IMG/VR virus record: IMGVR_UViG_3300022542_000667
Coordinates: 1-36,519 of that record
Reading direction: 5' to 3' (one strand)
Source of the DNA: a virus
Length of the DNA: 36,519 bases
Shown: piece by piece, positions 1 to 36,519 of the stretch
Layout: every line of letters begins with the position of its first letter
Numbering within the stretch: the first letter of the stretch is position 1
The notes under the pieces: generated by a model
Seen by the model: the letters and a program-made list of their open reading frames with translations, nothing else
Told to the model about the DNA's origin: nothing
Database searches by the model: none
Made by a program: the position numbers and the translations under genes

Positions 1-120
1 CCCCCCCCCGCACTCCCCCCCCCACCCCCCCCCCCCCCCCCGCCCCCCCCACGGGGCCGCGGTCGTCACGCCCCCGGGCGGTGGCCGCGGCCGCCCCCCC
101 CCCACCCTGGGGGGGGGGCC
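1..120. other. C-rich low-complexity contig end, probable sequencing/assembly artefact
   Basis: This stretch is almost entirely runs of C, interrupted by single other bases, followed by G/C-only patches. It carries no plausible reading frame and cuts into a leftward gene whose coding signal is clear up to about position 121. The abrupt change from ordinary coding sequence to homopolymer suggests low-quality read extension (for example poly-G calls from two-colour chemistry, read on the opposite strand) rather than biology. A genuine terminal sequence cannot be excluded from the sequence alone. Confidence 0.75.
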
Positions 121-218
121 CCACGACCGGTGATGGCCACTTGCAGGGCCTCGGAGAATTGGACACCGTTGGCTAGGGCGCCGATGAGACTAGCAACCGT
201 CGTTAGTTGGACCTTCAT
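121..218 (-). CDS. Partial hypothetical protein, N-terminal fragment only
   Basis: Reading leftward from an ATG at 218, an open frame begins MKVQLTTVASLIGALANG and continues VQFSEALQVAITGR before entering the C-rich artefact. The amino acid pattern (a regular helix-forming mix of Ala, Leu, Val, Gln, Glu) looks like real protein. The start lies inside the end of the upstream gene, a 29-nt overlap, with a GAGGAC purine stretch just ahead of two consecutive ATG codons. Only about 32 codons are readable, so no family can be assigned. It is the last visible member of the leftward operon. Confidence 0.5.
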
Positions 219-561
219 CATCGTCCTCGTTGAGCCTCCCCGCGAAGAACTTGGTCAGGTCTAGGTTGCCGATGCCGAGAGGGCACTGGGCGTACATGTA
301 GAGGCCCATTGCGCCGTAGTCCCGGTTTGCCTCGATGGATAGATCCAGGCCGAAGCCAAAGACCGTCACGCCGAGGCGGCCGTGGATCTCGGTGGCGCTG
401 ACCTTAGCGGTAAGACTGAGGTTGAACTCCGTGGCGGTCTCTAGGATGTCCTTGAGTCCCCCCACTTTCCAACCGTCAAGGCGGAGTGTCGTCTTCGGGT
501 TCTTCCCTTCGAGCTCATCAACGAACTGGCCCAGGGTTTGGCGTCCAAGATAGAACTTCAT
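190..561 (-). CDS. Hypothetical protein, 123 aa
   Basis: I do not recognise this protein. It starts MKFYLGRQTLGQFVDEL and has alternating hydrophobic residues in its centre (SLTAKVSATEIHGRLGVTVF), suggesting a beta-rich fold, then an acidic tail rich in Asp and Glu. The ATG at 561 is chosen over an upstream in-frame ATG because an AGGAGG site lies 6 nt ahead of it. This ATG overlaps the stop of the FmdB-like gene as ATGA, the usual arrangement for translational coupling. It is the fourth gene of the leftward operon driven from about 1500. No signal peptide or membrane segment is seen. Confidence 0.7.
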   Translation of the reverse strand: MKFYLGRQTLGQFVDELEGKNPKTTLRLDGWKVGGLKDILETATEFNLSLTAKVSATEIHGRLGVTVFGFGLDLSIEANRDYGAMGLYMYAQCPLGIGNLDLTKFFAGRLNEDDDEGPTNDGC

Positions 562-737
562 GTCGTGCCTCCTTTGATGGTGATTCCTGGTGGGGTGAAG
601 ACGCGCCGCATCTGCGTAGCGTTGCGGCCCCGGCACTTGGGGGAATGGCAATAGACTGGGGTGTGTCGCTCTTCGATGGTGCGGCGGAGTTCTATTCCAT
701 GTCCGCAGTGCGGACAGAGGTATTGATACACGGGCAC
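558..737 (-). CDS. FmdB-like small zinc-ribbon protein, 59 aa
   Basis: The sequence begins VPVYQYLCPHCGHGIELRR, very close to the opening of the FmdB/CxxC_CxxC_SSSS zinc-ribbon family (typically M-P-x-Y-x-Y-x-C-x-x-C-G). A second cysteine pair follows in CHSPKC, so four cysteines can bind one zinc ion. Such small proteins occur widely in bacteria and phages, with a proposed but mostly untested regulatory role. The start is taken as the GTG at 737 because AGGAGG lies 6 nt upstream; earlier in-frame starts would place that site inside the gene. The stop overlaps the next gene by 4 nt (ATGA). Confidence 0.7.
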   Translation of the reverse strand: MPVYQYLCPHCGHGIELRRTIEERHTPVYCHSPKCRGRNATQMRRVFTPPGITIKGGTT

Positions 738-747
738 AGTGCACCTC

Positions 748-909
748 CTAGGCTGGGACTTCAACAGGCTCCCTCGCCGGTGCTTTTACAGGCACCTTCA
801 CCGGTAGCGCTGGAGCTGGTTCCTTCTTCTTCGTCTTCTCCGGCACTGTGATGATAATCGGCCGGGGATCACTTGTCTCTTCGTATAGAGGTTTGCCAAT
901 CCTGGTCAA
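748..909 (-). CDS. Small proline-rich protein, 53 aa, TTG start
   Basis: A short frame fills the space between two leftward genes. It begins at a TTG at 909, which overlaps the upstream stop codon (TTGA), and GAGGAG lies 8 nt ahead of it. The product starts TRIGKPLYEETSDPRP and ends in an alternating Pro/Ala/Lys/Val segment (KEPAPALPVKVPVKAPAREP), typical of an extended, disordered tail or linker. Its stop is 10 nt before the GTG of the FmdB-like gene. Support comes from the good ribosome binding site, the lack of any other gene in this 170-bp space and the overlap pattern shared with its neighbours. Function is unknown. Confidence 0.6.
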   Translation of the reverse strand: MTRIGKPLYEETSDPRPIIITVPEKTKKKEPAPALPVKVPVKAPAREPVEVPA

Positions 910-1493
910 CGGTCTAACTCCTCACGGTTGTTCTCACGCCAACCGTTTGCTATCTGGCAGATGCGACAGGCATTCTCGTCTGTCTCGGGATCAAGTACCG
1001 GAACGCCAAGCTCCTTGGCGATTCGGTCAACGATGTCCACAACCTTCTCGACGTGCCACCCCTCGGGGTAGCCCATCTTGTTGAGCTCTGCTGTAGTCCA
1101 AACGGCGGCGTTGATCTTGGGCGTACAGAGGAAGTCGATGCGGTACTTCAACATCCGGCCCCCCTCGCTGTGAATAGCCACCTTGCCGATAGCGGTTACA
1201 TGGGCGATGACGCTCTGGCCACTAGCTCGAGGGTAGAGACGGTGGAAGTAGTACCCACACGTACAGTCTAGCTCCGCGCCACATGTGTGCTTTGGGATCT
1301 CTCCAGCCTTGTGGCGTATTCGTTGCTCGTCGGTCACGTGGTCGGCGTAGCTCATGAAGCCGCGGCACTTGGCTTCGGGGGACTCGCGGGCATGGACATG
1401 TTGTCCATTTAACCCCACAAGCACTGTTTGCTGGTGCTTCTGACATCGACCGATATTGTAGACACGCCAACCGTGAATCGTAGGGTTACTCAT
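906..1493 (-). CDS. Cys/His-rich hypothetical protein, 195 aa
   Basis: This is the first gene of the leftward operon. The protein has several Cys and His clusters: CQKH near residue 18, HTCGAELDCTCGYYFHR around residues 71-87 and ACRICQ near residue 178. At least one zinc-binding site is likely. The segment CTCGYYFHR followed by VIAHVTAIGKVAIHSEGGRM resembles a module I associate with uncharacterised bacterial and phage proteins, where a CxCG turn precedes a small beta domain. I cannot name a function. The ATG at 1493 lies only 9 bp after a perfect TATAAT, so its transcript would have almost no leader. An upstream in-frame ATG at 1544 would begin before the promoter -35 and is not preferred. 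Confidence 0.7.
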   Translation of the reverse strand: MSNPTIHGWRVYNIGRCQKHQQTVLVGLNGQHVHARESPEAKCRGFMSYADHVTDEQRIRHKAGEIPKHTCGAELDCTCGYYFHRLYPRASGQSVIAHVTAIGKVAIHSEGGRMLKYRIDFLCTPKINAAVWTTAELNKMGYPEGWHVEKVVDIVDRIAKELGVPVLDPETDENACRICQIANGWRENNREELDR

Positions 1494-1502
1494 AGCACCC
1501 CC

Positions 1503-1532
1503 ATTATAGCCCGGTCTGCGGGAAGTTGTCAA
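1503..1532 (-). promoter_or_regulatory. Consensus sigma-70 promoter for the leftward operon
   Basis: On the minus strand TTGACA (1532-1527) and TATAAT (1508-1503) are separated by 18 bp. Both hexamers are perfect consensus. The predicted transcription start falls at about 1496, only a few bases before the ATG at 1493, so the mRNA would be leaderless or nearly so. It faces away from, and is only 5 bp from, the rightward -35 box. Confidence 0.85.
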
Positions 1533-1543
1533 GCTCCTTGACA
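1527..1543. promoter_or_regulatory. Palindrome joining two divergent -35 boxes, candidate operator
   Basis: TGTCAAG-CTC-CTTGACA is a perfect inverted repeat with 7-bp arms and a 3-bp centre. The left arm is the -35 box of the leftward promoter and the right arm is that of the rightward promoter. A dimeric regulator bound here would block both. Alternatively, two identical -35 hexamers placed back to back generate such a palindrome automatically, although the extra matching G/C at the inner edge of each arm goes beyond that. Confidence 0.55.
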
Positions 1544-1566
1544 CGCGCCCCCGCAGGGGGTATACT
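1538..1566 (+). promoter_or_regulatory. Consensus sigma-70 promoter for the rightward virion operon
   Basis: TTGACA (1538-1543), a 17-bp spacer and TATACT (1561-1566) match the bacterial housekeeping consensus at 11 of 12 positions. The predicted start is about 1573, giving a leader of roughly 37 nt to the ATG at 1610. The spacer contains the inverted repeat CCCCC-GCA-GGGGG (1548-1560), exactly between the two boxes, a position where a repressor could bind. Confidence 0.85.
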
Positions 1567-1609
1567 GTTTATGGGTGTATGCACTTTAGCCTCTAGGAGG
1601 ATTCAAACT

Positions 1610-2011
1610 ATGAGCGGACTTGGAAATTGGGTGTACAAGCCGTGCACCATCGCCAACGCTGGGAACCTGTCCGGCGCTGTGGCCATCGCGGGCTACCGGG
1701 TCGTCGGCGTCGTCTCCCCTTCTGCGTGGACCGCAGCCGACATCGCCCTCCAGCTCCGGCCTGACGACAACCTTAGCTCCTACCTGAAGGTCATGGACCA
1801 GGCCGGTGAGATCATCAAGTTCAAGACCATTCAAACAGCCGGGGCTCGGGTACACTTGCTGGGCTCCACTGAGTCGGCGAACGTCGGTGGCGGCATCCCC
1901 TATATCTGCGGGGCCTACGTGAAGCTCCACAGCATCGACACTAGCGACGAGACGGACGAGGCCCAGGGCGCCGAGCGCGTGCTCTACGTGATTCTGGAAC
2001 CACTCGACTAG
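1610..2011 (+). CDS. Small beta-rich protein, probable virion component, 133 aa
   Basis: First gene of the rightward operon. After MSGLGNWVYKPCTIANAGNL comes a segment, VAIAGYRVVGVVSPSAWTAA, with the pattern 'G-hydrophobic-VG-hydrophobic-P-x-x-WTAA'. This motif is familiar from small phage structural proteins of unknown role, in which a beta-sandwich is built around an AWTAADI-type turn. AGGAGG is 9 nt before the ATG at 1610, which decides the start over an upstream in-frame ATG at 1526. Its place far upstream of the capsid gene leaves its role open; minor capsid or decoration protein is the best guess. Confidence 0.65.
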   Translation: MSGLGNWVYKPCTIANAGNLSGAVAIAGYRVVGVVSPSAWTAADIALQLRPDDNLSSYLKVMDQAGEIIKFKTIQTAGARVHLLGSTESANVGGGIPYICGAYVKLHSIDTSDETDEAQGAERVLYVILEPLD

Positions 2012-2022
2012 GAGGCAGACAG

Positions 2023-2373
2023 ATGAGTTTCTACCCGCGCGACCGGAGTCCGGCGCAAGAGCTGACTCCCGACATGAATGTTCCTTCTTTCCCTGTGCCG
2101 AAGGAGTACACGGATGACCTGCCCGGCTTCCTCCAGGTCCTCATTGACCAGTACGATGAGATCAAGGATGAGCTGAGCAAGATCTGGGCGGACAAGTATG
2201 CGCCCACCAAGTCAATAGGGACGACGTATGAGAAGTCCGACGTCCGAAAGCGGATGGAGCGCGACAGGCACGAGGAAGAGCTAGAGGAGAAAGAGCAGGC
2301 GCTCCTGGCTCAGATCCGCGAGCTCCGCGCCTTGATCCCCCCGAAGCCCCCGGCTGACCTTGGCTCGAAGTAA
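2023..2373 (+). CDS. Hypothetical protein with C-terminal coiled coil, 116 aa
   Basis: Not recognised. The first 30 residues are extended and proline-containing. Residues 35-55 (LPGFLQVLIDQYDEIKDEL) look helical, and residues 70-105 form a strongly charged helix rich in Glu, Arg and Lys with regular Leu spacing, consistent with a coiled coil. AGGAGG lies 9 nt upstream of the ATG at 2023. It sits between a small beta-rich protein and a small basic protein in the operon start region. Confidence 0.65.
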   Translation: MSFYPRDRSPAQELTPDMNVPSFPVPKEYTDDLPGFLQVLIDQYDEIKDELSKIWADKYAPTKSIGTTYEKSDVRKRMERDRHEEELEEKEQALLAQIRELRALIPPKPPADLGSK

Positions 2374-2410
2374 CATGGAAACGCTGGGAACGGCGTCAGG
2401 AGTACCGGTT

Positions 2411-2659
2411 GTGAACAAGCGCCGTGACGTCATCCGCAAGAAGGCCCGCCGCAAGGGGAAGGCAGCAGCCAAGGGCAAGATGTCCAAGGGCGCGTCGCAG
2501 CGCATCTCGGAGAAGATCGAGCACCTAATCGAGAGTGGCGAATTCCCCAACACAGCGAAGGGCCGCGCACGAGCCGCGGCAATGGCCTACAGCATGGAGC
2601 GCGCGGGTCGCCTACGGCGCCACGGCAAGTACATCCCAGTGAAGAAAGGAAATGGCTAA
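2411..2659 (+). CDS. Small highly basic protein, 82 aa, GTG start
   Basis: The protein begins VNKRRDVIRKKARRKGKA and is very rich in Lys, Arg and Ala. Its second half (KGASQRISEKIEHLIESGE, then AKGRARAAAMAYSMERAGR) resembles a short helix-turn motif common in small phage proteins, where 'AxAIAYSMxR' ends the second helix; its function there is unknown. Nucleic acid binding is plausible from the charge. I prefer the GTG at 2411 because GGAG is 8 nt upstream. An ATG at 2375 and a TTG at 2360 are also in frame but lack a good site. The stop overlaps the next ATG by one base (TAATG). Confidence 0.6.
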   Translation: MNKRRDVIRKKARRKGKAAAKGKMSKGASQRISEKIEHLIESGEFPNTAKGRARAAAMAYSMERAGRLRRHGKYIPVKKGNG

Positions 2660-2877
2660 TGGTAGATCCAGGCCTCTATAACCCCCACACGATGATCTAC
2701 ATCCGCGCCGAAGAAGTTGAGCGCGCAAACGAGCCGCCTGTAGTTCCGCAGCTCCTTGAGCTTCGTCGCTCATTTGACCTTGGCCACTACACCGTAGAGA
2801 AACTAACCGGCCTCATCGACGAGCTGGAGGAGTGTCTTGAGGAGTGGGTTGCGAATAACCCACCGGAAGGGGAATAG
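2659..2877 (+). CDS. Hypothetical acidic protein, 72 aa
   Basis: Not recognised. The protein is acidic, and residues 30-65 (LLELRRSFDLGHYTVEKL, then IDELEECLEEWV) are likely two helices. It starts at the ATG overlapping the upstream stop, with AAAGGAA ahead, and ends 2 nt before the next ATG. It has no membrane segment or metal site. The tight packing on both sides supports it as a real gene. Confidence 0.6.
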   Translation: MVDPGLYNPHTMIYIRAEEVERANEPPVVPQLLELRRSFDLGHYTVEKLTGLIDELEECLEEWVANNPPEGE

Positions 2878-2879
2878 CT

Positions 2880-3245
2880 ATGGCAGGACCACCAGACATC
2901 TTGAGGCGTCCCTCGCGGCGGGAGGAACTACTAGGACGAGCCCGCGCTAAGGGCCTCGCAAAGGCCGCGGAGGCTTTCGGCGGGGAGATTCGCTCTGGGC
3001 AAACCCTAGAGCAGCGTAACATACGGGCGGGCCGAGTTGGTGTGCGGGTGAATCGCGCTATCGCTCAAATCCAGGCGGAGGCCAAGCGCGGTGGGGCTGC
3101 CATAAGCCGCTTCGCCGCTACGGAGGAACTCCGCAAGCGCGGCCGGGCAGTGGGGGCCGCGGCAGCGTTGCCGGGTTGGGCCAAAGGACCAGATCGCCTT
3201 GGAAAGACGATCAAGAAGATCCTAACATGGTCGCCGGGTGGTTAG
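2880..3245 (+). CDS. Basic Ala/Arg-rich hypothetical protein, 121 aa
   Basis: Not recognised. The protein is strongly basic and Ala-rich, largely helical by composition (LGRARAKGLAKAAEAFGG, ATEELRKRGRAVGAAAALPG). GGAAGGGG precedes the ATG at 2880. Such small basic helical proteins next to the terminase can be DNA-binding packaging factors, but no small-terminase motif such as a clear helix-turn-helix can be pointed to. It is one of the candidates for the missing TerS. Confidence 0.6.
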   Translation: MAGPPDILRRPSRREELLGRARAKGLAKAAEAFGGEIRSGQTLEQRNIRAGRVGVRVNRAIAQIQAEAKRGGAAISRFAATEELRKRGRAVGAAAALPGWAKGPDRLGKTIKKILTWSPGG

Positions 3246-3253
3246 GTGGAGTC

Positions 3254-3463
3254 ATGGTTAAGAAGTGGATTGCCCCCATGAAGAGGAAGATGAAGAGGGC
3301 CGGGACTGTAGGTTCCCTCCGAGCCATCGCGCAGCGACGTGGACTCTTGGCGGGTAAGGGCGACTCGTTGACATGTAGTGACATCGCTAAGCTGAAGAAG
3401 TCCAGTGACCCCAAGATCGTCAAGAAGGCCACGGCCGCTGGCAACATGATGAAATGCAAGTAA
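3254..3463 (+). CDS. Small basic protein, 69 aa
   Basis: The sequence MVKKWIAPMKRKMKRAGTVG is followed by SLRAIAQRRGLLAGKGDSLT and a tail with KLKKSSDPKIVKKATAAGNM. The pattern 'GTxGSL...G......C....KKSSDPxxxKKAxxAxNM' recurs in small phage proteins of unknown function; this is recollection, not a search. The ATG at 3254 is chosen because AGGTGGA lies 3 to 4 nt ahead, whereas upstream in-frame ATGs fall inside the previous gene. Charge suggests DNA or capsid-interior binding. Confidence 0.6.
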   Translation: MVKKWIAPMKRKMKRAGTVGSLRAIAQRRGLLAGKGDSLTCSDIAKLKKSSDPKIVKKATAAGNMMKCK

Positions 3464-3487
3464 GGAGTTTGGCTATGGAGGGGACCG

Positions 3488-3601
3488 ATGTCTTGGACGG
3501 ACCTCCTGATCCTGATCAATTCCGCCGACACACTGTTGGGAGTCTTCATCCTGGCCTTTGCCGGGTATTGTGCATATCGCAAGTGGTGGAAACGTGGCTA
3601 A
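3488..3601 (+). CDS. Single-TM micropeptide, 37 aa, holin-like candidate
   Basis: A short frame just before the terminase encodes MSWTDLLILINSADTLLGVF then ILAFAGYCAYRKWWKRG. Residues 5-28 form one hydrophobic membrane segment and the C-terminus is strongly positive (RKWWKRG), the usual signal for a cytoplasmic tail. GGAGG lies about 7 nt before the ATG, and the stop overlaps the GTG start of TerL by 8 nt. It would sit in the host membrane. A small holin, a pinholin-like protein or another phage membrane peptide are all possible; there is no endolysin nearby to decide. Confidence 0.6.
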   Translation: MSWTDLLILINSADTLLGVFILAFAGYCAYRKWWKRG

Positions 3602-5327
3602 CGCACCGCCGATAGAGCTATTGTCCGGGGGCTTGGATCCCGATAGCGAGATGTACAAGCTCCTGCTCGACCCGAGCCCAGAGTGGCAGCAGAAGTGGAT
3701 TGAGACTCTGCTGACTATCGACTCGGAGCAGGGGGTTATCGTCCCCTTCAAGCTCTACCCCCAGCAGGTCCAGATGCTCTATGGCGCAACTGGCCGTGAT
3801 GTTACCATCAAGGGCCGCCAGACGAGGGCTTCCTCGCTGCTGCTGGCCCGTAACATGCGTCGGATGACAACCGGTACTGGGTTGAAGGCCATCGTGATGA
3901 CGCAGGATGACCAGACTACAGCTACGTTCCGCGCTAGGATCAAGCACCACCTACGGGACCTGGCCTCGCATGGACTGGAGTACCAGATCACACTGGACAA
4001 CGACAACGAGCTGGTGATTGGCGACTTGGAAAACCGCTTCATGTTTACCTCTGGCGAGCAGCGAGTCGCCGGACGAGCTATTACCGGCCACATAGTCCAC
4101 CTCTCGGAGGTGGCTCACTATCCTATGGATAAGGCATACTCCCTTCTCGGTGGCATTACGCCGTCTGTGCCTGGGCCGCCCTATGGGTGGTTTGACATGG
4201 AGAGCACGCCGCAAGGCGCCGAGGGTACTTTCTACGACCACGCGGTGTCTGCTCGGCCCATGGACCCAGATAGCGAGTGGGCTGTCCACTTGTATCCATG
4301 GTGGCTAGAGCCACGCTACACCGTAGGCACCGAGGCGGGTGCTGATATCCTCCTCCCGAGTGCAGAGTTCGCTCGGCGGGTCGCTGAGTTCGAGCCGAGC
4401 CCAGAAGAGGCGCTGCTCATACGAGAGTTCGAGTTAAGCGTCCCCCAGCTCCTGTGGCGCCGGGTGCGTTACCGAGCAATGGCGAAGACGGACACACCGT
4501 TCCTCCAGGAGTACGTCGAGCGGATCTCCACGTGCTTCGTGAGTGCGAGCGAGAACTTCTTCGCTAGCCCGGATGGTGTGGACCACCTGGCCTACTATCG
4601 CACCCAGGTGCGGGAGCCGGTGATAAAGAAGCAGTCTCTGCCGTGGGCCGGTGGGGATATCAGCTTCTTTGGATCGAACCTCCATATCTGGGAGCTCCCC
4701 CAGCCTGGCGAGAAGTACGTTGGCTGGATGGACTGCGCCGGTGGTGGGCTCGACGAGAGAAGCGACTTCACGGCGTTGGTGGTAATGAACGTGCATACGC
4801 TGCACCACGTCGCCACCCTACGGCTGAAGGTAGCCCCGAGTGAGTCGGCACCAATGGCCGCGGCCGTGATGAAATACTACAACGAAGGTGTCCTAGGCGG
4901 CGAGCGCGATGCCTTTGGCTCGACCGCAGTTGACGCTCTACAGAAGATAGGCTACCGGAACCTGTGGTACTACACTGATCCACGGAGTCGTATAGAGCCA
5001 CAGGTATGGGGCCACCCGACACAAGTTCGGGATAAGATCCTGGATGCGCTGCGTAAGCAGGTCTTCGAGCACAGCTTCGTGACCTCAGACGTAGCGCTTG
5101 TCCAGGAGATGGGCTCCTTTGGTTGGGCCAAGGTCCAGGGCAAGCGGAAGGCGGTTGGGAAGCAGAGTCACGATGACCTTGTGCTGGCCGCGGCAGGTGC
5201 CGCATACATCGCGCCCACCTACGCCACACGGCGGGCGCCCGACCAGCAGGAGCCTATCCTAGTTGGCCCGCACGGGCTAGTTATAAGAAAGGGGCCGCGC
5301 AAGGGACCACAGCCCTGGATGCGGTAG
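3594..5327 (+). CDS. terL: Terminase large subunit (TerL), 577 aa
   Basis: This is the DNA packaging motor: an ATPase that drives DNA through the portal and a nuclease that cuts it. Numbering from the GTG at 3594, an adenine-binding Q-type segment (PFKLYPQQVQML) is at 51-62, a deviant Walker A loop KGRQTRASS at 73-81, Walker B IVHLSE at 167-172 and a coupling-type motif ESTPQG at 203-208. The RNase H-like nuclease has MDCAGGGLDERSDF with its first Asp near 380, a second acidic cluster near 437-439 and QSHDDLVLA with the final Asp pair at 527-528. Length is normal. A TTG at 3558 could extend it by 12 residues but would overlap the preceding peptide more. The portal gene follows one gene later, as usual. 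Confidence 0.92.
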   Translation: MANAPPIELLSGGLDPDSEMYKLLLDPSPEWQQKWIETLLTIDSEQGVIVPFKLYPQQVQMLYGATGRDVTIKGRQTRASSLLLARNMRRMTTGTGLKAIVMTQDDQTTATFRARIKHHLRDLASHGLEYQITLDNDNELVIGDLENRFMFTSGEQRVAGRAITGHIVHLSEVAHYPMDKAYSLLGGITPSVPGPPYGWFDMESTPQGAEGTFYDHAVSARPMDPDSEWAVHLYPWWLEPRYTVGTEAGADILLPSAEFARRVAEFEPSPEEALLIREFELSVPQLLWRRVRYRAMAKTDTPFLQEYVERISTCFVSASENFFASPDGVDHLAYYRTQVREPVIKKQSLPWAGGDISFFGSNLHIWELPQPGEKYVGWMDCAGGGLDERSDFTALVVMNVHTLHHVATLRLKVAPSESAPMAAAVMKYYNEGVLGGERDAFGSTAVDALQKIGYRNLWYYTDPRSRIEPQVWGHPTQVRDKILDALRKQVFEHSFVTSDVALVQEMGSFGWAKVQGKRKAVGKQSHDDLVLAAAGAAYIAPTYATRRAPDQQEPILVGPHGLVIRKGPRKGPQPWMR

Positions 5328-5329
5328 CT

Positions 5330-6259
5330 ATGGCGAGACCAGAACTACTAGCCCAGGAAGTCCGGCGCTTTCGCCAGGCTGCAAAAACCTACCAGCAAGG
5401 CGGTAAAACTGCTGTTATCAAGTTCTTGCGTTATGGCCGTGCTACACACCCGGATGAGGCTGAGCCGCAGGCTGAGTACAACGTGATGCTCCAGGCAGTC
5501 CAGACGGGGAAGGGCGTGGGGAAGGCCCTGAGGGTGGCTCGGTCTCATTTGGCCGCTCACCGGAAAGCATTACGGCCGGAGGAGCGGGGGACTGTTCATG
5601 ACCCTTATCCCGGTCGGCCTGAGGGTAACAGGCAGGCAGTCCGGGGATTCCGAAGAACTATAGCCCTTCTGGAGAAGAAATTGCCTAAGCCTGAGCCTCT
5701 AAGCGAAGAGACACGTCGAGTATTCTACCGGCGCACCCCAAGAGGCACTTACGAGTATGGCCCCGACGAGACGGTTCTGCTCCGGCGGCGCCTGCGTGCG
5801 TTTGAGAAGATCAAGAGCCCCAGCGAGCAGCAGAAGCGCGAGCTCTACCGGCTACAGGCCGCCCTCAAGGGGAAGGCTGCGGCCTTAAAACGTGACGTTG
5901 GAGCTGCGCGGCGCGGTCCCTTTGGCGGTAGCCCTGGCCCGCACCAGATCATCGCGGGGGCAGGCGTTGCTGCCGGGGGTGCTGGCCTAGTTACCGGAAG
6001 GCTGCTGCTCCCTGCCGTAGCTCAAGCCGGGAGGCGGGTTGGCCTTGAGAAGGCCGCCCAAGTTGGGCTAGGATTTGGCGTGGCCATCCTCCAGGCGGCT
6101 GGCATCGGCAAGCAAGAGACTAAGCCGCTCGACGCCCCTCCTGGGGCGGGGGGGCCACAGCCAACACAGACCCCGACGCCGCAAGGCGCCAGGCGGACAA
6201 GTCCTCCTCTTGAGCCCCTCTCGAAGGAGATCATGCGAATGCGTAGGAGGGTGCGGTAA
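5330..6259 (+). CDS. Basic hypothetical virion protein, 309 aa
   Basis: Not recognised. The gene lies between TerL and portal, where head-assembly or internal proteins are often found. The first 200 residues are basic and helical (many Arg, Lys, Leu, Ala). Residues about 205-265 are Gly/Ala-rich and hydrophobic (IIAGAGVAAGGAGLVTGRLL, VGLGFGVAILQAAGIG), resembling membrane-active segments of phage ejection proteins. The C-terminus is a Pro/Thr/Gly-rich linker. A protein that leaves the head with DNA and interacts with the membrane is a reasonable but untested idea. Its TAA overlaps the portal ATG (TAATG). Confidence 0.6.
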   Translation: MARPELLAQEVRRFRQAAKTYQQGGKTAVIKFLRYGRATHPDEAEPQAEYNVMLQAVQTGKGVGKALRVARSHLAAHRKALRPEERGTVHDPYPGRPEGNRQAVRGFRRTIALLEKKLPKPEPLSEETRRVFYRRTPRGTYEYGPDETVLLRRRLRAFEKIKSPSEQQKRELYRLQAALKGKAAALKRDVGAARRGPFGGSPGPHQIIAGAGVAAGGAGLVTGRLLLPAVAQAGRRVGLEKAAQVGLGFGVAILQAAGIGKQETKPLDAPPGAGGPQPTQTPTPQGARRTSPPLEPLSKEIMRMRRRVR

Positions 6260-8259
6260 TGACTATCGAAACACCTGTTATATTCCTAGAGGGCGCCGAC
6301 GCTGCACGTGTTATGCAGATGGTCTCGACGCGCCTTCGGTACGCACGCCACTACTGGAAACCACTCCACCAGAGACAGGATTATTGGATGAGTATGTTCA
6401 CCCTCCTTGATACGATCCAGCAGTCCAAGCCTCTGGGATACCGGCGCTTTATCTCCAACGAGCCCAAGACTTCCGTTGAGGCCGCCCAGGCCATCCTCAC
6501 CAGGAACGAGACTCGGTGGCGGATTGACCTTACTCGTGAGGAAACCGAGGGAGATGAGGAGCGCCGTATCGTTGGTAAGATCGAGCGCACTCTCTCGGGT
6601 ATTATCTATGATGTAGACGAGATGTTCTCCATGCGCGGCGAGATGCCGTTCTGGAAGCGCATCGCTATGCAGGCCCTCCTCCGCGGGTGGATCTGGGCGA
6701 AGGTCCATGTTACCACCGAGGCCCTAAACTATCGTGAATCCCCCCTGATCGCAGACGTGTATGACTCGCGGACTGTCTACCCACTCTTCGATCAGTATGG
6801 CCTCAACTGCGTTATCATTGAGCGCCTCTGCACACTCGGCGAGCTGGTCATGCTTTACCCCGACCGGTTCGGCGAGTATGAGTTGAAGAAGGAGTACAAC
6901 CAATGGACCCCGGCAGTGAAGGTGGAATACTGGAGCAACTCCCGCGGAAACCAGCCGGGAATCACGTGCACCATCGCCACCGTAGGCGAGGCTGCCCGCG
7001 AGGCCAACTACCATCTCTTGGAGACCCCACTTGGGGCAGGCTCCCGGTGGGTGATCCCACCCTACGAGCACGGCTACCCGCCAGCGGCGCTCCCCATAGT
7101 GGGCGTGCCCGTCAACGGGGTCAACATCGAGGCCAAGCCCGCCCTGACGGGGGTCCTGGAGCAGCGCCTCAGCGAGCGCGCGGACCTCATGGCAATGCAG
7201 CTCCTAAGCTGGCACGGGCCAGGTACATGGGTGGCCGATACAGGCAGGAGCATCCTGAGTTCCGTCGAGGAGCAGATGCCCCAGTATAACGAGCTCATCG
7301 CTACTATCTTCCAGCACTTCACCATTGGGACCTATGGTACGTGGGTGTTCAAGACACCTACGGGCGAGATCCCCGAGTGGGAAGGCGGAATCGAGGCTAA
7401 GATTGCCCTACGCCCAGAGGAAGATGCGAAGCGCTACGAGCCTACACCGATCAACGCGGACGCCTATCGCCTGGTGGACATCTTGACCAGCGAGCGGGAG
7501 AAGGGCACCTTGAGTGCTATCCTCCATGCCGTTGGCCCGTTCCAGGGCACCGGTGTCCTGTTCCAGCAGATCACGAACTCGGCGCTGAACGCGCTGGAGC
7601 CGTATGTGGACGGCATGAAGCAATTCGGCACCCGCATGGGTGGGTCGATCCTAAAGCAGATGCAGCTCGCCGCTAAGGAGCTACGGCCCTTCGAGGTCTC
7701 CACTCCTACAGCGAAGGCTAGCTACTTCCGCATCGAGTTCAATCCGAAGACCGACTTGGATTCCCACCGGCGTTACCGGGCTGTCCCGGTGATGAAGCCT
7801 GCACTGCCTGACGACCTCACGGTTCGCCTGACGGCAGCCCGCATGGCTCTCGACCCGCGACGGCCGATGCTGTCGCTGGTCACTGTCCTTGAGCAGATCC
7901 TCCAGCAGGAGGACCCCGAGGGCGAGGTGGACAGGATCTGGGAGGACATGGCAAGCATGGATCCTGTTCTCATGGCCGACCAGCTCGCGGACGCTATGGA
8001 GCGCTTAGGTGAGCCCGAAATGTCCGCCAGAATGCGCGAGCAGGAGTTCCGCATGAAGTTCGTTGAGGATCTCAAGTTCCGCCAGATGACGGGTAACATA
8101 CCTGGGGCACCGGGTGGTGGGGCGCCGGGGCCTGGTCCAGAGACCGGCGAACCCTCCGCCGCACGCCGAACTGGTGAGGCCGAAGCTCGTGCTGGGGTGG
8201 GCGTGTCCGAGGAAGGCCGTCGCGTCATGGGCGAGATGGGCGAAAGGCTAATGACATGA
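6259..8259 (+). CDS. Portal protein, 666 aa
   Basis: Position right after the terminase region, length (typical podovirus portals are 500-750 aa) and sequence character support a portal: the dodecameric ring at the DNA entry vertex. The N-terminal part has the helical, Tyr/Trp-rich pattern of portal wing domains (RLRYARHYWKPLHQRQDYW) and acidic/aromatic segments such as VYDSRTVYPLFDQYG. A long helical C-terminal region is rich in Glu, Met and Arg, and ends in a Gly/Pro-rich tail. No single diagnostic motif exists for portals, so the call rests on context and resemblance. AGGAGG is 10 nt upstream of the ATG. Its stop overlaps the homing endonuclease gene by 4 nt (ATGA). Confidence 0.75.
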   Translation: MTIETPVIFLEGADAARVMQMVSTRLRYARHYWKPLHQRQDYWMSMFTLLDTIQQSKPLGYRRFISNEPKTSVEAAQAILTRNETRWRIDLTREETEGDEERRIVGKIERTLSGIIYDVDEMFSMRGEMPFWKRIAMQALLRGWIWAKVHVTTEALNYRESPLIADVYDSRTVYPLFDQYGLNCVIIERLCTLGELVMLYPDRFGEYELKKEYNQWTPAVKVEYWSNSRGNQPGITCTIATVGEAAREANYHLLETPLGAGSRWVIPPYEHGYPPAALPIVGVPVNGVNIEAKPALTGVLEQRLSERADLMAMQLLSWHGPGTWVADTGRSILSSVEEQMPQYNELIATIFQHFTIGTYGTWVFKTPTGEIPEWEGGIEAKIALRPEEDAKRYEPTPINADAYRLVDILTSEREKGTLSAILHAVGPFQGTGVLFQQITNSALNALEPYVDGMKQFGTRMGGSILKQMQLAAKELRPFEVSTPTAKASYFRIEFNPKTDLDSHRRYRAVPVMKPALPDDLTVRLTAARMALDPRRPMLSLVTVLEQILQQEDPEGEVDRIWEDMASMDPVLMADQLADAMERLGEPEMSARMREQEFRMKFVEDLKFRQMTGNIPGAPGGGAPGPGPETGEPSAARRTGEAEARAGVGVSEEGRRVMGEMGERLMT

Positions 8260-8657
8260 GATACCTAGCGGGACTTTTTGACGGGGAAGGTTGCGTAACC
8301 GCCATGCGGGAGAAGCAGAAGTTGTACTTAGCGCCTATGGTAACGGTTGCGATGACCGACCGCGCAGGCCCCGAAGCATTCCAGCGAGTCTTCGGTGGGA
8401 CTCTGATAAGGCGACCTGGCCGTCCCAACGAGAAACCTGTGTGGACATGGCGGCGAAAGGGTGGCCCGGTGGTTACGGAGGTACTTACTGCTCTGCGCCC
8501 GTATCTACGGGTCAAGGCCCTTGAGGCCGATCTGATACTAGCCCTCGCCGCACGACAGCGGGGTCGTACTGGGCGACATCTAAGCGCAAATGAATACTTC
8601 TTGCAACACGCGCTGGATGGTCTAGCGCGCGCTCAGCGTAGCAAAGGACGAAGATAA
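8256..8657 (+). CDS. LAGLIDADG-family homing endonuclease, 133 aa
   Basis: The protein opens MRYLAGLFDGEGCVTA, a classic LAGLIDADG motif in which the Asp or Glu near the end of the helix supplies the catalytic acid. A second conserved region reads VLTALRPYLRVKALEADLIL, as in single-motif phage and organelle enzymes. With only one motif it should act as a homodimer that cuts a long target site and so spreads its own gene. It sits exactly between portal and the next structural gene, overlapping the former by ATGA and the latter by TAATG, so it interrupts neither. It shares architecture with a second copy at 23801-24229. Confidence 0.88.
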   Translation: MRYLAGLFDGEGCVTAMREKQKLYLAPMVTVAMTDRAGPEAFQRVFGGTLIRRPGRPNEKPVWTWRRKGGPVVTEVLTALRPYLRVKALEADLILALAARQRGRTGRHLSANEYFLQHALDGLARAQRSKGRR

Positions 8658-9745
8658 TGCCGGACGACGTTGACGTTCGAGATCTACAGCGGGCGGCCTT
8701 TGAAGGTGACCTGGCCGCGCTAGCTGAACTTCTAGGAATGGGGACTACTCCTGGTGCAGTGACACCCGAGGACCTCTTTCCCCCAGACGACCCCCGGTGG
8801 CGGGTAGGACTACGTTCGCTTGCCATGTGGGGTCTATGGCAGATCCAAGATGAGAACTTCGACCCCGCGCAATGGGCGTGGCAACAGTCCATTCTATCCG
8901 CCTTCGAGCAAAGCGACCCAGAGCAGTATGCCACTGTCCTAACTGCCCTTGACCCGGAACTCCGTGAGTCTGGGGAGGGCGTACTTGGGGACGACATCTT
9001 GAGCACGCTCATGGACTACCTGAACGCCCCGGAGTCGCGGTCCACAGATGAGGTTATCAACGAGTTCAGGACGGAGCGCGTTACGGGCGAGACCGTAACT
9101 AGGGAACGCCGGACGCGCTACATCGACCTCCCAACGTCGGAGGGCTTCCTGGCCTCCGCGGAGCGCATGGTAGATGCCTTTACCAACTCTTTCTTGGGAT
9201 ACCTCTCGGAGCTACGCGCGGGCGGTCAGATTACCGAAGTGCAGCAGCGGTGGGCTATCGAAAATATCCATACCGAGTTCTACCCGGCCTACCGCGCCGA
9301 GCTTGCCAAGCGTGCCCAGGCGGGTGAGCTGAAATTCGAGGTGGCTGGTGTCACAGGTGAGCAGCAGAAGATCGGGCTACGGCCGGGGGAGATGTTCTCC
9401 CAGGCCATCGAGACCCGAGTCAACGAGCTAACCGAGACGTTGCGCACCGGCACGGTGACCGGCGTCTCGGCAAAGGGCGAGGTCACAACGCCCATCAGCG
9501 AGCAGCAGCGGCAACAGATTACTCAGCAGATCGAGTCGATGAGAAACTGGCAGAACGAGTTCATCCAAACGGAGGAGCTCCGCACCCGCCCGCAGCTAGA
9601 GGTGACTGTTGGCTACACGCCCACGGAGTTCTTGGAGGAACGTGGCGAGACGTGGTTGAAGCAGCGTGTGGCCGTTGGGCGCCCGACTACAGTGTCTAGG
9701 GGCGTTGGGGCTGTTGGCGCTGGTGGTAGGCCGCGGAGGATCTAA
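8657..9745 (+). CDS. Hypothetical virion-associated protein, 362 aa
   Basis: Not recognised. Mostly helical by composition with many Glu, Gln and Arg; residues about 165-215 (SAERMVDAFTNSFLGYLSEL) and 270-310 (SEQQRQQITQQIESMRNWQN) look like long amphipathic or coiled helices. The C-terminus is Gly/Arg-rich and basic. Lying between portal and the giant protein in the head cluster, it may be an internal head or portal-associated protein. AAGGA precedes the ATG, which overlaps the endonuclease stop by one base. Confidence 0.65.
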   Translation: MPDDVDVRDLQRAAFEGDLAALAELLGMGTTPGAVTPEDLFPPDDPRWRVGLRSLAMWGLWQIQDENFDPAQWAWQQSILSAFEQSDPEQYATVLTALDPELRESGEGVLGDDILSTLMDYLNAPESRSTDEVINEFRTERVTGETVTRERRTRYIDLPTSEGFLASAERMVDAFTNSFLGYLSELRAGGQITEVQQRWAIENIHTEFYPAYRAELAKRAQAGELKFEVAGVTGEQQKIGLRPGEMFSQAIETRVNELTETLRTGTVTGVSAKGEVTTPISEQQRQQITQQIESMRNWQNEFIQTEELRTRPQLEVTVGYTPTEFLEERGETWLKQRVAVGRPTTVSRGVGAVGAGGRPRRI

Positions 9746-9915
9746 TGGACGGGATAATCACACGGCGCGCAGATAGGTTCGTCCGACGTGCATTCAAGCG
9801 TGAGGCGCAACCCGAGGAGCCGCGCGATAAGAAACGACATGCGCGCGTCGGCACTATCCTTCGGGGTCTAGATGTTCGCCGCCGCCAGATACAAAAACTG
9901 AGAAGGGGGCTTTAG
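9745..9915 (+). CDS. Small very basic protein, 56 aa
   Basis: A short frame fills the space between two structural genes. The product begins MDGIITRRADRFVRRAFKRE and ends DVRRRQIQKLRRGL, with about a third of residues Arg or Lys. GGAGGA is 4 nt before the ATG, and the ATG overlaps the upstream stop (TAATG). It ends one base before the next ATG. The high charge suggests contact with DNA or with an acidic virion surface. No family is recognised. Confidence 0.65.
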   Translation: MDGIITRRADRFVRRAFKREAQPEEPRDKKRHARVGTILRGLDVRRRQIQKLRRGL

Positions 9916-9916
9916 T

Positions 9917-10465
9917 ATGCCTAAGGAAGGTGGAGCTGGAAGTACCCTGTCTAACTTGGCTGCGCGCCGTCGCATGATTCAGAAGACGCGCGAGAGCCTG
10001 TTTGGCCAGGGCGAGCGTGGAGTTGAGCCCGTACAGCGCCCTATCCCCGGTAGCGTGCCTGCGCAGCCTAAGGAGGGTAGGCGTGGCGCACCAGCGGCTG
10101 GCGAGGAAGGCGTCTCTGATGAAGCTCGCCAGCAGATGATCCAGGAGACAATGACAACCATGGCTCAGATGCAGGCTGGTGGACGCCCGGCGCCGTCCCA
10201 GCAGCGGTATCAGCCACAGCGACCAGAACAGACAATGCTGACCGAGCGTCTCCCATTTTACGGTGCGGAGAACGTCGCGGCCGAGACACAATTCTATCGA
10301 CTGGCGGGTAGACCCCCATCGCCACGCGAGTTGGCTATCTTCCAGTCTCGCATCGAGCTGGAGCGCCAGCTCGGGCGGGTGCCTACGCTTCCTGAGCTAA
10401 AGGCGTACATTTCTCGTGGAGCACCGGCGGGTCCCTCCTACCCCCGCGCGTTTGAGGCAGACTAA
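9917..10465 (+). CDS. Hypothetical virion-associated protein, 182 aa
   Basis: Not recognised. The first half is basic and disordered-looking (Gly, Pro, Arg, Gln rich). The second half has two likely helices (AVENVAAETQFYRLAG-like region at about 115-130 and ELAIFQSRIELERQLGRV at 138-155), with 'PSPRELAIFQSRxELERQLGRVPTLPEL' reading like a compact helical domain. It is sandwiched between a basic micropeptide and the giant protein with overlapping stop/start codons, which suggests they are made together. A small internal head protein is possible. Confidence 0.6.
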   Translation: MPKEGGAGSTLSNLAARRRMIQKTRESLFGQGERGVEPVQRPIPGSVPAQPKEGRRGAPAAGEEGVSDEARQQMIQETMTTMAQMQAGGRPAPSQQRYQPQRPEQTMLTERLPFYGAENVAAETQFYRLAGRPPSPRELAIFQSRIELERQLGRVPTLPELKAYISRGAPAGPSYPRAFEAD

Positions 10466-13400
10466 TGGCCGGACCTTGGGACGTTATCGTAGAGGGCGCT
10501 AAGAAGGTTGGCGGCGGCTTCCAGAAGGCCGGTGAGTATATCTGGCGCGGCGGTAAGTCCGACACCCAGATCTTCGAGTACATCGGTTGGACGTTTGGCC
10601 GGGAGCCTGGGTTCCTCCCAGACGAAGAGGACCTCAAGGGGCAGGCCGAGAGAGCCCTAGAAGCCAAGTCCCCCGAGCAGGCCCGCGCGATCATCGACTC
10701 GATCATTGGCAAAGAGCCCGAAGACGCGATGATCTTGGACATGCTCAAGGACCGTGGGTGGCTGAACGACGTCATCTTCGGGCCGGACCCCGAGGAGGCA
10801 TGGCTTAGCCTCGACCCCTTTACTGAGGGGGGCTACACCTTGTTTGCCTCTGGAGCGATGGGGCAGCAGTACAAGGGCGTTGATCCCTGGATGCTGCACG
10901 ATACGATTATGCAGCAGATGATCGACGACAACCCCCGCCTCCAGTGGGTCTACCTCCGTGATGTTGACCCCCTTGCCCTGATGCCCATTGTGGCTGAGCA
11001 GGACTTGGAGAAAGCTGGCTACGGGGGCTCCAACCGTTGGTATGATCCCATCACGGACCTTGGTGGAAAGATCCTTGGCGGCGCGAAGGAAGCCGGATTG
11101 CGCTTCATCATGATCCCCGAGCGTATCGAGGAGATGGCCGGATGGGCCTACTACCACGATATCCCCGACGACCACATGCGCCTCCAGATGGCCCACAACT
11201 TCTACGAGTACACCTTCAACTTCTGGGACTGGGATAAAACACACGAGACGGGTGCCCGCCATGCCATCGACGAGATCATGGCCAAGGGCCTCCGTGGTAT
11301 GGATGCTGGGGAAGAGCTTGAGAAGTACATGGCGGAGAACCCCATGGGGCTGGCCGCGTCTGTGGGCGACCTGGGGGCCAAGATCCTCTTCGACCCCCTC
11401 TGGCTCCTTCCGATTGGGAATATAGCTAACCTAGCTGTTGGGGTGCCGGTTCGTGGATTGACGGGTGCTCCAAAGTTCGCCCGTATCGCGCGCTTCCTCT
11501 CCCCCGCCGCGCGGCAGGCTGCGAAGAAGGCCCCGAAGGGAGACTACACATGGAAGCAGATCCTTCGGATGGACGAGGCTGCCTACGCTGAGTTCAAAGC
11601 TACCGGCGTCGGCAAGGGCGCGCTGTCCTTCTTGTTCGAGCGGGATCCTGGGGCCTTCGGCCGCCTGACCCGCCGCCAGTTGCAGTTTAGGCTCTCCCCC
11701 CATATCGACGACATTGTAGACGACATCGGGAAGACTGGCGGGAAGCTAATGGATGACCTATTCAGGACCTTCGAGTCCGGGAAGCCCACGGGTTGGGTGA
11801 AGGAACGTATGCCTGGATTGCTCGATGAGGAACCGGTTCTGGCGGACTTTTCGGCCCGTGCCTGTCGCAAGGGAGAATTTAGACTCGCCTCGACAAAGAA
11901 GACAGCCGATGTCGCCGAGGGGGAATTCTGGGCGGATCTTACGCGCGCTAGCGGGTTCGGGGATGAGCTCGGTAAGTTGACCGCAGCGCGTGGTGTGCTG
12001 GGTAACGCCGCACGACAGCAGGCCAAACGGATAGGTGACGACGTGATCCGCGTTGGAGCGAAGGGCGAAAAGGCCAACCCCCTCATGACTAAGCTCGGCA
12101 ACAACATTATAGAGGCAGGGCGTACCGGGAATAAGGTCGCCCTCCAGCAGCACGCCGACGACCTTCTGCGGCTCACGCGCGAGGCACGCGTCGTTACCGT
12201 AGAGAACGCCTTGCTCGACGCGGCCAACATAGCGATGGTCAAGGCCCAGACGGAGATCTTCCGTAGCACCGCAGTAGGCCGGATTCTAGTAGACCGCTGG
12301 ATGCCTGTGGTCGGACACATGCGCCAGCTCATTGCTGGTCTCACCTTGAACAACCCTGGGTTCGTGTGGCTGAACTACGTCAGCAACATGGCCCGGCACA
12401 TGTGGACCTTCGCACGCCATCCGGGCCTAGCAACACGGACCTACTCTCAGTCTATTTTTGCTGAGATGACCGCGGCCTTCCCGAGAGGCGGTAAGTACCC
12501 CGGCTTCTTCACGAGGCGGCTCACCCCCCACCCAGGCTTGACACCGCGTAGAGTAGAGCACTTCATCTCCAGCCAGACCGGTATGCACGAGCTCCTAGGC
12601 GAGCGTATTGCCCGCGGCGAGCTCAGTGCCGGGGAGACTATGGGACTCCTAGCGAAAGAAGCATCCCAACCGATCAAGCGCCTATTCGAGGAACCACGTC
12701 GTCTGTGGGGAATGAATATAGACAAGCTCATGTTCCCCGTCTACACAGCCGGGCGTATGGACTACGCCGCACGACGTGGTGCTTTCTTCGCCTCACTTAG
12801 TGAACAAGGTGGGCTAGCCGCCGTCCCCTCGTGGGTTGCAAAGGGGCCGATGCCACCACTAGCTGCAAGATTAGACGACATTGGTGTCGAGGGCGAGCTA
12901 TCCCGGCGTGTTGAGGGGCAGCTCCTCGATGACTACCGCGCGGTCCTTACGGGGGAGCTTGAGATCCCTGTAGGTCGAACCGCGGAGGAGGTGCTCCTAG
13001 AGCGCGGCTTGGCACGGGCCGATGCCATCGAGAAGGGCGTGGCTTCTGCCGGTGGCTTCTCGGTGACCGACGTTGCCTGGCGCTGGTCGAAGGCCGGGGC
13101 ACCACGTGGGCTGGGTATCGTAGACGACAAGGCTGCGCGCTACGCGCTGAACGACATCTGGCCGATGGCCGACCGCATCCACATGGAGATCCTGGAGCCA
13201 CACTTGAAAGAGGTAATCGCTGGGACACGTAGCTTCCGGTCTCTGTCCCGCATGATCGACGCCTGTACTATGGAATACTACCAGGCCGACGATGTGCTCG
13301 CGCAGATCGGGCGCCTGAACAACATGATGCGTAATCCATCTAGCTACCTCGACGGGCTCCGGTTAAGCAACCGGGTGATGGTCGAGGATATGGCCGACAA

Positions 13401-16398
13401 CTTCCTCCACCTGGAGCGCCACATGCGCCGGGTGCTGGTGGGTTGGGAAAAGAGCCCCCGCAACTGGCGGAAGATCCGCGAGTTCAACCGCCTTGCCGGT
13501 GAGGCCACTGCTGAGCAGGGGAAGCGCCTCGCTAAGATCAACCAGGACTTCTACATGAAGGCCGCCTACGAAGGTAAGGAGTCCGCGGAGCTCACCGATG
13601 ACCTTGCTCGGGCCTGGGATGACTACTTCAAGGCGAAGGACGAGGGCTATAAGGGCCTCCACGACTTCGTGCGTAAGGAGACTGCGGATGTCCTGGGCGA
13701 TGACTACGTGCGGGTCATTGACGATTGGTACGACGAGCTCAGGAAGACTCACCGCGCCCATCGCGCGAACATCCAGGACGCCGCTAAAGAAGGCACAACG
13801 GAAGCCTGGTACATGGCTGGCGAGAAGAACAAGCTCCTCTATGAGAGCAACCGAACAGGGCGCGCAACGACCTTTGGTCATGGTCCAAATGATCCGCCCG
13901 CGGCCCAGCAAGTGTATAACGCACAGGGGCCACTAGCCCAAGAGGTGGACTCCTACGCCACATTCCTCAAGCGGGAGTTGAAAGCTGCGATACCAGATCT
14001 CCAGGCGGGAACACGCACACTTGCAGCCCCCCTTCGGGGAGCGGCTGCGCAGGAGATCAGGACGGCCACACACGAGTTGGTGACCAACTGGAAGGCGTCT
14101 AGCCAGCAGGTCGTAGGCCAGGCGATGGCCAAGACCGACTTCATCATGCTCAACTACAATAACCAGTACGGCTTTGACCGTATGTTCCAGGCGTTCATGC
14201 CCTTCTTCTTCTGGCCTACGCGCGACACGGTGCACTGGGGTATCCGCGCCGCAAGGCAGCCTGGCGCCTTCGTGGGCCTGTGGCAGGCTATGCTCTTCCC
14301 ACGCGGGTACGCGGAGCAATACGGGCTGCCCGAGCGCCTGCAATACGATATTCCTATCTACCTACCGTTCATGGAAGAGGCGCTGGCCAAGGTGCCTATC
14401 GTGAGCGAGATGTTGAGCAACGCCGACTTCAGCCCGCTCTACTTCGTTGACCCTATTCGGCTGGCGTTCCCGTTCACCATGTGGCGCGACCAGTACGAGG
14501 ATGAGCAGCGGCGCGGCACACCGGCTGGTCTTGCGCTCGACTTCATGGAAAACTGGATGCCGATGGCCTCTATCAACCCATTCGCCAAGATCGTCGGCGC
14601 CGAGGTCGGCCTACTGGACAAGAACGCCTGGTCGAGCGTGCAATTCTCCGGCGGCCCCTTTGGGATCCCGCTGTCCGCTACGGGCCTCGCTGCCCAGCGC
14701 TGGCTCTTCGGCGGCGACCTTGATGCCATCCCCGAAGAGGAGATGTACACATACACAGAGAAAGGTCACTTCAGTGTCCCCTTCTTGAGCCGGGTCCTGA
14801 ACATGGAGCCCGACCGCTTCGACGAGTACCGGGCTGAGCGCGCCTGCTGGGCGCTGGCCGCGACCGACGAACTCTTGCCCGGCGAGCCACACGATGTGCA
14901 GGTTCGCGCGGCCATGGAGGCTGTGCGGAACCACAAAGGCAAGGCATGGTATGTGGCCCTGCGTGCGGCGGCGGGCGAGGACTTCCTGCGTATGACTACC
15001 CACTGGATGGGCTTCCCGGTAGGTGGGGTTCGTGGCCTCCAGGAGGGCGAGAGGATCTGGTACGGTCTCCGAACAGCCTACAGCGAGTACGCAGAGCAGG
15101 GGAAGATCGACGAGTTCTTCGAGAAGTACCCCGAGTTCGAGATACGAAGTGCCGTGGTCCGTGGCCTCGGTGATCCAGAGGCGAAGAGGAAGGCTGTCGA
15201 TACAGCCCTCTTCTACGAGGACATCGAGCGCATCGTGGACTCCCCATTCTACGTACCGCTCCAGCGGATCGAGTCGGAGTTGACCTCCCTCGCAGACCTA
15301 ACGCAGACTGACTCGGTGCGCGAGCAGATCAACTTCCTGAAGAAGGAACGGACGGACATGCGGGCGGAGCAGAGCCGCCTCCGTGAGATCGTCCAGAATA
15401 TGTACCCCTACCGAGATACTGAGCTCTCACTCCGGCACCCACCCCGCGACTTCGCGCTGCGCACTATAGACGACGAGTGGTACGCCCTGCGTAGTGAGTG
15501 GTACGAGAACGAGGGCGAGGCCGGGGAATCCTACGAGCACCTGGAGCGCGCCCAAGAGGAGTGGCTCGAGCAATTCCCCGCTTATGGCGCGGGCGGCTAC
15601 GACGAGAAGGGGTGGCAGGATTCCTTCAACGAGTACATGCACCTCACGCTAGAGTATGGCCGGGCCATGCAGTCGGCCGCGCGCGATGAGCGCTGGGACG
15701 ACCGCGACCGGCTGAAGGAAGAGTTGAACGCGAAGCTGACCGCTGCGCACGAGCACTGGAGTCAAGGGCTCACGCGCCGCGATGTGGAGAGCTACTTGGC
15801 CTCACGCCAGCGCCCGAAGACACCCGAGGAGGTTGCGTTCCTACACGCACGCTCCTTGCGGGAGCTGTGGATGGGTTTGGTGAGCAGGGGCTCGCCACTT
15901 ACAAGCCGGGAGAGGGGTGCCATCAGCGACTTCTTCCGCTCACTGCCCGAGATCCAGAAGCACTACCCGTTCAAGGCCGCACCACTTGAGGCGTTCACCA
16001 TCGAGCAGCGGCTAGCCATGTTCCGGCGGGACGAGATCTGGAGCTTCTACTACGGCTTCAGTGACCCCGGCGTCGCCGTGGACTACATGCGGAGCGTCGG
16101 AGATGAGTTGAATGAGATCAATGAGTTCCTCGGTCTGCCCCCACTGCGGCTGATGGACTATCGTATCCCACCGCCCGAGCTGGGCATGGGAGATCCCCTG
16201 GTCGCCCGGATGCAGATGCAGCTCACCGCTATGCGCGAGGCTGGGCTAGAGGGCGAGCCTGGGGAGGCGATGGACCCCGCGTTGCTGGAGGAGTACACGC
16301 AGCTCCTGGCCGCGGATCCTGACGATCCAAGCCCGCTTAGCTCCGGTGACCTTGATTGGCTGCTGAGCCAGTGGAGTGAACCAGAAGAGCGGCCTTGA
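10465..16398 (+). CDS. Giant virion protein, 1977 aa, probable internal/ejection protein
   Basis: At nearly 6 kb this is the largest gene in the window. I recognise no enzymatic domain: there are no polymerase motifs, lysozyme motif or protease triad that I can point to. It is mainly helical and charged, with hydrophobic aromatic segments near residues 626-650 (LNNPGFVWLNYVSNMARHMW) and 1235-1260 (FQAFMPFFFWPTRDTVHWG). A probable coiled coil lies around 1600-1650, and acidic, Trp-rich helices follow to the end. Size and head-cluster location recall the large core/ejection proteins of podoviruses, which line the DNA and build a channel into the cell. A tape-measure role is less likely, because it lies before scaffold and capsid rather than among tail genes. 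The stop codon lies inside the -35 box of the next promoter. Confidence 0.7.
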   Translation: MAGPWDVIVEGAKKVGGGFQKAGEYIWRGGKSDTQIFEYIGWTFGREPGFLPDEEDLKGQAERALEAKSPEQARAIIDSIIGKEPEDAMILDMLKDRGWLNDVIFGPDPEEAWLSLDPFTEGGYTLFASGAMGQQYKGVDPWMLHDTIMQQMIDDNPRLQWVYLRDVDPLALMPIVAEQDLEKAGYGGSNRWYDPITDLGGKILGGAKEAGLRFIMIPERIEEMAGWAYYHDIPDDHMRLQMAHNFYEYTFNFWDWDKTHETGARHAIDEIMAKGLRGMDAGEELEKYMAENPMGLAASVGDLGAKILFDPLWLLPIGNIANLAVGVPVRGLTGAPKFARIARFLSPAARQAAKKAPKGDYTWKQILRMDEAAYAEFKATGVGKGALSFLFERDPGAFGRLTRRQLQFRLSPHIDDIVDDIGKTGGKLMDDLFRTFESGKPTGWVKERMPGLLDEEPVLADFSARACRKGEFRLASTKKTADVAEGEFWADLTRASGFGDELGKLTAARGVLGNAARQQAKRIGDDVIRVGAKGEKANPLMTKLGNNIIEAGRTGNKVALQQHADDLLRLTREARVVTVENALLDAANIAMVKAQTEIFRSTAVGRILVDRWMPVVGHMRQLIAGLTLNNPGFVWLNYVSNMARHMWTFARHPGLATRTYSQSIFAEMTAAFPRGGKYPGFFTRRLTPHPGLTPRRVEHFISSQTGMHELLGERIARGELSAGETMGLLAKEASQPIKRLFEEPRRLWGMNIDKLMFPVYTAGRMDYAARRGAFFASLSEQGGLAAVPSWVAKGPMPPLAARLDDIGVEGELSRRVEGQLLDDYRAVLTGELEIPVGRTAEEVLLERGLARADAIEKGVASAGGFSVTDVAWRWSKAGAPRGLGIVDDKAARYALNDIWPMADRIHMEILEPHLKEVIAGTRSFRSLSRMIDACTMEYYQADDVLAQIGRLNNMMRNPSSYLDGLRLSNRVMVEDMADNFLHLERHMRRVLVGWEKSPRNWRKIREFNRLAGEATAEQGKRLAKINQDFYMKAAYEGKESAELTDDLARAWDDYFKAKDEGYKGLHDFVRKETADVLGDDYVRVIDDWYDELRKTHRAHRANIQDAAKEGTTEAWYMAGEKNKLLYESNRTGRATTFGHGPNDPPAAQQVYNAQGPLAQEVDSYATFLKRELKAAIPDLQAGTRTLAAPLRGAAAQEIRTATHELVTNWKASSQQVVGQAMAKTDFIMLNYNNQYGFDRMFQAFMPFFFWPTRDTVHWGIRAARQPGAFVGLWQAMLFPRGYAEQYGLPERLQYDIPIYLPFMEEALAKVPIVSEMLSNADFSPLYFVDPIRLAFPFTMWRDQYEDEQRRGTPAGLALDFMENWMPMASINPFAKIVGAEVGLLDKNAWSSVQFSGGPFGIPLSATGLAAQRWLFGGDLDAIPEEEMYTYTEKGHFSVPFLSRVLNMEPDRFDEYRAERACWALAATDELLPGEPHDVQVRAAMEAVRNHKGKAWYVALRAAAGEDFLRMTTHWMGFPVGGVRGLQEGERIWYGLRTAYSEYAEQGKIDEFFEKYPEFEIRSAVVRGLGDPEAKRKAVDTALFYEDIERIVDSPFYVPLQRIESELTSLADLTQTDSVREQINFLKKERTDMRAEQSRLREIVQNMYPYRDTELSLRHPPRDFALRTIDDEWYALRSEWYENEGEAGESYEHLERAQEEWLEQFPAYGAGGYDEKGWQDSFNEYMHLTLEYGRAMQSAARDERWDDRDRLKEELNAKLTAAHEHWSQGLTRRDVESYLASRQRPKTPEEVAFLHARSLRELWMGLVSRGSPLTSRERGAISDFFRSLPEIQKHYPFKAAPLEAFTIEQRLAMFRRDEIWSFYYGFSDPGVAVDYMRSVGDELNEINEFLGLPPLRLMDYRIPPPELGMGDPLVARMQMQLTAMREAGLEGEPGEAMDPALLEEYTQLLAADPDDPSPLSSGDLDWLLSQWSEPEERP

Positions 16399-16423
16399 CA
16401 AGTCAAACGATAAAGGGTATAAT
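16395..16423 (+). promoter_or_regulatory. Perfect sigma-70 promoter upstream of scaffold and capsid genes
   Basis: TTGACA (16395-16400), a 17-bp spacer and TATAAT (16418-16423) match the consensus at all 12 positions with optimal spacing. The TGA stop of the giant gene (16396-16398) lies within the -35 hexamer. The transcript would begin near 16430, giving a leader of about 30 nt with AAGGAGG before the ATG at 16461. Its likely role is to boost scaffold, capsid and tail genes above the upstream packaging genes. Confidence 0.85.
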
Positions 16424-16460
16424 CTAAAGTACAGTACCGGTTGAAGGAGGTAACTGAGAC

Positions 16461-17402
16461 ATGACTGGTGAAGTGAAGACCGACGAAGAGGGGACTAAGT
16501 ACCAGGAAGTGACACCGGGCGCTCCCGATGATCCTTTCCGGGACAAGTCAGCGAATCCTTCTCCGGCGGCTTCGGAGCCTGATTCGAAGACACCGGCGGA
16601 GCCCGCGGCGAAGACCGGGGACGACACGGAAGGCAAGGACACTCCTACAGAGCCACCTCCTGCGGCGGCCAAGGAAGAGGCCCCAGCGGCGGCGCCTGCG
16701 GAACCTGCTCCTGAATCTACGGCGGAGGCCGATGAGTTCAAGGGGGAGGAAGAGAAACAGGCGGCGATAAAGAAGCTGGATGCGTTCCTGGAAGAGCGGG
16801 CCACAGAGAAGGCCGAAGAAGTGCGTCGAGAGACGCAGAGTGCTTCGGACAAGCGGGCTGCCACTCTAGAGACGCAGATGAAGGCATCGCAGGATGCGAC
16901 CAAGCAGCTCAAGGACGAACTCCGAGAGCTCAAGATCTCGGGCCTCAGCGAGGACGAGCAGAAGGCGATGCGGAAAGCCTGGGAGGCAGAAGACCGCACG
17001 TCTGACCTCGATACCTATGCTAAAGAGCTCGACATTTATCACAAGGAACTCGTGGTGACGACCCTTGTGAAAGACTACGGGGACTACGGCGTCACGGCAA
17101 AGGATCTCGGGGAAATGGAGAACCCGGAAGAGATGGAGCTCTTCTGTGTCGAGGCGAAGGCCGCGTTCCTAGAGGAGAAGCTGAAGCAGCAGAAGGGTGC
17201 TCCGGCATCCGCTGATGCGGCAGCAGCTTCTCAGCCGAAGCCAGCAGATAAGCCCGCTCCCGCTGGAGCACACGCTCCTAGCGATGCTGGTGGTGGTGGC
17301 GCATCGCCTCCTCCGAAGGAGCCTCGAACGGACAAGGGTCCTGAGGCATTGGAGGAGAACCTGCGCGGCATGGAGTGGCAGACTGTGAGTAAGAAAGAAT
17401 AG
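16461..17402 (+). CDS. Capsid scaffolding protein, 313 aa
   Basis: Placed directly before the major capsid gene, this acidic, low-complexity protein has the usual scaffold layout. There is a disordered Pro/Ala/Glu N-terminal half (residues 1-95), a long charged helical/coiled-coil centre (about 95-190: KKLDAFLEERATEKAEEVRR onward), a short folded segment (KDYGDYGVTAKDLGEMENPE), and a Pro/Ala/Gly-rich linker leading to a short charged C-terminal tail. Scaffolds guide procapsid assembly inside the shell and leave or are degraded afterwards. No protease domain is visible. Family-level identity is not recognisable because scaffolds diverge quickly, so the call depends on position and composition. 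Confidence 0.75.
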   Translation: MTGEVKTDEEGTKYQEVTPGAPDDPFRDKSANPSPAASEPDSKTPAEPAAKTGDDTEGKDTPTEPPPAAAKEEAPAAAPAEPAPESTAEADEFKGEEEKQAAIKKLDAFLEERATEKAEEVRRETQSASDKRAATLETQMKASQDATKQLKDELRELKISGLSEDEQKAMRKAWEAEDRTSDLDTYAKELDIYHKELVVTTLVKDYGDYGVTAKDLGEMENPEEMELFCVEAKAAFLEEKLKQQKGAPASADAAAASQPKPADKPAPAGAHAPSDAGGGGASPPPKEPRTDKGPEALEENLRGMEWQTVSKKE

Positions 17403-17403
17403 A

Positions 17404-17418
17404 TAACCTAGGAGGTTA
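17404..17418 (+). promoter_or_regulatory. Small inverted repeat containing the capsid gene ribosome binding site
   Basis: TAACCT-AGG-AGGTTA forms a 6-bp stem with a 3-nt loop, and the AGGAGG Shine-Dalgarno sequence spans the loop and 3' arm, 9 nt before the ATG at 17425. Such a short stem would melt easily, so it may tune rather than block translation. It could also be chance, because any CCT before an AGGAGG gives part of this pattern. Confidence 0.4.
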
Positions 17419-17424
17419 CCTCTG

Positions 17425-18636
17425 ATGTCCGGCACGATGGAAACAATGCGCGTTGCCGGTACAGTTGGTGGGTATCCGAGCGAAATAGACAGCACGTTGA
17501 AAGTGCGATGGGTCGCACCCTTACTAGTCAACATGGCTGAGCGCTCGACGGACCTGCTGAAGTACCTCGGCGGCGTGGAGTCTTTCCAGTACAACAACAC
17601 CAAAATCGAGTGGGTAGAGGATGACCCCTGGAACCGGCGTGTGACCCTTGCGGCCAACATGACCGCCGCGGTGACTACTATGCAGATCACCGGCGCCGCA
17701 CACCGCTTTCCAGTTGGAACCATCTTCCACAACTCAAACCCGAACAGCGCGGGCGTTGCTCACAATGAGTACGTTCGAGTTACCGGTCATGTGGACGCGA
17801 ACAACCTGACCGTTCAGCGCGAGATCGCTGGTGGTGGATCCATGACCGGCGAGACCTGGGCGACTACAGATGAGATTTTCGTGTCTGGTTTCTCCATGCA
17901 CGAGAACGACAACTGGGTCTTTCGGCCGACGAGCATCTTCGCGATGCCGTACAACCACAGCCAGGTCCACTCTGTCGGCGTGCAGGAGTCCTTCCGCCGA
18001 ATGGAGACTGCTATCTATGGACTCCAGGGAAGCGACCTGGACAAGCAGGCTGCCGACACCGTTGCCGAGCAGTTTGTGCTGATGGAGATGGAGGTCGCGC
18101 ACGGCGCCCGCTCCGCAGGTACGTCCAGCATTCCTTCCATGTTCGGTGGCGTCAAGTATTACGTGACTGCGGCTAACGGCGCGCAGATCACGGACTGCGG
18201 TGGCGCGGCCCTGACCCGGAAGGATATCGACGACTTGCTTCAGGCTCTGTACTACTCTGTTGGCGGCGACAAGATGGCCCGCACCATGGTGGTCTCGGCC
18301 TGGGCGAAGAGAAAGATTTCGGCGTTCTTCTCTACGGCAGAGCGCTTGGGTCCTGGCACTCAGGATGCAGGTGTGGTCGTGGATCGGTTGAACACCGACT
18401 TCGGAGTGATCGACATTCTTCTGCACACCGCTGTGCAGCAGGACGAGATCTTGTTCTTGCGGCGCGAGAACCACAAGGTTGGGCACCACGGCACTCTAGG
18501 GCGTCCGCAGCTTCGACAGTTGCCGCCTAGCTCGGCTGGTCCCCGCGTGCAGCAGGCTTTCTACGCGGATCTGTCCATGATCAACAGTGCTCCGCGCTCG
18601 GAAGGTCGCATCTCGAACTTCAGCGTGACCTCGTAG
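17425..18636 (+). CDS. Major capsid protein, SU10/DUF5309-like HK97 fold, 403 aa
   Basis: This forms the icosahedral shell. Following the scaffold gene, the sequence shows features I associate with the SU10-type (DUF5309) capsid family: an N-terminal segment LLKYLGGVESFQYNNTKIEW, an inserted beta-domain (about residues 70-150) with a 'VxVTGHVDANNLTVQRE' strand pair, and a helix containing FRRMETAIYGLQGSDLDKQA. Further on come the pattern DKMARTMVVSAWAKRKISAF and a P-domain stretch TDFGVIDILLHTAVQQDEIL. Length is typical. Translation signals are strong (AGGAGG). No separate maturation protease gene was recognised nearby. Confidence 0.88.
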   Translation: MSGTMETMRVAGTVGGYPSEIDSTLKVRWVAPLLVNMAERSTDLLKYLGGVESFQYNNTKIEWVEDDPWNRRVTLAANMTAAVTTMQITGAAHRFPVGTIFHNSNPNSAGVAHNEYVRVTGHVDANNLTVQREIAGGGSMTGETWATTDEIFVSGFSMHENDNWVFRPTSIFAMPYNHSQVHSVGVQESFRRMETAIYGLQGSDLDKQAADTVAEQFVLMEMEVAHGARSAGTSSIPSMFGGVKYYVTAANGAQITDCGGAALTRKDIDDLLQALYYSVGGDKMARTMVVSAWAKRKISAFFSTAERLGPGTQDAGVVVDRLNTDFGVIDILLHTAVQQDEILFLRRENHKVGHHGTLGRPQLRQLPPSSAGPRVQQAFYADLSMINSAPRSEGRISNFSVTS

Positions 18637-18669
18637 TCGGGTTGGGGTAAGGAAAGGAGAAGCGACATC

Positions 18670-19614
18670 ATGGAAGGACTACTGCTGTTGACCAACTTGA
18701 TCGACCGCTATCTGCGAACCAAAGAAATCCTTGGGCCGCAGTCTGGGGTCGAGGATGGGGGTCCTTACGGTCAGGGTACTCTCACCCCCAACGTCTTCTT
18801 CGTTGACTCATCCAGTGGGGTGGGCGACGACGATGAGGACGGGCGGGACCCGAGACGGCCTTTGGCCACCCTTCAGGCGGCTATCGACAAGTGTGTAGCC
18901 AATCGTGGGGACGTTATCATCAAGAGACCTGGTGGCGAATCGGTGACCTCTACGGTGGCCTTCAACAAGACCGGTATCTCGGTCATCGCCGTTGATGCTG
19001 GCTGGAGCCCACTGGCTGTAGGCGAGTACCACTCCATCTATGCGGCCGCGAGCTTCACGGATGGGCCTGTGGCAACGGTTACCGCACCATGTCTCATCTA
19101 CGGGCTTGCGTTTGCTAGCCGGGACACAGGAGCCTCGTTCTACAGCGGGGCGGCAATGCTGATCGGCGGTCTGGCAACTGCTTTGCCATTCGGCGTTTGG
19201 GTCAAAAACTGCCGCTTCCCGAAGTGGGGGCTCGATAACCGCATCGGGATCGCTATCGAAGGTAGTTCCAACTGCCTCATCGAGGACTGCGATTTCGAGG
19301 GTGTAGGGGCCGCCTTCGACTCCGGCATCTACGTCCAGGGCGCAACGCAGAACCTGGTGATTCGCCGGAATCACTTCCGCGACTGCACTTACGCAGTCCT
19401 GTTCGGCAGCTTCGCAGGCGGTGGGCCGCACATCATGCTCGGCCCCGATAACGTCTGTGAGGACTCGAAGCTCCTGAGCTGTGCTAGCGCCGCAACGGGA
19501 ATCGTCTTCGGAAACTACTGCGAGGGTGCGACCGATTCAGGGTCGTACAACGACACAGTGGACAACCTGAACACTTTGGGCCTGGTGTTCTCGGGTCAGC
19601 ACTACGCCGAGTAG
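18670..19614 (+). CDS. Right-handed beta-helix protein, 314 aa, head- or tail-associated
   Basis: The centre of the protein (residues about 100-290) has repeated short strands with 'GIAIEGSSNCLIEDCDFEGV' and 'GIYVQGATQNLVIRRNHFRD' rungs, the signature of parallel beta-helix proteins related to pectate lyase and NosD-type repeats. The start of the domain, 'NVFFVDSSSGVGDDDEDGRDPRRPLATLQAAID', matches the common entry of such helices, in which a 'P..tLq.Ai' segment begins the first turn. Phages use this fold for depolymerising tailspikes or fibres. Its position right after the capsid gene is unusual, so a head fibre or decoration role is possible. No catalytic residues can be assigned. Confidence 0.7.
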   Translation: MEGLLLLTNLIDRYLRTKEILGPQSGVEDGGPYGQGTLTPNVFFVDSSSGVGDDDEDGRDPRRPLATLQAAIDKCVANRGDVIIKRPGGESVTSTVAFNKTGISVIAVDAGWSPLAVGEYHSIYAAASFTDGPVATVTAPCLIYGLAFASRDTGASFYSGAAMLIGGLATALPFGVWVKNCRFPKWGLDNRIGIAIEGSSNCLIEDCDFEGVGAAFDSGIYVQGATQNLVIRRNHFRDCTYAVLFGSFAGGGPHIMLGPDNVCEDSKLLSCASAATGIVFGNYCEGATDSGSYNDTVDNLNTLGLVFSGQHYAE

Positions 19615-19622
19615 CTAATAGC

Positions 19623-19653
19623 CACTGGGGGTCGGCGCTTCCGGCCCCTGGTG
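19623..19653 (+). other. Strong 13-bp hairpin in intergenic space
   Basis: Bases 19623-19635 pair with 19641-19653 around a CGCTT loop, giving 13 pairs with no bulge, three of them G-T wobbles. It lies just after the stop at 19614 and before the AAGGAG site of the next gene. There is no T-run after it, so it is not a standard intrinsic terminator. An RNA processing or stability element separating the capsid/beta-helix messages from downstream genes fits better. Confidence 0.6.
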
Positions 19654-19672
19654 AGAACCAAGGAGAAGTGAG

Positions 19673-20095
19673 ATGCCCGGATTTGAACCACAGACCGACG
19701 TACACTTGATCGTCGTTCCCTGTGACGCAGCTATGGAGACGACTCCGACTATCACGGAGCTCTGTCTCCTGGCGTGCCCGGACAACGCCAACTTCCAGTT
19801 GGAGCTCCTGAGCGTCAGCTTCCGCGCTAACACACTGCCGGTTGATGGCTCGAACGATGTCCACGTTGACATCGAGTTCATCGACGACTCGGACAGCGAT
19901 AGCGTGACTGACCTGGAGGAGAACTACGACCTGGAAGACGACACCACGGTACTCATCCTCAACGAAGTGTACCGCGGAAGTCAGGTCCTGGACCCCGGCG
20001 ATGTCATTAACGCCGAGTTCACCGTGACCACCCCGGACACGGCGTCGGAAGGCGCAGCGTTCATCGTCGAGTACAGGATCCTCAAGCGGTCCTAA
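19673..20095 (+). CDS. Small acidic beta-rich protein, 140 aa, probable virion component
   Basis: Not recognised at family level. Alternating strands (DVHLIVVPCDAAMETTPTIT, FQLELLSVSFRANTLPVDG, INAEFTVTTP, AAFIVEYRILKR) suggest a beta sandwich, with an acidic middle (DDSDSDSVTDLEENYDLEDD). The closing 'DPGDVINAEFTVTTPDTASE...FIVEYRI' pattern is common in small phage proteins encoded between capsid and tail genes, often decoration or head-fibre proteins. AAGGAG precedes the ATG. Followed by the structured 96-nt leader. Confidence 0.65.
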   Translation: MPGFEPQTDVHLIVVPCDAAMETTPTITELCLLACPDNANFQLELLSVSFRANTLPVDGSNDVHVDIEFIDDSDSDSVTDLEENYDLEDDTTVLILNEVYRGSQVLDPGDVINAEFTVTTPDTASEGAAFIVEYRILKRS

Positions 20096-20112
20096 ACATA
20101 GCAGGTTCAGGT

Positions 20113-20188
20113 GGGGTAGGAGGTAGAGCCTCCTTCCTCGATGCACCTCCACTACCTCCACCCCCCTGGTCCTTGCGAGAAGGAGGCT
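20113..20188 (+). promoter_or_regulatory. Structured leader with sequence complementary to the next gene's Shine-Dalgarno region
   Basis: In the 96-nt gap before the gene at 20192, AGCCTCCTTC (20127-20136) is a perfect 10-nt complement of GAAGGAGGCT (20179-20188), which contains the AAGGAGG ribosome binding site. Separately, 20113-20126 can pair with 20152-20164 (13 pairs, one bulged A), leaving the complement in its loop, so both helices could coexist as a pseudoknot. A third short helix, GGAGG (20119-20123) with CCTCC (20129-20133), would compete and free the ribosome site. The base pairing is seen in the sequence; a translational switch is inference. Confidence 0.55.
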
Positions 20189-20191
20189 ATC

Positions 20192-20752
20192 ATGCAGGAA
20201 GAACGAGAGCTGTACGCGGGGCCGGATGTGGATGAGCGGAAAGCTGCTGAGGAATCGACCGCAGCAATCCGCGAGGCCGCTGAAGGACTCAAGGGACAGC
20301 CAGTAGAAGCTATGCCCAAGGAGGAGAGGCAGGGTAAGCGGGTCTTCGTCGCGCCTATTGAGAAGAATACTAAGTACCTCGTCAAGGCGGGAACGATGGT
20401 CCGTTTCCGTGACCCTAACTCCCCCACTGGTATGCGGGATGCTGCTCGGGAAGGGGACATCTGGGCGCAGTTTTCAAACGGCGTCCTAGTGACCGACATT
20501 CCCGAGGTCATCGCGTGGTGTCTAGGGAATAAGGATATCTGCCGACCGGCCGACGACCCACGAACCGCAGCTTGGGCGCAGTTGAAGGAACGCCAGGTGC
20601 CGACCGCCGAGCGGGAATCGCAGCTTGATCCTGGCTTCGATGTCGAGGCAACGATCTTCGGCGAGGAGACTGATAAGCCGTTGTTCCCAGTTAAGGAAGG
20701 CTCCTTGGTAGAACGAGCGCGCGAAGCGCAAGAGCGAGCCGCAAAGGAATAG
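20192..20752 (+). CDS. Hypothetical protein, 186 aa
   Basis: Not recognised. The first 50 residues are charged and helical (EERELYAGPDVDERKAAEES). A central folded part (KRVFVAPIEKNTKYLVKAGT, MVRFRDPNSPTGMRDAAREG, then IWAQFSNGVLVTDIPEVIAW) is probably beta-rich, and the C-terminus is charged and helical again. The ATG at 20192 is used because AAGGAGG lies 5 nt ahead; an upstream in-frame ATG at 20141 lies within the structured leader. Its location in the head-to-tail interval suggests a completion or connector protein. Translation may be controlled by the leader. Confidence 0.65.
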   Translation: MQEERELYAGPDVDERKAAEESTAAIREAAEGLKGQPVEAMPKEERQGKRVFVAPIEKNTKYLVKAGTMVRFRDPNSPTGMRDAAREGDIWAQFSNGVLVTDIPEVIAWCLGNKDICRPADDPRTAAWAQLKERQVPTAERESQLDPGFDVEATIFGEETDKPLFPVKEGSLVERAREAQERAAKE

Positions 20753-20780
20753 TGGTCCTGAGCCCCGTAGGAGGAATTTC

Positions 20781-21281
20781 ATGAGCGATAACCCCATTAG
20801 CGGGAGGGGAGGCGTTGGCCCCCCTGACCCAACGGGCGAGGGAGAAGAAGTCAAGATCGGTGTCGTGGTCGCCCACTACGATGTGGCCACGGATCCAGCG
20901 GGGGGTGCCCAAGGTACTAAGCACCTAGGCGTCAAGATCCCGCCCAACTCCGTGATCATCCTAGCCACCTACAAGGTCATGACGACCTTCACATCGTCTG
21001 GTGATCTAGCGACTATCGCCATCAGCTCCGGCGAGACCTCAGATGACCTAGTGGCGGCCATCGCCATCAACGATGGCACCGATCCCTGGGATGACCCCGG
21101 AGCCCTCAACAAGAGCTGCATCCCGGACGGGACCGGCGCGAACTCGATTCTAGTTGCGGATCCAGTTAGCACGTCCGAGGACATGTTCCTAGAGGTGGGT
21201 ACTGAGGATCTGACCGCGGGCAAGCTCATTGTGACGGTGGTCTTCTGGCACCCCGCGAACCCGTATGGCTACTACCAGTAG
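20781..21281 (+). CDS. Small beta-rich virion protein, 166 aa
   Basis: After a Gly/Pro-rich flexible N-terminus (residues 1-22) comes a regular beta-strand pattern: VKIGVVVAHYD, PPNSVIILATYKVMTTFTSS, ATIAISSGETSDDLVAAIAI, DLTAGKLIVTVVFWH. The 'T-x-F-T-S-x-G-[DA]-x-A-T-I-A-I' strand and the closing 'LTAGKLIVTVV' are typical of a small jelly-roll-like module found in many phage contigs next to capsid and tail genes. Exact role unknown; capsid decoration or head fibre is likely. AGGAGGAA precedes the ATG. Confidence 0.65.
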   Translation: MSDNPISGRGGVGPPDPTGEGEEVKIGVVVAHYDVATDPAGGAQGTKHLGVKIPPNSVIILATYKVMTTFTSSGDLATIAISSGETSDDLVAAIAINDGTDPWDDPGALNKSCIPDGTGANSILVADPVSTSEDMFLEVGTEDLTAGKLIVTVVFWHPANPYGYYQ

Positions 21282-21293
21282 GCGGCGCTAGAT

Positions 21294-21611
21294 ATGGGTG
21301 CAATCTACACGCATCGCGCAACCGGAGCCGCTGCGCTGTCGGAGGCTACTTCGGGCTGGCCCGCGGGAACCAAGCTGAAGCAGATCACGATCCACTTTAG
21401 CGGCGCCCCTAGCCAGGACATTACCGTCACCCTCGGGGATGGCGTTTCGGCGGTGTACGACACTGTGCTCTGCAAGGAGCTCGCGGTCTCTGCCGTAGAC
21501 TTCGTGTTCGTACCAGATGAGGAGGTCACCCTTGGTGACGGTGACTCCTTCGAGGTCGCCATGGACGATGGGTCCGTTACTTGGGGGCTCAAGATCATCG
21601 GGGAGCGTTAG
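21294..21611 (+). CDS. Small beta-rich virion protein, 105 aa
   Basis: Not identified by family. The pattern LKQITIHFSGAPSQDITVTL, YDTVLCKELAVSAVDFVFVP and DGDSFEVAMDDGSVTWGLKI indicates a compact beta-sandwich of about 100 residues. Similar short proteins occur beside tail and fibre genes. The ribosome binding site is weak. It ends 2 nt before the next ATG. Confidence 0.6.
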   Translation: MGAIYTHRATGAAALSEATSGWPAGTKLKQITIHFSGAPSQDITVTLGDGVSAVYDTVLCKELAVSAVDFVFVPDEEVTLGDGDSFEVAMDDGSVTWGLKIIGER

Positions 21612-21613
21612 CC

Positions 21614-22318
21614 ATGACTGTCTACCTCGATGGCGTCCGGCAATTCGACGCAACCCACATCCGCACTAAGAAGGTCGCAGCTACCGCGCCCACAGACGGC
21701 CAGGTATACGCCTACAACAGCGCCACGGGCCTGTGGGAGCCGAGCGCAGCTAGCGGCGGGACCTCAATGTTTCGGAACCAACCTTCTTCCGGTAAGGTAT
21801 GGAGTACCCCCGGCTGGATGTGGAGTACCAAGGAGGACAACGCCCTCGCCGAAGGCAATTTCATCTTCATCCCAATGTACATCCACAGGACTTTCACGTT
21901 TGACAGAATCGGCGTGCGGGTAACAACGCTTGGTGCGGGCCTGATGCGCCTCGGGCTTTACAACTATGACGATGCGCTTGACAAACCGAGCACGCTAATC
22001 GTAGATGGGGGTACGGTGGACGTGAGTGCAACTGGTGGTAAGGAGGTCGTCATCGACGAGGAACTCACGGAAGGATTCTATTTCATCGCGGGTGTGCCGG
22101 ACATTAGCGTTTCACTTAGAGGCGCAGATATGGATACGATTGCAACTGCTCCCGTCTCTACCGGAGCAGTGGCGAGTTTAAGCGTCCCCATCTCCTGCGT
22201 CCATCTAAAGACAGGCCAGGAAGCGCTCGTCGCCGCCGGACTGCCAGCGGATGCTCCAGAACCCACAGCCATGTTGACTGCTAAGCACCTGATGGTACAG
22301 GTGCGGCGAGTGCTCTAG
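21614..22318 (+). CDS. Virion surface/tail-associated protein, 234 aa
   Basis: The N-terminus contains APTDGQVYAYNSATGLWEPS, a motif widespread in phage fibre and baseplate proteins ('dGqvLvydsatg.Wvp'), probably a small attachment or linker domain. The rest is beta-rich with aromatic residues (FIFIPMYIHRTFTFDRIGVR, GLMRLGLYNYDDALDKPSTL) and resembles carbohydrate-binding beta-sandwich domains. A surface protein with adsorption or decoration function is the best inference. The ATG at 21614, with GGGGAG upstream, is chosen over one at 21581 that overlaps the previous gene. Confidence 0.6.
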   Translation: MTVYLDGVRQFDATHIRTKKVAATAPTDGQVYAYNSATGLWEPSAASGGTSMFRNQPSSGKVWSTPGWMWSTKEDNALAEGNFIFIPMYIHRTFTFDRIGVRVTTLGAGLMRLGLYNYDDALDKPSTLIVDGGTVDVSATGGKEVVIDEELTEGFYFIAGVPDISVSLRGADMDTIATAPVSTGAVASLSVPISCVHLKTGQEALVAAGLPADAPEPTAMLTAKHLMVQVRRVL

Positions 22319-22326
22319 GAGAAACC

Positions 22327-22488
22327 ATGCCACAAATAGATCACGATCAGACTTGGGCGAAGCGGCCAGATGGCTCCATGCGCCTAGTGGAGCACAAGGA
22401 AATCGTGCGCCAAGGTTGGAATAGGACCTCGCTCAGGGCGTTATGGCGCCTTCTATTCCGGGGCGAACGCGATAGGGGAACGCGATGA
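22327..22488 (+). CDS. Small hypothetical protein, 53 aa
   Basis: A short frame begins MPQIDHDQTWAKRPDGSMRL and ends WRLLFRGERDRGTR. AGGAGAAA lies just before the ATG at 22327, and the stop overlaps the next ATG by 4 nt (ATGA), the pattern seen at many real junctions here. The gap it fills is 166 bp and otherwise empty. The protein is Trp- and Arg-rich, with a basic C-terminal helix (SLRALWRLLFRGERDR). Function unknown. Confidence 0.6.
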   Translation: MPQIDHDQTWAKRPDGSMRLVEHKEIVRQGWNRTSLRALWRLLFRGERDRGTR

Positions 22489-23087
22489 CTGGCAACGAGC
22501 TAGCTACGCGAGTCGCTGCGCTCTGCCGCGATATTGCGTTTGATGAGAACACGCAGGCTAATTACCTACTCTTCGTGAACGACGCCATAGCAGACCTTCA
22601 TTCTGCCGGGTGGTACACGAAGCTCAACGAAGACGAGGCAACCCCCCTCGTCGCGGGCACCTATGTCTATGACGTACCCGCGACCTTTGTTACCCTCTAC
22701 GAGCTACGTGTAGAGAACACTGACGGTGAGTACGACACAATCATCCCCCGCTGGCAGTGGCGCATCGGTTACGACGGCGACAAGCCACAGGTCTTCCTGG
22801 ACTCGCGCTACTTCACCATGCAGGCCGGGAGGAAGCTCAAGTTCATCGGCCAGTGCCGTTTCGCGGACTGCACTACTGGTGGGACTGTGGACCCACCGAT
22901 CCTCTCCTTCCTACGTGAGCGGGCGGTCTACTACGCGGCCAACGCCCTGATGGCGGGGACCTCAGAGCTAGACCGCGAGCGCGCACGCATCGCCGAGCAA
23001 GCGTGGAACCTCAGTGAGATACTGCTGATGAACGCACCTGACGAGTGCCGGATCCTTGCTGGATCTAAGCTGGTGCCGGGGAGGTAG
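22485..23087 (+). CDS. Head-tail adaptor-like protein, copy 1, 200 aa
   Basis: The protein has an N-terminal helical part (LATRVAALCRDIAFDENTQA, LLFVNDAIADLHSAGWY), a central beta part (AGTYVYDVPATFVTLYELRV) and C-terminal helices. Length and order fit T7 gp11-type adaptor proteins, which form the ring joining portal to tail nozzle. It is clearly paralogous to the next gene: 'NxAxxDLxxAGW', 'ExxxxxVAxTYxYxVPAxF', 'DSRxxTxxAGxxLKxxGQ' and 'FxRERAxxYxAxxLM' align in the same order. Adaptor identity is inferred from arrangement; the duplication is seen directly. Confidence 0.65.
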   Translation: MTGNELATRVAALCRDIAFDENTQANYLLFVNDAIADLHSAGWYTKLNEDEATPLVAGTYVYDVPATFVTLYELRVENTDGEYDTIIPRWQWRIGYDGDKPQVFLDSRYFTMQAGRKLKFIGQCRFADCTTGGTVDPPILSFLRERAVYYAANALMAGTSELDRERARIAEQAWNLSEILLMNAPDECRILAGSKLVPGR

Positions 23088-23090
23088 GCC

Positions 23091-23798
23091 ATGGACTTCG
23101 CAACGATGAAGAAGCGCGTGGCAATGGCTGCTCAGGACCCACTGATGCGGCAGCTCGACGACGCACAGTACGGTGAGATGATCAACCTCGCCGTCCAGGA
23201 CCTCGGGGCCGCTGGATGGCTACTCCCCATCGTCGAGGACGAGTCCATCGTCTTCGTGGCGAATACCTATGAGTACAATGTTCCCGCAGACTTCGCCTAC
23301 ATCCGCTCACTGCGGTACGAGGACGACACCGTAACCCCCTCGACCTACGACTACGAGATCCCGAAGATGCACTGGCGCTTGGCCTACATTGCGGCAGACA
23401 CACCGGCAATCGTCTTCGACAGCCGCCTCTACACCTTCACCGCCGGTGACCACCTCAAGGTCGTCGGCCAGAAACGCCCGACCGAGTACACGAGTGACAG
23501 TGATACTATCGAGGCCGGGATGGAGTCCTTTATCCGGGAACGCGCTATTGCCTATACAGCCCGCACCCTAGCGATGATGCCGGTCGAGGGACACGTGGCC
23601 CAGGCCCAGGCGACAGAGGGTGACACGCCCTCGTCTGGTGCACGTCTTGCCTCGATTCTACCGGGCGCCGAGGAACGCCGGGCGGCCCGCTTGATGGCGC
23701 TCTCGGAGCGTTGCCTAGCGAACAGCGAACGGATGCTCGCCTATCACCCGCAAGAAGTTCGATGTAAACCTGGGTCCCGACGAGGCCCGACGAGGTAG
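23091..23798 (+). CDS. Head-tail adaptor-like protein, copy 2, 235 aa
   Basis: The second member of a tandem pair with the preceding gene. Shared segments include MINLAVQDLGAAGWLLPIVE, VANTYEYNVPADFAYIRSLR, VFDSRLYTFTAGDHLKVVGQ and FIRERAIAYTARTLAMM. It differs by a longer, Arg-rich C-terminus (residues 180-235) not present in copy 1. The two may form alternating or stacked rings, or one may be specialised for the portal and the other for the nozzle. A LAGLIDADG gene follows 2 nt after the stop. Confidence 0.65.
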   Translation: MDFATMKKRVAMAAQDPLMRQLDDAQYGEMINLAVQDLGAAGWLLPIVEDESIVFVANTYEYNVPADFAYIRSLRYEDDTVTPSTYDYEIPKMHWRLAYIAADTPAIVFDSRLYTFTAGDHLKVVGQKRPTEYTSDSDTIEAGMESFIRERAIAYTARTLAMMPVEGHVAQAQATEGDTPSSGARLASILPGAEERRAARLMALSERCLANSERMLAYHPQEVRCKPGSRRGPTR

Positions 23799-23800
23799 CC

Positions 23801-24229
23801 ATGACAGAGCGAGAAGAACTAGCCTATCTAGCGGGAGTCCTTGATTCAGACGGATCAATCATGATCCACCAAAGATGCAGGCAACGAGCGCCGGGGTCGT
23901 GCACGCGAAATGATGTCCGTCTTGTAATCTCCGTAGCGCAAATGCGGCCAGAAGCTGTGAAGCTCTTCCAGGAGCACTTTGGCGGAAATATCTGTCGAGA
24001 GCGAACGCACAATCTCTACAAGTGGCAAGCCTGTTGTCGAAAAGCCGCGCATGTTGTTCAAACCATAGCCCCGTATCTTCGACTTAAACGAACACAGGCG
24101 TGGCTAGCGCAAGAGTTCCTCGCGCAACGTGGGAAACGGTATGGCGGAAAGCCCCTCACCGCAGAAGAGAAAGCACTCCGTGTAGGTTTTGCTCTCGCTA
24201 TGCAGACGGCAAATAGGGAGTATCTGTAG
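23801..24229 (+). CDS. LAGLIDADG-family homing endonuclease, 142 aa
   Basis: Residues 7-20, LAYLAGVLDSDGSI, are a LAGLIDADG motif with the catalytic acid in DSDG. Later segments 'AVKLFQEHFGGNI' and 'IAPYLRLKRTQAWLAQEFL' align with the endonuclease at 8256-8657 ('AFQRVFGGTL', 'LRPYLRVKALEADLIL'), so the two are related. One motif implies a homodimer. It lies exactly between the adaptor pair and the nozzle-like gene, and its TAG overlaps the next GTG start by one base. The free-standing, non-disruptive placement fits intergenic homing, with target likely in a related phage lacking the gene. Confidence 0.87.
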   Translation: MTEREELAYLAGVLDSDGSIMIHQRCRQRAPGSCTRNDVRLVISVAQMRPEAVKLFQEHFGGNICRERTHNLYKWQACCRKAAHVVQTIAPYLRLKRTQAWLAQEFLAQRGKRYGGKPLTAEEKALRVGFALAMQTANREYL

Positions 24230-26229
24230 TGGCGACAGAGACAGACGATACTTTCCAACTCGGGCCAACCGCCGGGGACTTGGACACCTACTGCGTGTAC
24301 GGGCCTATCCTCGCACGCGCCATCACTGAGTTCTCTGCCGGACTGAAGGTCGGGCGTGCAACTTACGATGAACGGGAGCACTGCTTTTGGCTAGTCCTAG
24401 ATGACTTCAGTGGTGGCGTGGGCTACAAGAAGCTCGACATGCGCGAGCAGCTTGGCACTTGCTGGGACAACGTGGGCGGCGTAGACATCCGCTTCGGGGG
24501 CCGCGTCATCCTACCGCCAGATATCGACACCCTCGCCGCCTCCCCTGGCAGCTACGACTACGGGATCGTCGGCCCGGTAGGGCGAATGCCCTACCTCCTG
24601 TCGGCTATTGGCGGGGCGAGCGGGCACCTGTACGTCGGCATCGGCGACGAGATCTACCAAACGCCTGCTGCCCGCACCTCCTTGACGCACCGCGGCACTA
24701 TAACTAACTGTAAGCGTATCAACTCCATCGTCGAGTTCTGCGAGCCTGGTGGAACCCGCTACCTATATGCCGCTGGTACTGATGCTTCCGGTACAACCTA
24801 CATGTTCCGCTCCACGGACGGCACCACCTGGGCTATCGTCCCAGACAGTACCTGGCTAGGAGCAAAGAAGTGCATAGAAGATGTCACTGTCTACAACAAG
24901 GGTGGTGGTGTGAATCTCCTGGTAGGCGCCACACCTATTGCCAAGATCGTCATGTCCACGGACGGCGTAGAGTGGAGCGACGACAATGCCACAGAGCCGG
25001 TCACATATTACGACTCCGGCTACGGGGCTGTGACCTTCATGGGAACAGCAACTGGTCACTGGGGGGGTCCAGCCATCTACTTCATCAATGCCGGAAAGCT
25101 CTACGCCCTCGACTTTGATAACCAGACAGCCCATCCGATCAACCTGGGTAGCGCGCTGCGCCTCGTTACGGGCTGCATCCACCAGGACTCGGTGGTTGTA
25201 ACTGACTCGTTCGCGGTCTACCAGTACCTCGCCGGTGGAATCGAGACCGTCCGGCAGATTGGGCCGCGCGTGAAGGATGGACTCCCGCCATGTATGGCTA
25301 CTGGCTGCATTACCTGCCTGTTCTCTGACGGCGAGTTCCTCTACGCCGTCTGGTCGCTAGCTGGCACCACCCAGCTAATGGTCCATACTGGCACCGGCTG
25401 GACGCCAGTTGGCCCAGCAATCGCCACCTTCGCCTCCTTTGTGGGCTTCATGGAGCGCCTGCCTGTCCTCTTCACAGCAACACAGTCTCGGCGGATCTGG
25501 ATCATGGGCTCCGCGGCGTACAACAGCACTACCGGTGCGGGCGCCAGGCTCTACACAGTCCCCCCGCACGGCCGCAGTCCAATAATGGGCACGGACGAAT
25601 TCTCGAATGGACCACTCTCCTTCATAACCGGGTGGATCGACGGTGGATTCGCAGACCTAAAGGGTGTCCTGTACAAGATGAAGATCGACGCTTTCTACCT
25701 CACCGCAAACGAGACAGTGAAGGTCGAGTACCGCCTTGATAATTCCGAGGGCGGATGGACTGAGCTCGGTACTTTCAACAACACAACCATAGAGCTGTGG
25801 TTCGATAGCGCAACCCACCAGGGTATCGAGTTCCGAACAGTCCAACTCCAGATCACACTCAACCGGGCAGATGGCGACAACACGCTATCGCCCGATGCAC
25901 GTGCGTTAATCCTAGCCTACGATAAGAAGCCAGAGCTGCGCACAGCTTGGACTATCAGGGTGGACATCAACCGCATGGTCGAGCAGCCTGCCCAGTACCA
26001 GATCGACTCGGCAGACGCAACGGTTGATCGCATCTGGGAGAAGCTGAAGACACTGTACGACACGAAGCCCCTCCTAGTGATGAAGGTCCCCACTATCGAG
26101 ACGGAGGGCCACATCCTGGTGCACATTGCAGATCTGCCGCTCTCGCTTGACGACTTCCGCACCGAGGCTAAGGCACGAGGTTACGTGGAGCTTCAGCTTA
26201 TCCAGCCGTTGGCGTATGTGGCGCCATAG
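24229..26229 (+). CDS. Tail nozzle-like protein with propeller-type repeats, 666 aa
   Basis: The protein contains repeated four-stranded-blade-like segments: 'GHLYVGIGDEIYQTPAARTS', 'RYLYAAGTDASGTTYMFRST', 'VNLLVGATPIAKIVMSTDGV', 'PAIYFINAGKLYALDFDN', 'EFLYAVWSLAGTTQLMVHTG'. These indicate a beta-propeller, as in T7 gp12-type nozzle proteins that follow the adaptor. The C-terminal third (VEYRLDNSEGGWTELGTFNN onward) looks like beta-sandwich domains. The gene uses GTG, with AGGGAG 8 nt upstream. Its location after two adaptor-like genes supports the nozzle assignment; a receptor-binding hub protein is the alternative. Confidence 0.6.
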   Translation: MATETDDTFQLGPTAGDLDTYCVYGPILARAITEFSAGLKVGRATYDEREHCFWLVLDDFSGGVGYKKLDMREQLGTCWDNVGGVDIRFGGRVILPPDIDTLAASPGSYDYGIVGPVGRMPYLLSAIGGASGHLYVGIGDEIYQTPAARTSLTHRGTITNCKRINSIVEFCEPGGTRYLYAAGTDASGTTYMFRSTDGTTWAIVPDSTWLGAKKCIEDVTVYNKGGGVNLLVGATPIAKIVMSTDGVEWSDDNATEPVTYYDSGYGAVTFMGTATGHWGGPAIYFINAGKLYALDFDNQTAHPINLGSALRLVTGCIHQDSVVVTDSFAVYQYLAGGIETVRQIGPRVKDGLPPCMATGCITCLFSDGEFLYAVWSLAGTTQLMVHTGTGWTPVGPAIATFASFVGFMERLPVLFTATQSRRIWIMGSAAYNSTTGAGARLYTVPPHGRSPIMGTDEFSNGPLSFITGWIDGGFADLKGVLYKMKIDAFYLTANETVKVEYRLDNSEGGWTELGTFNNTTIELWFDSATHQGIEFRTVQLQITLNRADGDNTLSPDARALILAYDKKPELRTAWTIRVDINRMVEQPAQYQIDSADATVDRIWEKLKTLYDTKPLLVMKVPTIETEGHILVHIADLPLSLDDFRTEAKARGYVELQLIQPLAYVAP

Positions 26230-26241
26230 TGGGGGGCCAAC

Positions 26242-26766
26242 ATGTCGATAGCTCCTCAGGCTCCCAGAGTCCCACGAGCCCCGGCCCGCCGTAGAACCTT
26301 CGAGCGCGAGGGGCGCGAACAGCGTCCCTTCAAGATCGAGTTCCCACTTTCGGATGAGGCAAACGAGGAACTCTTGGAAGAGTTCGCCGCATGGCACGCC
26401 GCTACGAACGGCTCCTGGCCCGAGTTCATCTGCTGGAAATGGTTGGTCAATGAGAAGCAGCAGAAAGAGGGCCTCGACTTCTACTTCCAGCACCCCCTGT
26501 TCGGCGGGCGGACGGTCTACGGTGGGTTCCTACTTGACTTCTACTTCCCAGCGAAGAACTTGGGTTGGCGGGTGATGGGCATCCGCTGGCACCTTCTCCG
26601 CCCACGTGACCGCGCGCGTGACCTAGTGGCAAAGCAGACATTAGAGTCACGTGGTATCAGGATAGTGGACGTTTGGGAGGATGACATTGCGAACCGGAAA
26701 GGGTACACGCTAGAGCAAGCATGGCGGGGTAACGGACTCCGACCAAGAAGGACACAAGCAGACTAA
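26242..26766 (+). CDS. PD-(D/E)XK-fold nuclease-like protein with altered active site, 174 aa
   Basis: The central part follows the DUF559/VSR-like nuclease pattern: 'SWPEFICWKWLVNE' (helix with Glu61), 'YFQHPLFGGRTVYGGFLLDF' (strand with Asp99 in DF), 'LGWRVMGIRWHLLRPRDRAR' and 'LESRGIRIVDVWEDD'. In active members the third element reads 'IEVDGxxWH'; here it is R-V-M-G-I-R-W-H, so the usual catalytic Glu is Arg110 and the Asp is Met112. This suggests a nuclease fold retained as a structural or binding module. I recall similar proteins near phage tail genes, though I could not verify this. The first 30 residues are a Pro/Arg-rich tail. Confidence 0.6.
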   Translation: MSIAPQAPRVPRAPARRRTFEREGREQRPFKIEFPLSDEANEELLEEFAAWHAATNGSWPEFICWKWLVNEKQQKEGLDFYFQHPLFGGRTVYGGFLLDFYFPAKNLGWRVMGIRWHLLRPRDRARDLVAKQTLESRGIRIVDVWEDDIANRKGYTLEQAWRGNGLRPRRTQAD

Positions 26767-29700
26767 TGTGGTATTTAGTAGCAGCTCTTGATGAGGATTA
26801 CCGGCCACTGGCGAACGTCAGGATCGAGGCCATCGCCCTGTGGAGCTGGCCGGACGTAGCTGATTCGAAGACGACCGGCCAGGACGGCACGGCTATATTC
26901 TCCTCATTGGGCGGTAGTGTCTATTTCAAGGCGTGCACGCCACGCTATTCCGGCGGCGCCCGAGACCGCACCTTCCGCGGGGATGTGAAGATCCAGGTCG
27001 TTGGGATCTGGGGTGACGGGCAGATGAACGCCGATATGGTGGTGGACTCCAACGGTAAGGGCACCCACCTGACGCTCTTTGGAGCAAGTGGCGCCTTGGA
27101 GGCCGCCATCGCCCTTGGCGCCAACACCGAGACATTCATCTGGATCTGCGCCACGCACTCGGAAAGCCGCACGGCGACCCACACGATCTCCATGCTCTCG
27201 GCCAACCAGCGTATTATCATCATGGGCGGCGGTCAGTTTGAGCATAACATCCACTTCAATTTCAACGGGCCTGCCATCACGCACAACGACGGCTCTGGTG
27301 ACGGTGCGGGCGCCGAGCTACTCTTCGAGCACATGGGCTTCACGCGGGACACTGGTAAGTCTGGGGCGTTCATGGAGGTCTCCGGGGGCGGCTACGTTGT
27401 CAAACTGTGGTTCAACGACGTGGATTTCAGCGCCGCCGGGACCTGGACATACCTCCTCGACTATGACACTGCTACTTCGGGCATCTTCCGGGGCCTGACC
27501 CTCAACGGCTGCACAGGCGTGATGAACGCCATCGCTGCTACTACTACAGCAGGCAGTGCCGTTGGCCACCTCATCATGCATGACTGCGATATGGCGCTCG
27601 TGAACCTCATCGAGCGGGATGACAACACGGACGTCGACCTCTTCACCGAGCTGATAGTCACCAACAACAAGCTCACCGTCTCTGGCTACCTCCTGAAGCT
27701 CGCCTACACGCACGCTAGCACTGAGGAGGTGACCATCTCCGGCAACGTCTTCCTTCACACCGGCGCGGTGAACTTCATCGAGCTCGGCACGGCTGCGAGC
27801 AACAACATCAGTCGCGTGACTATCGTAGGCAACACCTACTACGGAAGCGCGGGCGGGTGCGCGTTCGCCCTCCTCGATGTTGCTACGGGCGCATTCCTTG
27901 GTGTGGCTATCGTGGGCAATAGCCTCACCGGACCTGGCTCCGGGACGGCCATCACAGTCAACGACACCGCCACCGACTGCCTGTTCCTCAATGCCTACTA
28001 CGGCTGGGACACGAATCTTACCGGTGCCCCCACAGGCATTCCCCCGGGTGAGATAGGCTACACGCCGGGAGACGGCGCTGACTGGGTAGACCCCGACCCC
28101 GACGATGTGGCCGAGGGGCTAGACGACCTGGCCAAGCGCCTGCAGGATGTCACGGAGGTCGACTTCTTCGTCGGGACAGCGACAGGCGAGCTCAGCGCCG
28201 AGATTGTCTGCACCTATGCCCGAGGGTCCATTATCTACGGCGGCGCCTCAGCGTGGGGCGTGCTGCCCGTAGGAGTGGCAGGCACCTACCTGGCCGCTGA
28301 CGGTACTGACGTTTCCTGGACGAACCTGACGGACTACAGCGTCACCCTCGGCCTAGACGAGCTGGAGATTAGCGACGCCAACTTCTTCCTTGGCCTCGTC
28401 ACCAACCCGAAGATTGTCTTCGATACCGGCAGCGACGACCTCTACTATGACCGGGCGAGCAACGTGTACCACTTTCGCGTTGGTGGGTCGGACATACTCA
28501 CCGCCGATGCCAACGCGGTCAAGGTCGATGTTATCAACGAGTTGACAGGAGCCGCCGGTGTGACCGTCGAGGGCACCAAGCTCCTTGACTCCCTCCTCGA
28601 ACTTGCCGAAATCACGAAGCCTGCGAACCCCGCTGACGGCTACGGTCGCCTCTACATGAAGAACGACGACAAGGTGTACTTCCTTGCCACTGGCGGGACG
28701 GAGTACGACCTTACGGCTGCGGTCGTGGCGCCGGGGCACGCAATACTCGATGGCTCAGTACACACCGATTCGATGGCTGATGCCGTCTCGCGGGGCTCCC
28801 TCATCTACGGCAACGCAACTCCGAAGTGGGATGAGTTAACCGTTGGTGCCTATGGTTCTGTGCTGCGTGCAGATGGCACGGACGCCTATTGGTCTACGAG
28901 CCTCGCCCTGGCTGGGACACTCCTAGTAGATGCCATCAATGAGTACAGTGGGAGCGCGGGTGTGACTGTCGAGGGAGTGCTCCTCAAGGACACCGAGATT
29001 ACCCTGGCGAAGGACGGCAACATTGACCTCGCCTTGGGCGCAACTGATGCGAATACTACCTTCCTGGTGGACTACCCAAACATCTCAACAGCAAATGCTC
29101 TCTTCCGAATCTTCCGGCAGACGAATACTTCAGGTAGCGCCGACTTCCAAATCTTTAAGGCTGACGGCACGACCACTCTTGCTTTCGAGGTGCAGGCCGA
29201 CCAACAGCTTGTCCGTGTCCCCGGCACGCTCACTGTTAATACTATCAACGAATACACGGGCGCTGTCGGTGTAACTATCGAAGGTTCGCTGCTGAAGGAT
29301 TCTATCGTCTACCCCGTCTCGACGGACGCGAACTTCCACTTGGGCGCTTCCATCTTTGGCTGCCCCTTCATCATGTTCGACGCGGGCAGTGATTATCTGA
29401 TTTATGACCGGCCAAACAACGAATTTCAATTCTGGATTGGCGGGGCAATTGAACTAAAGATTGACCCTCTTCGTGTTTGGATGAACGAAGACCTGGAGGT
29501 TGACGGCGGCCTGACGGTTGGAGATGCTACACCAGGCGACGACTTCCTGCTCCTGAAGTTCAACACCTCGCGGGCGTGGCAGTTCGAGACGGACGGTGCG
29601 GATGGCGCAAGTCAGGCCCTCGCGCTGCGGGCGCTAGTAGACAACAAGAGCTTCTGGATTGGCGGGTCTGGGAGCCAGAAGATACTTGAGGTGCAAGTTG

Positions 29701-29879
29701 GATCGACCCCGCAACTGGGGTTTTTCGGCGTGACCCCGGCAGCACGGGCGTCCGCGTACACGACCTCGAACGTGAGTGCAGACCGGGCCTTCGACGCGAA
29801 CGCCACGACGATAGATGAATTGGCCGACGTGCTGGCAACGCTCATCGCAGACCTAAAGACATACGGGCTGTTGCAATAG
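26766..29879 (+). CDS. Multi-domain tail fibre/tailspike, 1037 aa
   Basis: Probably the main receptor-binding fibre. Domains: residues 1-75, an Ig-like module ('YRPLANVRIEAIALW...TTGQDGTAIF') of the carboxypeptidase-regulatory type; about 95-410, a right-handed beta-helix with many 'VTIVGNTYYG'-like rungs; then a collar-like region. Fibre repeats follow: 'RGS[IL]IYG...W..L.VG..G..L.ADGTD..W' near 485 and 676, and 'INE[YL]TG..GVT[VI]EG..L.D' near 588, 722 and 825. The end, ARASAYTTSNVSADRAFDAN and TIDELADVLATLIADLK, matches the common C-terminal trimerisation tail of phage fibres. It may bind or cleave surface sugars; no catalytic residues are assigned. Confidence 0.8.
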   Translation: MWYLVAALDEDYRPLANVRIEAIALWSWPDVADSKTTGQDGTAIFSSLGGSVYFKACTPRYSGGARDRTFRGDVKIQVVGIWGDGQMNADMVVDSNGKGTHLTLFGASGALEAAIALGANTETFIWICATHSESRTATHTISMLSANQRIIIMGGGQFEHNIHFNFNGPAITHNDGSGDGAGAELLFEHMGFTRDTGKSGAFMEVSGGGYVVKLWFNDVDFSAAGTWTYLLDYDTATSGIFRGLTLNGCTGVMNAIAATTTAGSAVGHLIMHDCDMALVNLIERDDNTDVDLFTELIVTNNKLTVSGYLLKLAYTHASTEEVTISGNVFLHTGAVNFIELGTAASNNISRVTIVGNTYYGSAGGCAFALLDVATGAFLGVAIVGNSLTGPGSGTAITVNDTATDCLFLNAYYGWDTNLTGAPTGIPPGEIGYTPGDGADWVDPDPDDVAEGLDDLAKRLQDVTEVDFFVGTATGELSAEIVCTYARGSIIYGGASAWGVLPVGVAGTYLAADGTDVSWTNLTDYSVTLGLDELEISDANFFLGLVTNPKIVFDTGSDDLYYDRASNVYHFRVGGSDILTADANAVKVDVINELTGAAGVTVEGTKLLDSLLELAEITKPANPADGYGRLYMKNDDKVYFLATGGTEYDLTAAVVAPGHAILDGSVHTDSMADAVSRGSLIYGNATPKWDELTVGAYGSVLRADGTDAYWSTSLALAGTLLVDAINEYSGSAGVTVEGVLLKDTEITLAKDGNIDLALGATDANTTFLVDYPNISTANALFRIFRQTNTSGSADFQIFKADGTTTLAFEVQADQQLVRVPGTLTVNTINEYTGAVGVTIEGSLLKDSIVYPVSTDANFHLGASIFGCPFIMFDAGSDYLIYDRPNNEFQFWIGGAIELKIDPLRVWMNEDLEVDGGLTVGDATPGDDFLLLKFNTSRAWQFETDGADGASQALALRALVDNKSFWIGGSGSQKILEVQVGSTPQLGFFGVTPAARASAYTTSNVSADRAFDANATTIDELADVLATLIADLKTYGLLQ

Positions 29880-29889
29880 GAGAATGACA

Positions 29890-30393
29890 ATGAAACACGG
29901 AAGCGTTCGGCTGGCAACGGTCAAGGACTGGGAGATTTTGCAGAGCCTCTTGGAAGCGGTTGGCCAGCTTTGGAGTGAGGAGGCTATCTGTGAACGAATC
30001 GAAGACCCTAAGCAGATTGTCATGCTCTGGCGGAACGAGCAGGGTGGAGACTGCGCCTTCTGGTTCTCCCGCGATGTGGGCAACAACACCGTCGTCTGGG
30101 GGCCGATAGGCGGTCCTATCAAGGATAAGGAGCGATGGTGGGAAGCCGCGATTGCTCTGGGCAAAGCGAGCGCGGAAGAGGGCAAGCGCCGCTGGCCTGG
30201 CATGAATGCGCGGCGACGGCGGATCGTCTTCAAGATATGGCCATACCAGAAGGTCCTCATGGAGGTCCTGGAGAGTAGGTTCGGGCTGACCCCCTCGGAG
30301 CACACTGATGACGAGAAGGGCGTCAGGACCTATGAACTAGGCCGCAAGAAGATGCTGGACAAGGCGACAGAGTTGGCAGCGAGGCCACGCTGA
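29890..30393 (+). CDS. GNAT-like acyltransferase fold protein, 167 aa
   Basis: The order of predicted elements fits GNAT N-acetyltransferases: VRLATVKDWEILQSLLEAVG (strand plus helix 1), QIVMLWRNEQGGDCAFWFSR and NTVVWGPIGGPIK (central strands), ERWWEAAIALGKASAEEGKR (helix), RIVFKIW, and VLMEVLESRFGLTP near the end. The usual R/Q-x-x-G-x-G/A acetyl-CoA loop is not evident, so activity is doubtful. Genes of this type sit behind fibre genes in several phages. I use the ATG at 29890 because AGGAG is 7 nt upstream of it and only 1 nt from the ATG at 29884. Its function could be virion modification or a purely structural role. Confidence 0.45.
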   Translation: MKHGSVRLATVKDWEILQSLLEAVGQLWSEEAICERIEDPKQIVMLWRNEQGGDCAFWFSRDVGNNTVVWGPIGGPIKDKERWWEAAIALGKASAEEGKRRWPGMNARRRRIVFKIWPYQKVLMEVLESRFGLTPSEHTDDEKGVRTYELGRKKMLDKATELAARPR

Positions 30394-31754
30394 TGGCCTG
30401 GACGTGGTGGAAAATTGCTGGTGGCGAATCTGGCTCGAAGATACTGGAGACGTGGAACTCAACTGCTGTGAGTAGTTCGGTCTCTGGGGTGCGCAAAAAG
30501 ACGGGTGCCTATAGCATCCTGTTGCCCCTGGATTCAAACGGTGCCAATGCAGTCTTCTCACTACACGTGTCACCTGCGGATGGCCGTATCTGGGTGCTCC
30601 AAGCACAGATATGGACCGGAACCCCCTCATCCGAACTGGGCCTATACTCAGCATATTTACATGCCGGTGATGACCGCTATCTGCGTCTAGGGACAGACCG
30701 AAAGCTCCGGCTCTATGACGATGGTGGAAACCTGATAAATGGCCCCTCTACGACAGCGTTTACGGAGAACGATTGGACCGAGTTCACATTCATTATCGAC
30801 GCCCTGACTTTGGGAAGCGACCACGTATGGACGTGGCTGTATATCGACGGGACTGAGGATGCGGCTTGGGCAAAAGATTTGGGCACATGGGCTGGTCTTG
30901 CTTGGAATACTACTGGTGCAGCCTTGGGCGAGGACCTCCCGGGTGGCGTCAGTCGTGGGACGAAGGTGTATGCGGATGACATCACATGCCGAACCTCCAC
31001 GACGGCGGGCGATGCTCCGCACCTTGCCGCCTACCCCCGCATGGCCATATTGGATCAGCCGACCGTTGCGGACGATACCCGGGACTGGGCCGCCAAAGGT
31101 GGTGGGGCCGGAACCTGGACAGAGTGGGATGAGCTTGGCGATGACGACGGCGACACCTCGTACAACGAGGACAATGCGACCAGCCAGGAGCAGCTTAGCG
31201 ACATGGATGCCGCCGGGGACGTGGGCCTGCCGGACCCCTGCACGGTTGAGGCCGTGTGTCATTGGGCGGTGTTAAAGAGCGTGGCTGATGGTGGTACAAA
31301 GTGGGCCGTAGACCGTGTAGTGCAGTTAGGCGTGAACGAGGAGACAATCGCTCAGTCCGATCCTGGCGCCGTTTATAAGGCTTACCAGTGGAACGTCCTC
31401 GATAAGCCTGGTGGCGGTGCCTGGGTGCGTGCTGACATCACCAACGATGGCGACCTAGTCATGGGCTACCGGACGGGTGATGCCGACCACGACATATTCT
31501 GCCGCGTGACACAGTTCATGGGAATGTGGGTCTACTCGGAGGCAGACTTGCCACTGGGAACAACGCCGACGCTGCTGGGAAGACTCTTTGGCTCGATTCT
31601 GAGTAGTGAACTGGTCCCCAATGACTTCGGTGCGGACGAGCGGCGCTTCGGTGCCGTTCCCAGCGCCGAGACCGTGGCCGCAGATTTTGGCGCAGATGAG
31701 CGACGCTTCGGCGTGGTGCCAACGGACGAACAAGTACCTAATGACCTTACCTAA
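30393..31754 (+). CDS. Lectin-like tail protein with C-terminal 20-residue repeats, 453 aa
   Basis: Residues about 1-200 have the strand order and Gly/Trp pattern of a concanavalin/laminin-G-like sugar-binding domain (KKTGAYSILLPLDSNGANAV, RYLRLGTDRKLRLYDDGGNL, WTEFTFIIDALT). Residues 210-400 form a second, acidic, beta-rich domain. The end carries a perfect-looking tandem repeat with a 20-residue period: DFGADERRFGAVP at 411 and DFGADERRFGVVP at 431, each preceded by 'SxExV' or equivalent, then a third partial unit. Placed after the main fibre, it may be an accessory fibre or tip protein. Its TAA overlaps the opposing gene's stop. Confidence 0.65.
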   Translation: MAWTWWKIAGGESGSKILETWNSTAVSSSVSGVRKKTGAYSILLPLDSNGANAVFSLHVSPADGRIWVLQAQIWTGTPSSELGLYSAYLHAGDDRYLRLGTDRKLRLYDDGGNLINGPSTTAFTENDWTEFTFIIDALTLGSDHVWTWLYIDGTEDAAWAKDLGTWAGLAWNTTGAALGEDLPGGVSRGTKVYADDITCRTSTTAGDAPHLAAYPRMAILDQPTVADDTRDWAAKGGGAGTWTEWDELGDDDGDTSYNEDNATSQEQLSDMDAAGDVGLPDPCTVEAVCHWAVLKSVADGGTKWAVDRVVQLGVNEETIAQSDPGAVYKAYQWNVLDKPGGGAWVRADITNDGDLVMGYRTGDADHDIFCRVTQFMGMWVYSEADLPLGTTPTLLGRLFGSILSSELVPNDFGADERRFGAVPSAETVAADFGADERRFGVVPTDEQVPNDLT

Positions 31755-32074
31755 TCCGGGTCGAGCTGCTCTTCGGGATCCTCCCCCTCCTCTTTCGGCC
31801 GTAGCTCCTTGAGCTCCGCTTCCAGCTTGGTCTTCTCCTGGAAGAGAACCATGAGCCCCTGCCGCATCTCCTGCGCCTGCATACGGAGGACGTTGATCTC
31901 TACGGTCTGCGTACCAATAGCCTTGAGCAGATCGTCCACACCAACACGCGCCTGACCACCAGGGGGGGCACCAGGCGGCGGCCCAGCGGCCTCTTCAGTT
32001 CCGGCCTCGGGTGCGGGGGTAAGGGCGGGCTCAGTCGGGGGGGACGTTTGTTCGGGCCGCTTGTTCCTGGACAT
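31751..32074 (-). CDS. Coiled-coil protein with Pro/Ala-rich N-terminus, 107 aa
   Basis: The first 45 residues are Pro/Ala/Glu-rich and probably disordered. Residues 48-95 (VDDLLKAIGTQTVEINVLRM, QEMRQGLMVLFQEKTKLEAE) form a likely coiled coil, followed by a very acidic tail. Not recognised as a family; a small assembly chaperone or a fibre-assembly protein would fit. The ATG at 32074, 6 nt after AGGAGG, is chosen over an upstream ATG at 32110. It is read from its own promoter toward the virion operon and shares a 4-nt stop overlap with it. Confidence 0.65.
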   Translation of the reverse strand: MSRNKRPEQTSPPTEPALTPAPEAGTEEAAGPPPGAPPGGQARVGVDDLLKAIGTQTVEINVLRMQAQEMRQGLMVLFQEKTKLEAELKELRPKEEGEDPEEQLDPD

Positions 32075-32091
32075 CTGGGACCTCCTGCTGT

Positions 32092-32142
32092 TTGTATTCC
32101 TTCTTCGCATCTAGTATAATATAAAGTAGTGGGTTTTGTCAA
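32092..32142. promoter_or_regulatory. Overlapping divergent promoters
   Basis: Minus strand: TTGACA (32142-32137), 18-bp spacer, TATACT (32118-32113), a strong promoter for the coiled-coil gene. Plus strand: a perfect TATAAT (32115-32120) with a weak TTGTAT (32092-32097) 17 bp upstream, which could drive the holin-like gene. The two -10 boxes overlap by four bases, so both cannot be open together. The plus-strand gene starts at 32143, next to the minus -35 box, and has no clear ribosome binding site. Confidence 0.65.
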
Positions 32143-32412
32143 ATGAACGGTGACGAGCTAGGCCAACTACGTGAATACCTCGACGATAGGTTTGGAAACA
32201 TCGACGAGCGTTTCACTGCGTTGGACAAGAGAATCACGGTCAATGCTGAAGAGCGACTGGCCGAGGTCACTAGCATCCGCGACCAACTTGACCGCCACAT
32301 GAAGCGTAACCACGGTGCCGGTAATGCCCAGACGCTAAAGAAAGGCGGCATCGGCGCTATCTTGGCCTCCGCCGCCTACGCTATCTTTGAGATGATCAAG
32401 CGAATGTCCTAG
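32143..32412 (+). CDS. Holin-like protein with coiled coil and one TM segment, 89 aa
   Basis: Residues 1-60 (LGQLREYLDDRFGNIDERFT, LAEVTSIRDQLDRHMKRNHG) are a heptad-rich charged coil, and residues 69-86 (GGIGAILASAAYAIFEMIKR) form one membrane segment followed by a basic end. This coil-then-TM layout is that of XhlA/BhlA-type and related small phage membrane proteins linked to lysis. No endolysin is visible in the window, so the lysis role is inferred. It is the only rightward gene in the right arm. Its TAG stop shares the CTAG tetranucleotide with the stop of the opposing 58-aa gene. Confidence 0.6.
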   Translation: MNGDELGQLREYLDDRFGNIDERFTALDKRITVNAEERLAEVTSIRDQLDRHMKRNHGAGNAQTLKKGGIGAILASAAYAIFEMIKRMS

Positions 32413-32585
32413 TCCTCCGCCCTAACCTCCGGCAGTCTGGATAACGTCCAGCGGTGGGTCCCAAGGGCAACTATGATGGACCAACCATTACGCTTCTGGC
32501 GTCGGCGTGATGTCACCGGCCATCGCTCTAGGAATACGCCAGCCCCGAACCAACCCCGCTGCCAGTGACTAATCTTGAGCCGCAT
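32409..32585 (-). CDS. Small Trp/Arg-rich protein, 58 aa, downstream of PFK
   Basis: Immediately after the phosphofructokinase stop (TAG then ATG with no gap) a frame encodes MRLKISHWQRGWFGAGVFLE and ends in SIIVALGTHRWTLSRLPEVR plus AED. GGAGG within the last PFK codons lies 8 nt ahead of the ATG, so translation would follow from PFK. It fills the otherwise empty 180 bp before the holin-like gene, whose stop it overlaps. It has five tryptophans and a basic middle. No family recognised; it may be a subunit or regulator made together with PFK. Confidence 0.6.
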   Translation of the reverse strand: MRLKISHWQRGWFGAGVFLERWPVTSRRRQKRNGWSIIVALGTHRWTLSRLPEVRAED

Positions 32586-33602
32586 CTAGTCTTCCTCCCA
32601 TCCTGCTACTCGCACACCAGTGTCTACTAGATCCGCGATTGTCTTCCGCGGCATCTCGCGCTGCTGCCCGGCCATTGTCTTTAGCGGCTGGCGCCGTAGC
32701 TCCCCAGCAAAGTAAGCCGGGACTATTAGGGTCAGCCCATCCTCTAGACAGACTAGGGCCTCAGTGGCGTAAACCCGCCCAAGCTCCATGTCGTCCTCCA
32801 CCGGGAGGGCGCCGTTCTGGAGATGCCCTAGGACTAACGTCCGCACGTTAGCGCCGCGCGCGCCGAACTCGTTGGCCAACCGGTCGGCAAGGTGGCGTTG
32901 GTACAACAGCTCATTCCCGTAAGAGTCGAGCGCCACTGGGAGATCCATGTCTCCGTTGTGGATGTGTGCCCCCTCTGAGATAACGATGACACCACCACCT
33001 GTCAAGAAGTGGTCCGGGGTACAAGGAACCTCAGGGAGGGCTACCTGGCTAGCGTCTTCGCCCCCGTGGGCCGCGAGCCAGCCAGTCCTACGGCCCATGA
33101 CCTCGATAATGTAGGTGCGCTCCATTGAGCGGGCGACGGCCCCAATGTCCGCGACAGCACGCTTGATCACTGCCACAGCGGTCGAGAAGCCAATGCTAGT
33201 ATCGCACCCCGGCAGGTCATTGTCGATGGTCTTGGGGATCCCGACGATGGGGATCCCGTTGGAGTATTCCTCGTGTAACGCCAGCGCTGTTGCCAGGGTA
33301 TCGTTACCCCCGATGGCGATGAGGCCGTCCATCTTCTTATCGTCGAGACGGTGGATGATCCTTATCATAGCCACCATGCTGCCCCTTGGGTTCCACCGGG
33401 ATGTACCCAACACCGTCCCCGGCGCCCAAGGGTTGAGCATCCCAGAGGACAGCGGCATGAAGTACCCATCGTGGAGGCCCCGCCAGCCACCGCGGATCCC
33501 GTAGAGCGTATGGCCATGGAGCTCGCTAAGAATAGCTAGCCGGTGTATAGCACTGTTGACACCAGGGGCCACGCCCCCGCCGGTCAGGACTGCAATTCGC
33601 AT
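32586..33602 (-). CDS. 6-phosphofructokinase family protein, PPi-type signature, 338 aa
   Basis: Phosphofructokinase makes fructose 1,6-bisphosphate, the committed step of glycolysis. Family motifs: GGGVAPGVNSAIH (8-20), LGTSR (65-69), GGNDT (98-102), PKTIDNDLPGCDTSIG (123-138) with catalytic Asp127, R162, MGRRTG (169-174), SEG (209-211) and R254/H260. Asp101 and Lys124 are the residues that mark pyrophosphate-using enzymes (ATP enzymes have Gly and usually Gly). Oddities: Asp is replaced by Val11 in the first loop and by Asn100 at a metal-binding position, and the usual QRGG is QNGA (Asn263 for a substrate-binding Arg). Activity may be changed. AGGAGG is 7 nt upstream. It is a probable phage auxiliary metabolic gene. 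Confidence 0.85.
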   Translation of the reverse strand: MRIAVLTGGGVAPGVNSAIHRLAILSELHGHTLYGIRGGWRGLHDGYFMPLSSGMLNPWAPGTVLGTSRWNPRGSMVAMIRIIHRLDDKKMDGLIAIGGNDTLATALALHEEYSNGIPIVGIPKTIDNDLPGCDTSIGFSTAVAVIKRAVADIGAVARSMERTYIIEVMGRRTGWLAAHGGEDASQVALPEVPCTPDHFLTGGGVIVISEGAHIHNGDMDLPVALDSYGNELLYQRHLADRLANEFGARGANVRTLVLGHLQNGALPVEDDMELGRVYATEALVCLEDGLTLIVPAYFAGELRRQPLKTMAGQQREMPRKTIADLVDTGVRVAGWEED

Positions 33603-33613
33603 TTCTGGGCCTC

Positions 33614-34036
33614 CTATCTCAGCCAGCCTAACTTCGGACTCAACCGCCCCTCATCTTCGATACACCCTGGGCAATAGTAGCCAAGGGCACTACCCTCCAG
33701 AACCTCGGGCATCATGTGTATGAAACAAAAGGGTCTGGGTTCTTCTCGATGTGCCTCCTCCCATACAGGCGAGATCGGGAAGTTCTTCTCGATGATCCGT
33801 ACCATCTCATCCAGGATACGGTACTCGTACCGGTCGGCGTAGTACCGTTTCTCTACGCAGATCTGCTCTAGTAGCTCCCGCGCCTCCTGGCTCAAGGTGC
33901 GGCACCAGATGGAGCGGGTGCCCCATGGCCCACGGCCCATGACCTCAATGTCGTACTTGATCAAGGTCCCAGCGAAAGGTCTAGGCGCCAAGACGCCCCG
34001 GCGCTCCCTGAGGACATTAGGGTCTTGCTTACTCAC
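33614..34036 (-). CDS. Hypothetical protein, 140 aa, GTG start
   Basis: Not recognised. It begins VSKQDPNVLRERRGVLAPRP, has a charged helical centre (SQEARELLEQICVEKRYYAD, YRILDEMVRIIEKNF) and near its end CFIHMM and YYCPGCIEDEG, where three cysteines and a histidine could bind zinc. The GTG at 34036 overlaps the upstream stop (GTGA); AGGAGG is 12 nt upstream. It lies directly before the PFK gene with an 11-nt gap, so the two are probably cotranscribed. Confidence 0.65.
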   Translation of the reverse strand: MSKQDPNVLRERRGVLAPRPFAGTLIKYDIEVMGRGPWGTRSIWCRTLSQEARELLEQICVEKRYYADRYEYRILDEMVRIIEKNFPISPVWEEAHREEPRPFCFIHMMPEVLEGSALGYYCPGCIEDEGRLSPKLGWLR

Positions 34037-34485
34037 GGCAATATCAGCCCTCCTTCCGTGCGCTTCTCCAATTCCATGTCGCTCGGCAGAATAATACCGG
34101 ATTTCGTTTCTTCGGGCGCCCCCAAGGGCTCATAGCGTTGGGCTGGGCGCACGTAAACGCTACCATCAGGTTGTGGCTCCACCTCGCAGCCCCAACCTAG
34201 AAAGAGTCCTTTCACCAGCTCCCAACGGATCTCTTTCGAGAATCCGTTAATCAGGTCCAGGAGGAAACCGATGATAAACGGCTCATATGTATAACCCATA
34301 TGTACCAGTACCTCCGCGCACGTCTTGGCCCACAGACTCCAATCGTCTTCTGCGGCCACCCTGAAAGTCGCGTCAATATGCCTATGTACCGGTGGGGTTT
34401 CTGGAGTATGCAGCCTAATACGAACTTGTGGCTGCTGCCGTTCACAACCAGTAGAGCGATGCTTGTTAGGATCTCGTTTTCGCAT
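34033..34485 (-). CDS. Hypothetical protein, 150 aa
   Basis: Not recognised. The N-terminal 35 residues are basic and extended. Residues 45-105 (WSLWAKTCAEVLVHMGYTYE, FIIGFLLDLINGF, IRWELVKGLFLGWGCEV) are helical. The C-terminus carries two similar short units, KSGIILPSDMEL and EGGLILP. The start at 34485 is set by GGAGG 4 nt upstream, which itself lies inside the HNH gene; the two genes overlap by 20 nt. Followed by the GTGA overlap to the next gene. Confidence 0.6.
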   Translation of the reverse strand: MRKRDPNKHRSTGCERQQPQVRIRLHTPETPPVHRHIDATFRVAAEDDWSLWAKTCAEVLVHMGYTYEPFIIGFLLDLINGFSKEIRWELVKGLFLGWGCEVEPQPDGSVYVRPAQRYEPLGAPEETKSGIILPSDMELEKRTEGGLILP

Positions 34486-34900
34486 TGCGCCTCCGTTCTC
34501 GACTGTGAATACGATTACACGCACGACAGCCACGCGCCCCAGTAGGGTAAATATAGGTATTCTGTTCGTCATAAGGGTGCCCCTGTGGGCAATGAGTTTT
34601 ACTTGTTTGAAACCGCACTGCCCCCAACCCAATGCCCACACCGCGCGAAAGGTTCTCTCGGCATGTTACCAGCTCCATGTGCGCTGGGTTGACGCAGGCC
34701 CTGTTCCGACAGAGGTGGTCGATCTGGAGCCAGGAGGGGATGGGGCCGACAAGCTGTCGATAGGCGAAACGATGCGCTCTGTGGGCGGACCCACAGCACC
34801 AGAAGTTTCCATAACCATCACAGAAACATCCCGCCTGCCACACCCAGCATCCCGTCGCTGGGTCCGCTCTGACCTTAGCCCAAAACCTATCCCAGATCAC
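34466..34900 (-). CDS. HNH homing endonuclease, copy 1, 144 aa
   Basis: The pattern CWVWQAG...DGYGNF...AHRFAYRQLVGPIP, then LQIDHLCRNRACVNPAHMEL and VTCRENLSRG, is the HNH_3-type phage endonuclease: His-Asn-His of the beta-beta-alpha-metal fold with CxN zinc ligands. A second zinc site follows in KTHCPQGHPYDE...CRAC. The basic C-terminus probably contacts DNA. It starts at GTG (34900), overlapping the PQ-loop gene as GTGA, and its last 20 nt carry the start and ribosome site of the next gene. Paralogous to the HNH gene at 35539-35970, including at nucleotide level. Confidence 0.88.
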   Translation of the reverse strand: MIWDRFWAKVRADPATGCWVWQAGCFCDGYGNFWCCGSAHRAHRFAYRQLVGPIPSWLQIDHLCRNRACVNPAHMELVTCRENLSRGVGIGLGAVRFQTSKTHCPQGHPYDEQNTYIYPTGARGCRACNRIHSRERRRNAKTRS

Positions 34901-35151
34901 CGAGACTTCCTCCGCATGTAGTAGATACTAGCGGCCACGCAGATAGACGAGAGAGCGTTGGCGATAGCGCCTGACCACCAGCCGGTTAGGGCAGCACCAA
35001 GGGCCAGCGCTATGACAGCGACGAACAGGCAGCTCCAGGCGAAGACGTTGAACCCCACCACACGGGGCGTCCTGATGAGCGAGATGAGCTGGGGGCCATA
35101 AAAGAGCATCAGCCCCACAGTGCCTACCCACCCGAACAGGTTAGCTAGCAT
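34897..35151 (-). CDS. PQ-loop/SemiSWEET-like three-helix membrane protein, 84 aa
   Basis: Three hydrophobic segments (about 4-24, 36-56, 60-79) and the motif FYGPQLISLIRT with Pro20-Gln21 place it in the PQ-loop superfamily; SemiSWEET sugar transporters are of this size and topology and work as dimers. The stretch RTPRVVGFNVFAW after the PQ helix, and GAIANAL with Asn65 in the third helix, match the SemiSWEET pattern. The Trp usually found in the second helix before the YG turn is not present (Ala there), so the substrate is uncertain. AAGGAGG 5 nt upstream fixes the ATG at 35151. It sits in the same leftward run as PFK. Confidence 0.62.
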   Translation of the reverse strand: MLANLFGWVGTVGLMLFYGPQLISLIRTPRVVGFNVFAWSCLFVAVIALALGAALTGWWSGAIANALSSICVAASIYYMRRKSR

Positions 35152-35153
35152 GG

Positions 35154-35558
35154 CTACCTCCTTATCGCGGGCATCTTGTCTTTCTGCCATACTACCTTCT
35201 GCTGGCAGTGTGGGCAGACCCAGATGACCGCGGACTTCCCTGCGACCTGCTCCCGCCAGTCAGCGGGGGCGCCGAGGATCTCGATACCCGGCTGTTCGAG
35301 GATCCACTGGGCACTCCGCTCACCCACTAGGCGGAAGGTATCTTCGTTGCAACCCCAGCAAGTGACACCGGTATCGACGCTATCTATCAAGAGACCCCGC
35401 TGGTCCGGCTCTGCCTGGGGGCCTTCGGTGACCTCTAACTTCACATAGCGCCAGGGACTCTCGGGTATAGCGTCTGGATCGCGCGGATGATGCCCAGGCG
35501 TCCAGACGTGCCGCCGGTCAATAGCCCGTCTTTTCTGGCTAGGGTGTATCGTGCCCAT
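35154..35558 (-). CDS. Zinc-ribbon-like hypothetical protein, 134 aa
   Basis: Two cysteine pairs, CWGC (67-70) and CPHC (115-118), spaced by about 45 residues, could form one zinc site as in ribbon domains with a long insert. The N-terminal 40 residues are basic, with several His and Arg. No family recognised. GGAGGAGAAGG lies ahead of the ATG at 35558, within the end of the HNH gene (20-nt overlap). The gene ends 2 nt before the PQ-loop protein starts, and their ribosome site AAGGAGG overlaps its last codons, so they are probably coupled. Confidence 0.65.
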   Translation of the reverse strand: MGTIHPSQKRRAIDRRHVWTPGHHPRDPDAIPESPWRYVKLEVTEGPQAEPDQRGLLIDSVDTGVTCWGCNEDTFRLVGERSAQWILEQPGIEILGAPADWREQVAGKSAVIWVCPHCQQKVVWQKDKMPAIRR

Positions 35559-35970
35559 GTCGCCTTCTCCTCCACCTCCGCATGGCCTCTCGCTTGCACG
35601 TCCGACAATACCTCCCGCCGCGAGACCGATAGGTATTCGCCTCATCGTAGGGGTGACCCCGAGGGCAATGGGTCTTAGCTCGCTGGCGGATAGCGCCTGC
35701 CTGACCTACCAGGCCACGCCGACAATTCTCTTGATGCGCTACCAACTCCATGTGCGCCGGGTTCACGCAAGCCGGGTTTCGACACAGGTGGTCAATCTCT
35801 AGCCAGCTAGGAATAGAGCCAACGAGCATCCGATAGGCTAGGCGATGTGCCCGGAGGCTACAGCCTACGAATTTGAAATGCCCATAGCCATCAGAGTCGC
35901 GGCGCGCAGTCCACACCCAGCACCCAGTCTCTGGGTTCTCTTTAACCTTAATCCAGAAGCGGTCCCACAT
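35539..35970 (-). CDS. HNH homing endonuclease, copy 2, 143 aa
   Basis: Same architecture as the HNH gene at 34466-34900: CWVWTARRDSDGYGHF, AHRLAYRMLVGSIPSWLEID, HLCRNPACVNPAHMEL, KTHCPRGHPYDEANTY and a CRTCK end, followed by an Arg-rich tail. The catalytic HNH residues and both zinc sites are intact. The ATG at 35970 (AAGGAC 4 nt upstream) is preferred over one at 35991, which lies inside the previous gene. Its last 20 nt include the ribosome site and ATG of the zinc-ribbon gene. Confidence 0.88.
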   Translation of the reverse strand: MWDRFWIKVKENPETGCWVWTARRDSDGYGHFKFVGCSLRAHRLAYRMLVGSIPSWLEIDHLCRNPACVNPAHMELVAHQENCRRGLVGQAGAIRQRAKTHCPRGHPYDEANTYRSRGGRYCRTCKREAMRRWRRRRHGHDTP

Positions 35971-35971
35971 A

Positions 35972-36519
35972 TCAGTCCTTTGTCCCCACATAGACTGCCG
36001 GATCCAAGGCGATTCCGGTTCGATCTAGGTGTGCGACAGGATACCCGAGCTGGCACAGGCTCTTCAGCTTACGGTCCAACGGCACATCTATATCATGCTC
36101 TAGTATGTGACCATCGTCGTGGCCAGAGAGAAGAGCCATCTGCCACCAGTGAGTCTTGAGCTCCTGCACGTCCTTAGCGCCCGCATTCAACAGGCTCACC
36201 TGGGCTACCTCGACGATATCTCGAACAAGACCGAAGACCTGATGGTAGAAACAGTCAGTTATCGCACTAGGATGCGCACACCACCGGCCATACTGGGTCC
36301 GCGAACGCCGCTGCTCCAGGTGTATGGTCTTCTCCATTGCACACCAAGCGCGAATTGCGGGGAGCTTCTTGTCCAGTACCTCCCGCACGAACATCTCGGG
36401 TTGCTCCACACAGAGAGCCACGTTCGAGAAGTGCCGCAGCAAAGCGCCGTAGTCCTGATCTAAGACCACCCACATCAGGAGCGGGGCCACCTTGTCCCGT
36501 GGGAGTTCCAGTAGCTCGC
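35972..36519 (-). CDS. Partial hypothetical protein, truncated by the window end
   Basis: The frame is open to the right edge (reading ELLELPRDKVAPLLMWVVLD at the edge), so its start is outside the window; a GTG at 36490 is unlikely to be the real start because coding signal continues upstream. About 182 residues are visible: helical, with many Leu, Glu and His (KKLPAIRAWCAMEKTIHLEQ, VFGLVRDIVEVAQVSLLNAG, THWWQMALLSGHDDGHILEH). The cluster HDDGHILEHD is His/Asp-rich and could bind metal. No family recognised. It is followed after 1 nt by HNH copy 2. Confidence 0.6.
   Translation of the reverse strand, partial: ELLELPRDKVAPLLMWVVLDQDYGALLRHFSNVALCVEQPEMFVREVLDKKLPAIRAWCAMEKTIHLEQRRSRTQYGRWCAHPSAITDCFYHQVFGLVRDIVEVAQVSLLNAGAKDVQELKTHWWQMALLSGHDDGHILEHDIDVPLDRKLKSLCQLGYPVAHLDRTGIALDPAVYVGTKD

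Follow-up and report, generated by a model that had tools for sequence, protein, structure and literature searches.

The right end of virus record IMGVR_UViG_3300022542_000667 encodes a homologue of phosphofructokinase (PFK) and, close to it, a putative small membrane protein of the PQ-loop type, which raises the question of what each gene does for the virus and whether the two act together. The initial annotation had read them as a single sugar-metabolism unit, in which a SemiSWEET-like transporter admits sugar and a pyrophosphate (PPi)-type PFK commits it to glycolysis. The whole record (36,519 bases; referred to below as the window) was analysed, and its right end is occupied by the leftward gene run that contains both genes.

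The source is an uncultured tailed phage. A terminase gene and two SU10-type genes (major capsid protein and adaptor) lie to the left of the gene run in the window, and a circular relative carries the same PFK gene; these features support the assignment of the PFK to a bona fide phage genome rather than to host contamination. The sole relative found was IMGVR_UViG_3300009034_000020 (terminase 80% and capsid 96% identical to the window). Scans of viral contigs for the PFK, the PQ-loop protein, the terminase, a 666-aa gene, the capsid and ORF35154 retrieved no further relatives. All comparisons within the phage lineage were made between these two genomes, which are collinear over nearly their whole shared length. 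The ends of the relative overlap by 120 bases, with one N at the end of the overlap, and its genome is therefore circular, with a length of 72,696 bp. Its record has the PFK and PQ-loop genes at opposite ends, and closure of the circle gives the gene order of the window. Among the replication and repair proteins encoded on the same strand of the relative are a DnaB-type helicase, RecA and a fusion of UDG to DNA polymerase A. Judged by this circular genome with its replication genes, the window represents about half of such a genome. No defence family, RNA family or tRNA was detected.

From position 32586 to the right end of the window every gene reads leftward, and most of the genes overlap or abut (Table 1). 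The PFK and PQ-loop genes were confirmed where they had been annotated, by their open reading frames (ORFs), by profile matches and by strong ribosome-binding sites (AGGAGG before the PFK ATG and AAGGAGG before the PQ-loop ATG). Two listed ORFs, 34033-34641 and 35154-35645, probably have their true starts at 34485 and 35558, respectively, because homology with the relative begins at these positions. No reading frame in the relative corresponds to ORF 32409-32585, and the latter is possibly not a gene. Both HNH endonuclease genes are missing from the relative and have a lower third-position GC content (GC3); they are thus probably mobile insertions, outside any cassette.

Table 1. Genes of the leftward run at the right end of the window.
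Feature	Position	Strand	Remarks
PFK homologue, 338 aa	32586..33602	-	PF00365, PHROG 9896; PPi-type donor signatures; Arg252 replaced by Asn
Protein without family assignment	33614..34036	-	N-terminal part kept in relative, about 48% identity
Conserved protein without family assignment	34033..34485	-	66% identity over 138 aa in relative
HNH endonuclease (PF13392, PHROG 826)	34466..34900	-	Absent from relative; GC3 below neighbours
Three-helix PQ-loop clan protein (predicted), 84 aa	34897..35151	-	Retains PQ motif and Asn of TM3; Trp of TM2 absent
Conserved protein, two CxxC pairs	35154..35558	-	72% identity in relative, no family match
Second HNH endonuclease	35539..35991	-	64% identical to first; absent from relative
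Conserved protein, C-terminal part	35972..36519	-	Runs off window end; 399 aa in relative

The order ORF35972 - ORF35154 - PQ-loop - ORF34033 - ORF33614 - PFK is common to both phages. The PFK and PQ-loop genes lie on one strand with a spacing of 1.3 kb (window) or about 1 kb (relative), and their products are 67% and 68% identical, respectively, between the two genomes. The dN/dS ratios of the PFK and PQ-loop genes were 0.22 and 0.20, respectively, as compared with 0.07-0.17 among the large genes for virion and packaging proteins, and each of the two is under purifying selection between the two phages. Their GC3 values (0.72 for the PFK, 0.75 for the PQ-loop gene) are those of the phage's own genes, and both are therefore regarded as long resident.

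The search against the PFK family profile that had been proposed for this gene gave a match well above the cut-off (PF00365; 202.2 bits, E 1.4e-59, cut-off 30.9), which covered positions 1-274 of the 277 in the profile. The protein also matched PHROG 9896 'phosphofructokinase' (E 4.5e-33). An AlphaFold model (pLDDT 79, pTM 0.80) was superimposed on E. coli PfkA (1pfk_A) with a Z score of 33.6 and an rmsd of 2.6 over 303 aligned residues, and on the archaeal PPi-PFK 9cis with a Z score of 32.7; the first fold other than PFK appeared at Z 9.1. By profile and by model, the protein is a full-length member of the PFK superfamily with a predicted two-domain PFK fold.

Residue positions in PFK are given in E. 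coli PFK numbering. PPi-PFKs are recognised by an Asp that replaces Gly in GGDG, by the Lys of PKTIDXD and, at position 108, by a residue bulkier than Gly (PMC12203962). The Lys of PKTIDND taken alone does not prove PPi use, as an ATP enzyme has it too (PMC12203962). Both phage PFKs have all three signatures (GGND with Asp104, PKTIDND with Lys124, and Thr108), and the marks of ATP-dependent PfkA (GGDG and P-G-TIDND) are absent from them. Because all three are present, PPi is the likely phosphate donor. The earlier description of the enzyme as a PPi-type PFK thus held at the level of sequence, on the strength of the signatures, the modelled fold and the phage genome in which the gene resides.

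The active site was compared by aligning the two phage copies with 36 cellular homologues. Both copies retain Arg72, Lys124, Asp127, Asp129, Arg162, Met169, Arg171, Glu222, Arg243 and His249. Asp12 is replaced by Val and Asp/Glu103 by Asn in both, and Arg252, an arginine in 36 of the 36 cellular homologues aligned, is Asn in the window and Cys in the relative. In E. coli PFK, fructose 6-phosphate (F6P) is contacted by Arg162, Arg243 and Arg252, the last of them at its 6-phosphate. The set is incomplete in the phage PFKs, in which 162 and 243 are kept and 252 is lost. Because this contact is lost in both phages, the phage PFK may act on a substrate other than F6P, or may have a poor affinity for F6P. 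The two proteins are therefore classed as members of the PFK superfamily with PPi signatures and not as proven F6P kinases.

The loss of Arg252, Asp12 and Asp/Glu103 from a site that is otherwise kept could also be the mark of a PFK-fold kinase that has acquired a new function, with PPi as donor and another sugar phosphate as acceptor, for example sedoheptulose 7-phosphate, in the service of pentose and nucleotide synthesis. The long branch, and the purifying selection seen between the two phages, agree with such a history, and sedoheptulose 7-phosphate is also phosphorylated by some PPi-PFKs (PMC12203962; PMC7029132). However, the substitutions indicate no particular substrate, and long branches also arise from fast phage evolution alone; a new function of this kind is considered unlikely. 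A weak or dead PFK, kept for some other role such as disturbing host PFK tetramers by binding or sensing a metabolite, would explain why Asp12 and a nearly invariant arginine are gone, but Asp127, Asp129, Lys124, Asp104 and the other residues listed above are kept, which is unusual in a pseudoenzyme, and we regard this explanation as very improbable. Asn103 was considered as a mark of inactivation and dropped, as long clostridial PPi-PFKs also carry GGND.

The best cellular matches to the phage PFK were 34-42% identical and came from Actinomycetota, Chloroflexota and Planctomycetota. No close cellular source was found among the genomes sampled, including those covered by two PFK-pattern genome scans. 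In the tree the two phage PFKs formed one clade, whose stem measured 3.16 changes per site, located within the short PPi-PFKs of Chloroflexota, although this placement is weak (80/87, long branch). The short PPi-PFKs of Chloroflexota, Actinomycetota and Planctomycetota (PF00365) resemble the phage proteins in length, in fold, in the presence of Asp104 and Lys124 and in their catalytic residues, whereas the phage proteins have GGND and not GG(D/E)D, GGV and not GGD, and QN or QC in place of QR at position 252. The very long phage branch fits an altered function. Other PFKs with the motif IPKTIDN in IMG/VR records (loci L011-L015) were 25-31% identical. Those of L012 and L014 were set aside; they adjoin an integrase-like gene and have the appearance of host genes located at the border of a prophage. 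Matches to PFK in the phage collection were not counted as phage PFKs either, since nearly all of them are unannotated metagenome or bacterial contigs.

The reading that we favour, at somewhat better than an even chance, is that of a short, divergent auxiliary metabolic PPi-PFK encoded near the distal end of the leftward gene run, which in the relative also contains the replication genes, with F6P as the first-candidate substrate. The PFK would most likely be produced together with the replication proteins, and would use PPi to phosphorylate a sugar phosphate, reversibly and at no cost in ATP. DNA synthesis frees one PPi per nucleotide, which amounts to about 145,000 PPi for each copy of the 72.7-kb genome (2 x 72,696). 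The enzyme would be present during this release because the gene run, as seen in the relative, also encodes DNA polymerase. It would then draw down the PPi of replication and push carbon into lower glycolysis; running in reverse, it would send carbon towards pentoses. The donor used in fact, the substrate, early expression and the benefit to the phage are all points of inference. In a more specific proposal, the phage lineage has remodelled a PPi-PFK so that PPi from its own replication pays for the phosphorylation of a sugar phosphate, which may differ from F6P; the copying of the genome would thereby be linked to carbon flux with no ATP involved. This proposal is put forward tentatively and is, as a whole, rather doubtful.

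A phage PFK as such is already known. One was reported from Azotobacter phage TayeBlu (PMC12772287), and others from rumen (PMC5704599) and marine (PMC4053976) viromes. All are PFK genes in phage or viral contigs for which a redirection of glycolytic flux was proposed. The present PFKs differ from them, in a comparison of descriptions only, by their PPi signatures, the loss of Arg252 and the linked PQ-loop gene, none of which is mentioned in the available parts of those reports. The initial annotation knew of no described phage module pairing the two genes, and no description of a phage SemiSWEET, or of a PFK with a PQ-loop gene, was found in the open-licence literature. Phage PFK genes have hitherto been read as boosting an ATP-consuming commitment to glycolysis. 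If the PPi-type assignment is true, the logic would be ATP-saving and reversible, and tied to a bulk by-product of phage replication; phages may in this way exploit the pyrophosphate that is set free as they replicate their DNA. The loss of Arg252 in both phages, from a site that is otherwise intact, would offer a testable case of an enzyme drifting from its cellular function within a virus.

The PQ-loop protein was compared with PF04193 and gave E 0.0018 and 18.4 bits for the window and E 0.00023 and 21.3 bits for the relative, both just below the cut-off of 22. A profile built from the two phage sequences was aligned by hhalign with a clear PQ-loop/SemiSWEET profile at 96% (E 1.5e-9). Three helices were predicted in a low-confidence model (residues 2-27, 31-55 and 57-83), with the PQ pair at residues 20-21 in helix 1. 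The model is weak (pLDDT 64), and its similarity to 4rng (Z 6.5, rmsd 3.8, 81 aligned) and 4qnc (Z 6.0, rmsd 4.1, 80 aligned) lies amid that to unrelated helical bundles. Of the two structure predictions that had been called for, only that of the PFK allowed a verdict on the fold. Membership of the PQ-loop clan (CL0141) is supported by the sequence matches.

SemiSWEETs are defined by MtN3_slv, a PQ pair, a pocket formed with Trp48 and Asn64, and Tyr51 in the gate, and replacement of the Trp or the Asn by Ala markedly reduces uptake (PMC5972207). The phage protein is like SemiSWEETs (PF03083; PDB 4qnc, 4x5m and 9kax) in its size of about 85 aa, its three predicted helices, the PQ in TM1 and the Asn in TM3 (N65, the pocket Asn). 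It is unlike them in having no MtN3_slv match (PF03083; none up to E 1 for the window and 0.05 for the relative) and no equivalents of Trp48 (Leu in both phages), Tyr51 (Gly), Thr13 (Leu), Asp32 and Ser34. The annotation as PQ-loop/SemiSWEET-like was accordingly retained for the clan and withdrawn for SemiSWEET. It is best described as a PQ-loop clan protein, probably a transporter or other small protein of the membrane, and only a distant cousin of the sugar transporters. In the favoured reading it would travel with the PFK as a small membrane protein, not as a demonstrated sugar importer.

These data bear directly on the cassette originally proposed, in which a SemiSWEET admits hexose and the PFK burns it. 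The two genes are near neighbours on one strand and each is under purifying selection, the PQ-loop protein aligns with SemiSWEETs and keeps the PQ pair and pocket Asn, and several bacterial SemiSWEET genes are located in carbohydrate operons (PMC5972207). The adjacency, however, says little on function because most of the shared genome is equally collinear, and the substitutions at Trp48, Tyr51 and Thr13 and the missing MtN3_slv match also argue against sugar import. PFK requires a sugar that is already phosphorylated, and neither the run nor the scanned proteins of the relative yielded a sugar kinase, so that sugar uptake as the purpose of the module was not borne out. The same gene pair was sought on other phage contigs and recovered in the one collinear relative; the other PFK loci fetched, most of which span only 3-8 kb, had no PQ-loop ORF. 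Overall, such a cassette is judged quite improbable, and the claim of a single functional unit is not supported, conservation of the pair being limited to two collinear genomes and a PQ-loop gene occurring in a prophage without PFK. No match to the PQ-loop protein was found in phage or plasmid collections, and the matches in Chloroflexota were all remote. The prophage (L056/L076) belongs to this phylum, and an integrase-type recombinase and virion-type genes are present in the region. Its PQ-loop protein (86 aa), unlike that of the phage, scores above both the PQ-loop and the MtN3_slv cut-offs; no PFK lies in the 38 kb covered, and the gene overlaps one for a dATP/dGTP diphosphohydrolase.

The PQ-loop region of the window is flanked on both sides by HNH endonuclease ORFs (see table), and both of these ORFs are probably insertions. 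The two ORFs share 64% identity and have no counterpart in the relative, IMGVR_UViG_3300009034_000020. In a Chloroflexota prophage-like region (L056), an 86-aa protein exceeds both the PQ-loop and the MtN3_slv cut-offs, and its gene is overlapped by a dATP/dGTP diphosphohydrolase gene. The clostridial PPi-PFK genes in two IMG/VR records (L012 and L014) are probably host genes at prophage borders, and could be mistakenly counted as viral metabolic genes.

Features of the window, the relative and other records
Feature	Location	Strand	Remark
HNH endonuclease ORFs (two)	window 34466-34900; 35539-35991		flank PQ-loop region
SU10-type major capsid protein; SU10-type adaptor	window 17425-18636; 22485-23087		
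1,977-aa protein	window 10465-16398		counterpart in relative 67% identical
Fusion protein: uracil-DNA glycosylase domain plus family A DNA polymerase that includes a 3'-5' exonuclease	L006:4116-6716	-	relative
8-oxoguanine DNA glycosylase-like gene (Ogg-HhH)	L007:12654-13349	-	relative
86-aa SemiSWEET-like PQ-loop protein	L056:1498-1758 (G358:C1:1019358-1019618)		Chloroflexota prophage-like region
Clostridial PPi-PFK	L012:5977-7218; L014:5974-7194		adjoins integrase-like gene

The window phage has an SU10-like head module, beyond which almost no other virion proteins were recognisable; the 1,977-aa protein was without PHROG or Pfam match. At the left end of the window, positions 1-170 are C-rich and of low complexity (GC 83% vs 60% overall), probably an assembly artefact.

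The ends of the relative's record (L006-L009) overlap by 120 bases, and its genome is therefore circular, of 72,696 bp. The overlap ends in an N, which probably hid the circularity from end-repeat detection. As predicted from sequence, this single genome would encode two base-excision enzymes, the polymerase-fused glycosylase domain and the Ogg-HhH product.
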